64,000 nt of DNA, taken from NCBI RefSeq assembly GCF_000183745.1, contig NC_014761.1, positions 1,860,001 to 1,924,000 of the forward strand, read 5' to 3'. The notes under the pieces were generated by a model, which had not been told where the DNA came from, did no database searches, and saw only the letters and a list, made by a program, of their open reading frames with translations. The translations under genes and the position numbers were made by a program. Source of the stretch: Oceanithermus profundus DSM 14977. Lineage in GTDB: Bacteria; Deinococcota; Deinococci; Deinococcales; Marinithermaceae. Positions within the stretch are counted from its first letter, which is position 1. Each line of letters starts with the position of its first letter. Below, piece after piece: positions 1 through 64,000 of the stretch.

Positions 1-590
1 GCCTTGGCGGCCTCGAGCAGGCTGTCCACCTCGGCGGCGAGCAGGTCGAGGAACTCGGCGTCGCTCTCGCCGTCGGGCAGGATCAGCTCGAGCCGCCCGC
101 CGCTGCGCACCAGCTCGAGGCGCTGCACCGGCAGGCCGCGGCGGGTGTAGAACGAGGGGGTCGACCAGTGGTAGCCCTCGAGTTCGAGCGAGGCGTCGGC
201 CTCGAGCACGTCGGCGAGGGCGTTGACGACCCCGCGGATCACCTCTTCCAGGTTCTCGGTCGCCAGCGAACGGCTGAGCACCTCGCGCAGCGCCCGCAGG
301 CGCTGGTTGGCCTCGAGCAGCTTGGCCTCGGCCTCGGCGCGCTCGCGCACCTCCTCGGAAACCCAGTCGAGGGTGAGCCAGATCACCAGCGGCCCCACGA
401 CGCCGTAGAAGACGATCTGCAGGTAGAAGAGCCAGGGGTCGGGCGGCAGCAGGTGCAGCCACCACTCGAGCGCAACCACGATGCCGCCCACCAGCGGCGG
501 CAGCACCTTGCGCGCCCAGCGGATGCGGGCGTAGAGCTCGCCGTAGGCGCCGGGGCGGGTCCGCGACCTAGTCAACCCGCTCCCCTCCAT
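1..590 (-). CDS. membrane sensor protein, probable histidine kinase N-terminus (partial)
   Basis: This gene runs off the left edge, and 196 codons of its N-terminal part are visible. Two hydrophobic spans (about residues 30-48 and 53-76) are followed by a charged, Glu/Arg/Leu-rich helix (77-108) that looks like a coiled coil. A GAF-like alpha/beta stretch then begins (about 105 onward). This is the usual front end of a membrane-bound sensor histidine kinase, but the kinase core is outside the window, so the function is inferred. The ATG at 590 overlaps the end of trmJ. A TTG at 575, in frame and preceded by GGAGGGG, overlaps the trmJ stop and is an equally good start. The gene is probably cotranscribed with trmJ. 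Confidence 0.6.
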   Translation of the reverse strand, partial: MEGSGLTRSRTRPGAYGELYARIRWARKVLPPLVGGIVVALEWWLHLLPPDPWLFYLQIVFYGVVGPLVIWLTLDWVSEEVRERAEAEAKLLEANQRLRALREVLSRSLATENLEEVIRGVVNALADVLEADASLELEGYHWSTPSFYTRRGLPVQRLELVRSGGRLELILPDGESDAEFLDLLAAEVDSLLEAAK

Positions 591-1290
591 GGGCGATCGC
601 CCAGCGGCTCTGGCGCAAGAGGCCGCGCAGCCGCTGCACCTCGTTGGAGCTGAGCAGCGCCCGGTGGGCCATGCGCCGGAAGGCGCGCATCGCCCCTTCC
701 AGGCGGTGCTCGTCGGTGTAGCGGATCTCGATCAGGTAGGCCTCCAGGTCGGCGAAGAAGCGCTCGAGCTCCTCGGCGGCGGCGGGCCGGGGGCGGGCCG
801 TTTCCGTCAGCTCCGCCCGCGCCAGGAAGACCTCGTAGGCCACGAGCAGCACCGCCTGGGCCAGGTTGAGGCTGGCGTAGCCCCCGGTGGGAATGCGCCA
901 GACCGCGTGCGCCCGGTCCATTTCCTCGTTGGAAAGCCCGAAGTTCTCGCGGCCGAAGAGCAGGGCGACCGGCCCCTCGGCGGTCATCGCGCGCACCCGG
1001 GGCGCCCCCTCGCGGGGGGTGCAGACCTCGCCGGCGTAGCCCTCGCGGGCGCGGGCGCTGGTGGCCACCACGTAGACCGCGCCCGCGAGGGCCTCGTCCA
1101 GGGTGGCCACGGTGCGCGCCTGCTCCAGCACGTCGGCCGCGCCGCGGGTGGCCAGCCGGTAGGCCGCTTCGTCGAGCGGCCGCTCCGGATTCACGAGCAC
1201 CAGCTCCTCGAGCCCGAAGTTCTTCATCGCCCGCGCCGCCGCCCCGACGTTGCGGGGCTCGCGCGGCTCCACCAGCACGACGCGGATCAT
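568..1290 (-). CDS. trmJ: tRNA (cytidine/uridine-2'-O-)-methyltransferase, TrmJ family
   Basis: The 240-aa product is a SPOUT-class RNA 2'-O-methyltransferase. The N-terminal signature (VEPREPRNVGAAARAMKNFG, residues 7-26) binds RNA. The trefoil-knot SAM site is seen in LLFGRENFGLSNEE (about 109-122) and in the IPTGGYASLNLAQA region. TrmJ methylates the 2'-OH of tRNA position 32 with S-adenosylmethionine. Length and motifs fit the family, but SpoU-like homologues can have other RNA targets. The ATG follows a TAGGAT hexamer by 7 nt, so the mRNA is probably leaderless. Its TAG stop lies inside the start region of the downstream kinase gene. Confidence 0.85.
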   Translation of the reverse strand: MIRVVLVEPREPRNVGAAARAMKNFGLEELVLVNPERPLDEAAYRLATRGAADVLEQARTVATLDEALAGAVYVVATSARAREGYAGEVCTPREGAPRVRAMTAEGPVALLFGRENFGLSNEEMDRAHAVWRIPTGGYASLNLAQAVLLVAYEVFLARAELTETARPRPAAAEELERFFADLEAYLIEIRYTDEHRLEGAMRAFRRMAHRALLSSNEVQRLRGLLRQSRWAIAHGGERVD

Positions 1291-1324
1291 TGCTCCGATC
1301 CTACCGCGGGCGGGGCGGTTCGAC

Positions 1325-2779
1325 CTAGCCCTGCCGCCGGGCCCACTCGACCAGGGTCCGCACCCCGAAACCGGTGCCCCCGGCGGGGCCGAAGGCGTGG
1401 TCCTCGGCCGCGGGCGCGAAGCCGGGGCCGGCGATGTCGAGGTGCACGAAGGGCGCGTCCGCGAACTCGGCCAGGAAGAGGGCCGCCTGGATCGCGCCGC
1501 CGGCGCGGTCGCCCACGTTGGCCAGGTCGGCGACCTTGCTCTTCAGCTTGCGCTTGTAGGCCTCCTCCATCGGCATCGGCCAGACCTTCTCTCCGGCCGC
1601 TTCGGCGGCCCGCTGCACCTCGCGGCCCAGCGCCTCGTCGGCGGCGAAGAGGCCGGCGACCTCGCGGCCCAGCGCCACCACGCACGACCCCGTGAGGGTG
1701 GAGAGCTCGACGATCGCGTCGGGCTCGGCGCGCGAGGCGTAGGCCAGGGCGTCGGCCAGGGTGAGCCGGCCCTCGGCGTCGGTGTTGAGCACCTCGATCG
1801 TCTTGCCGTTCATCGCCCGGATCACGTCGTCCACGCGGTAGGCGTGCCCGCTGATCATGTTCTCGGCGGCGGCCACGTAGGCGCGCACCTCGACGGGCGG
1901 CTTCAGGGCGGCGATGGCCTTCATGGCGCCGATCACCGCGGCCGCGCCGGCCATGTCGCCCTTCATCGTCTTCATCGACTCGGGCGGCTTGAGCGAATAC
2001 CCCCCGGTGTCGAAGGTCAGCCCCTTGCCCACCAGGGCCAGCTTGCGCACCGGCTCGCCCTCGGGCCGGTAGACGAGCTCGATGAAGCGCGGCTCGTTGG
2101 CCGAGCCCTTGGCCACCGCCCAGTAGGCGCCCATGCCCAGCTCCTGGATCTCCTCGGGGCCGAGCACGCGCACCTCGAGGCCCGCCTCGGCGGCCATCTT
2201 CTCGGCGCGCCGCGCCAGCTCCGCCGGGTTCAGCACGTTGGGCGGCTCGTTGACCAGGTCGCGGGCGAGCCAGACCCCTTCGGCGACGGCCGCCGCCTCC
2301 TCCACGACGGGGCCGTAACCCTGGGCGATCACGAAACGCACCCGGGGCGGCTTGGCCTCGCTTTGGTACTTGGTGAAGCGGTAACCGCCAAGGAGGAGGC
2401 CCTCGGCGAGGACCCGGCTGGTCTCGCGCTTGCCGAAGCGCTCGGCGAGGAAGTTCTCGACCGCGACCTCGCGCACGCCGCGCTCGACCGCGACCTCGGC
2501 CACCTTGACGCCGACGCGCCGCACGTCGCCCAGGCGGTGGCCCCGACGCTTCCCCAGGCCGGCGAGCAGGACCTGAACCCCTGCCAGCGGTACGTACAGG
2601 GTGGTTCCAAAATCGCCCTTGAACCGCGTTTCCTTGAGAATGCGCGTGAGCGCGCCGCCCAGCTCGGAATCCAGCCAGCGCCCCTCTTCGGTGAGTTCGC
2701 CGCCCAGCACGGCCACGACGCGCATGGGGGCCTCGTGTTCGAATACTTTCCTACGGGTGGTTTTGACACGAATCGCCAT
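1325..2779 (-). CDS. pepA: leucyl aminopeptidase (M17 family)
   Basis: The 484-aa cytosolic M17 aminopeptidase releases N-terminal amino acids from peptides using two metal ions. The hallmark NTDAEGRL box is present (about residue 327), as are the upstream GKGLTFDTGGYSLKP metal-binding region and the K-x-D motif in MKGDMAGAA. The N-terminal macro-like domain (about 1-160) is divergent, as is normal for the family. The ATG at 2779 lies 9 nt behind TAAGCT and has no Shine-Dalgarno, which suggests a leaderless start. Only 34 nt separate the stop from trmJ. It probably serves protein turnover and peptide use. Confidence 0.93.
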   Translation of the reverse strand: MAIRVKTTRRKVFEHEAPMRVVAVLGGELTEEGRWLDSELGGALTRILKETRFKGDFGTTLYVPLAGVQVLLAGLGKRRGHRLGDVRRVGVKVAEVAVERGVREVAVENFLAERFGKRETSRVLAEGLLLGGYRFTKYQSEAKPPRVRFVIAQGYGPVVEEAAAVAEGVWLARDLVNEPPNVLNPAELARRAEKMAAEAGLEVRVLGPEEIQELGMGAYWAVAKGSANEPRFIELVYRPEGEPVRKLALVGKGLTFDTGGYSLKPPESMKTMKGDMAGAAAVIGAMKAIAALKPPVEVRAYVAAAENMISGHAYRVDDVIRAMNGKTIEVLNTDAEGRLTLADALAYASRAEPDAIVELSTLTGSCVVALGREVAGLFAADEALGREVQRAAEAAGEKVWPMPMEEAYKRKLKSKVADLANVGDRAGGAIQAALFLAEFADAPFVHLDIAGPGFAPAAEDHAFGPAGGTGFGVRTLVEWARRQG

Positions 2780-2844
2780 AACATCCAGAGCTTACCACGC
2801 GCCCTTCCACCAAACCCTCACCCGTCTGTGGCAGAATACAGCCC

Positions 2845-3729
2845 ATGAAGCAGATCGGCGGCTCGGCCGCAATGGAAGGCGTGATGATGAAGGCGCCCGA
2901 CGCCTGGGCGCTGGCCGTGCGGCTCCCCAGCGGCGAGATCCACGTGGAGCGCCACGAGGAACCTTCCCTCTATCGCAAGTACCCCTGGACCAAGCTGCCG
3001 CTCATCCGCGGCGTGGTGGCCCTCATCGACGCCCTCTCGGTCTCCTACCGGGCGCTCTCGCGCAGCGCCCAGCTGGCGGGCGAGGAGGACGAAGAAGAGC
3101 TCGCGGGCTGGGCCCTCTACGGCACGATCGCCCTCAGCACCCTGATCGGGATCGGGCTGTTCATCGTGCTTCCAGCCGCGATCTCGCGCCTCTTCATCGA
3201 CGCCGCCGCCAGCCCGGTGCTCTACAACGCGCTGGCCGGCCTCTTCAAGGCGGGGCTGCTGGTGGGTTACCTGGCCTTCATCGGCCGCTTCCCCGACATC
3301 CAGCGCTACTTCATGTACCACGGGGCCGAGCACAAGGCGATCGCCGCCTACGAAAAGGGGCTCGAGCTCACCGTCGAGAACGTGCGCGCCCAGCCCAAGT
3401 TCCACCCCCGCTGCGGCACCACCTTCATCGCCTTCGTGATCGTGACGAGCATCGTCGTCTACAGCTTCCTGCCCTGGCCCGACGTGATCTGGTGGCTGCT
3501 CCTCGGCCGGGTGGCGCTGCTGCCGCTGGTCGCGGCGCTGGCCTTCGAGCTGCTGCGCTTTTCCTCGAGCCACGACGACCCCGTCTCGCGCCTCTTGCGC
3601 TGGCTCGGCTTCCGCTTCCAGATGCTCACCGTGCGCGAGCCGGACGACGCCATGATCGAGGTGGCCATCGCCTCCACCCGGGCCGCGGCGGGCGCCGGCG
3701 AGCCGCGCGAAAGCGAGATGGTGGCCTGA
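2845..3729 (+). CDS. DUF1385 (YqhQ-like) membrane protein
   Basis: This 294-aa protein belongs to the DUF1385 family (B. subtilis YqhQ type). It opens with the family signature IGGSAAMEGVMMK (residues 4-16), continues with RGVVALIDAL (about 56-65), and carries the His/Cys-bearing segment YHGAEHKAIAAYE with FHPRCGTTF (about 155-193), a likely metal or nucleophile site. Three to four hydrophobic spans follow residue 90. The biochemical role of the family is not established. It is divergent from pepA across a 65-bp gap. A CAGAAT hexamer sits 8 nt before the ATG. Confidence 0.85.
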   Translation: MKQIGGSAAMEGVMMKAPDAWALAVRLPSGEIHVERHEEPSLYRKYPWTKLPLIRGVVALIDALSVSYRALSRSAQLAGEEDEEELAGWALYGTIALSTLIGIGLFIVLPAAISRLFIDAAASPVLYNALAGLFKAGLLVGYLAFIGRFPDIQRYFMYHGAEHKAIAAYEKGLELTVENVRAQPKFHPRCGTTFIAFVIVTSIVVYSFLPWPDVIWWLLLGRVALLPLVAALAFELLRFSSSHDDPVSRLLRWLGFRFQMLTVREPDDAMIEVAIASTRAAAGAGEPRESEMVA

Positions 3730-3775
3730 GCCCGGCGCTGGCCCAAACCCGAGCGAACCGGTAGAATAGAGCTTC

Positions 3776-4885
3776 GTGAAGAAGCCGCGCGTCCTCGTCG
3801 CCATGAGCGGAGGGGTGGACTCCTCCGTCGCCGCCGCCCTGCTGGTAGAGCAGGGCTACGACGTCGTGGGCGCGATGATGAAGTTCTGGTCCGACGAGGA
3901 GCTGGCCGAAAGCTGCAACAGCGAGTCGAGCTGCTGCACCCCCACCGCCGCGCTCGAGGCCGGCTGGGTGGCGCGCCAGCTGGGCATCCCCTTCGAGCTC
4001 CTCGACTACCGCGAGACCTTCGACGAGCGCATCGTCACCCCCTTCCTCGAGGGCTACGCCGCCGGCCGCACCCCCAACCCCTGCGTCTGGTGCAACACCG
4101 ACGTCAAGTTCGACGCCCTGCTCGAGCACGCCCGCGCCATCGGCGCCGAGTACGTGGCCACCGGCCACTACGTGCGCCGGGTGGAAGGGCCCGCCGGCGT
4201 CGAGCTGTGGCGCGGCGGCGACGCGGCCAAGGACCAGACCTACTTCCTCTGGGGCACGCCCCGCGCCGCCCTGCCCCACCTGCTCTTCCCGGTGGGCCAC
4301 CTCGAAAAGCCCGCGGTGCGCCGCCTGGCCGAAGCGCGCGGCCTGATCACCGCCCGGAAGCCCGAGTCGCAGAACATCTGCTTCGTGCGCGGCTCGCTGC
4401 GCGACTTCTTGGCCAAACACATTCCCAGCGAGCCGGGCCCGCTGGTGGACCTGGAGAGTGGCGAGGTCATCGGCGAACACGCCGGGGCCCGCTTCTACAC
4501 CGTGGGCCAGCGCAAGGGCCTGGGGCTGTGGAAGAGCCACCTGGAACGCTACGTCGTCGAGGTGCGCCCCGAGACCAACGAGGTGGTCGTGGGTCCGCGG
4601 GCCGCGGTGGAGTGGTGGGGGCTCGAGGCCTCCGGCCTCAACCTGCTCCTCGACCCCGCCGGCCTGCCCGACCGGATCGAGGCGATGGTGCGCTACCGCA
4701 CCCGGCCGGTGGGGGCGCGCGTCCTGGAGCTGGACCCCACAGCGGGCCGCTTCCGGCTGCGCTTCGAGCGGCCCCAGTTCGCCGTCGCCCCGGGCCAGTC
4801 GGTGGTGCTCTACGCCGGAGACCGGTTGCTCGGGGGCGGCTTCATCGAACGCGCCCGCGAGAACGCCCTGGCGCGCGCCGGCTAG
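3776..4885 (+). CDS. mnmA: tRNA-specific 2-thiouridylase MnmA
   Basis: The 369-aa enzyme activates U34 of tRNA-Lys, tRNA-Glu and tRNA-Gln with ATP and inserts sulfur to make s2U34. The PP-loop SGGVDSS is at residues 11-17. The two catalytic cysteines sit in NPCVWCN (Cys103) and QNICF (Cys202), matching the E. coli pair. A C-terminal beta-barrel domain begins at about 290. The start is GTG, 8 nt behind TAGAAT, probably leaderless. The TAG stop shares the tetranucleotide CTAG with the stop of the convergent transglycosylase gene. A tRNA-Gln(TTG) gene, a substrate class of MnmA, lies 1.7 kb downstream, which may be coincidence. Confidence 0.95.
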   Translation: MKKPRVLVAMSGGVDSSVAAALLVEQGYDVVGAMMKFWSDEELAESCNSESSCCTPTAALEAGWVARQLGIPFELLDYRETFDERIVTPFLEGYAAGRTPNPCVWCNTDVKFDALLEHARAIGAEYVATGHYVRRVEGPAGVELWRGGDAAKDQTYFLWGTPRAALPHLLFPVGHLEKPAVRRLAEARGLITARKPESQNICFVRGSLRDFLAKHIPSEPGPLVDLESGEVIGEHAGARFYTVGQRKGLGLWKSHLERYVVEVRPETNEVVVGPRAAVEWWGLEASGLNLLLDPAGLPDRIEAMVRYRTRPVGARVLELDPTAGRFRLRFERPQFAVAPGQSVVLYAGDRLLGGGFIERARENALARAG

Positions 4886-6534
4886 GGCGCGGCGCGGTAG
4901 AGCGCCTTGTACGCCTGGTAGGCCCAGAGCACCCGCTCGACGTACTCGCGCGGCTCGTCGCGCGGCTGGAAGCGCAGAAAGTCCCACACGTCGCCGTCTT
5001 CGGCCGCGAGCGCCCGCCGGGTGTAGCCGGGGCCGCCGTTGTAGCCGGCGAGGGCGCAGACGAGCTCGCGGTCGCAAACGTCGAGCAGGTGGCGCAGGTA
5101 GTACGCGCCGAAGCGCACCGCCGCCTCGGGGTCGAAGGGGTCGGCCCCCTCCTCGCCCAGCCGCCGGGCGACGTCGCTCCAGGTGGCCGCGACGAACTGC
5201 ATCAACCCCTTGGCGCCGGTGGGGCTCACCGCCTCCGGGTCGAAGCGCGACTCCACCCGCATCACCGCCCACAGCAGTTCGGGCTCGAGCCCGAAGGCCC
5301 GGGCCTCCGCCTCCACGATCCCGGGGTAGGCGCGCGGGTAGGCCAGGCGCAGCAGGTCCCCGCCCCCATCCCGAAGCGGGAGCCCGTGGAGCAGCCGCAG
5401 CGCCCGGCCCCACCAGCCCCAACGCTCGAGCTCGGCCACGACGGCGGCGAGCTGCTCGCTGCGGCCCTCCTGGCGGTAGCGGCGCGCCCACCAGCGCGCC
5501 TCGCCCCAGGCCCAGGCCTCGCGCCCGGCGGCAAAGAGCGCCTCGGCGCGCTCCGCACCGGCCGCGGCGACCGGCGGCGCCCCGCCGGACGGCGGGCGCG
5601 GGTAAGGCCGCCCCGCGAGCAGCCCCAGCCCCCCGTCCAAACGGGCGTAGGCCCAGGCCTCGAGCGCCGCGTCGCCGCGCCGGCGCGCCAGCACCCACAG
5701 CCGCAGCGTCGCGTCGTCGGCGTACTGCGAATCGCCCGTGGCGAGCTCGCGGTAGAGCGGCAGGGCCTCGGCCGCCCGCCCGGCGCGCTCCAATAGCGCC
5801 GTCGCCCGCCACAGCGCCTCGGGGGTGCGGGCCTCGAGGTAGGCGCGCACGGCCGCCTCGGACCGGCCCAGCGCCTCGAGCGCCCGCCCCCGCCCGAAGG
5901 CGCCCGCGGCCCCGCCCGCATCGCGGAAGGCCGCCTCCGCCTCGGCGTAGCGTTTTAACTCGAGCAGCAAGCGCCCCAGCGCCAGCCGCCCCTCGCGGCT
6001 GTCCCGGGCCCAGGCGCGGAAGTGGGGCAGGGCCTCGGCGTAGCGGTGCAACCCCGCCAGCGCGCGGGCGCGCCAGGCGGCCTCGCCCTCGGCCGGCAGC
6101 GCATCGAGCAGCGCCTCGTAGGCGCGGCCTGCATAGAGCGCGGCGTAGGCGCGCCGCACCCCTGCGCGCGCCAGCCGCACGAGCGCGGCCTCGGCCTCGG
6201 GTTCCGGCAGCGCCTTGCCGTAGGCCTCCGCCGCCCCGGGCGCGTCGCCCAGCACCTCGCGCAGCCGCCCCACCCAGAGCCAGTCGCCCGCAGCGTTCTC
6301 GAAGCGCGCGGCGCGTTCGGCCAGCTCGAGCCGCCGGCTGGGGGAAAGCGCGGCCATGCGCGAGAGCGCCCGCGCCGCCAGGACCTGCACGTAGCCGGGC
6401 TCCGCGAGCAAGCGCTCGAGCCCGCCCGCGTCCTCGGCCTGGCGCGCCTGCTCGTAGGCGCGGTAGGGCGCGGGCAGCTGCGCCCAGACCGGCGCCAGGA
6501 ACAGCAACCCCAACGTCGCAAGCCTGCGGAACAT
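4882..6534 (-). CDS. slt: soluble lytic murein transglycosylase, Slt-type, with helical-repeat N-terminus
   Basis: The 550-aa exported protein has a signal peptide ending near Ala-Gln at residues 17-18. A long alanine- and leucine-rich helical repeat region resembling TPRs follows. A C-terminal SLT domain (about 410-540) carries the catalytic glutamate in VMRVESRFDP, then SPTGAKGLMQF and ALAGYNGGPG. The family cleaves the MurNAc-GlcNAc bond of peptidoglycan with anhydro-MurNAc formation. A longer reading frame extends to 6801 but would run through tRNA-Gln. I chose the ATG at 6534 because TATAGT lies 6 nt upstream and the signal peptide starts there. The stop overlaps that of mnmA in CTAG. 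Confidence 0.88.
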   Translation of the reverse strand: MFRRLATLGLLFLAPVWAQLPAPYRAYEQARQAEDAGGLERLLAEPGYVQVLAARALSRMAALSPSRRLELAERAARFENAAGDWLWVGRLREVLGDAPGAAEAYGKALPEPEAEAALVRLARAGVRRAYAALYAGRAYEALLDALPAEGEAAWRARALAGLHRYAEALPHFRAWARDSREGRLALGRLLLELKRYAEAEAAFRDAGGAAGAFGRGRALEALGRSEAAVRAYLEARTPEALWRATALLERAGRAAEALPLYRELATGDSQYADDATLRLWVLARRRGDAALEAWAYARLDGGLGLLAGRPYPRPPSGGAPPVAAAGAERAEALFAAGREAWAWGEARWWARRYRQEGRSEQLAAVVAELERWGWWGRALRLLHGLPLRDGGGDLLRLAYPRAYPGIVEAEARAFGLEPELLWAVMRVESRFDPEAVSPTGAKGLMQFVAATWSDVARRLGEEGADPFDPEAAVRFGAYYLRHLLDVCDRELVCALAGYNGGPGYTRRALAAEDGDVWDFLRFQPRDEPREYVERVLWAYQAYKALYRAAP

Positions 6535-6575
6535 GGGCCCACTATAGGGCGGACCGGGATGAAAAACGCAGGGCG

Positions 6576-6605
6576 TTGACGCCCGCGCGCGGCGTTGCCT
6601 ATGAT
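6576..6605 (+). promoter_or_regulatory. sigma70-type promoter of tRNA-Gln
   Basis: TTGACG (6576-6581) and TATGAT (6600-6605) are separated by 18 bp and end 12 nt before the mature tRNA 5' end. Both hexamers are close to consensus. Confidence 0.7.
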
Positions 6606-6617
6606 GGGCCTTGGCTT

Positions 6618-6691
6618 TGGGGCGTCGTCTAAGGGTAGGACAGCGGTCTTTGGAACCGCCGGTCGTGGTTCGAATCCACGCGCCCCAGCCA
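6618..6691 (+). tRNA. tRNA-Gln (anticodon TTG)
   Basis: This 74-nt cloverleaf has a 7-bp acceptor stem (TGGGGCG paired with CGCCCCA), discriminator G and an encoded CCA (6689-6691). The anticodon arm CGGTC-TTTGGAA-CCG contains TTG in the loop. The T-arm has GGTTCGAATCC. The 5' U-A first pair of the acceptor stem is typical of glutamine tRNAs. Confidence 0.95.
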
Positions 6692-6752
6692 TTCTTACGT
6701 TTGGCCGTATATTGTTTCATAAGGTGACGCGGTTCAGCATTGGACGGTCGGT

Positions 6753-7139
6753 ATGGCGGACGATGAAAAACGCGGTTTGATCGTAACTTCCCACAGCGCA
6801 CTCAAGGCCTACCTCGAGCTGGCCCTGGAAGACGCCGGCCTGAGACCGGACACCGTCGAAACTCTGCACGACGGCCTCGCCTACCTCAAGGAACACACCC
6901 CGCGGCTGATCGTCCTCGACGAACTCTCCGAAGACGGCCTCGACGCCGCCGGCTTCGTCTGGCGGATCAAGCGCGTCAAGCGCCTGAAAAACGTGCCCAC
7001 GATCCAGATCGTGCACCAGGCGAGCGAACGCGAGCGCATGACGATGGAGATCTCCGGGGCCGACCACATCGTCGAGCTGCCCATCAAGAACAGCCGTTTC
7101 CGCAAGCTGCTTGAAAACCTTCTCAGCATCAGCCGGTAG
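6753..7139 (+). CDS. degenerate response-regulator receiver domain protein
   Basis: The 128-aa stand-alone receiver-like protein keeps the fold pattern of CheY. The phospho-acceptor position is preserved as Asp56 in LIVLDEL, and a late lysine is found in ELPIKNSRF. The pair of acidic residues that normally binds Mg2+ after strand 1 is replaced by Thr-Ser-His (residues 12-14), so ordinary phosphorylation is doubtful. No output domain is present. It is cotranscribable with the downstream PBP gene, whose -10 hexamer overlaps this stop codon. It may act as a protein-protein adaptor. The function is unknown. Confidence 0.75.
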   Translation: MADDEKRGLIVTSHSALKAYLELALEDAGLRPDTVETLHDGLAYLKEHTPRLIVLDELSEDGLDAAGFVWRIKRVKRLKNVPTIQIVHQASERERMTMEISGADHIVELPIKNSRFRKLLENLLSISR

Positions 7140-7149
7140 ACTGGGCAAC

Positions 7150-9336
7150 GTGAAGCTGCGCCGCTACCTCCTGCTCGCGTTCCTGGCCGTCTTCCTGGGC
7201 ACGGCCGTAGCGGCGGCGATCGTCGTGCGCGGCTGGACGCGCGACCTCCCCAGCCTGGACGCGCTGGAAAACCTGCGCCTGACCTCGACGACCACCGTCT
7301 TCGCCCGCGACGGCACCCCCATCGCCCAGCTGGCCAGCGAGGAGGGCGGGATCACCATCACCCGCATGCTGGTCAAGCTCGAGGACGTCTCCCCCGCCGC
7401 CGTGGCCGCGATCGTGGCCTCGGAGGACCAGCGCTTCTTCCGCCACTACGGCATCGACTGGATCCGCATCGCGGGCGCCTTCTGGCAGACGCTCCGGGGC
7501 AACCTCCAGGGGGGGTCCTCGATCAGCGTGCAGGTGATCAAGAACACCCTGCTGCGCAACCTCTCGGGCGTGCGCACCCTCGAGCGCAAGTTCAAGGAGC
7601 TGCCGCTGGCGATCCAGCTGGAGCGCCTCTACTCCAAGGAAGAGATCCTGGAGATGTACCTCAACGTCTCCTTCTGGGGCGGCAACCTCTGGGGCATCCG
7701 CGCCGCCAGCGAGGCCTACTTCGGCAAGGATCCGGCGGAGCTGACGCTGGCCGAGGGCGCCTACCTCGCGGCCCTCATCCCCGGCCCCAACGCGCGTTTC
7801 CGCGACCTGCCGCGGGTGCGCCGGCGCATGAAGACGTTGCTCGAGCAGATGGTGCGGGAAGGCTGGATCACCCAGGCCATGGCCGACGCCGCCTGGCGCG
7901 AGCCCGTGGTGCCCAACGGCTGGAAGGCCGAGTACGACGCGGAAGGGAACCTGGTCTCCGCCGAGTTGCTCGACCCCGGCGCCAACTCGCTGCCCGACCT
8001 CGAGGTGGAGGTGGCCCCCCACTTCGTCTACGAGATTCGCAAGGAGCTGATCCGCCGCTTCGGCCGCGCCAAGGTCTTCGGCCAGGGCGGTTTGCGCGTC
8101 TACACCACGCTCGACGTGGAGATGCAGCGCGCCGCCGAGGAGGCCGCCCAGGCCGCGGTGAAGCGCGGCCTTCCCGAGGGCGCCCAGCTGGCGCTGGTGG
8201 GCCTCGACCCCGAGACCGGCGAGGTCTACGCGTTGCTTGGGGCGCTGCCGGGCACCGAAGGCGAGTTCAACCGCGCCACCCAGCTGGGCGACGGCAAGGG
8301 ACGCAGCCCCGGCTCGGCGATCAAGCCTTTCGTCTACACCGCCGCGCTGGGCGCGGGCTGGAGCCAGGCCAGCATGGTGGAGGACAAGGAGGTCAGCTTC
8401 CCCGACCCCACCCAGCCCGACGGCGTCTGGAAACCCAAGAACTACGACGGCACCTACCTGGACCGGGCGGTCACGATCCGCTACGCCATGGACCGTTCGC
8501 TCAACGTGCCCGCCATCCTCACCGCCGACGCCCTGGGGGTGCGCCGCCTCGCGGGCGAGCTGCAGGCCGCCGGTTTCCAGGTGCCCAAGAACCCGGGCCT
8601 CTCCATCGCCATCGGCGGCGGCATCGGCGCCACGCCGCTGCAGATGGCCGCCGCCTACGCCGCCTTCGTCAACGGCGGCTGGCGCGTGGAGCCGCAGCTG
8701 ATCCTGCGGGTGGAGGATCAGCAGGGGCACGTGCTCTACGAGGCGCGACCGTTGCGGCAGCGGCTCTGGAACCCCGACGTCGCCTACCTCGGTTGGGACA
8801 TGCTCAAGGGCTACGTCTACGACGAGGACCCCCTGGGGCGGGGCAACCTGGCCTGGCGGGCGCGCATTCCCGGCAGGGTGGTGGGCGGCAAGACGGGCAC
8901 CTCGAACAACGCCCGCGACCTCTGGTTCGCCGGGGCCACCCGCGGCATGAGCGCGGTGGTGTGGATCGGCCGCGACGACAACCAGCCCATGCAGATGAAC
9001 GGGCGCGAGCCGTCGTCTTCGGTCGTCAACCCGCCCATCTGGCGGCAGTTCGTCGAGAACGCCCTGCGGGGCCGCCCCGCGGGGGAACCCGCGGCGCCCG
9101 AGGGCCTGGTTCAGGTGCGCATGGACCTGCTCAACGGCGAGGCGAACGCCATCGGCACCCCCGCCTACTTCCGCATCGGGCACACCCCGATGCCCAGCAC
9201 CCTCCCGGTCGGGGCCTCGATCCTGATCGGGCTCGAGCCCGGGCGCGACTGCCTCGCTGGCCCCGAGTGGCCCCCCGAGCAGCTGCGCTGGAAAGCCGTG
9301 CCCCCGGGCGAGGTGGCCCGCTACCGCTGCGACTGA
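7150..9336 (+). CDS. class A penicillin-binding protein (transglycosylase/transpeptidase)
   Basis: The 728-aa bifunctional peptidoglycan synthase is anchored by one N-terminal membrane helix (about residues 5-27). The GT51 glycosyltransferase domain shows the catalytic Glu92 in SEDQRFFRHYG and the GGSSISVQ motif. The transpeptidase domain shows S389-A-I-K392, RSLN (S-x-N box) and K581-T-G. It polymerises lipid II outside the membrane and crosslinks stem peptides. I prefer the GTG at 7150 over an upstream TTG at 7111. TAGACT lies 7 nt before the GTG, and the membrane helix then begins immediately. The -10 hexamer overlaps the stop codon of the receiver gene. Confidence 0.92.
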   Translation: MKLRRYLLLAFLAVFLGTAVAAAIVVRGWTRDLPSLDALENLRLTSTTTVFARDGTPIAQLASEEGGITITRMLVKLEDVSPAAVAAIVASEDQRFFRHYGIDWIRIAGAFWQTLRGNLQGGSSISVQVIKNTLLRNLSGVRTLERKFKELPLAIQLERLYSKEEILEMYLNVSFWGGNLWGIRAASEAYFGKDPAELTLAEGAYLAALIPGPNARFRDLPRVRRRMKTLLEQMVREGWITQAMADAAWREPVVPNGWKAEYDAEGNLVSAELLDPGANSLPDLEVEVAPHFVYEIRKELIRRFGRAKVFGQGGLRVYTTLDVEMQRAAEEAAQAAVKRGLPEGAQLALVGLDPETGEVYALLGALPGTEGEFNRATQLGDGKGRSPGSAIKPFVYTAALGAGWSQASMVEDKEVSFPDPTQPDGVWKPKNYDGTYLDRAVTIRYAMDRSLNVPAILTADALGVRRLAGELQAAGFQVPKNPGLSIAIGGGIGATPLQMAAAYAAFVNGGWRVEPQLILRVEDQQGHVLYEARPLRQRLWNPDVAYLGWDMLKGYVYDEDPLGRGNLAWRARIPGRVVGGKTGTSNNARDLWFAGATRGMSAVVWIGRDDNQPMQMNGREPSSSVVNPPIWRQFVENALRGRPAGEPAAPEGLVQVRMDLLNGEANAIGTPAYFRIGHTPMPSTLPVGASILIGLEPGRDCLAGPEWPPEQLRWKAVPPGEVARYRCD

Positions 9337-9357
9337 TCCCCGGCTCCGCCAAAGCAA

Positions 9358-9379
9358 CGGCCGGCCCTCGGGCCGGCCG
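9358..9379. terminator. convergent hairpin between the PBP and Fur-family genes
   Basis: A 9-bp perfect stem (CGGCCGGCC with GGCCGGCCG) closed by CTCG lies between two converging genes. No strong T-run follows on either strand, so termination efficiency is uncertain. Confidence 0.5.
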
Positions 9380-9397
9380 CTCCATGACGCGTCGGGT

Positions 9398-9838
9398 TTA
9401 CTGGCAGTCGGGGCAGAGCCCGCGCAGCTCGACCCGGGGGTCGCCCACGAACCAGCCGGTGCGCGACTCGACGGCGCGCGCCACCTTTTCGGCGTCGAAT
9501 TCGGGAAGCTCGTCCTCCATCACGTCTTCGATGCGGCCGCAGCTGGTGCAGAAGAGGTGATGGTGCTTCTTGGTGAAGCCGTCGTAGCGGGTGTGCCCCT
9601 GCTGGTCCTTGAACTCCCAGAGCAGACCGGCGTCGCGCAGCACCTGCAGGTTGAGGTAGACGGTCGAGAGGCCGATCGAGTACCCCTTCTTCTTGAGGCC
9701 CTGGTAGAGCTCCTCGGGGGTCGGGTGCACGTTCTTGCGGTCCAGGTAGGCGAGAATGCGCTCGCGGGGCAGGGTGTGGCGCAATCCAACGGCCTTTAAT
9801 CGAGAGCGGTAGACTTCTTTTTCTTTTGTTTTAGCCAT
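9398..9838 (-). CDS. Fur-family metal-responsive transcriptional regulator
   Basis: The 146-aa protein has a winged-helix DNA-binding half (about 10-85, including ERILAYLD and STVYLNLQVLRDAGLL). The metal-binding half includes KKHHHLFCTSCG (about 91-102) and a C-terminal CPDC. The two CxxC pairs imply a structural zinc. Fur, PerR and Zur cannot be separated by eye here. The ATG at 9838 is chosen over an upstream frame to 9946 because GGAGGCAC precedes it. The promoter region holds a palindrome likely bound by the protein itself. Confidence 0.88.
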   Translation of the reverse strand: MAKTKEKEVYRSRLKAVGLRHTLPRERILAYLDRKNVHPTPEELYQGLKKKGYSIGLSTVYLNLQVLRDAGLLWEFKDQQGHTRYDGFTKKHHHLFCTSCGRIEDVMEDELPEFDAEKVARAVESRTGWFVGDPRVELRGLCPDCQ

Positions 9839-9863
9839 GCTTCGTGCCTCCAATCTCGTCAAT

Positions 9864-9880
9864 TGTAAGTATACCTTACA
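9864..9880. promoter_or_regulatory. probable operator of the Fur-family gene
   Basis: The 17-bp dyad TGTAAGTATACCTTACA has perfect 6-bp arms around a TATAC centre, a layout like Fur/PerR boxes. It lies 26 nt before the ATG of the Fur-family gene on the minus strand. It coincides with the -10 position (about 9875-9880) of a promoter whose -35, TTGACA, is at 9903-9898. Autorepression is inferred from position. Confidence 0.6.
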
Positions 9881-9899
9881 CTGGTTCCACCTGCCAGTG
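9879..9899. promoter_or_regulatory. second dyad in the Fur-gene promoter
   Basis: CACTGG and CCAGTG form an inverted repeat with a 9-bp spacer, filling the interval between the -35 and -10 of the Fur-family promoter. It may be a second regulator site or chance. Confidence 0.35.
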
Positions 9900-9973
9900 T
9901 CAAGGGTGGGGGCTTTCTTAATGAATGAAGATGCAATCCCCTGCATGCCTGCGGTTCCTTATAATGAACGACG

Positions 9974-10246
9974 ATGAAGCAAGGCATCGTCGGCCGCGTC
10001 CTCTACGTTCTCTTCGCCCTGGGAACGGCCCACCTGCTCCTGCTGGTGGGCGTGGAGGCCCAGCGCGGCTGGGCGTTGCGGCAGGAGGTCCGCATCGTCG
10101 ACGGCCAGCTAGAGGCGCTCGCCGCCGAGGTGGCGGCGCTGAAGAGCGAGCTCGCCCACGCCGACGACCCCGCCTACCTGGAGGCCAAGGCGCGCGCACT
10201 TGGCTACGTCTACCCGGAAGAGGTGCTGCGTGCCCCATCCCGCTGA
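9974..10246 (+). CDS. FtsB/DivIC-like septum-formation protein
   Basis: The 90-aa single-pass protein has a short cytoplasmic N-terminus and one membrane helix (about 8-27). An outside coiled coil rich in Leu, Ala, Glu and Val follows (about 36-60). The short C-terminal tail carries the LGYVYPEE motif typical of DivIC/FtsB proteins, which bridge FtsL and the divisome. Assignment rests on topology and the tail motif. TATAAT at 9960-9965 stands 8 nt before the ATG, so the transcript should be leaderless. The next gene overlaps its end by 17 nt. Confidence 0.72.
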   Translation: MKQGIVGRVLYVLFALGTAHLLLLVGVEAQRGWALRQEVRIVDGQLEALAAEVAALKSELAHADDPAYLEAKARALGYVYPEEVLRAPSR

Positions 10247-10511
10247 GGTCTTCTTCGAAGACGAAACCCTGACCGAGGGCCTCACCGACGACGAGGCCCG
10301 CGACCTTCTGGCCTGGCTGGTGGGACTGGCCGACGAGATGGAGGGCGAGGACCCGGCCTATATCGAACAGCTCAAGCGCCTGGGCCGGCACCTGGCGCGC
10401 CTGAGCGCCCGCTGGGGGGTGCCCGTGGGCGACCTGATCGACCTGGTGGAGATCGCCTGGGAGGACCCCGACCAGCCGCAGGGCCGCCCGCCGCGGCCCA
10501 TGCGGGCGTAA
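10230..10511 (+). CDS. small acidic protein of unknown function
   Basis: This 93-aa acidic, helical protein contains the patches TDDEARDLLAWLVG and LKRLGRHLARLSARWG and has no membrane segment or known motif. The GTG at 10230, preceded by GGAAGAGG, is chosen over the in-frame TTG at 10200. The gene overlaps the FtsB-like gene and is probably translationally coupled to it, hinting at a cell-division or growth-linked role, but this is guilt by association only. A heptamer array starts 5 nt after its stop codon. Confidence 0.65.
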   Translation: MPHPAEVFFEDETLTEGLTDDEARDLLAWLVGLADEMEGEDPAYIEQLKRLGRHLARLSARWGVPVGDLIDLVEIAWEDPDQPQGRPPRPMRA

Positions 10512-10515
10512 CGGC

Positions 10516-10550
10516 GGTGCGCGGCGCGCAGCACGTGGTCGGTAGTGGGT
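10516..10550 (+). repeat. degenerate heptamer array, block-1 type
   Basis: Five consecutive 7-mers read GGTGCGC, GGCGCGC, AGCACGT, GGTCGGT and AGTGGGT. They match the RGTRCGT units at 48961 in register and begin 5 nt after the stop codon of the preceding gene. Confidence 0.6.
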
Positions 10551-10802
10551 GAACCGATCGGGACCGGAGCGGCAAGGGGGAGGTTGGGTTGCCGCATGCG
10601 CCGGACCTCTCCTGCGGATTTCATGCCCCCTCCCACCCCCTGCCGACCGCCCCCGCTGCCGCCGTCCCCGACGAGGCGCAAAACGCCGAGACCGGGGGTC
10701 TTGGCGTTGCTGTGGGTTGCGGACGAACCGGCGCACCGTCTTCGCCTCCTGCATTTCGAGTAACCGGCCCCTAAACCGCGGGCATTAAGATTCCAGGCCT
10801 GT

Positions 10803-10819
10803 CCCGGACATGATCCGGG
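10803..10819 (-). repeat. short palindromic repeat, copy 1
   Basis: CCCGGA-CATGA-TCCGGG. Read on the minus strand it matches copy 2 (14892-14908) at all but one base of the 17-bp core, and the similarity continues into the flank (GRCAG). The two copies are inverted relative to each other around dnaE. Confidence 0.6.
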
Positions 10820-10946
10820 GCCCCACGCCGTACGCGACGCCGGGATTTCGTCACTGCAGGAAAAGCCAATAGATCTAGGGGAAGGTTTTAAATCCTTCCC
10901 TACCGTTATCAAGCGCTACGCACCATGAACCCCGCACAGACAACCG

Positions 10947-10960
10947 CCCCCCCCCCCCCC
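10947..10960 (+). repeat. homopolymer tract of 14 C
   Basis: This uninterrupted run of C residues lies in the dnaE 3' spacer. Its exact length may be a sequencing or replication-slippage variable. Confidence 0.85.
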
Positions 10961-10978
10961 ATTCTCCGTAACGAGCCC

Positions 10979-11041
10979 TCCACAGGCCACCGGCTGCAGG
11001 CCACAGGCCACGCCGTTGCTGCGCGCTACGAACTGCGTACC
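10979..11041 (-). repeat. two-block heptamer array downstream of dnaE
   Basis: Read on the minus strand, nine 7-mers follow without a slip. Block 1 is GGTACGC, AGTTCGT, AGCGCGC, AGCAACG. Block 2 is GCGTGGC, CTGTGGC, CTGCAGC, CGGTGGC, CTGTGGA. The same block order occurs at 48961-49044. The array starts 9 nt after the dnaE stop codon. Confidence 0.75.
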
Positions 11042-11050
11042 GTTCGCCGC

Positions 11051-14000
11051 TTAGAAAGGCACCACTTCCGCCTGGCCCTCGCCGCCCAGCTTGCCCGCGA
11101 GCAGCGCTTCGCGGTCGGGCAGCGAGCGCACCTCGAGCCCCTCCAGCTTTTCCAGCTCGGGCGCAACGCCGGGGTCGACGCGCACCTCGCGCGCCTCCAG
11201 AAGCGCCCAGCCCCCGGGGCCGCGCACCTTCAGATAGACGGGCACGACGCCCGGGTACTCGTCGAGCAGGCTGCGCAGGTCGAGCAACCGCTCGTCGTCC
11301 ATCAGGCTCAGGTCGAAGCCCAGCTCGAGCACCTGGGGCAGGCCGTCCAGCTCCTCGTAGAGGAAGACGTCCTGCACCATCACCCGCAGGCTCTCGCCGT
11401 CGGCGTCGGGCTCCACGTCGCAGACGGCGATGACCGGCATGTCCTCCTTGACCCGGGTCATCACCCGGTCGTAGGCGCGGCCGAAGACGACCACCTCGAG
11501 CGCCCCCGAGGCGTCGGCCAGGTTGAAGCGCGCCATCATCCCGCCCGAGCGCGTGGAGCGGCGGGTGATCTGCTCGACCATGCCCGCGAGCAGCACCCGC
11601 ACCCGCGACTTGGAGCCCGAGTTCTGCTCGTACCAGCGCGCCAGCTCGGTGACCTGGCAGGTGGCCGCCTCGGCGAGGCCGGGGTAGTGCTCGAGCGGGT
11701 GCCCGGTCACGTAGATGCCCAGGGCCTCCTTCTCGAAGCGCAGCCGGATCACCTCCTCGAGCGGCGCGGTCTCGGGCAGCGGCGGCTCGGTGAGGCCGTC
11801 GTCGAAGAGGCCGGTCAGGCCGCCCGCAGCCTTCTGCTGCTCGGCGGCGGCCCACTTGAGCAGGCCCTCCATGGCGTCGAGCATCTGGCCGCGCTCGCCG
11901 AAGGCGTCGAAGGCGCCGGCCTTGATGAGCGACTCGAGCGCCCGCTTGTTGACGTGGTGCAGGTCCACCCGCCTGAGGAAGTCGGGCAGGCTGCGGAAGG
12001 GCCCGCCCTTCTCGCGCTCGTTCAAAATGCTCTCCACGGCGCCCTCGCCCACGTTCTTGACCGCCGAAAGGCCAAAAAGGATCTCGCGCCCGACGACGCG
12101 GAAGTCGGCCCCCGAGCGGTTGATGTCGGGCGGCAGCACGTGGATGCCGCCGGCCTCGGCGTCGCGAATGTACTCGGCCACCTTGTCCGAGTTGCGGCGT
12201 TCCACCGTGAGCAGTGCGGCCATGAACTCGACCGGGAAATGGGCCTTGACGTAGGCCGTCTGGTACGAGATCAGCGAGTAGGCCGCGGCGTGCGACTTGT
12301 TGAAACCGTAGTTGGCGAAGGCCTCGAGCAGGTCGAAGATGCGGCTGGCCTCGTCGGGGGGCACGCCCCGCTTCTCGGCGCCGGTGATGAAGCGGTCGCG
12401 GTGGGCCTTCAGCTCCTCGACCTTCTTCTTGCCCATCGCGCGGCGAAGCAGGTCGGCTTCGCCCAGGGTGTAGCCCGCCACCGCGCTGGCGATCTGCATG
12501 ATCTGCTCCTGGTAGACGGGGATGCCGTAGGTCTCGGCCAGGATGGGCTCGAGCATTTCGGCGGCGTGGGGAAACTCGGCGTAGCTCACCGGCTCCTGCC
12601 CGTGGCGGCGGCGCAGGTAGGTGGGGATGTTGTCCATCGGCCCCGGCCGGTAGAGCGAGACGATGGCGATGATGTCGTGCAGCCGCTCGGGCTTGAAGGC
12701 CTTGACCGTGTTCGTCATCCCCGTGCCCTCGAGCTGGAAGACGCCCTTGGTGTCGCCGCGCCCCAGCATCTCGAAGGTCTTGGGGTCGTCGAGGGGCAGG
12801 TTGTCGTAGTCGAGCTCGACGCCCGCGGATTCCTTGACGATGCGCTTCGCTTCGTCGAGGAACGAGAGCGTGCGCAGCCCCAGGAAGTCCATCTTCAAAA
12901 GGCCCAGCGCCTCCACCGAGCCCATGTCGTACTGGGTGACGACGCCGTCGCCGCGGGTGTCGCGCATCAGCGGCACCAGGTTGGTCAGCGGCTCGTCGGC
13001 GATCACCACGCCGGCGGCGTGCACCGAGGCGTGGCGGTTGAGCCCCTCAAGGCGCTGAGCGATCTCCAGGACCTCGCGCACCGTCTCGTCCTGGCGCATC
13101 GCCGCCTTGAGCTCGGGGATCTGCTCCATCGCCCGCGCCAGCGGCAGCGGCTTGCCGAACTGCACCGGGATCAGCTTGGCCAGCTGCTCGGCGCGCTTGT
13201 ACTCGAGCCCGTAGACCCGGGCCACGTCCTTGAGCGCCGCCTTGGAGGCCAGCGTCCCGAAGGTGGCGATCTGGGCCACCTTGTCCTCGCCGTAGCGCTC
13301 GCGGACGTAGTCGATCACCTCGTCGCGGCGCACGTCCGAGAAGTCGGTGTCGATGTCGGGCATGCTCACGCGCGCGGGGTTGAGGAAGCGCTCGAAGAGC
13401 AGGCCGAACTCGAGCGGGTCGATGTTGGTGATGCGGATCGCGTAGGCCACCAGGCTGCCCGCGGCGCTGCCGCGCCCGGGCCCCACGCTGATGCCGTGGT
13501 TCTTGGCCCAGTTGATGTAGTCCTGCACGATCAGCAGGTAGCCGGGGAACCCCATCTGCTCGATCGTGCCCAGCTCGTACTCGGCCCGCGCCAACGTGGC
13601 CCAGCCGTCCCACTCCTGAACGTTGCGCACGTCGGGGAAGAAGTCCACCCGCTCCCGCGCCTTTCGGTCCAGCCGCGCGAGCTGCAGGATCAGGTCCTCC
13701 TCGTCCTCGGCCGGTTCGATCTCGAGCCGCGTCAGGTAGGCGCGGTAGAGCGCCGGGTTCACCCGGTCGGGGTAGCGCTCCAAGAGCCCCTTGAAGGTCA
13801 ATTCGCGCAGGTACTGGTTCTCGTCGCGCCCCTCGGGCAGCGGGTAACGCGGGATGCGGTAGGTCATCTTGTCGCCCACCGGCAGCTCGACGTTGCACAT
13901 CGCCGCGATCTCGGCGCTGTTGCTGAAGATCTCGTCGGGCCAGTCGGGGAGCGCCTTTTTCATTTCCTCGGGCGTCTTGACGTAGAACTCGTCGCAGGGG

Positions 14001-14719
14001 AACTTCCAGCGGTCCTCGTCGGCCAGCGTCGCCTTCGACTGGATGGCCAGGAGGACCTCGTGGGCGCGGGCGTCCTCCTGCTTGACGTAGTGGCCGTCGT
14101 TGGTGGCCACCATGCCCAGGCCGTACTTCTGCGCGAACTCGCGCAGCACGGCGTTGACCTTCTTCTGCTCCTCGAGCCCGTGGTCCTGGATCTCGATGAA
14201 GTAGCGGTCGCCGAAGATCTCCAGGTACTCGTTCAGCCGCTCCTCGGCGAGGTCTTCGCGGTCCGCCAGAATGAACTGAGGGATCTCCGCCCCCAGGCAG
14301 CCCGAAAGCGCGATGATGCCCTCGTTGTGCTCGCGCAGGATCTCGCGGTCGATGCGGGGCTTCATGTAAAAGCCCTCGAGGTAGGCCCGGCTCGCGAGCC
14401 GCACCAGGTTCTGGTAGCCCTTGAAATCCTTGGCCAATAGGGTCAGGTGGAAGTAGCCGCCGTCGAGGCCCTTGCGCATCGTGCGGTCGAAGCGGCTCTC
14501 GGCGGCCACGTAGGCCTCGTAGCCGATGATGGGCTTGACCCCGGCGGCCGTGGCCTTCTTGTAGAACTGCACCGCCCCGAAGAGGTTCCCGTGGTCCGTG
14601 GTCGCGAGCGCCGGATCGTCCGGCGTCGTCTGTTTGACCCACTGGATCAGCTCGTCCAGCTTGGCCGCGCCGTCGAGCAACGAGAACTGGGTGTGCTGGT
14701 GCAGGTGGGCGAACTTCAT
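11051..14719 (-). CDS. dnaE: DNA polymerase III alpha subunit
   Basis: The 1222-aa replicative polymerase begins with the PHP domain (MKFAHLHQHTQFSLLDG). The catalytic acidic motif PDIDTDF is at about residues 450-460. Other polymerase-core segments include GPGRGSAAGSL and YQEQIMQIA. The HhH and OB-fold regions follow, and the protein ends with a beta-binding-type C-terminus. The length matches an intein-free enzyme; inteins are known in some Thermus dnaE genes, but no extra block is seen here. TAAACT lies 6 nt before the ATG, so the start is probably leaderless. Repeat-rich spacers lie on both sides. Confidence 0.97.
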   Translation of the reverse strand: MKFAHLHQHTQFSLLDGAAKLDELIQWVKQTTPDDPALATTDHGNLFGAVQFYKKATAAGVKPIIGYEAYVAAESRFDRTMRKGLDGGYFHLTLLAKDFKGYQNLVRLASRAYLEGFYMKPRIDREILREHNEGIIALSGCLGAEIPQFILADREDLAEERLNEYLEIFGDRYFIEIQDHGLEEQKKVNAVLREFAQKYGLGMVATNDGHYVKQEDARAHEVLLAIQSKATLADEDRWKFPCDEFYVKTPEEMKKALPDWPDEIFSNSAEIAAMCNVELPVGDKMTYRIPRYPLPEGRDENQYLRELTFKGLLERYPDRVNPALYRAYLTRLEIEPAEDEEDLILQLARLDRKARERVDFFPDVRNVQEWDGWATLARAEYELGTIEQMGFPGYLLIVQDYINWAKNHGISVGPGRGSAAGSLVAYAIRITNIDPLEFGLLFERFLNPARVSMPDIDTDFSDVRRDEVIDYVRERYGEDKVAQIATFGTLASKAALKDVARVYGLEYKRAEQLAKLIPVQFGKPLPLARAMEQIPELKAAMRQDETVREVLEIAQRLEGLNRHASVHAAGVVIADEPLTNLVPLMRDTRGDGVVTQYDMGSVEALGLLKMDFLGLRTLSFLDEAKRIVKESAGVELDYDNLPLDDPKTFEMLGRGDTKGVFQLEGTGMTNTVKAFKPERLHDIIAIVSLYRPGPMDNIPTYLRRRHGQEPVSYAEFPHAAEMLEPILAETYGIPVYQEQIMQIASAVAGYTLGEADLLRRAMGKKKVEELKAHRDRFITGAEKRGVPPDEASRIFDLLEAFANYGFNKSHAAAYSLISYQTAYVKAHFPVEFMAALLTVERRNSDKVAEYIRDAEAGGIHVLPPDINRSGADFRVVGREILFGLSAVKNVGEGAVESILNEREKGGPFRSLPDFLRRVDLHHVNKRALESLIKAGAFDAFGERGQMLDAMEGLLKWAAAEQQKAAGGLTGLFDDGLTEPPLPETAPLEEVIRLRFEKEALGIYVTGHPLEHYPGLAEAATCQVTELARWYEQNSGSKSRVRVLLAGMVEQITRRSTRSGGMMARFNLADASGALEVVVFGRAYDRVMTRVKEDMPVIAVCDVEPDADGESLRVMVQDVFLYEELDGLPQVLELGFDLSLMDDERLLDLRSLLDEYPGVVPVYLKVRGPGGWALLEAREVRVDPGVAPELEKLEGLEVRSLPDREALLAGKLGGEGQAEVVPF

Positions 14720-14747
14720 GGGGTCAGTTTACCGGCCGGAGCACGCC

Positions 14748-14790
14748 CACGGATGTGGAGGCAGGGCCTTCACGGATGTGGAGGCAGGGC
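14748..14790 (+). repeat. two 20-bp direct repeats, 23-bp period
   Basis: CACGGATGTGGAGGCAGGGC occurs exactly at 14748-14767 and 14771-14790, separated by CTT, about 30 bp upstream of the dnaE start. It could be a binding site for a regulator or a recent duplication. Confidence 0.9.
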
Positions 14791-14891
14791 TTTCGGCCTT
14801 GCAGCCTGGCGCGTGTCGGTACGCACTTGGCGCCGAACCGAAAAGGCGAATTTCCGTCGCTCTGGGCGAGAAAACCACAGGTTCCTGATAT

Positions 14892-14908
14892 CCCGGATCA
14901 AGTCCGGG
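14892..14908 (+). repeat. short palindromic repeat, copy 2
   Basis: CCCGGA-TCAAG-TCCGGG, followed by GCAG. It is the inverted partner of copy 1 at 10803-10819. Confidence 0.6.
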
Positions 14909-14987
14909 GCAGACCCGGAACTTCGACGGACGCGCCGCATCGAGCTGGCGGTTAGGCAGGACCGCCGCGCAATCTTCCCGGTCCCCA

Positions 14988-15438
14988 TCACCTAGAAGAC
15001 CCGGGACCTTGCTTCACTCGTCCGGCGTGACGAGGTGAGTGGGTGACCATGAGGTGCAGGGGGCGGGGAAGGAAGCGGGCCGCACGACAGCGCGGGCCAT
15101 GCGGTCGGGGGTCATCACCTGGCCGCCTTCGGGGCCGACCAGCTTGACGGCGCTCCTGGCACTTACGGGCAGGCCCGGGAAGAAGGCATAGAGCGCGGCG
15201 AGGGGAGCAAGAAGGCGCTGGCGAGGAGCATACGGCGACCCCAGGCGCGCCTGGCGGGGTCGTGCAGCGCCAGGGCGAAGACGACAAGCAGGGGCAGGCC
15301 CAAAACGACGAAGCTGGGAACGAAGGAGATCCAGGAAAAGGCGGAGATTAGGAGCTGGTAGAAAAGGGAGAGGAAAAGCGCGGCGGTTCCAAACCAACCA
15401 AGCGTCGATCCAAGGCAACGGCCGTAGCGCCGCAACAC
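14988..15438 (-). pseudogene. frameshifted small membrane-protein gene
   Basis: From a GTG or TTG at 15438 the frame encodes three or more hydrophobic helices and reaches MLLASAFLL, then loses coherence near 15210-15205. Another frame continues naturally with APLAALYAFFPGLPVSARSA and on to a conserved-looking tail (KLVGPEGGQVMTPDRMARAVV). A possible second shift lies near 15060. The simplest reading is a membrane protein broken by one or two indels. Sequencing error is the alternative. The family is not recognised. It sits 8 nt behind the methyltransferase and was probably its operon partner. Confidence 0.5.
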
Positions 15439-15445
15439 GGTGGCG

Positions 15446-16243
15446 TTACTCCGGCAGCCGGGTGCTGCGCAGCATGAACTTCCAGGGAATCGGGTACGGC
15501 TGGTCTAGGTCGGGGTAGGTCTCCTGCACCCACGCCCACAGGCGTTCGATTGAGGGCCGGAAGACCTCGGGCGGCACCTGCCAGGTGTAGGAGTAGAGGC
15601 GCTCTTCCAGGATTTCCATCGTCTGCCGCGGGGTCCGCTCCTCTACCCATTCGGCCACCGCCTGGGTCTGGGGCTCGAGCCCCAACTGCTCCAGCGCCCG
15701 CTCCACCTCGTCGAGCCGGCGCGTGTGCGCACCGCGTTTGAGCTCGTACCCCATCTCGGCCAAGAGCTCGCGCCAACGCTCCTGGATGTTCCAGTCCTCG
15801 CTGGGCCCGGTGGAAACATCCCAGCCCTCGTAGAGCATGCCCCCGGGAGCCAGGACCCTGAGCGCCTCGAGCAGGGCCCGTTGCCAGTCGGGGATCAGGT
15901 GCCACAGGTGCACGCCGATGACCGCGTGGAAGCTGTCCTTGGCGAAGGGCAGGCTGCGCGCGTCGGCCTCGACCAGGCGCACCTTGCGCGCCACCCCGGC
16001 GATCTTGTAGCGCATCACCTCGAGCATCGCCGGGCTCACGTCCACGCCCACGAACTTGTGACCCCGCGCGATGATGGGCACGCCCACGCGGCCCGTGCCC
16101 ACGCCCAGCTCGAGGAAGACCGGCTCACGGAAACGGTCCTCCACCGGCGCGATGATGGCGGTGGCGATCCGCCCCGAAACCTCGGGCGGGTGGTAGCGGG
16201 TTCGGTCGTAGGCGTAGGCCACGCGGCCAAAGTTCAACGTCAT
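15446..16243 (-). CDS. class I SAM-dependent methyltransferase
   Basis: The 265-aa protein has a Rossmann-type methyltransferase core. The SAM motif I is FLELGVGTGRVGVPI (about 41-55), the acidic loop VGVDVSPAMLEV comes next, motif II is RLVEADARSLPFA, and HLWHLIPDW and LRVLAPGGML follow. This is the Methyltransf_11/25 (UbiE-like) pattern, and the substrate is not predictable. The ATG at 16243 is preferred over an in-frame extension to 16297. The gene is transcribed from an AT-rich promoter at 16331-16303 and is followed by a broken membrane-protein gene. Confidence 0.82.
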   Translation of the reverse strand: MTLNFGRVAYAYDRTRYHPPEVSGRIATAIIAPVEDRFREPVFLELGVGTGRVGVPIIARGHKFVGVDVSPAMLEVMRYKIAGVARKVRLVEADARSLPFAKDSFHAVIGVHLWHLIPDWQRALLEALRVLAPGGMLYEGWDVSTGPSEDWNIQERWRELLAEMGYELKRGAHTRRLDEVERALEQLGLEPQTQAVAEWVEERTPRQTMEILEERLYSYTWQVPPEVFRPSIERLWAWVQETYPDLDQPYPIPWKFMLRSTRLPE

Positions 16244-16302
16244 CGAGCGAGCAGCACTTCCTCTCCGGGCCAGGCTTATGACAACCCCGACGTTCAAAAT
16301 GT

Positions 16303-16331
16303 ATAATATTAAGAATTAATACTTCTGTCCA
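16303..16331 (-). promoter_or_regulatory. promoter of the methyltransferase gene
   Basis: On the minus strand TGGACA (16331-16326) and TATTAT (16308-16303) are 17 bp apart within a strikingly AT-rich pocket (16295-16322) in otherwise GC-rich DNA. Confidence 0.5.
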
Positions 16332-16431
16332 GTAAACCCTCAGGTTTTGCGTAGACCACGCGGTTTCTCCTGGAGTCAAATCCCGCCCAGATGACCGTGT
16401 TCCCCCTGTGGGCATGGTAAAGTTAGGCGCT

Positions 16432-17310
16432 ATGAAAAGAATATGGGTCTTGCTCCTGGTCCTTTTGGGCCTCACCGGCGTGATGGCGCAGAGCGCGCTC
16501 AAGGTTCGCATCGGCTTCAACCCCACCCAGAACTCCGACCAGCTCAGCCAGGCCGCGCAGGCCATCGCCGACTTCATCGAAGACCAGCTCGGCGGCGCGG
16601 TGGAGGTGGAGGTCTTTCTCCCCACCGAGTACCGCGGTCTGGTCGAGGCCATGCGCTCGGGCAACCTCGACTTCGCCTTCTTCCCGCCCGACGGCTACGT
16701 GATCGCCTCGCGCGAAGCCGGCGCCAAGGTGCTGCTCAAGAGCGTCCGATTCGGCAACGCCTTCTACTGGAGCGCGATCATCGTCCGCAAGGACTCGGGC
16801 TACGACACCATCGCCGACCTGGAAGGCAAGACCATCGCCTGGGTCGACCCCAACTCGGCCGCCGGCTACGTCTTCCCGCGGGCCGCGCTGCTGGCCGCGG
16901 GCATCAACCCCGACGAGTTCTTCGGTAAGCAGGTCTTCGCCGGCAAACACGACGCCGCGGTGCTGGCGGTGCTCAACAAGTCGGTGGACGCCGCCGCGGT
17001 CTTCGCCAACGACGACCAGAACAAGTCGGGCGCCTGGACCCAGTTCCTCTCGCCCGAGGAAGCGGCGCAGATCCACGCGATCTTCTACACCAAACCCATC
17101 CCCGGCGACACCTTCTCGGTCTCCAAGGAGTTCGCCCAGCAGTACCCGCAGCTCACCGAGAAGATCAAGGCCGCGATCATGACCTGCAAGGTCAAGGAAG
17201 GCTGCGACCTGCTCAAGAACCTCTACCGCATCGACTACATGGTTCCCGCCACCGACGCCGACTACGACGTGGTGCGCGAAGCCCGCAAGCTGCTGGGCCT
17301 CGACAAGTAG
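16432..17310 (+). CDS. phnD: phosphate/phosphite/phosphonate ABC transporter substrate-binding protein (PhnD family)
   Basis: The 292-aa exported receptor has a signal peptide (MKRIWVLLLVLLGLTGVMAQ). The mature protein has the PhnD-type core: VRIGFNPTQNSDQLSQAA, YRGLVEAMRSGNLDFAFFPPDGYV and KTIAWVDPNSAAGYVFPRAAL. The ATG at 16432 lies 8 nt behind TAAAGT. It heads an operon with the ATPase and permease genes. Substrate within the phosphonate/phosphite group cannot be told. No C-P lyase or phosphite dehydrogenase gene is present in the window. Confidence 0.85.
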   Translation: MKRIWVLLLVLLGLTGVMAQSALKVRIGFNPTQNSDQLSQAAQAIADFIEDQLGGAVEVEVFLPTEYRGLVEAMRSGNLDFAFFPPDGYVIASREAGAKVLLKSVRFGNAFYWSAIIVRKDSGYDTIADLEGKTIAWVDPNSAAGYVFPRAALLAAGINPDEFFGKQVFAGKHDAAVLAVLNKSVDAAAVFANDDQNKSGAWTQFLSPEEAAQIHAIFYTKPIPGDTFSVSKEFAQQYPQLTEKIKAAIMTCKVKEGCDLLKNLYRIDYMVPATDADYDVVREARKLLGLDK

Positions 17311-17327
17311 GAGGCGCGAAGGGTTCC

Positions 17328-18077
17328 ATGATCGAAGCGAAGGGTCTCGGCGTCGTCTTTCCCAATGGAACCGAGGCGCTGCGGGACATCAACGTAACCA
17401 TCGATGACGGCGAGTTCGTCGCCGTCATCGGCCTTTCGGGCGCCGGCAAGTCCACCTTCCTGCGCACCCTCAACGGTCTGGTGCGCCCCACGTCGGGGAC
17501 GGTGCGCGTGGGCGGGGTCGAGGTGAACCGGCTCTCCGGCCGCTCGCTCGCGCAGTTCCGCCGAACCGTGGGCTTCATCTTCCAGCAGTTCAACCTGGTC
17601 ACGCGGCTGACCGCGCTCGACAACGTGCTGCACGGACGTTTGGGCTACCTCCCGACCTGGCGCGGGATCCTGGGCCTTTACAGCGAACGCGACTACGAGC
17701 TGGCGGCGGGCTACCTCGATGAGGTGGGGCTCGCGGGCAAGGAACACGTGCGGGTGGACAACCTCTCGGGGGGGCAGCAGCAGCGGGTGGCCATCGCGCG
17801 CGCGATGGCGCAGCAGCCCCAGCTGGTCCTCGCCGACGAGCCCATGGCCAGCCTGGACCCGCGGCTCTCGGACGTGATCCTGGGCCTGCTCAAGAACTAC
17901 AACGAGGCCCACGGGGTCACGGTGCTCGTCAACATCCACGTGCTCGAGCTGGCGCGCCGCTACGCCCGCAGGGTGCTCGCCTTCAACCAGGGCCGCCTTG
18001 TCTTCGACGGCCCCACCGAAACCCTGACCGACGACCTGGCCGCGCAGATCTACGCCGGCAGCCTGGAGGCGCTATGA
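17328..18077 (+). CDS. phnC: phosphonate-type ABC transporter ATP-binding protein
   Basis: The 249-aa ATPase has Walker [10 protein letters not shown] (residues 35-43), ABC signature [14 protein letters not shown], Walker B LVLADEP and a switch histidine in NIHVLEL. The order D-C-E matches phosphonate importers. Its stop overlaps the ATG of the permease gene by 4 nt, so translation is coupled. Confidence 0.9.
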
Positions 18078-19684
18078 CCTGGGTCTTCCCCGTGCTGGGC
18101 GCACTGGTCGCCGTGCTCACCTCCATCTCGCGCGGCTCGGCGCGCCGTTACCTCTACGCCTCGGGCCTCGGGCTGCTCGTGCTCTTCTTCGCCTTCCCCT
18201 TCTCCAGCGCCCTCGGTTACCTGAGCCGTGAGGCCGTGCACCCCACACCCGCAGGCCTGCTGCCCAGCTACCCCTTGCTGGGATTGATCGCGCTTGCGGG
18301 GCTGGCGGCGCTGGCGCCGTGGCCCCGGCGCCTACACGGCTGGGTCGGAGCGCTCGCGGGGCTGGCGGTGCTGGCGCTGATCTACGGCTGGCTGGCCCGG
18401 CCGGTCTTCCTGGCCCGGGTCGTGCCGCTGCCCGGGGTGATGGAGGGGGCGATCGCCCTGGGGCTGGCGCTGCTCGTCGGCCTGGCCGCCCGCGGCCGCG
18501 GATGGATCGTAAGCCTACTGGTTGCGCTGCTCGTCGGCGGGGGGAGCTACGTCCTGCTGGCGGGGCCCACGGGGCACACCTACTTCCCGCGCCTCGTGGG
18601 GTACTACAAGCTGCTCACCCCCGTCTCCGAACCGGAGACCCGAGCGCTGATCGAACGCTACAACGCGGGGCTGGAGAAGGCCAACGCCCTCAGGGCCGAG
18701 ATCGGCCTCAAGAAGCTCGAGCCCATAGGGTCGCTCGCCGACCTGGAGGGCGGCCTCCCCAAGGATCTGGCCCGCGAGGGGGTGCGGCTGGTACGGCCCC
18801 CGAGCCTGCGCTACGGCACCCTGGCCGCGCTCTTCCTGGCCGGCCTGATGCTGGCGAGCGGCTTCTTCCTGGCCCGCAAACCCGAGCTGGCCGAGGAGGG
18901 CGACCTGACCGGCGGCCTCGTGGCCGCGGGCGTCTTCGCGGTGCTCGTGCCCTCGTTCTACGCGACCGAGTTCAGCCTGGCCAAGCTGGTAAAGGGCTGG
19001 CCCTTCTTCGTCAACTTCCTCGACCGCGCCTGGCCGCCGCGCCTCGCCGACCCGGCGCACAACGTCTTCCCGCTGCAGGAGGTGGCCAGCCAGATGGCGC
19101 TCACCGTCGAGATCGCCCTGGTGGGCACCTTCCTGGCCATGCTCTTCGCCGTGCCCACCAGCTTCTTGGCGGCCCGCAACCTCACCCGCGGCAGCGCCCT
19201 CACGCGCGCGGTCTTCACGCTGATGCGCGCCTTCTACAACGTCGACCGCGGCGTCGACACCCTGATCCTGGCGCTCGTCTTCGTGGCGGCCGTGGGCCTA
19301 GGGCCGTTCGCCGGGGTGCTGGCCATGGCCATCCACTCGATCGCCGACCTGGGCAAGCTCTACTCCGAGGCCATCGAGAACGTGGAGAAGGGGCCCATCG
19401 AGGCGCTCGAGGCCGTGGGGGCTTCGGGCACCGGGGTGGTGCGCTGGGCCATCCTGCCGCAGGTGCTGCCCCTCTTCGTCGCCTACACCCTCTACCGCTT
19501 CGAGATCAACTTCCGCGTCTCCATCGTGCTCGGCTTCGTGGGTGCGGGCGGCATCGGCTTCTTCATCCAAAACGCTATGGCCAGCGGGATGTACGACCAG
19601 ATGATCATCGGCATCATCGCCATCGTCCTGGTCGTCAACCTGATCGACTTCGGCTCGTCCTGGCTGCGCAGCAAGCTGGTCTGA
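18074..19684 (+). CDS. phnE: phosphonate-type ABC permease with long N-terminal extension
   Basis: The 536-aa membrane protein has a normal PhnE permease domain only in its C-terminal 220 residues or so (about 320-536). The coupling helix EALEAVGASGTGVVRWAILPQ and the family motif FVGAGGIGFFIQNAM are both there. Ordinary PhnE proteins are about 260-290 aa. The extra N-terminal half contributes about six additional hydrophobic spans plus a charged, Leu/Glu/Lys-rich external segment (about 190-240). No Phn-domain duplication is visible there. Membrane topology and the role of the extension are open. Confidence 0.85.
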   Translation: MTWVFPVLGALVAVLTSISRGSARRYLYASGLGLLVLFFAFPFSSALGYLSREAVHPTPAGLLPSYPLLGLIALAGLAALAPWPRRLHGWVGALAGLAVLALIYGWLARPVFLARVVPLPGVMEGAIALGLALLVGLAARGRGWIVSLLVALLVGGGSYVLLAGPTGHTYFPRLVGYYKLLTPVSEPETRALIERYNAGLEKANALRAEIGLKKLEPIGSLADLEGGLPKDLAREGVRLVRPPSLRYGTLAALFLAGLMLASGFFLARKPELAEEGDLTGGLVAAGVFAVLVPSFYATEFSLAKLVKGWPFFVNFLDRAWPPRLADPAHNVFPLQEVASQMALTVEIALVGTFLAMLFAVPTSFLAARNLTRGSALTRAVFTLMRAFYNVDRGVDTLILALVFVAAVGLGPFAGVLAMAIHSIADLGKLYSEAIENVEKGPIEALEAVGASGTGVVRWAILPQVLPLFVAYTLYRFEINFRVSIVLGFVGAGGIGFFIQNAMASGMYDQMIIGIIAIVLVVNLIDFGSSWLRSKLV

Positions 19685-19698
19685 GCCGGAACGGCAAC

Positions 19699-19727
19699 GA
19701 CCGCCGCGGGATTGATCCGCGGCGGTC
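19699..19727. terminator. terminator between phnE and the SPFH gene
   Basis: A perfect 11-bp stem (GACCGCCGCGG with CCGCGGCGGTC) with a 7-nt loop, then GGCACGTTTCT. It lies between convergent genes and could serve both. Confidence 0.75.
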
Positions 19728-19743
19728 GGCACGTTTCTGGCGA

Positions 19744-20685
19744 CTAGCGGGCCGGAGCCGCCTCTTCCAGCTTGCGCAGGTCGAGCAGGAAGTTGCCGTC
19801 GGTGGGCAGCATGATCGTCTTGATGTTGGGGGCCAGCTTCTCGGCCACGGTCAGCTGGATCACCTGCGGGTAGCGCTTCAGCGCCTCACCGCGCAGCTCC
19901 AGCGCCTTGGCCTCGCCTTCGGCCTTGAGGATAGCTGCGTCGCGCTCGGCCTGGGCCTCGATGACGCGCCGCTGGGCGGCGATCTCTGCCTGGCGGCGGC
20001 GGTTTTCCTCGATCTGCACCTGCTGCTCGGCCGTCTGCTTTTCCTCAATCACACGCGCCACCGTGTCGGGGATGCGGATCTCGCGCAGCAGCACCGACTC
20101 GAGGATGATGTGCTTCTGCGCCAGCGCCTCCCGCAGGGCGGTGGTCACCGAGCGCTCCAGGTCGCCGCGGCGGGTGCTGATCAGCTCCGCGGCGTTGAAG
20201 AGGCCGACGGCGTCGCGCACCTTGCTGCGGATCTGGGGCACGATCATCGTCTCGCGGTAGGCCGGGCCCACCTCCTTGTGCAAGAGCGGCGCCTTCGCCT
20301 TCTCGATGCGGTACTGCACGGTCACGTCAACCCCGATGTCCAGCCCCTCTTTGCTGCGCGCCTGGATGGGGCCGAAGCCGACCCGGCGGGCGTTGGACTT
20401 CGAGAGGGTGACCTCCTGCAGCCGCGCGTCGTAGAGCACCACCTCCTGCACGAGCGGCAGGACGAAGTGCAGCCCCTCGTCGAGGGCGTCGGGCTGCACG
20501 CCCGAGAAGACGTTGAAAACGACGCCCACGTGCCCCGCGGGGACGACCACGAAACTGCGCGAGACCACCCCGAGGAGCAACCCGGTAAGGATCAACGCCG
20601 TGCCCAGGCTGCGGCGCCCGGGCTGGGCCAGCAACCCGATGCCCAACACCACGGCGACCAGCGCCACGATCAGCAAGATTCCCAT
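19744..20685 (-). CDS. prohibitin-family SPFH membrane protein
   Basis: The 313-aa protein has two N-terminal hydrophobic spans (about 3-18 and 27-45). An SPFH/Band 7 domain (about 46-215) follows, beginning VVVPAGHVGVVFNVFSG. A long charged coiled-coil segment rich in Glu, Gln, Ala and Arg (about 210-270) precedes the C-terminus. Prohibitin-type proteins form ring-shaped membrane assemblies that organise or protect membrane proteases such as FtsH (ftsH itself is at 56961 here). No NfeD partner is adjacent. TAGAGT lies 6 nt before the ATG. Confidence 0.87.
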   Translation of the reverse strand: MGILLIVALVAVVLGIGLLAQPGRRSLGTALILTGLLLGVVSRSFVVVPAGHVGVVFNVFSGVQPDALDEGLHFVLPLVQEVVLYDARLQEVTLSKSNARRVGFGPIQARSKEGLDIGVDVTVQYRIEKAKAPLLHKEVGPAYRETMIVPQIRSKVRDAVGLFNAAELISTRRGDLERSVTTALREALAQKHIILESVLLREIRIPDTVARVIEEKQTAEQQVQIEENRRRQAEIAAQRRVIEAQAERDAAILKAEGEAKALELRGEALKRYPQVIQLTVAEKLAPNIKTIMLPTDGNFLLDLRKLEEAAPAR

Positions 20686-20712
20686 GCGCCCACTCTAACC
20701 CAGGGGCACCGG

Positions 20713-20742
20713 TTGACATTGGGATACAAAACCACGTTTAAT
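20713..20742 (+). promoter_or_regulatory. promoter of the lipoprotein-subtilase operon
   Basis: TTGACA (20713-20718) and TTTAAT (20737-20742) are 18 bp apart, giving a leader of about 100 nt that contains two purine-rich Shine-Dalgarno-like stretches. Confidence 0.6.
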
Positions 20743-20849
20743 TTGTCTTAAAGCTTTATCATCATTGCGCGGAGGTGAAAACTGAGCAACGCTGTGGCAT
20801 TAACGATCGCAGGACCCTACTTGGATCGCAGGAGGAAAGAGGTGAGCGC

Positions 20850-22502
20850 ATGAGGTTGAAACTATTCATCGGAGCACTGTTGATGTTGGTACTCGCCGCC
20901 TGCGGGGAGTTCGTGACCCCGAACGCCACGATCAGCGGCTATGTGGTGGACATGAAGGCCGGCGAACCCGTAGAGGGCGTCAGCGTGACCATCGTCCAAA
21001 CCGGCGAATCCGCCACGACGGACGCCCAGGGCTACTATTCGATCGACACCAAGCGGGGCCGCTACACCCTGGTCTTCACCAAGGCCGGCTTCGCGACCTC
21101 GAAGGTGACGGGGCTCCTGACGCTCGACGAGAAGACCCTGTACAGCACCATCCTTCGCCCGGTGTTTGATCCCCAGGCCACCGTCGAACCCCCCGAGCTG
21201 AACCTCGACATTCCCGACTGGTACGAGCCGGGTCAGGAGATCACGGTCACCGTCAGCGGATCGGTCGCCGACCCCGACACCAACGGCTTCCAGTTCCTGG
21301 ACGTGGCTCTCGGGCAGCAGGGCGGCAGCTCGGGCTACCTGAACGGCTACGTGCGCCATCAGCGCTTCTTCGACTTCGACGGCAGCGACAAAGAGGTCAC
21401 GATCGACACGACGGGCTACAACGACTTCGTCACCGTGCACGCGGTCGCCTACGACGTCAACGGCAACCGCACCGAAGCCATCGGCTACCTCTACCGCAGC
21501 CCCGACCTCACCGCCGCCGCTCCCGCGAACCCCACCGACCTGAAGGCGCAGGCGGTCACCTTCGGCGACGTGGCCGTCTTCGGCACCCTGAGCGTCCCGG
21601 GCCTCACCGGCGACGCCATCGTGAACGCCATGAAGTCGGGCGACGTCGCGGCGCTGAAGCGGTTGGGCGAAGCGGTGCAGAGCGCCGCTAAACAAGGGAC
21701 GGCCGCGCCCCAGGGCGGCAGCCTCGACAAGGCCATCACCTGGGTGGACCTCAACTGGGGCTACGATCCCAACGCCGCCGCGCCGGAAGCCTTCGAGATC
21801 TTCCGCAAGAACGGCGAGAACGGAGATTTCTACCGCATCGGCCGCATCGCCGCCGAGGACGCCCAGAACCTGGACGAGAACGGCGACCCGATCCCCGGTT
21901 CGTACAGCTTCCGCGACGCCACCCCCGGCACCCTTCCCGGCGTGCTGCTGACCTACCGCGTCGAGGCCGTGAACGGCGACAAGCGGGCCGCCTCGGACGC
22001 GTACAGCGTGACGCCGCTCCCGGTCTTCAAGGTGCAGGCCGTGTCCCCCGGCGACAACGTGACCGACGTGGACCTGGCCCCGGGGTACGTCATCTCGGTG
22101 GAGAACTCCTCGACGATCAACTACTTCATGGCCATCGTCCTCGACCGCGTGCAGGTGGACGGATTCAACGTCGAGTACCAATCGCCCCTGTTCGTCGTGA
22201 ACGGAGCGGACGGCGAGTTCCATCCCTTCGCCAACTACGGCTACACCGGCATCCCCCACGGCTTGATCGACCTGGGCAATGGCTACGGGTTCTCGGGTGA
22301 AATCCTCCAGCCCTTCCACACCTACGACTGGCAGCCCTTCGCCGTGACCGCCCACGTCAACGACAACGGAGATATGGACGCGGTCTCGATCGGCTCCGAC
22401 TTCTTCGGACTTTGGGGCCCCTTCGGCGTGGAGGACGGTCCCGTGAACACCTTCGTCACGGGCAGCGGCGTCGCCGCCACCGCCAACGCGGAGGGGAGGT
22501 AG
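20850..22502 (+). CDS. lipoprotein with carboxypeptidase-regulatory-like domain
   Basis: The 550-aa predicted lipoprotein has a lipobox LVLAAC with Cys18 as lipid anchor. A carboxypeptidase-regulatory-like beta-sandwich (about 27-108) carries the pattern ISGYVVDMKAGEPVEGVSVT and TDAQGYYSIDTKRGRYTLVF. The rest is beta-rich, with Ig- or FN3-like stretches (for example TYRVEAVNGDKRAASDAYSV). No catalytic motif is seen. It is 3 nt upstream of the lipoprotein-subtilase gene and almost certainly cotranscribed with it. A longer frame to 20775 exists, but the lipobox fixes the start at 20850, behind AGGAGG and AGAGGTGAG. Confidence 0.8.
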   Translation: MRLKLFIGALLMLVLAACGEFVTPNATISGYVVDMKAGEPVEGVSVTIVQTGESATTDAQGYYSIDTKRGRYTLVFTKAGFATSKVTGLLTLDEKTLYSTILRPVFDPQATVEPPELNLDIPDWYEPGQEITVTVSGSVADPDTNGFQFLDVALGQQGGSSGYLNGYVRHQRFFDFDGSDKEVTIDTTGYNDFVTVHAVAYDVNGNRTEAIGYLYRSPDLTAAAPANPTDLKAQAVTFGDVAVFGTLSVPGLTGDAIVNAMKSGDVAALKRLGEAVQSAAKQGTAAPQGGSLDKAITWVDLNWGYDPNAAAPEAFEIFRKNGENGDFYRIGRIAAEDAQNLDENGDPIPGSYSFRDATPGTLPGVLLTYRVEAVNGDKRAASDAYSVTPLPVFKVQAVSPGDNVTDVDLAPGYVISVENSSTINYFMAIVLDRVQVDGFNVEYQSPLFVVNGADGEFHPFANYGYTGIPHGLIDLGNGYGFSGEILQPFHTYDWQPFAVTAHVNDNGDMDAVSIGSDFFGLWGPFGVEDGPVNTFVTGSGVAATANAEGR

Positions 22503-22505
22503 ATC

Positions 22506-25043
22506 ATGAAGAAACTCTTCTATCTTGCTGGCCTGCTCCTGCTGCTCGCGGCCTGCAGCACCGGCGTCGTCCCCCCCAAGACCGGGGCTCCGGGGAGCAA
22601 CGACGGCGCACCGGCCGTGGACGTGACGAAGCAGTACGTCCTCGGGCAGGTGATCGTCGGCTACCGCGACGCGGCCGACCTCGACACGATCCTCAACGCC
22701 CTCGGCGGAAGCCTGATCAGCGACTGGGCCCCGATCAAGGCCGCCCTGGTCGCGCTTCCCGACGGCATGTCGGTGGAGAAGGCGCTTGGCATGCTGGAAC
22801 GTCGCGGCGACGTGCGCTACGCCGTCCCCAACCGGCTCGTCAAGGAACCCGAGCCGGTGAGCACGGTCAACACGACCGGCATGGGCGTCGGCGCCCTGGC
22901 CGACTCGCCGTACTCGGACCCCGACTTCGACAAGCAGTGGATGCACCGGCAGATGAACACTCCGGACGCCTGGGGCGCGGGGATCACCGGCGCCGGCGTG
23001 CGCATCGCCATCCACGACGACTTCATCGATCACACCCACCCCGACCTGCAGGCCAACATCGCCTACCCGGGTTTCTACGGCACCACGGGTGAGCTGATCT
23101 GCCCCGACACCCCCCACAACGGCTTGGGCACCCACGGCACCAGCGTGGCCGGCACCGCCGCCGCCGTGGCCAACGACATCGGCGGCCGCGGCATCGCCTA
23201 CGGCGCCAGCATCGTGCCCATCGCCATCGACCACCCGGTCGAGGGGTACCTGACGCTCTCCGGCATCGTGAACGGCGGCCTTTTCGCCATTTACGGGCCC
23301 GACGGCCTCGGCATCACCGTGCCCGACGGCTGCGGTGACGGTTACTCCCCGCCGCCTGGCCGTCCCTACGTGGACGTCCTCAACATGTCCTGGGGCAGCG
23401 GCGCCTACGACCAGGTGATCAAGGACCTGATGGACTGGATGCTCAGCTCGGGCATCGTCCTGGTCACCTCGGCGGGCAACACCCCCACCACCGGCTTCGC
23501 CGAACCCGCCTGGCACCCCGGCCTGATCACCGTCGCCGCCACCCGCGCCGACGGCCAGCGGACCGACTTCTCGAACCGCGGCGTTCACCTCGACGTGGCC
23601 GCACCCGGCCAGAACATCTGGGTGCCCACGACCCGCCAGTGCATCCTCGACGACCCCACGGGCGCGAGCTGCACGGGTAACGAGGACGACTACACCTACA
23701 TCGCCGGCACCTCGTTCTCCAGCCCCGCCACCGCGGGCGCGGTGGCCCTCATCCTCGAAGCCGCGGGCGGTCCCGGCAGCCTCGACGCGCGCCAGGTGCG
23801 CGCCATCCTGACCCAGACCGCCTGGGACGCCAACGCCGACACCCTTCCGGGCTTCGACGAGGACCTGGGCTGGGGCATCGTCGACGCCGGCGCGGCCGTG
23901 GTCAAGGCAAAGACCATCGCCGACGGCAGCGAGCCCGCCCCCGCCGCGGGCGCGAACCTCTACGTCGACGTCGTCGACGCCAACACCGGCACCCCGTTGC
24001 CGATGACGAGCGTGACCCTCGTTCCCCTGGACGACCAGGGCAACCCGCTGCCCGACCGCCCCATCCTGCCCACGCAAACCACGGGCACCGGCCTCTTCGG
24101 CGACGGCACCGCGATGTTCCTGCAGATCGACCCCGGCTACTACCGCGTCATGGTGGGCGGTCCGCACAAGAAGAGCGGGGTCGCCCCCGGGGCGGCCGAG
24201 GGGATCGTGCTGGTCTCGAGCGGCAGCCAGGGGTTCACCGTCCCGCTGAACATCCAGCTCCCCAGCGACCCCTACGAACCTAACGACAGCGCCTCGACGG
24301 CCACTCCGGTAACCGCAGGCACGACCTACAAGGGCATCATCTACAACCCCGATACCGGCAGCGACGTGGACTTCTACGCCCTCACCGTCACCGCGGGTAG
24401 CGAGTACGTGCTGAACACCGAGTCGCTCTCGGGCCAGATGGACCTCGCCATCACCGTCTACGCCAGCGACGGCACGACCGTCATCGCCTCCAACGACAAC
24501 AACCAGTCCTTCACCGGCGACGCGTGGGTCAGCTTCACCGCGTCCGCCAACGGCACCGTCTACATCCGGGTTGAGGACCTGAACGGCTCCTCGAGCCCCT
24601 TCAACGGCTACGCCCTCGACATCGCCAGCCCGGTGGTGGCCGAGAGCGAGCCCAACGGTTCGGCGTCCGTGAGCGGCACCAACATCTCCAGCGTCGACTT
24701 CACGAACGCCCAGGGCGTGGCGCTCGGCTCGGCGGTGAACGCCTCGATCAGCCCGGCGGGCGACGACGACATCTTCATGCTGACGCTCACCGCGGGCACC
24801 ACCCTGGTCGTCGACGTCGAGACCGTGAACAGCGGTGAGCCCGACACCATGCTCGCCGTCTACGACAGCGCCGGAAACCAGGTCGCCTTCAACGACGACT
24901 TCACCGGCCGCGAGTCCCGGCTCGAGTTCACGCCCTCCGCCGACGGCACCTACTACGTGCTGGTCACCGCCTGGGACGGCGACGCCGGCGGCAGCACCAC
25001 CGGCAACTACGTCCTGAGCCTGACCCAGCTCGACGTGCCCTAG
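22506..25043 (+). CDS. cell-surface S8 (subtilisin) serine protease lipoprotein with PPC domains
   Basis: This 845-aa lipoprotein has lipobox LLAAC with Cys17. An inhibitor-like propeptide (about 40-115) precedes the subtilase domain (about 140-440). The catalytic triad is visible as Asp171 (IAIHDDFID), His210 (GTHGTSVAGT) and Ser403 (GTSFSSP), with oxyanion Asn325. A carboxypeptidase-regulatory-like segment and two bacterial pre-peptidase C-terminal (PPC) domains follow, recognised by DPYEPNDS...DVDFYALTV and DDDIFMLTL...NDDF patterns. Lipid anchoring of the protease suggests it acts at the cell surface. It follows GGAGGGGAGGT and pairs with the preceding lipoprotein. Confidence 0.93.
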   Translation: MKKLFYLAGLLLLLAACSTGVVPPKTGAPGSNDGAPAVDVTKQYVLGQVIVGYRDAADLDTILNALGGSLISDWAPIKAALVALPDGMSVEKALGMLERRGDVRYAVPNRLVKEPEPVSTVNTTGMGVGALADSPYSDPDFDKQWMHRQMNTPDAWGAGITGAGVRIAIHDDFIDHTHPDLQANIAYPGFYGTTGELICPDTPHNGLGTHGTSVAGTAAAVANDIGGRGIAYGASIVPIAIDHPVEGYLTLSGIVNGGLFAIYGPDGLGITVPDGCGDGYSPPPGRPYVDVLNMSWGSGAYDQVIKDLMDWMLSSGIVLVTSAGNTPTTGFAEPAWHPGLITVAATRADGQRTDFSNRGVHLDVAAPGQNIWVPTTRQCILDDPTGASCTGNEDDYTYIAGTSFSSPATAGAVALILEAAGGPGSLDARQVRAILTQTAWDANADTLPGFDEDLGWGIVDAGAAVVKAKTIADGSEPAPAAGANLYVDVVDANTGTPLPMTSVTLVPLDDQGNPLPDRPILPTQTTGTGLFGDGTAMFLQIDPGYYRVMVGGPHKKSGVAPGAAEGIVLVSSGSQGFTVPLNIQLPSDPYEPNDSASTATPVTAGTTYKGIIYNPDTGSDVDFYALTVTAGSEYVLNTESLSGQMDLAITVYASDGTTVIASNDNNQSFTGDAWVSFTASANGTVYIRVEDLNGSSSPFNGYALDIASPVVAESEPNGSASVSGTNISSVDFTNAQGVALGSAVNASISPAGDDDIFMLTLTAGTTLVVDVETVNSGEPDTMLAVYDSAGNQVAFNDDFTGRESRLEFTPSADGTYYVLVTAWDGDAGGSTTGNYVLSLTQLDVP

Positions 25044-25062
25044 CCCCGTTCGGCGCGACCGA

Positions 25063-25090
25063 CCCGGCGGCCGTGAGGCCGCCGGGTTTT
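25063..25090 (+). terminator. intrinsic terminator of the subtilase operon
   Basis: A perfect 10-bp stem CCCGGCGGCC with GGCCGCCGGG, loop GTGA, and TTTT directly after. This is the textbook form. Confidence 0.9.
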
Positions 25091-25127
25091 CATGCGTTTA
25101 TTACACCCGGCGCTATACTCTATGGAG

Positions 25128-26651
25128 ATGCCCGAGCGCTACGGCCCCTACGAAACCGTGCAGCAGGAACGCCGCGAAGACTTCCTCACGGTGTGGCGCG
25201 CACGAAGCCCGTCCGGCGCCGAGGGCCGCCTGTACTGGTTCGACGTCCGGGGCCCCGAGGCGCGCGCCGTCTTCTTCCGTTTTCGCAAGGCGCTCAAGGC
25301 CCTCTCCGCCCTGGGGGTGCTGCCCGAGGGCCTGGAAATCAGCGCCAAACCCGGGCAGTACTACGTCTTCTGGCCGTCCTGCGAGGCCCCTTCGGCCCTG
25401 CCCGCCAAGGGACGCAAGGTCGTGCGTGAGGTGGGCCGAATCCTGGAGGCGCTCAGGCCGCTGGGGTTCGCGCTGCCGGACCTTGATCTGCGTTTGAACG
25501 AGGACGGGGTGCGCGTGGCCGCCCTCGACCCTCTGAGCGAGCACGACGAGGCCGAGATCGAGCGCCTCGGCGGGCGCTTTCTGCGGGCCCTGCCCTCGGC
25601 GCGGCCGGGGCGCGGGAACCGCGCCGCCTCCTGGGTGCCGGGGCTGCTCCTGGCCGTGCTGGGGCTGTGGCTCTTCGCCGCCGGCAGCGCGCGCTACCTG
25701 AACCCTCCCGAGTTCACGATCCCCGACCTGCGCGGCCAGGACCCGCGCACCGCGCTGGAAGCGGTCAAGAACATGGGGCTCAAGGTCACCTTCACCATGG
25801 CCAGCGAGCCGGACCGGCCGCGCGATCTGATCCTGGAACAAAACCCGCCTCCGGGGACCCGGGTCAAACCCGGACGCGCCCTCGAGCTCGTCCTCAACCG
25901 GCCCAAGGACGGCCGGGTGCCGCCGCTCGCGGGGCAGCCGCTGAGCGACGCGCAACGAACGCTCGAAGAGGCCGGCTACCTGCCCGGGGCCGCGGCCACG
26001 GGATACAGCGAGGAGCCCGAAGGCACGGTGCTGGCCAGCGCGCCGCCCGCGGACGCGCCGCTGCCCCAGGGGGCCACGGTGCGCCTCCTCACCTCCGACG
26101 GCCCCGCGCCGCGCAAGACCGTGCTGCCCGAGCTCACCGGACTCAACCTGGAAGAGGCGCGCTACCTGATCTCGGTCGCGGAGCTGCGCCTGGGCGAGGT
26201 GCAGACCCTGCCCTCCCCGCAGCCCGAGGGCACGGTGCTGGCCCAGTCGCCCCCCGCGGGCGTCGCCCTCGACGTGGGCAGCCCGGTGGTGGTGACCGTG
26301 GCCGGGCGGGGCGAGGTGCTGCTCCCCGAGCAGGGATTCATGGCGCCGCCGGCCCCGCAGGAAACGCCCCCCGAGACCCCGGCGACGGAAACCGAAACGC
26401 CGCCGCCGCCCGACCTCGCCCCTGGAGAACGCATCGTCCCCATCCGGGTGCCGCTGCCCGCCAGCGGGACCCAGGCCCCCGTGCACGTGCGCCTCGTCGT
26501 CGCCGACGACGGCGGCGAACGCACGCCCATCGACACCTTCGCCCAGGGCGGCAGCACCCTCGAGGGCAGCGTCCGGGTGAAGGGCGACGCCCGGTTCAAG
26601 CTCTACCTCGACGGCTTCCTCTATCAGGAGTGGACGAGCCCGGCCCCCTGA
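25128..26651 (+). CDS. PASTA-domain membrane protein with kinase-like N-terminal region
   Basis: The 507-aa protein has a cytoplasmic N-terminal region (about 1-165), one membrane helix (about 170-190) and three PASTA repeats (about 195-265, 265-335 and 340-405). The repeats are recognisable by LEQNPPPGTRVKPG, LASAPPADAPLPQG and LAQSPPAGVALDVG. A Pro/Glu/Thr-rich linker and a small C-terminal beta domain follow. The N-terminal part has a Ser/Thr-kinase-like cadence but no Lys-Glu pair, HRD or DFG, so it looks like a pseudokinase remnant. PASTA repeats bind peptidoglycan or muropeptides. The ATG at 25128 is 8 nt behind TATACT. Confidence 0.85.
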   Translation: MPERYGPYETVQQERREDFLTVWRARSPSGAEGRLYWFDVRGPEARAVFFRFRKALKALSALGVLPEGLEISAKPGQYYVFWPSCEAPSALPAKGRKVVREVGRILEALRPLGFALPDLDLRLNEDGVRVAALDPLSEHDEAEIERLGGRFLRALPSARPGRGNRAASWVPGLLLAVLGLWLFAAGSARYLNPPEFTIPDLRGQDPRTALEAVKNMGLKVTFTMASEPDRPRDLILEQNPPPGTRVKPGRALELVLNRPKDGRVPPLAGQPLSDAQRTLEEAGYLPGAAATGYSEEPEGTVLASAPPADAPLPQGATVRLLTSDGPAPRKTVLPELTGLNLEEARYLISVAELRLGEVQTLPSPQPEGTVLAQSPPAGVALDVGSPVVVTVAGRGEVLLPEQGFMAPPAPQETPPETPATETETPPPPDLAPGERIVPIRVPLPASGTQAPVHVRLVVADDGGERTPIDTFAQGGSTLEGSVRVKGDARFKLYLDGFLYQEWTSPAP

Positions 26652-26654
26652 ACC

Positions 26655-27005
26655 TCAAAACGTGAGGACGGCGGCGCCCCGCGCCAGCCGGCCGTAAAGG
26701 CTGGGGTGGCCGCGGTGCTCGTTCAGCAGTTTTACCCCCGCCGCGCGCACGACCGCGAGCACCCCGAAGGCGCGGGCGCAGTAGACGCAGGCTCCGGCGC
26801 GCGGCTTCAAGCCGCGCCACAGGGCGTGGTGCTTGTGGTCCGGGTCCTCGAGCCGTGCGACCCAGCGGACGGCCGCGCCGTCGAAGACGAGCTCGACGTC
26901 CGCCCCCGCGTCCGCGGCTTCGGCGGCCGTTTCCAAAGCGTTCGCCAGGCGCCCCAGGTCGCCGTGGGTTTCGGTACCGGCCAGAACGACGACGGCTAGC
27001 TCCAT
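26655..27005 (-). CDS. DsrE-family protein
   Basis: The 116-aa alpha/beta protein has a start (LAVVVLAGTETHGDLGRLANAL) and a Cys-bearing central loop (GACVYCARAFGV, Cys about 73 and 76) that fit the DsrE/DsrF-like fold used in sulfur relay and related small-molecule roles. The partner is unknown. It converges on the PASTA gene with only 3 nt between stops and is divergent from the LOG gene. Confidence 0.7.
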   Translation of the reverse strand: MELAVVVLAGTETHGDLGRLANALETAAEAADAGADVELVFDGAAVRWVARLEDPDHKHHALWRGLKPRAGACVYCARAFGVLAVVRAAGVKLLNEHRGHPSLYGRLARGAAVLTF

Positions 27006-27061
27006 GCCCCGTTGTACGCCGGACGGCGCCTCCCCCGCGTCGGCTGGCCTACACTGAGGGC

Positions 27062-27730
27062 ATGGTCAACGAACGCGGGGTCATCGACCGGCTGCACTAC
27101 ACGGATTCCTGGCGCCTCTTCCGTATCCTCGCGGAGTTCGTGGACGGCTTCGAGCTGCTCTCGGGGATCGAGGTGCCGCTGGTCTCGGTCTTCGGATCGG
27201 CGCGCTTCGGCCCCGACCACCCCTCGTACGCGCTGGGGGAGGAGCTGGGGCGCGAGCTCGCCAAGGCCGGCTTCGGGGTGGTCACCGGGGGCGGCCCCGG
27301 CATCATGGAGGCGGTCAACAAGGGGGCGTACGAAGCCGGAGGGGTGTCCGTGGGGCTGAACATCGAGCTGCCGCACGAGCAGCACCCCAACCACTACCAG
27401 ACCCACAGCCTGCAGTTCCGCTATTTTTTCGTGCGCAAGGTGATGTTCGTGCGCTACGCGGTGGGTTTCGTGGTGCTTCCGGGTGGGTTCGGAACCCTCG
27501 ACGAGCTCACCGAAGTGCTCGTCCTGCTGCAGACGGGCAAGGTGCACCCCTTCCCCCTCTTCGCCATGGACCGCGGTTACTGGCGGGGGCTCGAGGCCTG
27601 GATCCACGACACGCTGGCCGAACGCCAGGCCGTGGGCCCGCAGGATCCCGGCCTGCTGCGGCTCGCCGACCGCCCCGAAGAGGTCATCGAGGTCTTCAGG
27701 AAGGAGCTCGAAGAGCGCAGCCGTGCTTGA
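27062..27730 (+). CDS. LOG-family nucleotide phosphoribohydrolase (TIGR00730)
   Basis: The 222-aa protein of the lysine-decarboxylase-like/LOG family shows VFGSARF, the glycine-rich VVTGGGPGIMEAVNKGA and the catalytic PGGFGTLDE motif. Members hydrolyse the N-glycosidic bond of nucleoside 5'-monophosphates (in plants, activating cytokinins). The exact bacterial substrate varies. TACACT lies 6 nt before the ATG. rnhB starts inside its last codons. Confidence 0.9.
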   Translation: MVNERGVIDRLHYTDSWRLFRILAEFVDGFELLSGIEVPLVSVFGSARFGPDHPSYALGEELGRELAKAGFGVVTGGGPGIMEAVNKGAYEAGGVSVGLNIELPHEQHPNHYQTHSLQFRYFFVRKVMFVRYAVGFVVLPGGFGTLDELTEVLVLLQTGKVHPFPLFAMDRGYWRGLEAWIHDTLAERQAVGPQDPGLLRLADRPEEVIEVFRKELEERSRA

Positions 27731-28316
27731 GCGGGAGTTCTGGCGCCAGGGCCTCAGGGTCGCCGGGGTCGACGAAGCCGGCCGCGGGGCGCTCGCCGGC
27801 CCCGTCGTAGCCGCCGCGGTGGTGCTCGCCCCGGGGCGGCACCCCTACCGCGACTCGAAGCGGCTGACGCCGCGGCGGCGCGAGCAGCTGCTCGACCACC
27901 TGCAGCGGCACGCGCTGGCCTGGGGGGTGGGTGCCTGCAGCGCGGCCGAGGTGGATCGGCTCGGGGTGCTGCGCGCCACCCACTGCGCCGCCCAGCGGGC
28001 GCTGGCCCGTCTGCGCATCGCGCCCCAGGCGCTCGTCACCGACTACCTCTTCCTGGAGACCGAACTTCCGCTGCTGGCCCCCGCCCGCGCCGAGGCGCAA
28101 AGCCCCAGCGTGGCGGCCGCCTCCATCCTCGCCAAGGTGGTGCGCGACCGGATCATGGTCGGCCTGCACCGCCGCTACCCCGGCTACGGCTTCGCACGGC
28201 ACAAGGGCTACGGCACCGCCGAACACCTCGCCTGTCTGGCGCGGCTGGGCCCCTGCCCCCAGCACCGCCGCCGCTTCGCTCCGGTGGCCCAGGCGGGTTT
28301 GTGGGATCCGCCTTAA
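27723..28316 (+). CDS. rnhB: ribonuclease HII
   Basis: The 197-aa RNase HII removes ribonucleotides and RNA primers from DNA. The active-site carboxylates are seen in GVDEAGRGALAGP (Asp-Glu), DSKRL and VTDYL. The GTG start at 27723 overlaps the stop of the LOG gene by 8 nt, so I expect coupled translation. The longer upstream frame is discarded because it would run through the LOG gene. Confidence 0.92.
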   Translation: MLEREFWRQGLRVAGVDEAGRGALAGPVVAAAVVLAPGRHPYRDSKRLTPRRREQLLDHLQRHALAWGVGACSAAEVDRLGVLRATHCAAQRALARLRIAPQALVTDYLFLETELPLLAPARAEAQSPSVAAASILAKVVRDRIMVGLHRRYPGYGFARHKGYGTAEHLACLARLGPCPQHRRRFAPVAQAGLWDPP

Positions 28317-28381
28317 AGCGCCTTAATCTTCCCGCCCGCGGCTTTCATCCGCGGCGGCTAGACTGGAACTGGGGAGGTGCC

Positions 28382-28888
28382 ATGAAAAGGATGCTCTTGC
28401 TCTTGGGGCTCAGCGCCCTGCTGTCTGCGTGTACGATCACCCTCCGGCCCGGAGACGTCCAGGTGGGGGTCTCCGTCGAGTTCGGCCTGGCCGACGTGAT
28501 CGCGCGCTTCGAACCCGACCGCGGTCAGGGCGCCACCTACCGCGTCGGGGAGGAGGTGCAGTTCGTGATCACGCTGCGCCGGCCCGGTTACGTCAGCCTC
28601 GTGGCCATCGACCCCGACGGCCGCACCTACGAGTTCGAGCACGGCGTCTACCTTACCGCGGGCACGCACGTGCTGCCCCTGCCCAGCATGCGGCGCCGCT
28701 ACGTCGTGGACTACCCCACCGGCGAGCAACGGGTGCGGGCGATCTACACCGACACCCGCCCGGGAAGCGTCTACTTCCGCGGCGTGTACAGCACCGACGG
28801 GTTCAACGACCGCCTGCGGCTGTACTTCAAACAGAGCTACGCTCAGGTGCGCGACGTGAAGGAAACCTATTTCTACATTGCATACTAA
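28382..28888 (+). CDS. DUF4384-domain lipoprotein
   Basis: The 168-aa lipoprotein has lipobox ALLSAC (Cys17). The body matches the DUF4384 beta-sandwich: YRVGEEVQFVITLRRPGYVSLVAIDPDG followed by a hydrophobic strand and a C-terminal aromatic tail. This domain is common in surface proteins of Deinococcota. Its role is unknown. GGGGAGGTG precedes the ATG. Confidence 0.8.
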   Translation: MKRMLLLLGLSALLSACTITLRPGDVQVGVSVEFGLADVIARFEPDRGQGATYRVGEEVQFVITLRRPGYVSLVAIDPDGRTYEFEHGVYLTAGTHVLPLPSMRRRYVVDYPTGEQRVRAIYTDTRPGSVYFRGVYSTDGFNDRLRLYFKQSYAQVRDVKETYFYIAY

Positions 28889-28915
28889 TTCTTTCCGACG
28901 CCGTCGCAGCCGGCC

Positions 28916-28945
28916 TTGCGCAGGTTTCGGCTGTGACCGTATAAT
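28916..28945 (+). promoter_or_regulatory. promoter of the TRAP receptor gene
   Basis: TTGCGC (28916-28921) and TATAAT (28940-28945) are 18 bp apart. The roughly 30-nt leader contains AAGGAGGG ahead of the ATG at 28985. Confidence 0.7.
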
Positions 28946-28984
28946 CGAGCCGTAACAACGCGGTACCTAAAAGGAGGGCATGGA

Positions 28985-30064
28985 ATGAAACGTCGTGATT
29001 TTATGAAGAAGGCAGCGGCCGGCGTCGCTGCGAGCACCGTCTTCGGTCCGGTCTTCGCCCAGACCAAGAAGAAGATCCGCTGGCGCATGGCCACCAGCTG
29101 GCCCAAGGCGCTGGACACCATTTACGGCGGCGCGGAAACGATCGCCGACCGCGTGCGCGCGATGACCGACGGCAACTTCGACATCCGCGTTTACGCAGGC
29201 GGCGAGATCGTGCACGGCCTCAAGGTCGTGGACGCCGTCCAGCAGGGCACCGTGCAGGCGGGCCACACCGCCGGGTACTACTACATCGGCAAGCACCCGG
29301 CCTTCGCCTTCGCCACCGCGCTGCCCTTCGGCCTCAACTTCCGTCAGCAGAACGCCTGGCTCTACGACGGCAACGGGAACAAGCTGCTCAACGAGCTCTT
29401 CGCCGACTTCAACATGATCGGCTTCCCCGCCGGCAACACCGGCGTGCAGATGGGCGGTTGGTTCCGTAAGGAGATCAACAGCGTCGCCGACCTCAAGGGC
29501 CTCAAGATGCGCATCCCCGGCCTGGGCGGCAAGGTGATGGCGCGCCTGGGCGTGACCGTGCAGGTGCTCGCGGGCGGCGAGATCTACCCCGCGCTCGAGC
29601 GCGGCGCCATCGACGCCACCGAGTGGGTCGGCCCCTACGACGACGAGAAGCAGGGCTTCTACAAGGTCGCCAAGTACTACTACTACCCCGGGTGGTGGGA
29701 GCCGGGCCCCACGCTGCACACCTTCGTCAACCTCAAGGCCTGGAACGACCTGCCGAAGGAGTACCAGCAGATCTACATGACCGCGGCCGCCGAGGCCAAC
29801 CAGCAGATGATGGTCGACTACGACTTCAAGAACCCGCCGGCCTTCAAGCGTCTGCTGGCCAAGGGCGTGAAGCTGCGCCGCTTCTCCAACGAGATCATGG
29901 ACGCGGCCCGCAAGGAAGCCTTCGCCCTCTTCGACGAGCTGGCCTCCTCCGACAAGTTCTACGAGAAGGTCTACACCGACTGGAAGGCCTTCCGCGAGGA
30001 CATCTACCGCTGGTACGGCACCGCCGAATCCGCCTACCTGCAGTACGTCGCTTCGCGCTCCTAG
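28985..30064 (+). CDS. dctP: TRAP transporter solute-binding protein (2-oxo acid/lactate class)
   Basis: The 359-aa periplasmic receptor has a twin-arginine-like export signal (KRRDFMKKAAAG). The mature part starts IRWRMATSWPKALDTIYGGAE. It shows the family segments VDAVQQGTVQAGHTAGYYY and LKMRIPGLGGKVMARLGV, and GAIDATEWVGPYDD. This TakP-like class, which includes the T. thermophilus calcium-lactate receptor, binds 2-oxo acids or lactate. The substrate is inferred from class only. Permease genes lie downstream but on the opposite strand, so the receptor has its own strong promoter and terminator. Confidence 0.88.
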   Translation: MKRRDFMKKAAAGVAASTVFGPVFAQTKKKIRWRMATSWPKALDTIYGGAETIADRVRAMTDGNFDIRVYAGGEIVHGLKVVDAVQQGTVQAGHTAGYYYIGKHPAFAFATALPFGLNFRQQNAWLYDGNGNKLLNELFADFNMIGFPAGNTGVQMGGWFRKEINSVADLKGLKMRIPGLGGKVMARLGVTVQVLAGGEIYPALERGAIDATEWVGPYDDEKQGFYKVAKYYYYPGWWEPGPTLHTFVNLKAWNDLPKEYQQIYMTAAAEANQQMMVDYDFKNPPAFKRLLAKGVKLRRFSNEIMDAARKEAFALFDELASSDKFYEKVYTDWKAFREDIYRWYGTAESAYLQYVASRS

Positions 30065-30088
30065 AACCGGCGCCACGCGAAATACGAG

Positions 30089-30119
30089 CGCACCCCCGGC
30101 CGCGGCCGGGGGTGCGTTT
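30089..30119. terminator. bidirectional terminator between dctP and dctM
   Basis: A 12-bp GC-rich stem (CGCACCCCCGGC with GCCGGGGGTGCG) around a CGCG loop, followed by TTTGAGTT on the plus strand. It separates convergent genes. Confidence 0.8.
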
Positions 30120-30148
30120 GAGTTGGTCGGCGGGCCTGGACGGCCGCC

Positions 30149-31521
<1,373 letters not shown>

Positions 31522-31525
<4 letters not shown>

Positions 31526-32082
31526 AGCGAGGGCTCCTCTTCGCTTCCGGAGGCGAGCGCGACCTGATGGCCGGTGAGCAGGGCGATGCGCTTGATCAGC
31601 TCGCTAAGGCCCTGCAGGAAGAGCAACACGAAGGCGACGATCAGCGCCGCCTTGATGGGGTAGCGCGGCAGCCCGCCGGGGTCGGGCGACATCTCGTGGA
31701 TCTTCCAGGACTCGAAGACGATCGGAAAGGCGGTCCAGAGCACCACCGCTGTGAAGGGCAGCAGGAAGAGCACGGTGCCGAAGACGTCGACCCAGGCCTT
31801 ACCGCGTTCCGACAGGCGGGAATAGATGATGTCCACGCGGACGTGCGCGTTGTGCTTGAGGGTGTAGGCCGCGCCCCACATGAAGACGAGGGCGAACATG
31901 TACCATTGCAGCTCGATGTAGGTGTTCGAGCTCAGGTCCACGCCGATGGTCTGCGAAAGTTTTCGCGTGACCGCGTTGTACACGCCGATGACGACCATCA
32001 GGAGCGTCAGCCAGGACACCAAGCGGCCCACGGCCTCGTTGAGGGCGTCGATAAGGCGGGAAAAGCTTAATAGGAAATCCAC
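31522..32082 (-). CDS. dctQ: TRAP transporter small permease DctQ
   Basis: The 186-aa protein has four membrane spans and the DctQ signature region WYMFALVFMWGAAYTLKHNAHVRVDI. It is the accessory membrane subunit that pairs with DctM. The GTG start follows GGAGGCC. The long form, with an extended cytoplasmic C-terminus, is usual for the 2-oxo acid/lactate class. Confidence 0.9.
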
Positions 32083-32142
32083 TCGGGGCCTCCTTCCTCG
32101 CCAGCCCCCTAATGCTACCCGGGGTGTGCATGGATATTCAAC

Positions 32143-33372
32143 CTAACGAACGCTGCGCACCTGACGAACCAGCACGGTGCCCAGCACGAACCCCGCCGCG
32201 GCCAGCAGGAACAGCGCGGTGTACCCGGAACCCGGCTGCGAACGGTTGAGCAGGTCCACCATTCCGCCCAGGGAGCCGGCCAGGATTTGGGGGAGGACGA
32301 TCGAAGTCTGCCAGATCCCCATGTCGGTCGCGTGCGCCTCGGGCGCCCCCAGCACGTCGGTGGCCAGGGCCCAGTCCACGGCGGTGTAGGCGCCGTAGCC
32401 GAGGCCGAAGAGCAGGGCCACAAAGACGAGCACGTCGTAGCGCGGGACCAGCAGCAGGGGGAGGATCACGAAGGCCATCACCGCGCCCGCGAGGTAGATG
32501 GGCCGCTTGCGCCCCACCCGGTCGGACCAGCGGCCCGCGGGCACCGAGCTGACCGCCGCGCCCGCGGAGATGACCAGCCCCAAGAGCGCCACCGCCTGGA
32601 AGGCCTGGGTCGCGACGCTGCGGCCCCAGAGCGTGAAGACGCGCACCACGTCGGCCAGGTAGTACTGCAGGTAGGTCTGCACCACGTACTGGCCGAACAT
32701 CACCAGGAAGCGCGTGCCCCAGACCCAGCGGAAGTCGGGGTTCTTCCAGGGCGCCAGCATGCTTTCCACGAAGCCCTCGCGCCGGCCGGGAACCCCCCGC
32801 GCTTCGCGGATGACCAGCAACGTCCAGGCCGCGGCGACGAGGTTGAGCCCGGCGGTGATCCAGAAGAGCAGGGGCAGGTGGGCGACGGTAAAACCCACCA
32901 CTCCGGCGGCGATCTGCGCCGATACCTGCAGCGCCCCCATCCACCCCGAGGCGGTGCCGCGGCGCTCGTGGGGGACCAGGTCGGGGATCAGCGCCGAGTA
33001 CGGCCCGGTGGCCAGATCGTCGGCGAGCTGCAGAACGATGTAGGCGACGAAGAGGCTCCAGTAGCTGGGGGCGTAGGCCATCCAGACCAGCCCCACGGCG
33101 GTGAGCAGCGCCCCTGCGCCCAGGTAGGGCATGCGGCGACCCCAGCGGGAGGGGAAGCGGTCGGACAGGAAGCCGAAGACCGGCGGCCCCACGAAGGCCA
33201 TGACCGCGCCCACGGCGAACAGCCAGCCCAGCCGCGTGGCCTTTTCGGCCGGGTCGACCAGCTCGGCCACCCGCGCCGGCAGCAGCACGAGCAGCACCAG
33301 GAACCACTTGAAGCTGGTGGCGAACCAGTAGGCCGAAAGGCTCAGGTACCACGGGGTCGTATGGGGCCTCAC
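32143..33372 (-). CDS. MFS transporter
   Basis: The 409-aa carrier has about 12 hydrophobic spans. The MFS loop 2-3 motif is seen as GFLSDRFPSRWGRRMP, and its second-half counterpart as GRWSDRVGRKRPIY. Paired RWGRRMP-type loops and the DDLATGPYSALIPDLVP segment resemble the sugar/cation (GPH-like) branch. Substrate unknown. GTG start 7 nt behind TATACT. Confidence 0.88.
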   Translation of the reverse strand: MRPHTTPWYLSLSAYWFATSFKWFLVLLVLLPARVAELVDPAEKATRLGWLFAVGAVMAFVGPPVFGFLSDRFPSRWGRRMPYLGAGALLTAVGLVWMAYAPSYWSLFVAYIVLQLADDLATGPYSALIPDLVPHERRGTASGWMGALQVSAQIAAGVVGFTVAHLPLLFWITAGLNLVAAAWTLLVIREARGVPGRREGFVESMLAPWKNPDFRWVWGTRFLVMFGQYVVQTYLQYYLADVVRVFTLWGRSVATQAFQAVALLGLVISAGAAVSSVPAGRWSDRVGRKRPIYLAGAVMAFVILPLLLVPRYDVLVFVALLFGLGYGAYTAVDWALATDVLGAPEAHATDMGIWQTSIVLPQILAGSLGGMVDLLNRSQPGSGYTALFLLAAAGFVLGTVLVRQVRSVR

Positions 33373-33402
33373 TGGACCCAGTATAGCGTCTGAGCCAGGG
33401 CG

Positions 33403-34272
33403 CTAGAGGTGCGCGGCCTCGGGAACGACGAGGAGCGGCAGGTCGGCCTTGTAGAGCAGGCCGACGACGCTGCGGCCCAATCGCGTCCAGTGGCTGCTCT
33501 TGGCCTTGGAACCGAGCGCCAGCAGGTCCACGCCGTGTTCGTGCGAGAGCTCGAGCAGCCCCTCGATCTCCTCGCCGCGGGCGACGACGAGCGGCCCCTC
33601 GTAGCCCAGCGCCTCGCGCAGCGCCGCCTCGGCCCGGCGGTCGAGGTCGGCGGCCTCCAGCGCCTCGGGCGGCAGGTACTGGGGCACGCAGCAGCTCTGC
33701 GGCCCCACGCTGACGAGGTGAAAGGCCACGAGCTCGCCCCCCGCCGCCTCGGCCAGCCGCGACGCGACCCGGAGCGCCGCCAGCGAGGCGCTGGAATCGT
33801 CGACGGCCACGCCCAACCGGCCCAAACGCTGGAGCGGCCGGTCGGGCCGCACCGAGAGCACGGGCACCTCGCCCCGGTGCATCAGGTAACGCGAGACGCC
33901 GCCGCGGGCCACCCGCTCGAGGGGTGTGCTCCCCTCGGAGGCCAGCACCGCCAGCGCCTGCTGGCGCGCCTCCGCGGCCACCTCCTGGGTGGGGTTGCCG
34001 TGCGGCAGCTTCAGCTCGGCCCCTTCGGGGGCGAGGCGCTCGAGCTTCTTCCGCGCCAGCCGACCCAGGGCCGCGCTGGCCTGCTCGAAGAGCGGTTCCA
34101 GCTCCGGCTCCCACACCTCTGCGAAACGCCGCGGCGCCGAGCGCAGGTAGCCGTCGGCCACCACGTGCATGGCCACGAGCGGACGCCCCAGCGCCCGCGC
34201 CAGCACCTCCGCGCTCGCGAGCACCGCTTCCGAACCCGAGCCCAGGTCCACGGCTGCGAGAACTCCGCTCAT
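33403..34272 (-). CDS. tandem universal stress protein
   Basis: The 289-aa protein has two UspA domains (about 1-140 and 145-289). The second carries the ATP-binding-like motif LALGSKAKSSHWTRLGRSV. The first is degenerate at this site (LASEGSTPLERVARGGVSRYL). The ATG at 34272 follows AGGAGG, and the longer frame to 34416 has no start support. The sequence CCVP in the middle is a small Cys pair of unknown meaning. Usp proteins modulate stress survival. Confidence 0.85.
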   Translation of the reverse strand: MSGVLAAVDLGSGSEAVLASAEVLARALGRPLVAMHVVADGYLRSAPRRFAEVWEPELEPLFEQASAALGRLARKKLERLAPEGAELKLPHGNPTQEVAAEARQQALAVLASEGSTPLERVARGGVSRYLMHRGEVPVLSVRPDRPLQRLGRLGVAVDDSSASLAALRVASRLAEAAGGELVAFHLVSVGPQSCCVPQYLPPEALEAADLDRRAEAALREALGYEGPLVVARGEEIEGLLELSHEHGVDLLALGSKAKSSHWTRLGRSVVGLLYKADLPLLVVPEAAHL

Positions 34273-34345
34273 CAGGGCCTCCTTTCCTCCTGTCCTCAGC
34301 CTAGCGCAGGCGGCCGGGGACCGGTGCCCCGCGTATAATGCCGGG

Positions 34346-35167
34346 GTGAAACTGCAACTCCGCGGCCGCACCCTCGACCTCAGCCGCCCCCGGCTGATGG
34401 GGGTCCTCAACGTCACCCCGGACTCCTTCTCCGACGGCGGGCGCTACCTCGACGTGGAATCCGCGCTCGCCCGGGCCCGGACCCTGAAGGCCCAGGGGGC
34501 CGACCTGATCGACCTCGGCGGCGAGTCCACCCGTCCCGGCGCGGCGCCGGTGAGCGCGAGCGAGGAGAAACGGCGGCTGCTGCCGGTGCTCGAGGCGGTC
34601 CTCGAGCTGGGCCTGCCCGTCAGCATCGACACCCGCAAGCCCGAAGTGGCCGCTGAGGCGCTGGCGCTGGGGGCGCACCTGCTCAACGACGTGGGGGGGC
34701 TGCGCGACGGGCGCATGGTGCGGCTGGCCGCCGAGCACCAGACGCCGGTGGTGATCATGCACAGCCCCGTGAACGACCCCCAGACGATGATGCAGCACGC
34801 CCGCTACGCCGACGTGGTGCGCGAGGTCGCGGGCTTCCTGCGGCACCAGGCCGAAGGGGCGCTGGCCGCCGGGGTACCCGCGGTCGTGCTCGACCCCGGC
34901 TTCGGCTTCGGGAAGCGGCTCGAGCACAACCTCGAGCTGCTGCGGCGGCTCGACGAGCTCGCCGCCCTGGGGCACCCGCTGCTCGTGGGGCTGAGCCGCA
35001 AACGCACGATCGGCGAGTTGACCGGGGTGGAAGCGCCGGAGCACCGCGTCTGCGGCAGCGTGGCGGCCCACCTGACCGCGGCGCGGCGGGGGGCCCGGAT
35101 CCTGCGGGTGCACGACGTGGCCGCGCACGCCGAGGCGCTGGCGGTCTGGAACGCGGTGGAGGGCTAG
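34346..35167 (+). CDS. folP: dihydropteroate synthase
   Basis: The 273-aa enzyme condenses 6-hydroxymethyl-dihydropterin pyrophosphate with p-aminobenzoate. Signatures: LMGVLNVTPDSFSDGG (pterin and diphosphate binding), DLGGESTRPGA, SIDTRKP and VLDPGFGFGK. The GTG at 34346 lies 6 nt behind a perfect TATAAT, so the mRNA should be leaderless. The upstream extension to 34169 overlaps the usp gene and is rejected. folB follows without a gap. Confidence 0.95.
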   Translation: MKLQLRGRTLDLSRPRLMGVLNVTPDSFSDGGRYLDVESALARARTLKAQGADLIDLGGESTRPGAAPVSASEEKRRLLPVLEAVLELGLPVSIDTRKPEVAAEALALGAHLLNDVGGLRDGRMVRLAAEHQTPVVIMHSPVNDPQTMMQHARYADVVREVAGFLRHQAEGALAAGVPAVVLDPGFGFGKRLEHNLELLRRLDELAALGHPLLVGLSRKRTIGELTGVEAPEHRVCGSVAAHLTAARRGARILRVHDVAAHAEALAVWNAVEG

Positions 35168-35533
35168 ATGGGCAAGATCGCGCTCACGGGGCTCGAGTTC
35201 TACGGACGGCACGGCGTCAAACCCGAGGAGGGGGCGCTCGGCGCTCGCTTCATCGTCGACGTCGAGCTGGAGATCGCCTACGAGGGCCGGGGCGACCGGC
35301 TGGCGGCCACCGTGGACTACGCCGAGGTCCACCGGCTGGTGGCCGAGGTGGTCACGGGCGAGCGGTTCTACCTGATCGAGGCGCTCGCCGACGCGCTGGC
35401 CGAGCGCCTGCTGCGCGCCTTCCCCAAGGTGGAGGCGCTGGTCGTGCGGGTGCACAAGCCCCACGCGCCGCTGCCGGGGGTCTTCCGCGACGTCTACGCC
35501 GAGGTGACGAAGAAACGTCCTGCGGGCGAATGA
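35168..35533 (+). CDS. folB: dihydroneopterin aldolase
   Basis: The 121-aa enzyme converts 7,8-dihydroneopterin to 6-hydroxymethyl-dihydropterin and glycolaldehyde. The start IALTGLEFYGRHGVKPEEG, the substrate glutamate in YLIEALADALAERLL and the terminal VRVHKP block are typical. Its ATG abuts the folP stop. Confidence 0.93.
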   Translation: MGKIALTGLEFYGRHGVKPEEGALGARFIVDVELEIAYEGRGDRLAATVDYAEVHRLVAEVVTGERFYLIEALADALAERLLRAFPKVEALVVRVHKPHAPLPGVFRDVYAEVTKKRPAGE

Positions 35534-35585
35534 CCCTATATAATAAAACTTGAGCGCAGTACCCTAAGGGCTGGAGGTGTCGTTT

Positions 35586-38228
<2,643 letters not shown>

Positions 38229-38242
38229 GTTAGGCTGGGAGC

Positions 38243-38733
38243 GTGACGGGCACGCGCGCCCTCGTGGCGCTGGGATCCAACCTGGGCGACCGCGCCGGGC
38301 ACCTGCTCGGCGCGGTCGCCGCGCTCGCGCGCCGGCCGGGGGTGCGGCTCGCGGGGCTCTCGCGCGTCTACGAAACCGAGCCCGTGGGGCCCGGGGAACA
38401 GGGGCCCTACCTCAACGCGGTGCTGGCCGTGGAAACCAAGCTCGAACCCCTGGAGCTGCTCGAGGCGCTGCTCGCGATCGAGCGCGCCCACGGCCGGGTG
38501 CGGCGCGAACGCTGGGGCCCGCGCACCCTCGACCTCGACCTGCTCGACCTGGGGGGGCGGGTGCTCGAGCTCCCGGGGCTCTCGCTGCCGCACCCGCACC
38601 TGCACGAGCGCGCCTTCGTGCTGGTGCCGCTCGCGGACGTGGCCCCGGACTGGCGCCACCCGCTCCTGGACCGGACGGCCGCCGAGCTGCTCTCGGGGAT
38701 GGACGCGGGCGGGGTCCGGCCCTGGCGGCCCGC

Positions 38734-38737
<4 letters not shown>
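38243..38737 (+). CDS. folK: 2-amino-4-hydroxy-6-hydroxymethyldihydropteridine pyrophosphokinase
   Basis: The 164-aa HPPK transfers pyrophosphate from ATP to hydroxymethyl-dihydropterin. Visible motifs: ALGSNLGDR, YETEPVGPGEQGPYLNAVL, RERWGPRTLDLDLL and LPHPHLHERAFVL. The GTG is 6 nt behind TAGGCT, giving it its own leaderless promoter after the ATPase gene. Its TAG overlaps that of folC in CTAG. Confidence 0.94.
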
Positions 38738-39950
<1,213 letters not shown>

Positions 39951-39954
<4 letters not shown>

Positions 39955-40346
39955 GACCGCAGGGTCTGGCGGCAGGCGGGGCAGAGCCCGCGGAACTCCA
40001 CCTTGGCCTCGTGGATCGTGAGCTCCGGGTACGCCGCGCGCGCGGGGGCGAGCAGGTCGGGCAGCTCGACCTCGAGGTCGACGATCTCGCCGCAGCGCTC
40101 GCAGATCAGGTGGTGGTGCGGCACCGGGTTGGCGTCGTAGCGGGTCGCCTCGCCGGCGCGCGCCAGCACCGCGATCTGGCCCTCCGAAACCAGGGCCTCG
40201 AGGGTGCGGTAGACGGTCCCCAGGCTGATGCTGGGCACGATCTTGCGCACTTCCTGGTAGATCCAGGCGGCGTCGGGGTGGTTGCGGGCCTTCTGCACCA
40301 CGTCGAGCACGGCTTTGCGTTGGCGCGTCAGGCGCTTCATCGCCAT
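39951..40346 (-). CDS. second Fur-family regulator (PerR-like)
   Basis: The 131-aa paralogue of the 9398-9838 regulator has a winged helix (ISLGTVYRTLEALVSEGQI), metal ligands in VPHHHLICERCGEIVD and a C-terminal CPAC. It is shorter at the N-terminus and resembles PerR-type proteins, but peroxide sensing cannot be shown from the sequence. TATACT lies 9 nt before the ATG. A short dyad sits upstream. Its end overlaps the start of folC. Confidence 0.87.
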
Positions 40347-40367
40347 AGTGCCCCCAGTATACGGGAA

Positions 40368-40388
40368 ATTCTGATGGTTTTCAGTAAT
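40368..40388. promoter_or_regulatory. imperfect dyad upstream of the second Fur-family gene
   Basis: ATTCTGA and TCAGTAAT form an inverted repeat (one extra base in the right arm) around six bases, just upstream of the -10 hexamer. It could be the operator of this regulator. Confidence 0.3.
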
Positions 40389-40399
40389 GCGTATGAGAA

Positions 40400-41311
40400 C
40401 TAGTTGCCCGCCGCCTCGGCCAGCACCTCGCGGCCGCCGGCTTCGAGCACGTCGCGGGCCAGCTCCAGCCCCAGCTCCCAGGCCTCTTCGGGGTCCCCCT
40501 CGATCTCTCCGCGGATCAGCGTCTTGCCGTCCAGCGAGAGCACCCCGGCGTCGAGGACCAGCACGTCGTCCTCGATCTGCGCCAGCGCCCCCACCGGGGC
40601 CAGGCAGCCCGCGCCCAGACCGTGCAGGAAGCCGCGCTCGGCCAGCACCCGCGCACGCGTCGGGGCATGGTTGAGGCTGTAGGCCAGTTCGTCGGCCATG
40701 TCGTCGCCCTCGCGCACCTCCAGCGCCAGCGCCCCCTGACCCGGGGCCGGCAGCAGGATCTCGGGGTCCACGAACTCGCCGATGCGGTTGCGCATCTCCA
40801 GGCGCAAAAGCCCCGCCGCGGCCAGGATGATCCCGTCCAGGTCCTCGCTCACCAGCCGTTTGAGCCGTGAATCGACGTTGCCGCGCAGCGGCACGATCTC
40901 CAGGTCGTCGCGCCAGGCCAGCAGCTGCGCCCGCCGCCGCACCGAGCTGGTGCCGATGCGCGCCCCCTTGGGCAGGTCGGCCATGCGGGCCACGCTGTTG
41001 CGCCCGATGAAGACGTCGCGCGGGTCCACCCGCCGGGGCACTCCCGCAATCACCAGGCCCTCGGGCTGGGTGGTGGGCAGGTCCTTGAGCGAGTGCACGG
41101 CGATGTCGATCTCGCCGCGGCGGAGGGCCTCTTCCAGCTCCCCCACAAAGATGTTCTGCTCCCGCGGGTCGGCGCCGCGGTCGCCCTTGGTCTGGATCGT
41201 CTTGATCTTGAACTCGGTCTCGGGCCAGTTCTCCTTCAGCCGCTCGACCGCCCAGCGGGTTTGGGTAAGGGCAAGGAGGCTCCCGCGGGTGCCTACGACG
41301 ATAACGCGCAT
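40400..41311 (-). CDS. hemC: hydroxymethylbilane synthase (porphobilinogen deaminase)
   Basis: The 303-aa enzyme polymerises four porphobilinogens to hydroxymethylbilane in heme synthesis. The dipyrromethane cofactor cysteine is in GAGCLAP (Cys236). [11 protein letters not shown] and HSLKDLPT are typical. The ATG at 41311 is preferred over a GTG at 41317 because TAATAT lies 9 nt before the ATG and only 3 nt before the GTG. The Fur-like gene follows, so heme supply and metal regulation are neighbours. Confidence 0.94.
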
Positions 41312-41352
41312 ACGCACCCCATATTAATGGCCGCGCCGCCGGGGCGCAAAGG

Positions 41353-41793
41353 TCAGCCCGCCCATCCCACCAGCCAGACGAGCGCGTCGGGCGCCTCGAT
41401 CACGTAGAGCAGGGCGCGCTTTCCGTCCATGGACTCGAAGACGTAGCGGGTATGCCGCTCTTGGCCTACCTGGAAGGTCTTTTGCTCGCCCAGCAGGTAG
41501 CCGGCCACCGCGAAGGCGCTGGCCACCTGGTGGACGTAGGCGTTCTGCAGGTTCCTGGCGATCCCCCGGGCCGCGTAGGCCTCCCAGTTTCCGAAGCCCT
41601 CGCGGCCGCGCACCTTGGCCACCCAGCGCTTCACGCCGGGGCCCAGGGCCCGGTAGGAGCCGCTGGGCAAGCGGATCTGGCTGTCCAGCTTCAGCGCGGT
41701 GGCGGTAACGAGCTGCACCTCGACGAGGGTCTGCGCTGGCGCCACCGTCGCCAGCGCCAACAGGGCCAGCACGAACGGAAGGAGCTTTCTCAT
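41353..41793 (-). CDS. small secreted protein of unknown function
   Basis: The 146-aa protein has a signal peptide (MRKLLPFVLALLALATVAPA, probable cleavage after Ala-Gln). The mature part is basic with scattered aromatic residues and has no motif I recognise. TAGAAT lies 7 nt before the ATG at 41793, which decides between it and an upstream in-frame ATG at 41802. It is divergent from the beta-propeller lipoprotein. Confidence 0.65.
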   Translation of the reverse strand: MRKLLPFVLALLALATVAPAQTLVEVQLVTATALKLDSQIRLPSGSYRALGPGVKRWVAKVRGREGFGNWEAYAARGIARNLQNAYVHQVASAFAVAGYLLGEQKTFQVGQERHTRYVFESMDGKRALLYVIEAPDALVWLVGWAG

Positions 41794-41879
41794 CGCCTGC
41801 ATTCTACACGTCCATCGCGAAGGGGACGTTCGTCCTCGACCCGTTGGGTATGCTCAAGCGTTTTTAGGAGGAATTATAC

Positions 41880-43667
41880 ATGCTGAAATCTTTCCACGAC
41901 GACCTGCGAATTCGTACCTCTGCACTCGCCGCTCTGGCACTGCTGGTGCTGAACGCCTGCTCGCCCAAGCCCGCCTGGCAGGCCGACCCCACCGCCCTCA
42001 CCTTCTCGGGGCAGGTGGGCGAAGCGGCGCCCCCGGCGCAAACACTGACGCTCAAGAACGCCGGCGGCGGCGCCCAGCCGTTCACGCTGAGCGCCAGCGC
42101 CGGCTGGATCCACGTCGCCCCCGCTTCGGGCGACCTCGACGCCGGGGCGACCGCGAGCCTCCAGGTCTCGGCCGAGACCTGCACCGAGGCCGGCACCCAA
42201 ACGGGTACGCTCACCGTGGGCGGCGCGGCCACGCTGGCCGTGGAGGTGACCCGCGAATGCGCCCCCGTGGCCGGTACCCTGCTCTGGGCAAGCCAGTTCG
42301 GCAGCGAAGACGACGACGACGTTCGCGGCATGGTCGTCGACGCCCCCGGAAATACCTACGTGGTCGGCAGCAATAGCAGGAGAACGAACACCGGCTTTGT
42401 AGGCAACGTCTTCCTGGTCAAGCACGACGCCGACGGAAACCTGGTCTGGAAAACCGAGTTCGACTCCGACGGCGACAGCCACAACCTGCACCAGCTATTC
42501 GTCAGTGCGTTAGGAGAAGTTTACGCAATGGGTACCACCCAAAGCGATTTCGACGGCAGCGGCGGCAACCCCGGCGAATCGAGCGACGTAATCCTGCTCA
42601 AACTGAACGCCGACGGCAGCATCGCCTGGAAGAGCCAGCTGGAAAGCGGGGGCCCCGGAGACGAGTATCTCTCTGACTACGCCGTCGGTCCTGGTGGAAA
42701 GATATACGTCGCCGGAGAAACCTACGGCGATTTCTCCGACTCCAACGCCGACTACAGCGACCCAACGAACTTTCTGGCCGCCTTCGACGCCAGCGGCGAA
42801 ACGCTGTGGGCCTGGTCCTTCGACCGCAGCTTAAGCTTCGCCAGCACCCAAACTCTTGACCTCGATCCGGACGGCAACCTGATCTATTGCGGCAGAACGA
42901 TAGATTCACAAACCGGCAGGAGGGACGCGTTCGTCGAGAAGCGAGACCCCGATGCGAACGGGGGGCTCCTCTGGCATTACGACCTCGTTGCCGACTCCAA
43001 CGTCACCATCGGAGATACCCTGGTAGATGCGGCGGGCGACGTCTTCGTCTACGGAAGCACCGCCGGGAGCTTTCCAGGCCAAACCAACGCCGGCCTCGAC
43101 GACGTCTACGTAGCCAAGTTAAACGGCAGTGGCAGCCTTTTGTGGCTCACCCAGTTTGGCGGCCCGGGCAGGGAGTCCGCCGGGCAAATCGTCGTAGATG
43201 CCTCGGGCAACGTTTACCTGCTGGGCAGCACCAACGGCAGCCTGGACGGCCAGACGGCTTTTGGCGACAGCGACCTCTTCGTGGCCAAGCTAACCGGTTC
43301 CGCGGGAGACATGGTCTGGGCGACCCAGTTCGGAACCTCTGAGTACGACCAAAAAGAAACCATGGCGCTGGGTTCGAACGGCCGCCTGATCGTGAGCGGA
43401 CGCACCCAGGGCAGCTTCCCCGGCTTTACCCTTAACGGCCGGATGGACGTGGTGGTTGCCGCCTTTGCGAGCGATACTGGCCAGCAAATCTGGCTGACCC
43501 AGCTCTCCAGCGAAGACAACGGCGCCACCGAAAACCGCGACTGGATCGCGGGCTTCGGCCTCGACGCCGCCGGCAACGCCTACCTGGCGGGCACGACCCA
43601 GGGCGTCTACCCCGGTGAGAGCGCGCTGGGCGGAGACGACGCCTTCGTGATCAAGGTGCAGCACTAG
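41880..43667 (+). CDS. lipoprotein with Ig-like/BACON domain and SBBP-type beta-propeller repeats
   Basis: The 595-aa predicted lipoprotein has its lipobox ending in NAC (Cys27). An Ig-like BACON or choice-of-anchor domain comes first (about 30-125; ALTFSGQVGEAAPPAQTLTL, SAGWIHVAPASGDL). Five to seven repeats of the SBBP type follow, with periodic W-x-x-Q-F/L-G/S and D-x-x-G-N-x-Y motifs. It is probably surface-exposed. The function is unknown. AGGAGG precedes the ATG. Codon use after 42300 looks slightly less GC-rich than neighbours. Confidence 0.8.
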   Translation: MLKSFHDDLRIRTSALAALALLVLNACSPKPAWQADPTALTFSGQVGEAAPPAQTLTLKNAGGGAQPFTLSASAGWIHVAPASGDLDAGATASLQVSAETCTEAGTQTGTLTVGGAATLAVEVTRECAPVAGTLLWASQFGSEDDDDVRGMVVDAPGNTYVVGSNSRRTNTGFVGNVFLVKHDADGNLVWKTEFDSDGDSHNLHQLFVSALGEVYAMGTTQSDFDGSGGNPGESSDVILLKLNADGSIAWKSQLESGGPGDEYLSDYAVGPGGKIYVAGETYGDFSDSNADYSDPTNFLAAFDASGETLWAWSFDRSLSFASTQTLDLDPDGNLIYCGRTIDSQTGRRDAFVEKRDPDANGGLLWHYDLVADSNVTIGDTLVDAAGDVFVYGSTAGSFPGQTNAGLDDVYVAKLNGSGSLLWLTQFGGPGRESAGQIVVDASGNVYLLGSTNGSLDGQTAFGDSDLFVAKLTGSAGDMVWATQFGTSEYDQKETMALGSNGRLIVSGRTQGSFPGFTLNGRMDVVVAAFASDTGQQIWLTQLSSEDNGATENRDWIAGFGLDAAGNAYLAGTTQGVYPGESALGGDDAFVIKVQH

Positions 43668-43686
43668 GCCCTCTGGCCCCTTAGCA

Positions 43687-43712
43687 AACGGGCGCGGAAC
43701 TCCGCGCCCGTT
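43687..43712. terminator. terminator between the propeller lipoprotein and ubiD
   Basis: A perfect 11-bp stem AACGGGCGCGG with CCGCGCCCGTT around AACT, between converging genes. The AA/TT ends give weak U-tracts in both directions. Confidence 0.75.
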
Positions 43713-43714
43713 CG

Positions 43715-45478
43715 TCAACCCTCCAGGCCTAGCTCGCGGGCGAGCGGACGGGTGCGCTCGAGCGTCGCCTCGTCCAGCCGCGCCACCTCGGGCCAGGGGC
43801 GGGCGCCCTCCTCGGGCAGCTTACGGGTGCCGTCGAGCACCAGGGCGCGCCCGGCCTCGACCCAGGCGTCGCGGGCCGGGTCCAGGTTGGCCAGCACCCA
43901 CCACATCAGCGCGTCGGGGTCTTTTACGCTTATCTCGGCGTCGGCCACAAGCAAGAGGCGCACCGCCGGGTCCGCCGCCAGCGCGCGCGCCAGCTCGCGC
44001 ACCTGCCCGGGCCGGGTCTTTTCGACGGCCACCGCCAGCACCCCGGGCCAGGCGTGCTGGGCCACCACATCGGGGTGGGGCACCGGGCCGGGCCGGCCCG
44101 GCTTGGGCGCAGGGCCGCCCTCGGCGGCGAGTTTGACGGTCCCATCCAAAATCAACTTGCCGGAAAAGCCCACCGCCAGCGGGGCGTGGTCGAGCTCGTC
44201 GGTGGGCCCCTTGCCGAAGATCACGTCGCGCTCCGGTCGCAGGTGGCGCACCGCCGCGAGAAGGGCCGCAAAACCGGGCTTCGGCGGCGCGTCGCTGGTG
44301 ACGACGACGACCTTGGTGGACATCATCTGCCCCAGGCCCAAGAGCCCGCTCGCCACCTTGAACCCCTGCCCGGCGTATTCCTTTTCGACCTCGACGTTCA
44401 CCCAGTTGTGGGCCACGCCCGCGGGGGGCATGTGGTAGTCGCGAATCTCGGGGATCACCAGCTGCGCCGCCGGCAGGAAGATGCGCTCACTGGCCTCGAT
44501 CAGCCAGGCGTCCTCCATGGGCGGGGGGCCGACGATGGTGCTGGGGTAGACCGCATCACGGCGGTGGGTGAGGGCGGTGAGGTGGAAGCGCGGATAGGGC
44601 GAGGGCGGGGTGTAGAAGCCGGTGTGGTCGCCGAACGGCCCCTCGGTGACGAAGGGCTCGGTCGGGTCCACGTACCCCTCGAGCACGAACTCGGCCTCGG
44701 CCGGAACCCACAGATCCACCGTCTTGGCCTTCACCAGCTCGACCGGACGGCCGCGCAAAAAACCGGCCAGGTGGTACTCGTAGAGCCCCGGCAGCTCGGG
44801 CAGCGGCGCGGTGGCGGCGTAGCCGAGCACCGGGTCGCCGCCCAGGGCCACGGCCACCTCGAGCCGCCGGCCCAGCGCCCGCGCCTTCTCGAAGTGCTTG
44901 CGCCCGGTCTTGTAGAGCTGCCAGTGCATCGCCGTGGTGCGCGGTCCGAAGACCTGCATGCGGTACATCCCCACGTTGTACTCGCCGGTCTCGGGGTCAC
45001 GCGTGATGACCTGGGGCAGGGTGACGAAGGGCCCGCCGTCCGCGGGCCAGCAGGTCTGCACCGGCAGGCGGCCGAGGTCGACCGCCTCGCCGGTAAGCAC
45101 CACCTCCTGCACCGGCGCGCGCCGCACCTTCTTGGGGAAAAGCCCCTTGAGTTCGCCCAGCTTGGGCAGCATCGCCAGCGCCCCGGCGAGGCCGCCTGCG
45201 GGCTTCAGCTCGAGCAGCCGCTGGACCCTGGCGGCCAGCTCGTCGAGCTTCTCCACCCCCAACGCCCGCGCGGTGCGCTCGGGGGTGCCGTAGAGGCCGA
45301 TGACCAGCGGGAAGTCGCGCCCGCGCACGTTTTCGAAGAGCAGCGCCGGCCCGCCCGACTTGAAGGCGGCGTCGGCCAGCGCGGTGATCTCGAGCTCGGC
45401 GGAAACCTCGTCGCGCACGCGCACCAGCTCGCCGCGGCGCTCGAGCTCCTTCAGGTATTCGCCCAGGTTCCTGAACAC
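43715..45478 (-). CDS. UbiD-family (prenyl-FMN-dependent) decarboxylase
   Basis: The 587-aa protein spans the full UbiD fold. It opens FRNLGEYLKELERRGELVRV and contains TCWPADGGPFVTLPQVITRDPETG, YNVGMYRMQVFG and VEGYVDPTEPFVTEGPFGDHTG-like blocks that surround the prenylated FMN. UbiD enzymes decarboxylate aromatic or alpha,beta-unsaturated acids. A menaquinone-pathway role is plausible but unproven, and no ubiX is in the window. The GTG is 6 nt behind TAAGGT. Confidence 0.88.
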   Translation of the reverse strand: MFRNLGEYLKELERRGELVRVRDEVSAELEITALADAAFKSGGPALLFENVRGRDFPLVIGLYGTPERTARALGVEKLDELAARVQRLLELKPAGGLAGALAMLPKLGELKGLFPKKVRRAPVQEVVLTGEAVDLGRLPVQTCWPADGGPFVTLPQVITRDPETGEYNVGMYRMQVFGPRTTAMHWQLYKTGRKHFEKARALGRRLEVAVALGGDPVLGYAATAPLPELPGLYEYHLAGFLRGRPVELVKAKTVDLWVPAEAEFVLEGYVDPTEPFVTEGPFGDHTGFYTPPSPYPRFHLTALTHRRDAVYPSTIVGPPPMEDAWLIEASERIFLPAAQLVIPEIRDYHMPPAGVAHNWVNVEVEKEYAGQGFKVASGLLGLGQMMSTKVVVVTSDAPPKPGFAALLAAVRHLRPERDVIFGKGPTDELDHAPLAVGFSGKLILDGTVKLAAEGGPAPKPGRPGPVPHPDVVAQHAWPGVLAVAVEKTRPGQVRELARALAADPAVRLLLVADAEISVKDPDALMWWVLANLDPARDAWVEAGRALVLDGTRKLPEEGARPWPEVARLDEATLERTRPLARELGLEG

Positions 45479-45580
45479 GCCCCCACCTTACCAGCCGCGC
45501 CTCGCCCCACGGCTTCGGCGGCGGCCGCCGGAAAGACGTAAGATTACCCGCCCACGACGTTCTGCAGAAATACGAAAATC

Positions 45581-45609
45581 TTGAACGGTGTGGGCTTTCC
45601 TGCTAGGCT
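45581..45609 (+). promoter_or_regulatory. promoter of the peptide ABC operon
   Basis: TTGAAC (45581-45586) and TAGGCT (45604-45609) have a 17-bp spacer. AAGGAGGGGG follows before the ATG at 45633. Confidence 0.65.
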
Positions 45610-45632
45610 GAATCCTCAAGGAGGGGGTAATT

Positions 45633-47150
45633 ATGCGAAAAATAGGGATCTTGCTGGTTTTTATTCTCGCTGCGCTGCCCGCCTGGGCCGCCGGCGACAC
45701 CCTGGTGATCGCCCAGGGTGTGGACGCCACCACCCTGGACCCGGTCAACCACCAGGAAACGCCCACGGGCAACGTGACCGCTCAGATCTTCGACAACTTC
45801 TACCGCCGCACGCCCGACGGGAAGTACGAACCCTGGTTGGGCGAGGCCAAGGCGCTGGACGACCTCACCTGGGAACTGACCGTGCGCAAGGGCGTGAAGT
45901 TCCACAACGGTGAGGAGCTGAACGCCGAGGTCATCAAGTTCAACTTCGACCGCCTGCTCAACCCCGACAAGCCGCTCAAGTACAGCACCTACTTCAAGCC
46001 CATCAAGAGCGTGGAGGTGACGGGCCCCTACACCCTCAAGGTCACCACCGAGAAGCCCTTCCCGCTCTTCCTCACCCGCCTGACCTACTTCTGGGTCGTG
46101 CCCAAGCAGTACATCGAGGAGAAGGGCGACGCCTACTTCGCCAACCACCCGGTGGGCACCGGGCCCTACAAGTTCGTGCGCTGGGTCAAGGACCAGGAGA
46201 TCGTCCTCGAGGCCAACGAGGACTACTGGGCGGGCAAGCCCAGGATCAAGAAGGTCGTCTTCCGGCCCATCCCCGAGGCCTCGAGCCGGGTCGCCGAGCT
46301 GATGACCGGCGGCGTGGACATCATCACCAACCTCGCCCCCGAGGCCGTGGCCGTGGTCAACGGATCGGGCGTGGCCGAGGCCCGCACCGTGCCCAGCATC
46401 CGCAACATCTTCGTCGTCCTCGACGTGAAGGGCGAGGGACCGCTGCACGACCCCAAGGTGCGCCAGGCCCTCAACTACGCGGTGGACAAGAAGTCCATCA
46501 TCGAGCACGTGCTGGGCGGGAACGGCGTGCCCGTGGGCTGCCCCCTCAACCCCTACATCTTCGGCTACGACGAGGCCCTCTGCGAGCCCTTCCCCTACGA
46601 CCCCGAAAAGGCCAAGCAGCTGCTGGCCGAGGCCGGCTACCCGAACGGCTTCAGCTTCACCATGGGCAGCCCCTCGGGCCGCTACCTCAACGACCGCCAG
46701 GTCGCCGAGGCCATCGTGGGCCAGCTGGCCAAGGTGGGCGTGAAGGTCGAGCTGCGGGTGCAGGAGTGGAGCAGCTACGTGGGGCAGATCCTCGAGCGCA
46801 AGATCCCCACGGACGCCTGGCTGATCGGCTGGGGCAACGCCCAGTTCGACGCCGACAACACCCTCTTCACCCTGCTCTACGGCGGCACGGTCGAGGGCGG
46901 CCCGCCGCAGACCCGTTTCAGCTACTGGGCCGACCCCGAGTTCGACAAGGCGGTGCTCGAAGCCCAGTCGGTGGTCGACCAGGCCAAGCGCCAGGCGCTC
47001 TACAAGCAGGCGCTCGAGCGCGTGCGTGCGGGCGCGCCCTGGATCTTCCTCTACGAACAGGAGGACATCTACGGCGTGAACAAGCGCGTCAAGTGGCAGC
47101 CGCGCCCCGACGAGCTCATCTGGGCCTTCGACGCCGAGATCGTGAAGTAG
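45633..47150 (+). CDS. ABC transporter substrate-binding protein, family 5 (peptide/nickel type)
   Basis: The 505-aa exported receptor has signal peptide MRKIGILLVFILAALPAWA. The family 5 signature region is TLVIAQGVDATTLDPVN and WTLT-like KGVKFHNGEELNAEVIKFN. GTGPYKFVRW and VRQALNYAVDKKSII blocks follow. Family 5 receptors carry di- and oligopeptides. The neighbouring amidohydrolase supports peptide use. A hairpin after this gene probably limits expression of the permeases. Confidence 0.9.
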   Translation: MRKIGILLVFILAALPAWAAGDTLVIAQGVDATTLDPVNHQETPTGNVTAQIFDNFYRRTPDGKYEPWLGEAKALDDLTWELTVRKGVKFHNGEELNAEVIKFNFDRLLNPDKPLKYSTYFKPIKSVEVTGPYTLKVTTEKPFPLFLTRLTYFWVVPKQYIEEKGDAYFANHPVGTGPYKFVRWVKDQEIVLEANEDYWAGKPRIKKVVFRPIPEASSRVAELMTGGVDIITNLAPEAVAVVNGSGVAEARTVPSIRNIFVVLDVKGEGPLHDPKVRQALNYAVDKKSIIEHVLGGNGVPVGCPLNPYIFGYDEALCEPFPYDPEKAKQLLAEAGYPNGFSFTMGSPSGRYLNDRQVAEAIVGQLAKVGVKVELRVQEWSSYVGQILERKIPTDAWLIGWGNAQFDADNTLFTLLYGGTVEGGPPQTRFSYWADPEFDKAVLEAQSVVDQAKRQALYKQALERVRAGAPWIFLYEQEDIYGVNKRVKWQPRPDELIWAFDAEIVK

Positions 47151-47172
47151 GGGAACGATGACCGAAGCCTCG

Positions 47173-47203
47173 CCCCTCCCCCGCGTTATCGGGGGAGGGG
47201 TTT
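47173..47203 (+). terminator. intercistronic attenuating hairpin
   Basis: CCCCTCCCCCG pairs with CGGGGGAGGGG (11 bp) around a 6-nt loop, followed by TTT. It lies between the receptor and the first permease gene, the usual place for a partial terminator that gives excess receptor. Confidence 0.75.
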
Positions 47204-47218
47204 AACCGAGGGCCGCCG

Positions 47219-48136
47219 ATGCTGACCTACGTTCTGCGCAGGCTCCTGCTCGTCCTCGTCGTCGTCTGGGGCGCAGCCACGCTGGCCTTCGGGCTGCTCT
47301 ACCTCTCGGGCGACCCCGTCAACCTGCTCCTCCCCCTCGACGCCAGCCCCGAGGCCCGCGAGGACTTGCGCCGCGCCTACGGCTTCGACCAGCCGCTCTA
47401 CGTCCAGTACGGCCGCTACCTGCTCAAGCTGACCCGGGGCGACTTCGGCACCAGCCTGCGCTCCGAAGAACCGGCCCTCGACCTGGTCCTCGTGCGCATG
47501 GGGCCCACGCTGCTGCTCGCCGGCTGGGGGCTGGCCTTCGCGGTGGCCCTGGGGGTGCCCGCGGGGGTGCTGGCGGCGGTGCGCAAGGGCAGCCTCGCCG
47601 AGCTCGCGACGATGACGCTGGCGCTCCTGGGCCAGTCGATCCCCGTCTTCTGGCTGGGGCTGATGCTGATCCTGGTCTTCGGGCTCGAGCTCCGCTGGCT
47701 GCCCATCTCGGGCGCGGGCAGCTGGAAGCACCTGATCCTGCCCACGATCACCGTGGGCACCTTCGTGACCGCCTCCATCGCACGCCTCACCCGCAGCGGG
47801 GTCATCCAGGAACTGCGCAGCGACCACGTGCGCACCGCCCGCGCCAAGGGGCTCGCGGGCCGGGTGGTCGTCTACAAGCACGCCCTGCGCAACGCGGCGA
47901 TTCCGGTGGTCACCATCATCGGTCTGCAGCTGGGGGCCCTGCTCTCGGGCGCGGTGATCACCGAGACCATCTTCGCCTGGCCGGGCATCGGCCGCTTCGT
48001 CCTCATCGCCGTGAGCCAGCGCGACTTCCCCGTCGTCCAGGCGACGGTGGTCGTCTTCGCGCTGCTGCTCGCGCTCGTTAACCTGATCGTCGACCTCGCC
48101 TACCTGTGGCTCGACCCGAGGGTGCGGTACGCATGA
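47219..48136 (+). CDS. peptide-type ABC transporter permease, DppB-like
   Basis: The 305-aa inner-membrane permease has six hydrophobic spans. It starts MLTYVLRRLLLVLVVVWGAA, as usual for DppB/OppB. The coupling motif is VRTARAKGLAGRVVVYKHALRNA. The stop overlaps the ATG of the next gene (ATGA). Confidence 0.93.
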   Translation: MLTYVLRRLLLVLVVVWGAATLAFGLLYLSGDPVNLLLPLDASPEAREDLRRAYGFDQPLYVQYGRYLLKLTRGDFGTSLRSEEPALDLVLVRMGPTLLLAGWGLAFAVALGVPAGVLAAVRKGSLAELATMTLALLGQSIPVFWLGLMLILVFGLELRWLPISGAGSWKHLILPTITVGTFVTASIARLTRSGVIQELRSDHVRTARAKGLAGRVVVYKHALRNAAIPVVTIIGLQLGALLSGAVITETIFAWPGIGRFVLIAVSQRDFPVVQATVVVFALLLALVNLIVDLAYLWLDPRVRYA

Positions 48137-48957
48137 AACGGTTGCTCAGGAACCCCGCCGCCCTGGCCGGAATGGTGATCATCGGCCTCTTCCTGCTCAC
48201 CGCGGCGCTGGCGCCGCTGATGAGCCCCCACGACCCGACGCTGCAGGACCTGGCGCAGCGCCTCAAGCCCCCCGGCACCGAGGGCCACCTGCTCGGCACC
48301 GACCGCCTGGGACGCGACGTGCTCGCGCGCATCCTCTACGGCGCCCGGCTCTCGCTGCTCATCTCCATCAGCAGCGTCCTCATCGGCATGGCCATCGGCG
48401 TACCGCTGGGCCTCGTCTCCGGCTACGTCGGCGGCCGGCTCGACGACCTGCTCATGCGCCTGGGCGACATCCAGCTCTCGCTGCCCTTCATCCTGCTCGT
48501 GATCGCCATCATCGCCGCGCTGGGTCCGAGCCTCACGAACACGATCCTCACCCTGGGCGTCACCAGCTGGGTCGTCTACGCCCGGGTGGTGCGGGGCTCG
48601 GTGCTCTCGCTCAAGGAGCAGGACTTCGTGCAGGCGGCGCGGGCCTTGGGGGCGCCGACGCAGCGCATCCTTACGCGCCACCTGCTCCCCAACGCCGCGG
48701 GCCCGCTGATCGTGGTGGCGACGCTCGAGCTGGCCCGCATCATCGTCAGCGAGGCGGCGCTCAGCTTCCTGGGCCTCTCGGGCGTCCCCCCCGAAGTGCC
48801 CAGCTGGGGCCAGATGCTGGCCGACGGCCGCGAGGTGCTCTACTTCGGCGGCTGGTGGGTGGCCACCTTCCCCGGCGTGGCCATCAGCCTGGTGGTGCTG
48901 GGCATCAACCTGCTGGGCGACGCGCTGGGCGAGGTGCTGGACCCGAGGAGCAGGTGA
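48133..48957 (+). CDS. peptide-type ABC transporter permease, DppC-like
   Basis: The 274-aa permease starts MKRLLRNPAALAGMVIIG, has the oligopeptide-permease-C N-terminal segment and HLLGTDRLGRDVLARILYGAR, and carries the coupling motif DFVQAARALGAPTQRILTRHLLPN. ATPase subunits are not adjacent, so they must be encoded elsewhere. A heptamer array starts 4 nt after the stop codon. Confidence 0.93.
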   Translation: MKRLLRNPAALAGMVIIGLFLLTAALAPLMSPHDPTLQDLAQRLKPPGTEGHLLGTDRLGRDVLARILYGARLSLLISISSVLIGMAIGVPLGLVSGYVGGRLDDLLMRLGDIQLSLPFILLVIAIIAALGPSLTNTILTLGVTSWVVYARVVRGSVLSLKEQDFVQAARALGAPTQRILTRHLLPNAAGPLIVVATLELARIIVSEAALSFLGLSGVPPEVPSWGQMLADGREVLYFGGWWVATFPGVAISLVVLGINLLGDALGEVLDPRSR

Positions 48958-48960
48958 ATG

Positions 48961-49044
48961 GGTGCGTGGTACGTGGTGCGTGGTACGTAGTACGTGGTGA
49001 TAAAGAAGTCCGTGGCTTGTAACTTGTGGCTCGTGGTGTACTGA
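48961..49044 (+). repeat. two-block heptamer array after the dppC-like gene
   Basis: Twelve 7-mers in unbroken register. Block 1: GGTGCGT, GGTACGT, GGTGCGT, GGTACGT, AGTACGT. Two divergent units follow. Block 2: CCGTGGC, TTGTAAC, TTGTGGC, TCGTGGT, then GTACTGA. It is the best-conserved copy in the window and has the same block order as the array behind dnaE. Confidence 0.85.
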
Positions 49045-49175
49045 CTTCTTCGTGGCCGTCATAGCCTTCGGTCCGGTTGCAGCGCCAAGGACGCCCTACT
49101 CCTGGGGAGGGCCGGGGAGGGGGTCGTGGGCGCCGATGGAGCCGAAGGTTCACCTTCAGCATCGTAAAAACCTAG

Positions 49176-49210
49176 ATCCCACATCCCACACCCCACTTCC
49201 CACACCCCAA
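49176..49210 (-). repeat. G-rich heptamer array (C-rich on plus strand)
   Basis: Five 7-mers on the plus strand: ATCCCAC, ATCCCAC, ACCCCAC, TTCCCAC and ACCCCAA. On the minus strand this is GTGGGRN repeated, with five G-runs of 3-4 and short loops, so a G-quadruplex is possible. It ends 56 nt before the amidohydrolase ATG. Confidence 0.85.
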
Positions 49211-49266
49211 TTGACCCGCGACCGCGCGCGGGCCTGCCGCCCGTCCTTACCCGCTACGATGGAGGC

Positions 49267-50423
49267 ATGCAAACCTACAAGGGCACCTTTCTCGATCCTG
49301 TCGAGCTCGAACCCTTCGAGGGCTACCTGAGCGTGGAGGACGGCCGCATCGCCGGCCTGGACCGCCGCGCACCCGAACGCGCCGAGGTGACGCCGCTGCC
49401 GGGCGTGGTGGTGCCGGGGTTGATCGACGCCCACGTGCACCTGACGATGTCGGGCGGCCTCGACCCCACGGCCGACCTGGAAAAGAAGAGCGACGCCTTC
49501 CTGCTGGCGCGGGCGGCGGGGTACCTGCGGCGCTACCTGGCCGCGGGGGTGACCGCGGTACGCGACCTGGGCTCGCGTGAGGGCGGCGCGATCGGCCTCG
49601 CGCAGGCGGTGGCGGAAGGGCTTCTGGAAGGGCCGCGCATCGTCGCCGCGGGGCCCGTGATCACCCCCACGGGCGGCCACGGCTGGAAGTTCGGGCTCGA
49701 GGCCGACGGCCCCGAAGGCGTGCGGCGGGCCGCCCGAACGGTCTTCAAGCAGGGGGCCGGGGCGATCAAGTTCATGGCCACCGGTGGGGTGATGACCCCG
49801 GGGGTCAAGGCGGGGGCCGAGATGTTCGACGAGGAGGAGATGCGCGCCGGAGTGCGCGAGGCCGAGAAGCGCGGAGCGGTGAGCGCCGCCCACGCCCAGG
49901 GGCTCGCGGGCATCAAGAACGCCGTGCGCGCCGGGGTGCGCACCATCGAGCACGGCGCCTTCGACGCCTGGGACGAAGAGGTCTTCGAGCTGATGAAGCG
50001 CCAGGGCACCGTGCTGGTGCCCACCTTGGCCGCCCCCGACGGCATCCTCCAGGGCGAGGGCCGCGTCCCCGCCTTCATGGTGGAAAAGACCCGCCCCATT
50101 GCCGAGCGGCACCGCGCGAACACCTTCGAGGCGTACCGTGCGGGGGTGCCCGTCGCGGCCGGCACCGACGCCGGCACGCCCCTGAACGGCCACCCCAACC
50201 TGGCGCGCGAGCTCGAGCTGCTCGCCGAGGTGGGGGTCGAACTTCCCGACGTGCTGAAGGCCGCCACCGTCGTGGCCGCCCGGGCGCTGGGGCTCGAGGC
50301 CGAGCTCGGCCGCCTCGCCCCCGGGTACGCGGCCGACCTGGTGGCCCTGGGCGGCGACCCGCTCGAAAGCGCCGCGGCCTACGCGCGGCCGCTGGCCACC
50401 GTGGTTCGCGGCCGCCTCGCCTG

Positions 50424-50427
<4 letters not shown>
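49267..50427 (+). CDS. amidohydrolase-family protein, dipeptidase-like
   Basis: The 386-aa metal-dependent hydrolase carries the HxH motif in LIDAHVHLTMSGG and the probable carbamylated lysine in GAIKFMATGG. His residues follow in SAAHAQGL and TIEHGAF, and the last metal Asp is in AAGTDAGTP. The set matches imidazolonepropionase/prolidase-like amidohydrolases that cleave Xaa-Pro or related dipeptides. Position behind a peptide importer supports peptide catabolism. TACGAT lies 6 nt before the ATG. Its TAG overlaps that of the antiporter in CTAG. Confidence 0.88.
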
Positions 50428-51656
<1,229 letters not shown>

Positions 51657-51801
51657 GGGGTTCAGTTTACCGGCCGCCTGCGCCCGCCGCCGCGACGGGC
51701 CTCGCACCGGCCGAACGTCGTTTGGATGCCGCTCGGACGCCAACGCAAAAGGGGGCCGAAACCGGCCCCCTTGGTCTGCGTCGTCCTGGAGGAAAAAAGT
51801 T

Positions 51802-51877
51802 TGGTGCCGAGGGGCGGAATTGAACCGCCGACACTGCGATTTTCAGTCGCATGCTCTACCAACTGAGCTACCTCGGC
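51802..51877 (-). tRNA. tRNA-Phe (anticodon GAA)
   Basis: A 76-nt cloverleaf with acceptor stem GCCGAGG/CCTCGGC, anticodon loop CTGAAAA giving GAA, T-loop GTTCAATTC and encoded CCA (51804-51802). It is transcribed after tRNA-Asp. Confidence 0.95.
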
Positions 51878-51882
51878 ACCTC

Positions 51883-51959
51883 TGGCGGCCCCGACGGGAC
51901 TCGAACCCGCGATCTCCCACGTGACAGGCGGGTGTGTTAACCGACTACACCACGGGGCC
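51883..51959 (-). tRNA. tRNA-Asp (anticodon GTC)
   Basis: A 77-nt cloverleaf with acceptor GGCCCCG/CGGGGCC, discriminator G (the identity base for aspartate), anticodon loop CTGTCAC giving GTC, T-loop GTTCGAGTC and encoded CCA. It is five bases upstream of tRNA-Phe, so both come from one transcript. Confidence 0.95.
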
Positions 51960-52001
51960 AGACGTGTTGTACTGCCGGCCGCGGCCGGAGCAGCGGAATT
52001 C

Positions 52002-52030
52002 ATCATAAAGAAGCGCCTGGGCCATGTCAA
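52002..52030 (-). promoter_or_regulatory. promoter of the tRNA-Asp/tRNA-Phe operon
   Basis: On the minus strand TTGACA (52030-52025), a 17-bp spacer and TATGAT (52007-52002) form a near-consensus promoter about 43 nt before tRNA-Asp. Confidence 0.8.
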
Positions 52031-52075
52031 GGCGGTTTTTCCGCGTGGGCACGCGCCATCTTGTACGATGGGCAC

Positions 52076-52723
52076 GTGGCCGATACCGTCTTTTTCGACG
52101 TGGGGGGCACGCTCATCCTCGCCCACCCGCTCCACTGGCTCAAGCCCATCCTCGACCGCTGGGGGGTGGCCGCCGACTGGAGCCGCCTCGCCGAGGCCGC
52201 GCCGCCGGCGTTCGAGTTCTACAACGCCCACCACCTCCAGGCGCGCTCCTTCGAGGAGGCGCTGGAGCTCTGGCGCACCACCGACCGCACGATCCTGGAA
52301 GGCCTGGGCGTGGAGGACGCCGGGGAGGTGGCCGACCGGCTGGTGGCCGCCTGGGACGACCCGGCCATCTGGCCGCTGGCCCCGCACGCCCGCGAGGTGC
52401 TGGAGGCCCTGAAGGCGCGCGGCAAGAAGCTGGTCGTCGTCTCGAACTGGGACGGGCTCCTGCCCCGGGTGCTCGAGGTGGTGGGCCTCGCCCCCTACTT
52501 CGACGCCGTGGTGGTCTCGGCCCTGGTGGGGGCGGCCAAACCCGACGCCCGCATCTTCCACGAGGCGCTCGCGCGCGCCGGGGCCCGACCCGAACGAACG
52601 CTGCACGTGGGCGACAGCCCCGAGGCCGACGCCGGGGGCGCGGCGGCGGTGGGGATCGCCCCGCTGCTCGTCGACCCCACTAACCCCGAGCGCGACCTGC
52701 GCACGGTGCTGGAGGTGGCATGA
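52076..52723 (+). CDS. HAD-family hydrolase
   Basis: The 215-aa HAD phosphatase-like protein has nucleophile Asp8 in FFDVGGTLI. Position +2, usually Asp, is Gly here, as in several bacterial HADs of this subgroup. Motif II lies in VVVSNWDG, motif III in GAAKPDARIF and motif IV in LHVGDSPEADAGGA. The substrate is unknown. The GTG at 52076 is 6 nt behind TACGAT, which argues against the in-frame TTG at 52061. The stop overlaps the next ATG. Confidence 0.87.
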   Translation: MADTVFFDVGGTLILAHPLHWLKPILDRWGVAADWSRLAEAAPPAFEFYNAHHLQARSFEEALELWRTTDRTILEGLGVEDAGEVADRLVAAWDDPAIWPLAPHAREVLEALKARGKKLVVVSNWDGLLPRVLEVVGLAPYFDAVVVSALVGAAKPDARIFHEALARAGARPERTLHVGDSPEADAGGAAAVGIAPLLVDPTNPERDLRTVLEVA

Positions 52724-53076
52724 GCGTTCGCAAGAAGATCTGGGGCGAGCACGCCGAAAAGATCGCCCGGCGGCTCGAGGCCATCGACCCCGACCTGGCG
52801 CGCTACATCCAGGACTTCGCCTACGAGGAGGTGATGGCGCGGCCGGGGCTGGACCTGAAGACCCGCGAGCTGCTGGCCGTCACCGCGCTCATCGCCCTGG
52901 GCAACCCGGACGAGTTGAAAACCCACCTGCGCGGCGCGCTCGCCAGCGGCGCGACCGAGCGCGAGGTGCGCGAGACGATCATCCACAGCGCGCTGTACCT
53001 GGGCTTCCCCCGGGCGCTGGGCGCGATGAAGGTCTTCAGCGAACTCCTGGCGCGCTCGGACGAGAGCGGGGCCTGA
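52720..53076 (+). CDS. carboxymuconolactone decarboxylase (CMD)-family protein
   Basis: The 118-aa all-helical protein of the CMD/AhpD-like family has typical segments LDLKTRELLAVTALIALGNPDEL and REVRETIIHSALYLGFPRAL. The redox CxxC of AhpD is absent, so a decarboxylase-like or unknown role is more likely than peroxidase support. It is translationally coupled to the HAD gene. Confidence 0.85.
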   Translation: MSVRKKIWGEHAEKIARRLEAIDPDLARYIQDFAYEEVMARPGLDLKTRELLAVTALIALGNPDELKTHLRGALASGATEREVRETIIHSALYLGFPRALGAMKVFSELLARSDESGA

Positions 53077-53094
53077 CCCGCGCGGACCACGAAC

Positions 53095-53121
53095 CCGGGA
53101 GGGCGCCGCGCGCCCTCCCGG
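53095..53121. terminator. hairpin between the CMD gene and dafA
   Basis: CCGGGAGGGCGC pairs with GCGCCCTCCCGG (12 bp, loop CGC) between convergent genes. There is no U-tract. Confidence 0.5.
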
Positions 53122-53144
53122 ACCGAAAGAAACGTGAAACGGCG

Positions 53145-53393
53145 TCAGGAACCGAACCGCTCGAGCACCTCGACGACCAGCGCCGCCCCGATGAGGTTGG
53201 CCCCCAGCTCGCGGCGGATGCGCTCGGCGCGGTAAAGCCGCTCGACCTGTTCGCGGGTGAAGTACCACTCGCCGGCGATCACCGCCGGCTCGACGAAACC
53301 GATCTCCACGTAGGCCTCGAGGGTGGAAAGCGCCAGCCCCTCGCGCGCGAGCAGCGCCGCCGGATAGCGTTCGTGCAGCACCAGCGTGGTCAC
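53145..53393 (-). CDS. dafA: DafA-like / CbpM-like chaperone-assembly protein
   Basis: The 82-aa helical protein has a MerR-like N-terminal fold ([44 protein letters not shown]). Its place after dnaJ and its size match DafA, the factor that holds the Thermus DnaK3-DnaJ3-DafA3 complex together. It also resembles CbpM modulators. The GTG start overlaps the dnaJ stop (GTGA), so translation is coupled. I infer the name from position and size. Confidence 0.72.
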
Positions 53394-54259
53394 GCGACCA
53401 CCCCCCGTTTCTTGAGCAGCTCGGCGAGCTCACGGTAGAGGCGCTCCTCTTCGGGCGTGGGGTGCTCGGGGATCACCACGCGCACCTCGGCGTACTGGTC
53501 CCCCCGGCCGCCGCCCCGCTTGGGCCAGCCCTTGCCGCGCAAGCGCAGCTTGCGCCCCGCCTGGGTGCGCGGCGGGATGGTGAGCTCGACGAAGCCGTCG
53601 AGCGTGGGCACCTTGACCTTGCCCCCCACCACGGCGATCGGCGCGGGCACGTCGATGGTGGTGTAGACGTCGTCGCCCTCGAGCCGGAAGGTGGGGCTGG
53701 CCGCGAGGCGCACGGTCAGGTAGAGGTCGCCCGGAGGCTGGCCGGGGCCGCCCTTGCCGGGCAGGCGGATCCGCTGCCCCGGCCGCACGCCCGCCGGGAT
53801 CGTCACGGTCAGGCGCTCGCCGTTCAGCTGGATCGTCTGCTCGCCCCCGTGGTAGGCCACCTCCAGGGGGATGGCGATCTCCGCCTCGTAGTCGCGCCCG
53901 CGCCGCGGACCCCGCGACGCGCGCCGGGTGCCGGCGCCGAAGAGGTCGCCCAACCCGCCGCCGAAGAGGGTCTGGAAGAAGTCGGAGAAGTCCTCCACAT
54001 TGCCCTCGACGTGCCAGCCGCCGGGGGGCGGGGGCGGCGGGGCCTGGGTGGTGCCGTACTGGTCGTAGATCTTGCGCTTCTCGGGGTCCGAGAGCACCGC
54101 GTAGGCCTCGCCGATCTCCTTGAACTTCTCCTCGGCCCCCGGGTCCTTGTTGACGTCGGGGTGGTACTTGCGCGCCAGCTTGCGGTAGGCCCGCTTGATC
54201 TCCTCTTCGCTGGCCGTGCGCGGTACTCCGAGGATGGCGTAGTAGTCCTTGTATTCCAT
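53390..54259 (-). CDS. dnaJ: DnaJ co-chaperone lacking the zinc-finger region
   Basis: The 289-aa J-protein has the J-domain (about 5-68) with the HPD motif at His33-Pro34-Asp35. A Pro/Gly-rich linker (73-84) leads to an FG-rich stretch ([18 protein letters not shown]), and two C-terminal beta-barrel substrate domains follow. The four CxxCxGxG repeats of classical DnaJ are missing, as in Thermus DnaJ. It stimulates DnaK ATPase. The upstream ribosome-binding region is made of heptamer repeats, and no good Shine-Dalgarno is visible. Confidence 0.92.
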
Positions 54260-54271
54260 GGTTATCCGGGT

Positions 54272-54334
54272 GTGGGGTGTGGGAGGTGGGGCGTGGGAAA
54301 ATACCTACCCCCTACTTCCCACCTCCCACCTCCT
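54272..54334. repeat. inverted G-rich heptamer arrays at the grpE-dnaJ junction
   Basis: On the plus strand GTGGGGT, GTGGGAG, GTGGGGC and GTGGGAA are followed, in the same 7-bp register, by AATACCT, ACCCCCT, ACTTCCC, ACCTCCC and ACCTCCT. The arms GTGGGAGGTGGG (54279-54290) and CCCACCTCCCAC (54318-54329) are a perfect 12-bp inverted repeat. The grpE stop codon (54312-54314) and last codons lie inside it. Confidence 0.85.
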
Positions 54335-54887
54335 TCTTTTTCGTTACCGCCACCCGTGCCGGGCGGATGAGCTGCTCGCCGTAGCGGTAGCCCTTCTGGT
54401 AGACCTGGGCCACCTTCTCGTCCTCCTCGCCCTCGACGATGCCGACGGCCTCGTGGACGCTGGGGTTGAAGGGTTCGCCCTCGCCGGGCACCGGCTCCAC
54501 GCCCAGGCCGCTGAGGATGCGCTGGAAGCCCTGGTGCACCGCGCGCACCCCCTCGGCAACGGCCTCGGGCTTGGCGCCGGCGTGCTCGAGCGCCCGCTCC
54601 AGGTCGTCGAGCACGGGCAGCAGGGCGCGGATGGCCTTGATCTCGCCGTCCTTGCGCGCCGCTTCCACCTCGGCCTGCATGCGCTTGCGGTAGTTGTCGA
54701 AGTCGGCCAGAAGCCGCATGTACTTGTCTTTCAAGATCTCGATCTCTTTCCGGGCCTTTGCGAGCTCGCCCTCGGCGCGCTCCAGTTCGGCGGCCACCTT
54801 CTCGGCCTCCAGGGCCACCTCGCGCTCTTCGGCCTCGACGCGCGCGTTCAGGTCGTTCTCGGGCTTCGGGGTCTGCTCCTTCGCCAT
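54312..54887 (-). CDS. grpE: nucleotide exchange factor GrpE
   Basis: The 191-aa GrpE has a long N-terminal coiled coil (about 15-75, Glu/Ala/Lys/Leu-rich). The conserved core is FDNYRKRMQAE...LLPVLDDLERAL, and the beta-wing is PFNPSVHEAVGIVEGEEDEKVAQVYQKGYRYGEQLIRPARV. It releases ADP from DnaK. The final residues, EVGGGK, are encoded by the heptamer array described at 54272-54334. A strong hairpin precedes the gene. Confidence 0.95.
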   Translation of the reverse strand: MAKEQTPKPENDLNARVEAEEREVALEAEKVAAELERAEGELAKARKEIEILKDKYMRLLADFDNYRKRMQAEVEAARKDGEIKAIRALLPVLDDLERALEHAGAKPEAVAEGVRAVHQGFQRILSGLGVEPVPGEGEPFNPSVHEAVGIVEGEEDEKVAQVYQKGYRYGEQLIRPARVAVTKKKEVGGGK

Positions 54888-54904
54888 GGTTCACCCCCAG
54901 GGCC

Positions 54905-54932
54905 GGCCGGGCGCGGAGACCCGCGCCCGGCC
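54905..54932 (-). terminator. hairpin between dnaK and grpE
   Basis: A 12-bp stem (GGCCGGGCGCGG with CCGCGCCCGGCC) and a 4-nt loop lie between the dnaK stop and the grpE start. With no U-tract, it may act as a processing or attenuation element rather than a terminator. Confidence 0.55.
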
Positions 54933-54940
54933 CCCGCGGA

Positions 54941-56812
<1,872 letters not shown>

Positions 56813-56842
56813 AATTCACGCTCCTTTCTTAACTCCACATGA

Positions 56843-56871
56843 AGTATATCACTGCGGCATGTGGGTGTCAA
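56843..56871 (-). promoter_or_regulatory. dnaK operon promoter
   Basis: Minus strand TTGACA (56871-56866), 17-bp spacer, TATACT (56848-56843). AAAGGAG lies before the ATG. A single CTTGAGT (plus strand 56876-56882), one half of the HspR HAIR consensus, lies directly upstream, but no second half is in phase, so regulation by HspR is not established. Confidence 0.75.
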
Positions 56872-56960
56872 CAGACTTGAGTGTAATCATATCATATCCG
56901 AGCCGCCCCTTCTTTTTGGACTCCTCATGCCCGGAAGGTGTAGGCTTGAACCGAGCCAAG

Positions 56961-58853
<1,893 letters not shown>

Positions 58854-58879
58854 ACCCGCTTTCGTTCTAAACTAGGGGC

Positions 58880-59212
58880 GTGGCCGAAACCCTCTTCGGC
58901 GAAACCGCGCTCGGCCTCGTCGGCTGCCCCTCCCCGGGGCGGCGATGGACCGGCCGGCCTCGCCATGGCCGCCGCCCACCCGGCAGGCCTCGCGGTCGCG
59001 ACGGCGCTAGGGCTGGATCGCGATCGTTTTTGGCGTCGCTCGAGGCCGTGGCCTTCGTTTTCTGAGGTGAACGGTATGGAGCCCTCCGCCCGGCAAACCC
59101 TCCTTCCCGCGCTCACGGTCGCGGGACCGACCTTTTTCTTCGCACCCCGCAAGCGCACTCGCTACGGTGGCGGTGGGCGGGCCCGCGCTCGACGGCTGGC
59201 TCTATGGATAGG
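58880..59212 (+). pseudogene. decayed gene spread over three frames
   Basis: A leaderless-type start (TAAACT, 6 nt, GTG at 58880) opens a frame reading AETLFGETALGLVGCPSPG. It then degenerates, while the next frame continues GDGPAGLAMAAAHPAGLAVA to LGLDRDRFW. The first frame resumes with ASLEAVAFVF and stops, and a third ends ALATVAVGGPALDGWLYG then TAG at 59212. The pieces join in order with no gap in sense, so several indels broke one gene of about 110 codons or a shortened longer one. I do not recognise the family. The promoter-like element is still intact. Confidence 0.5.
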
Positions 59213-59878
59213 GGCCGTATAAAACCTCGTACGAAGGCGGTTTTGATCTTGCTCGGCGCGGTCGCGCTGGTCTGGCTAGTGGCCGGAGCCGTCTACCTGG
59301 CCCTGCCCGACACCGTGCCCGCCCACCTGAACGCCGCGGGCCAGGTGGATCGCTGGGGGTCCAAACCGGAGGCGCTGGCCCTGCCCTTGATCTTCACCTT
59401 CGTGGTCCTCGCGACCCTGCCGATCCTGCTCGCCGCCCCCATCGAGTGGAGCGGGGCGACGGTCCGCGGCCTTGCCGTCTTCGCCGCGGTGGGGGCCCTG
59501 TTCGCCTTGCTGCAGCCGCTGGGCCTCTACCTGACCGGCGGCGACGGCCCCGCCTTCGCCCGCCTGCTCGACGGTGGCATCGGACTGCTCGTCGTGGCCA
59601 TCGGGCTCGGCCTGCCCGCGCTGACCCGCACCGCCCCGCCGCAACCCATCTGTGGCCTTCCCAGCTCGGCGCCCGTGCCCGACCTGGAAACCCGGGTGAA
59701 GGGGGCGCGCATCAGCGGCCGCGCCATCGCCGTGCACGGCGGCGTCGTGGTTCTGCTCGCGCTGCTTGGCGCGCCGCCCGCCTGGATCACCGCCTACCTG
59801 GTGGGCGGCTTGGTCGTTCTGGGCGTTTTTCTCTGCGTCTACCTCAAACGTACCCTGGAGCCGCGCCCGCCTCGCTAG
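59204..59878 (+). CDS. DUF1648-domain membrane protein
   Basis: The 224-aa protein has about six hydrophobic spans. Just after the first comes the DUF1648 signature LPDTVPAHLNAAGQVDRWGSK (about 30-50), seen in SdpI-like immunity and sensor proteins and in uncharacterised proteins. Its role is unknown. The TAG stop shares CTAG with the convergent SIS gene. Confidence 0.75.
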   Translation: MDRGRIKPRTKAVLILLGAVALVWLVAGAVYLALPDTVPAHLNAAGQVDRWGSKPEALALPLIFTFVVLATLPILLAAPIEWSGATVRGLAVFAAVGALFALLQPLGLYLTGGDGPAFARLLDGGIGLLVVAIGLGLPALTRTAPPQPICGLPSSAPVPDLETRVKGARISGRAIAVHGGVVVLLALLGAPPAWITAYLVGGLVVLGVFLCVYLKRTLEPRPPR

Positions 59879-60897
59879 CGCGTGTGCGTGACCTTCTTCA
59901 GGTTGCGCGGGCGGTCGGGGTCGAAGCCGCGGGCGCGGGCCAGGGCGTCCGCGAAGGGGTAGAAGGCCTGGACCGCAAGCACGCTGTCAAGGACGGGGTG
60001 GAAACGGCCCGGCAGCGGCAGCGGCGCATCCGCCAGCGCCAGCGCCTCGGGCTCGCTCGCGGCCACGGCCAGCTCGGCCCCCTTGGCCTTCAACCCGCCC
60101 AGGAGCTCGAGCAGCTGCGGGTAGGGCCGGTCGTAGGGGGCGAGCGCCAGGATGGGGTAGCCGGGCCCCACGATGGCCACCGGCCCGTGCAGCAGCTCGG
60201 CGGCGGAGAAGGCCTCGGCGTGCAGCGCGCTCGTCTCCTTGAGCTTTAGGGCCACCTCCTGGCCGGCGGCGAAGGCGTAGCCCCGGCCGATCACGTAGGC
60301 GTCGGTCGCGGGGGCGAAGAGCTCGAGCCCCGTGCTCCAGTCGCTCCCGGCCGCCGCGGCCATGCGCTCGGGGAGCTGCGGCAGCGCCTCCTCCAGGTCG
60401 GCGGCCTCCTCGACCGCGCCCACCAGCTGCGCCAGCCCCGCAATCATGGTCAGGTAGCTCTTGGTCGCGGCCACGCTTTTCTCCTCGCCCGCGTGCAGCG
60501 GCAGCACCACCTCGGCCGCCCGCGCCAGCGGCGAGTCCTCGACGTTGACCAGGGCCACGGTCAGGGCGCCGGAGGCGCGGGCCGCCGCGAGCGAGGCCAC
60601 CAGGTCCTCGCTCGCCCCCGACTGACTAAGGGCCACCGCCAGCGCCCCGCGCAGATTGGGCCGGGCGCCGTAGACCGTGACCACCGAGGGCGCGGCGCTC
60701 GCAGTGACCCAGCCCAAACGCACCTCGAAGAGGTACTTGCCGAAGAGCGCGGCGTGGTCGGAGCTGCCTCGCGCGATCGTCTGCACCAAGGCCGGCGGGC
60801 GCCGGCGCAGGAACCGCGCCAGCGAACGCACCTCGGCGGCGTTCTCGGCGAGCAGCCGCTCGACCGCCGCCGGGGCCTCGAGCGCCTCGGCGAACAT
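59875..60897 (-). CDS. SIS-domain sugar isomerase (GlmS isomerase-like, no glutaminase domain)
   Basis: The 340-aa protein has two SIS domains (about 25-160 and 190-330). The first has ARGSSDHAALFGKYLFE and LSQSGASEDLV. The second has IGRGYAFAAGQEVALKLKETSALHAEAFSAAELLHGP, as in the isomerase half of GlmS. Without a glutaminase domain it is more likely an amino-sugar deaminase/isomerase (AgaS or NagB-II type). That fits nagA directly upstream, 4 nt away. The ATG at 60897 is preferred to the frame extending into nagA. Confidence 0.88.
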   Translation of the reverse strand: MFAEALEAPAAVERLLAENAAEVRSLARFLRRRPPALVQTIARGSSDHAALFGKYLFEVRLGWVTASAAPSVVTVYGARPNLRGALAVALSQSGASEDLVASLAAARASGALTVALVNVEDSPLARAAEVVLPLHAGEEKSVAATKSYLTMIAGLAQLVGAVEEAADLEEALPQLPERMAAAAGSDWSTGLELFAPATDAYVIGRGYAFAAGQEVALKLKETSALHAEAFSAAELLHGPVAIVGPGYPILALAPYDRPYPQLLELLGGLKAKGAELAVAASEPEALALADAPLPLPGRFHPVLDSVLAVQAFYPFADALARARGFDPDRPRNLKKVTHTR

Positions 60898-60901
60898 GCG
60901 G

Positions 60902-61996
60902 CTAGGCGCGGACGAAGACGCGTCTTCCACCGACGTACACCTCCTCCACCTGCAGATCGCCGTCGAGCACCACCAGGTCGGCCTGCACCCCGGCCTGGAT
61001 GCGCCCCAGGTCGGCCCAGCCCATGTAGCGCGCGGGCAGGCCGCTGAGGCGGCGCACCGCCTCGGCCAGGTCGAGCCCCCAATCCACCAGGTTGCGCAGC
61101 GCCCGGTCCATGGTCAGGGCGCTCCCCGCCAGGGTGCCGTCTTCCAGGAAGACCCCGTTTCCCCGCCGGTGCACCGTGTAGCGGCCCAACCGGTAGGGGC
61201 CTTCGGGCATGCCCGCGGCCGCGACCGCGTCGGTGACCACGTAGAGGTTGGGCACCGCCCGCATCGCCGCGCGCACCGCCACCGGGTCCACGTGCAGCCC
61301 GTCGGCGATGACCTCGGCCCAGGTGCCGCGGGCGAAGGCCGCGCCCACCACCCCGGGGTTGCGGTGGTGCAGGGGGCTCATGGCGTTGTAGAGGTGGGTG
61401 AACCCCTTGGCGCCGGCCTCGAGCGCGCGCAACGCCTCCTCCGCCGTGGCCGCGGTGTGGCCGATCTGGGGCCGCACCCCGTGGGCGCGCAGGAAACGAA
61501 CGAAGTCGAGCGCCCCCGGCCGCTCCGGCGCCAGGGTGACCACTTGGAGGCTGGCGTGCGCCATCAACCGGCGCACCTCCTCGGGATCGGGGTCGCGGGC
61601 GTAGGGGGGCTGGGCTCCGAGCTTGTCGGGGCTGATGAAGGGCCCCTCGAGGTGCACCCCCATCACCCGCGCCTCATCCGGACCGGGGTTTTCCATGACG
61701 GCGTGGATGCCGTCCAGCGCCCGGGTCAGGTCTTCTTCGGGGGCGGTCACCGTGGCCAGCAGCATGCGGGTGGTGCCGTGAGCGGCGTGGAAGCGCGCCG
61801 CGGTGCGCGCCGCCGCCTCGCCGGCCATGGCGTCGCCGCCGGCGCCGCCGTGGACGTGCAGGTCGATGAAGCCCGGCACCACGTAGCGGGCCGGGGCACG
61901 GTCGGGAACGAAGCGCGCGACCTTGTCCTCCTCCAGCTCGAGCCGCCCCTCGACCCAGCCCGCGGGCAGGAGCACCCGGCCGCTGACCGCGCTCAC
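60902..61996 (-). CDS. nagA: N-acetylglucosamine-6-phosphate deacetylase
   Basis: The 364-aa amidohydrolase converts GlcNAc-6-phosphate to glucosamine-6-phosphate plus acetate. Motifs: [13 protein letters not shown] (His47, His49), VHLEGPF (metal Glu), [25 protein letters not shown] and VTDAVAAAG (catalytic Asp). The GTG at 61996, behind GGAGGCG, overlaps the stop of the upstream FAD gene by 4 nt (GTGA). The longer frame is a shadow of that gene. With the SIS protein it forms a two-step route from GlcNAc-6-P to fructose-6-P. Confidence 0.93.
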
Positions 61997-62649
61997 GCCC
62001 CGCCTCCGTCGAGCGCCTGCGCCAGCTTCGCGAAGGCGGGCGGCAGCGGCGGGCGGCCGCCCCCGTCGGCCCAGGCGAAGCGATCGTCGCGCAGGGGACC
62101 GCCCTGGCCCACGCCCATGCCCTCGGGAAAGAGGGGGGTGTAGTCGATGCCCGGCTCCAGCTCGAGCTCGGCGGACCAGCCCGCGCGCTCCAGCTCGCGC
62201 GGGTGCCCCCAGTGGAAGGCCAGGCGGTCGCCCTCCGCCTCCCAGACGAAGCGCGGGCGTAGCTCTCCCGTGCGCTCGTAGCGCCACAAGGCCGCGGCGC
62301 GCGCGGGGCGCAGCCGCAGCACCACCTCGAGCGCCCGCCCCAGCACGCCGAAGCTGCCCACGAAGGGGCGCACCAGGTCGTAACCCTGAACGTTCTTGAC
62401 CACCCGCCCCCCGGCGACGATCCGCTGCCCCGACGGGGTCTCGAAGGTCAGGCCCAGCACGTCCGCGGGAAAGAAGAAGGTCTGCGCGAAGCCGCCGCGC
62501 TCGACCAACCCGCCCACGCCGCCGGGAAGCTCGACGGGCGGAAAGGGCGGGAAGAGCCTTTCGGGCAGGGCCGCGTACACCTCGAGCAACGGGGTCTCGC
62601 CGCTGGCGACCAGGTACTGGTCCTCTTGGTTGAGCTCGAGCACCGGCAT
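61993..62649 (-). CDS. short FAD-binding protein, GlcE (glycolate oxidase subunit)-like
   Basis: The 218-aa protein retains the FAD-binding PCMH hallmarks: [13 protein letters not shown] and [25 protein letters not shown], as in GlcE. GlcE is usually about 350 aa, so this is a shortened form lacking most of the N-terminal FAD lobe and the C-terminus. The catalytic partners glcD and glcF are not in the window. TAAGCT lies 6 nt before the ATG. It heads the nagA-SIS transcript. Confidence 0.75.
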
Positions 62650-62690
62650 GTTCTCAGCTTACTCCAAGCCCGGAACCCTGTTTTGGTACG

Positions 62691-64000
62691 CTAACGGTTC
62701 GGTATTGGTTCGCCCGCGCCCCAGAGCGCGCAGCGCGCCGCCCAGTCGTCGGCACGCCAGCCCCAACGCGCGTCGAACCCAAGCAGCCAGCCGCTCCCCA
62801 GCCGCGGCGCCGGCGCCCAACCCGCCCGCGGCGCCTCGCCCCACGCGAACGCCGTCCAGGCCTGCTGAACCGCCCGGACGAGCCCGCCGCTTTGCTCCTG
62901 GACGTCCGTGGACGCGAAGAAGGCCCAGAACGGCCAGACGCCGCGGGTGCCGAAGACGAAGGGCAGCTCCATCCCGTGCATGCTGCCCAGCTCGGGCCAC
63001 AGCGGGCTCGCGTACGCGAACCGGTAGCCAAACACCGGGGCGTGGCGGGCGGCGAGCCGCCCCGCGCGGTAGGTGGGGCAGATCAGGATCCGCTCGCCCA
63101 TGTAGGCGTAGTAGGCGTCGAGCGCGCGGTCGAAGCGCGCGCGGTAGTGCCGGATCACCGCGTCGGCGCGGCCCCCTTCCTTTTCGCGGACGAGGGCTTC
63201 CACCCCCGCCCAGGTCGACTTGGCGGGGTCTTCGGGCGCGGTCACGTCGAGCCGGTACTCGTCCTCGGTCGCGCCCACGAAGAGCGGCACCGCCGCGGCA
63301 CGCCCCGCGGCCAGGGCCCGCTCCGGAGGCTCTTCGAGCACGTAGCCATCGAGTACGGGCTTGAAGGGTACCTTCTCGAAGTCGGTCTCCGAGGGCACCA
63401 GGGCCACCAACCGCTCGGCCGGCAGGGCGCGCCAGCAGGCCAGGTCGCCCGGGTCGCAGCCCACGGCGCGCGCGAAGTCGCGGGCGTGGGCGTAGGCCTC
63501 CTGGGGGGTGTAGACGAAGTTGCAGCCGCCCGACTCGAGCACCGCCCGGTCGAAGGCCCCGCGCGCGAGGGGACTGGCCAGCAACGTACAGATCGACATC
63601 GCCCCCGCCGACTCACCGAAGGCGGTCACGTTCTGCGGGTCGCCCCCGAAGCCCGCGATCTGCCGCCGCACCCAGGCGAAGGCGGCGATCTGGTCGAGCA
63701 GGCCGTAGTTGCCGGTGCTGCCGTGGGGGTCCTCCGCGGCCAGGGACGGCAGCGCCAGGAAGCCGAACGGGCCCAGCCGGTAGTTGAAGGTCACCACGAC
63801 GACGCCGCGCCGCGCCAGCCGCGCGCCGTCGTAGATGGGCTCGGAACCGCTGCCGCCGGTGTAGCTGCCGCCGTGCACGAAGACCATCACCGGCCAGCCC
63901 CCCGGGGGCGGGTCCTCCGCGGGAACCCAGACGTTGAGGTTCAGGCAGTCCTCGTCCGCCGGCGGCAGGTAGCGGCCGGCGAGCCGGCCGAGCCGGACGG
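62691..64000 (-). CDS. type-B carboxylesterase (partial at 5' end)
   Basis: The C-terminal 435 residues of an alpha/beta-hydrolase of the carboxylesterase type-B/p-nitrobenzyl-esterase family are visible. The [11 protein letters not shown] motif appears near the window edge (about 63935-63965). The oxyanion loop is [13 protein letters not shown], the nucleophile elbow is FGESAGAMS and the probable catalytic His is in [11 protein letters not shown]. The start codon lies beyond 64000. It is probably secreted or cytosolic, depending on the missing N-terminus. It hydrolyses carboxylic esters of unspecified substrate. Confidence 0.9.

Follow-up and report, generated by a model that had tools for sequence, protein, structure and literature searches.

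A heptamer array behind dnaE of Oceanithermus profundus: probable end of a worn, interspersed element found against stop codons

The dnaE locus

With 2,439,291 bases, the genome of Oceanithermus profundus 506T is divided into two contigs, of which the larger has 2,303,940 (PMC3111992). The window analyzed here, a stretch of 64,000 nt, corresponds to C2:1860001-1924000 of the chromosome; positions not marked C2 are those of the window. Within it, dnaE is read from the minus strand and ends in TAA (11053-11051), after which 9 nt (GCGGCGAAC) precede a run of nine 7-mers. Read on the minus strand from 11041 to 10979, these are GGTACGC, AGTTCGT, AGCGCGC, AGCAACG, GCGTGGC, CTGTGGC, CTGCAGC, CGGTGGC, and CTGTGGA. 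A sequence-only reading of this DNA had already reported the nine 7-mers, and when the sequence was read again, their letters and coordinates proved to be as written. However, the array that was then described is one end only of a 539-nt insert (10512-11050), which separates dnaE from a convergent neighbor (Table 1). Divided into units, the array resolves into an A block and a B block joined by a linker. It is worn, since GT is missing from the units GCGCGCA and GCAGCCG.

The protein encoded by the neighbor is matched at 100% in another Oceanithermus genome, G010 (genomes of this genus are designated G010-G014), and at 40-49% in genomes of a sister genus (tblastn). Opposite the dnaE side, the insert carries an inverted A array that begins 5 nt past the stop codon of this neighbor and ranks about 21st of 928,000 positions with a five-unit A profile. 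The insert runs from an A array to an inverted A array, and its ends are loose arrays. Between them lie two palindromic modules, both of which recur in mosaics elsewhere, and a run of 14 G, which is possibly a tract of variable length. No intrinsic terminator (a GC stem followed by a T run) was found behind dnaE within 10700-11100. As RNA, the insert folds no better than shuffled sequence (z = 0.84), and a second element within the window, at 48961, also has no excess of RNA structure over shuffles (z = -1.0). Immediately upstream of dnaE, at 14748-14794, are two copies (95% match) of a 23-bp unit.

Table 1. Features of the dnaE locus and of the second element, in window coordinates
Feature	Position	Strand	Evidence
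Convergent neighbor of dnaE, ~103 aa, conserved in related genera	10200..10511	+	tblastn; no Pfam family matched
Whole insert, 539 nt, between two stops that overlap in related genomes	10512..11050		tblastn placement
Worn inverted A array, GTGCGCG GCGCGCA GCACGTG GTCGGTA GTGGGTG	10517..10551	+	Five-unit A profile
Palindromic module CCCCGGATCATGTCCGGG	10803..10820	-	Member of the CCCCGGATCAAGTCCGGGG repeat of other mosaics (sequence comparison)
Palindromic module GGTAGGGAAGGATTTAAAACCTTCCCCTA	10875..10903	-	Also as GGTAGGGGAGGGTTTGAAACCCTCCCCTA in the mosaic at C2:278 kb (sequence comparison)
Run of 14 G inside the insert	10947..10960	-	Sequence
B block, five units, GTGGCCT GTGGCCT GCAGCCG GTGGCCT GTGGAGG	10977..11011	-	Sequence; lag-7 score 11.8; profile
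8-nt A/B linker GCAACGGC	11012..11019	-	Sequence; phase in common with the 48961 site
A block, three worn units, GTACGCA GTTCGTA GCGCGCA	11020..11040	-	Sequence; A-to-B profile
dnaE, DNA polymerase III subunit alpha	11051..14719	-	NF004226, 1354 bits, E = 0
A block of the better-preserved second element, 3-4 nt past the stop (TGA) of an oligopeptide/nickel-type ABC permease	48961..48998	+	Sequence
B block of the second element, CCGTGGC TTGTAAC TTGTGGC TCGTGGT	49012..49039	+	Sequence
Palindromic core of the second element	49040..49170	+	20 matches in the genome
Inverted C block (GTRGGRN) closing the second element	49171..49210	-	Sequence; lag-7 analysis

The heptamer family in Oceanithermus

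The arrays of this genus are built from units of three consensus types: A, GTRCGTR; B, GTRGCYY; and C, GTRGGRN. Units of one type may be wobble-equivalent, in which case a single guide RNA of fixed sequence would be able to pair with every A unit. Four GTRS units at period 7 are matched 154 times in O. profundus, compared with 8 times for the reversed pattern, and among these matches none is listed on the plasmid contig C1 (135 kb). In a continuous 464-kb sample of the genome (C2:1460001-1924000), period 7, together with 14, is the clearly enriched non-triplet period. The analysis used this sample plus chosen stretches, so the gene-context statistics given below cover these rather than the whole genome. 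G-quadruplexes were considered as a common cause of the arrays and rejected: the A and B units, the dnaE array included, have essentially only GG runs, and GGG is regular in C units only, so such structures cannot be the common feature.

The blocks have an order. Within the stretches of O. profundus that were read, A stands ahead of B 7 times and the reverse never occurs at short distance; likewise, a C array is followed by an inverted C array 17 times, and the opposite order was never seen. When all six Oceanithermus genomes are considered, about 35 distinct sites, spread over five of them, have A-to-B and about 6 have B-to-A (raw counts, in which overlapping matches are included, are 62 and 8), and A-to-B is found in none of 105 other Deinococcota. 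These arrays, together with repeated palindromic modules, form longer mosaics.

The second element illustrates the same arrangement in a better-preserved state, its plus-strand A units being GGTGCGT, GGTACGT, GGTGCGT, GGTACGT, and AGTACGT, followed by the linker. As the sequence-only reading had observed, the order of blocks at dnaE is that at 48961, and the phase of the linker is also common to the two sites. A strict 7-nt register across the linker holds only partly in the genus as a whole, where the commonest class accounts for 13 of 34 sites. The equal distance to the stop codon that had been claimed is approximate only (9 nt at dnaE, 3-4 nt at 48961), and the two loci, which had been called independent, are better described as dispersed, homologous copies. 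The central contention, that the arrays represent a defined element and not random simple repeats, is borne out by the roughly 35 sites in the A-to-B order versus about 6 in reverse.

An A-to-B profile was trained on loci outside the dnaE region and scanned over both strands of the 464 kb, a total of ~928,000 positions. The dnaE array, with 43.0 bits, ranks third among these; positions outside the arrays or fragments of the heptamer family lie at about -20 bits or lower, and in 5000 dinucleotide shuffles the score of the dnaE site was never matched (shuffle maximum, -18.6). Independently of the profile, BLAST matches the dnaE array to another A-to-B site, C2:482777 (E 4e-5). By itself, the lag-7 autocorrelation of the array (11.8) is marginal, a few segments reaching that level with control periods as well. 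Thus, the array is marginal when judged by lag-7 without the order of its blocks, but it is not marginal as an ordered A-to-B element.

Several other occurrences were recorded. A C array and an inverted C array with a 2-nt spacer, at 54268-54336, have the potential to form a long heptamer hairpin. C2:278 kb and C2:1042 kb share a 1725-bp segment that bears A and C arrays; the two copies are identical and inverted relative to each other. In addition, C arrays lie beside the 23S rRNA, between the 23S and 5S rRNAs, and after the 5S rRNA of two near-identical rRNA operons (C2:1987000-1997000); a 3.6-kb duplication flanked by arrays, which resembled an autonomous transposon, is this 23S-5S rRNA operon. 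A scan of all bacteria for eight GTRG units returned, among the matches listed, mostly ordinary near-perfect tandem repeats.

Filled and empty sites in related genomes

When dnaE and its neighbor were placed in related genomes by tblastn, five of six readable genomes of the sister genus were found to have the two genes tail to tail with a 4-nt overlap, in which CTAG provides both TAG stops; in the sixth, they are separated by a 6-nt gap. The contig of Oceanithermus G012 stops 31 nt past dnaE, and its reverse reading, RPMRA-TAG across that same CTAG, matches the RPMRA end of the neighbor in O. profundus. In O. profundus the genes lie 539 nt apart; in G010, which has no dnaE array though its two stops are apart too, the distance is 1105 nt. 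Because the relatives overlap at CTAG and O. profundus has 539 nt, the change is polarized toward gain of an intergenic region at the stop codons. Judged from these alignments, the insert was gained exactly where the stops of two facing genes overlapped, and the C-termini of both proteins were kept. In O. profundus, TAA stops stand on either side of the insert where the relatives carry CTAG, a pattern that falls short of a clean target-site duplication. CTAG, the shared stop site at which the insert landed, is itself about 6.7-fold under-represented in the 464 kb of this GC-rich genome (193 occurrences versus 1284 expected).

Filled and empty sites are also found elsewhere. Three genomes carry an insert at the 48961 locus, where G012 is empty immediately past the stop codon; a convergent pair located at 839 kb is again filled in three genomes and, with its gene ends overlapping, empty in G012. 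At another site, a mosaic of ~900 bp in G013 corresponds to ~40 bp in O. profundus. Furthermore, filled sites differ in content. At the orthologous sites located at 482 and 839 kb, the A-type array and its distance to the stop are kept and the units have wholly changed; at one intergenic site, O. profundus has inverted C arms, and G010 and G011 have inverted B arms and an inverted A array. The orthologous dnaE array of G014 retains GT where O. profundus has GC, indicating that the O. profundus copy is wearing out. Taken together, these comparisons point to a rapid turnover of array length and unit content and to a dnaE copy that is evidently in decay.

Arrays and stop codons

Arrays generally begin a few nucleotides past stop codons with the G-rich strand pointing away, and a consistent orientation toward the upstream gene is a general rule. 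Among 31 A arrays with an upstream gene in the same sense, 16 begin within 7 nt of the stop, when 1.9 would be expected from sliding the arrays within their gaps (p = 5e-5). For A and C arrays together, an ORF edge is found no more than 10 nt from the 5' (G-strand) edge in 23 of 90 cases and from the 3' edge in 2 of 92 (p = 2e-6). In these counts, arrays were located by a pattern that favors neither side, and genes by a simple gene caller, with which starts are uncertain and stops much less so. The rule extends to distant members of the phylum whose unit vocabularies differ from that of Oceanithermus. In G024, array clusters lie within 10 nt of the gene at 19 of 28 stop edges and at 1 of 14 start edges; in stretches picked for their arrays, they are present in 8 of 9 convergent gaps versus 1 of 11 divergent gaps, and whole convergent gaps are occupied, stop to stop, by ordered heptamer blocks around hairpins. 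In G099, 7 of 15 stop edges are within 10 nt of arrays. The G024 blocks (AGCNNTC, GTGGCYY, hairpins, GCGTYTT, GTACGAC, GGCGTTN, GCTATCR, CCATCGA) are largely in a 7-nt register, and in G099, GTRGTNR arrays, which often start at stops, are numerous (four units in a row are matched 419 times, the reversed control never).

The arrays could instead be under selection, as 3'-end or insulator elements that block read-through into genes at ORF edges. In this model, RNA leaving the ORF would be G-rich, and a polymerase inbound from the other side would make C-rich, G-poor RNA with a 7-nt period, which may be a plausible loading site for Rho. The edge statistics of Oceanithermus and G024, the lack of a detected intrinsic terminator behind dnaE, and the matching geometry of the repeats reported from Xanthomonas and Nostoc (Rehm et al., PMC4692102) are all compatible with such a role. 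However, many gene ends lack arrays, and dnaE of G010 and G012 manages without one; in the dnaE array, decay affects the most conserved positions; and neither the insert nor the second element folds better than shuffled RNA. Moreover, elements that occupy the gap between ORFs and have inverted arrays at their ends would give the same geometry. Thus, the geometry fits an insulator, but the decay, the absence in some relatives, and the lack of RNA structure do not demand one, and a selected role of this kind is possible, if rather doubtful.

An interspersed element as the probable origin

We consider it probable, at roughly 0.6, that the array behind dnaE is the end of a worn, lineage-specific, non-coding, MITE-like element of Oceanithermus that is found flush against stop codons. 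The identity of the element, its block order, its gain at stops, as polarized by outgroups, and its turnover and decay are established by the comparisons. Such an element would combine palindromic modules into a mosaic, with the degenerate heptamer arrays A, B, and C as its outer parts; since the G-rich strand runs inward from both ends, the arrays would act as loose terminal inverted repeats. It is non-coding, its homologous copies are many and dispersed, and both filled and empty orthologous sites are present.

The element most likely spread in a non-autonomous, MITE-like manner, leaving copies that abut stops, where it would be either tolerated or targeted. At dnaE, it would have inserted at the CTAG shared by the stops of the two convergent genes, preserving the C-termini of both, and this would have been followed by a fast turnover of array length and unit content, with this copy now in decay. 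We infer that the spread was by transposition rather than by recombination or local synthesis, and a reason for the preference for stops may be offered on similar grounds: given that CTAG is rare, an element preferring it would meet such sites mainly at stop codons. Some observations fit this history less readily. An unchanged distance to the stop with new units would also be expected from a maintained function or from local regeneration; at one intergenic site, C arms in one species stand opposite B arms in another; and G010 has no dnaE array although its stops are separated. Co-evolution of the C arms as a hairpin was rejected, since within a C pair the complementarity is slightly worse (0.76) than that to arms elsewhere (0.81); because paired arms are no better matched than others, a simple hairpin substrate is not supported.

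If heptamers had instead expanded by slipped-strand events, separately at each locus, no dispersed element would be needed. Heptamers are the commonest intergenic tandem repeats of prokaryotes (PMC6344855), and orthologous arrays do differ in unit number. On the other hand, units within one array differ yet share GTRG, when heptamer arrays elsewhere are mostly near-identical among the matches listed. Furthermore, the conservation of block order, linkers, and cores across loci, together with the gain of several hundred nucleotides, indicates homologous dispersal, and slippage as the sole origin is improbable.

A dispersed element might alternatively belong to the REP/BIME type of repeat, mobilized by a RAYT (Y1) transposase. 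The REP foot is GTAG, which resembles GTRG; GTAG tetramers are frequent in the arrays, and these are likewise palindromic, intergenic, and mosaic. However, Y1/RAYT (PF01797), the family searched when a transposase partner was sought and none identified, is absent, at the sensitivity of the search, from all six Oceanithermus genomes and from the rest of the family, though it turned up in 30 genomes elsewhere in the phylum. Mobilization by RAYT is thus very unlikely. Chance resemblance within GC-rich intergenic DNA, which the marginal lag-7 score of the locus would allow, is refuted by the shuffles and by the rank of the profile match and deserves almost no credence.

Relation to known repeats and significance

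MITEs are short, non-coding, and interspersed, with inverted ends and with filled and empty sites. The Oceanithermus element is likewise short, non-coding, and interspersed, with filled and empty sites; its inverted ends, however, are loose, degenerate arrays of variable length, and neither a target-site duplication nor a transposase family is established. Foldback elements, which are eukaryotic, have inverted ends that are long and composed of short tandem repeats; here there is resemblance only and no homology. BIMEs and REPs are intergenic mosaics of palindromic modules in which heptamer arrays are not a feature; the intergenic palindromic mosaic is shared, but the genus has no RAYT.

The STRR heptamers of cyanobacteria are near-perfect repeats of a single unit, whereas the units of Oceanithermus are degenerate and ordered in blocks. 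In both cases, the tandem heptamers are intergenic and present in many copies (STRR cited in PMC4692102 and PMC3542288). The G-rich heptamers GGGNATC and GGGGAYT of Xanthomonas and Nostoc, whose function is unknown, lie with the G-rich strand in sense just past stops or in antisense just ahead of starts and are absent from plasmids (Rehm et al. 2015, PMC4692102). The Oceanithermus arrays resemble these in their period, their intergenic location, the G-rich strand in sense near stops, the overlap with stops, and the absence of a listed match on the plasmid. They differ in having several unit types in a fixed order, units that mostly differ within an array, palindromic cores and inverted closing arrays, and A and B units without GGG. 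The TAACTGA repeats of the Beggiatoaceae are also intergenic heptamers, some of which overlap stops, but they consist of one invariant unit and lie mostly just ahead of starts (MacGregor 2015, PMC4679880). The units also differ from the WATCACW heptad of the RHH arrays, whose heptads are bound by a ribbon-helix-helix protein (omega/parS of pSM19035, PMC9499535). A survey with SPADE found that, among the intergenic tandem repeats of prokaryotes, heptamers are the most abundant, with "no clear clue" as to what they do (PMC6344855), and no paper on heptamer repeats in Deinococcota was found in the literature searched, which included few subscription titles. The Oceanithermus family is set apart by its degenerate units, fixed block order, mosaic cores, and polarized insertion.

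It is a more tentative and unlikely suggestion that there exists a class of insertion elements with degenerate arrays of strict 7-nt period as their ends, which would insert at stop codons and part convergent genes that overlap, leaving both proteins unaltered. If so, one principle, with other vocabularies, would extend to the stop-abutting heptamer mosaics of G024 and G099 and possibly to the repeats of Xanthomonas and Nostoc. The dnaE locus offers a polarized gain at a defined position, two overlapping stops, with neighboring lineages that lack the insert, which is rare for this class of repeat. The rule that arrays abut stops with the G strand pointing away is, moreover, common to distant lineages with different units. 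With these features combined, an origin by insertion and selection for a function at the 3' end become separately testable.
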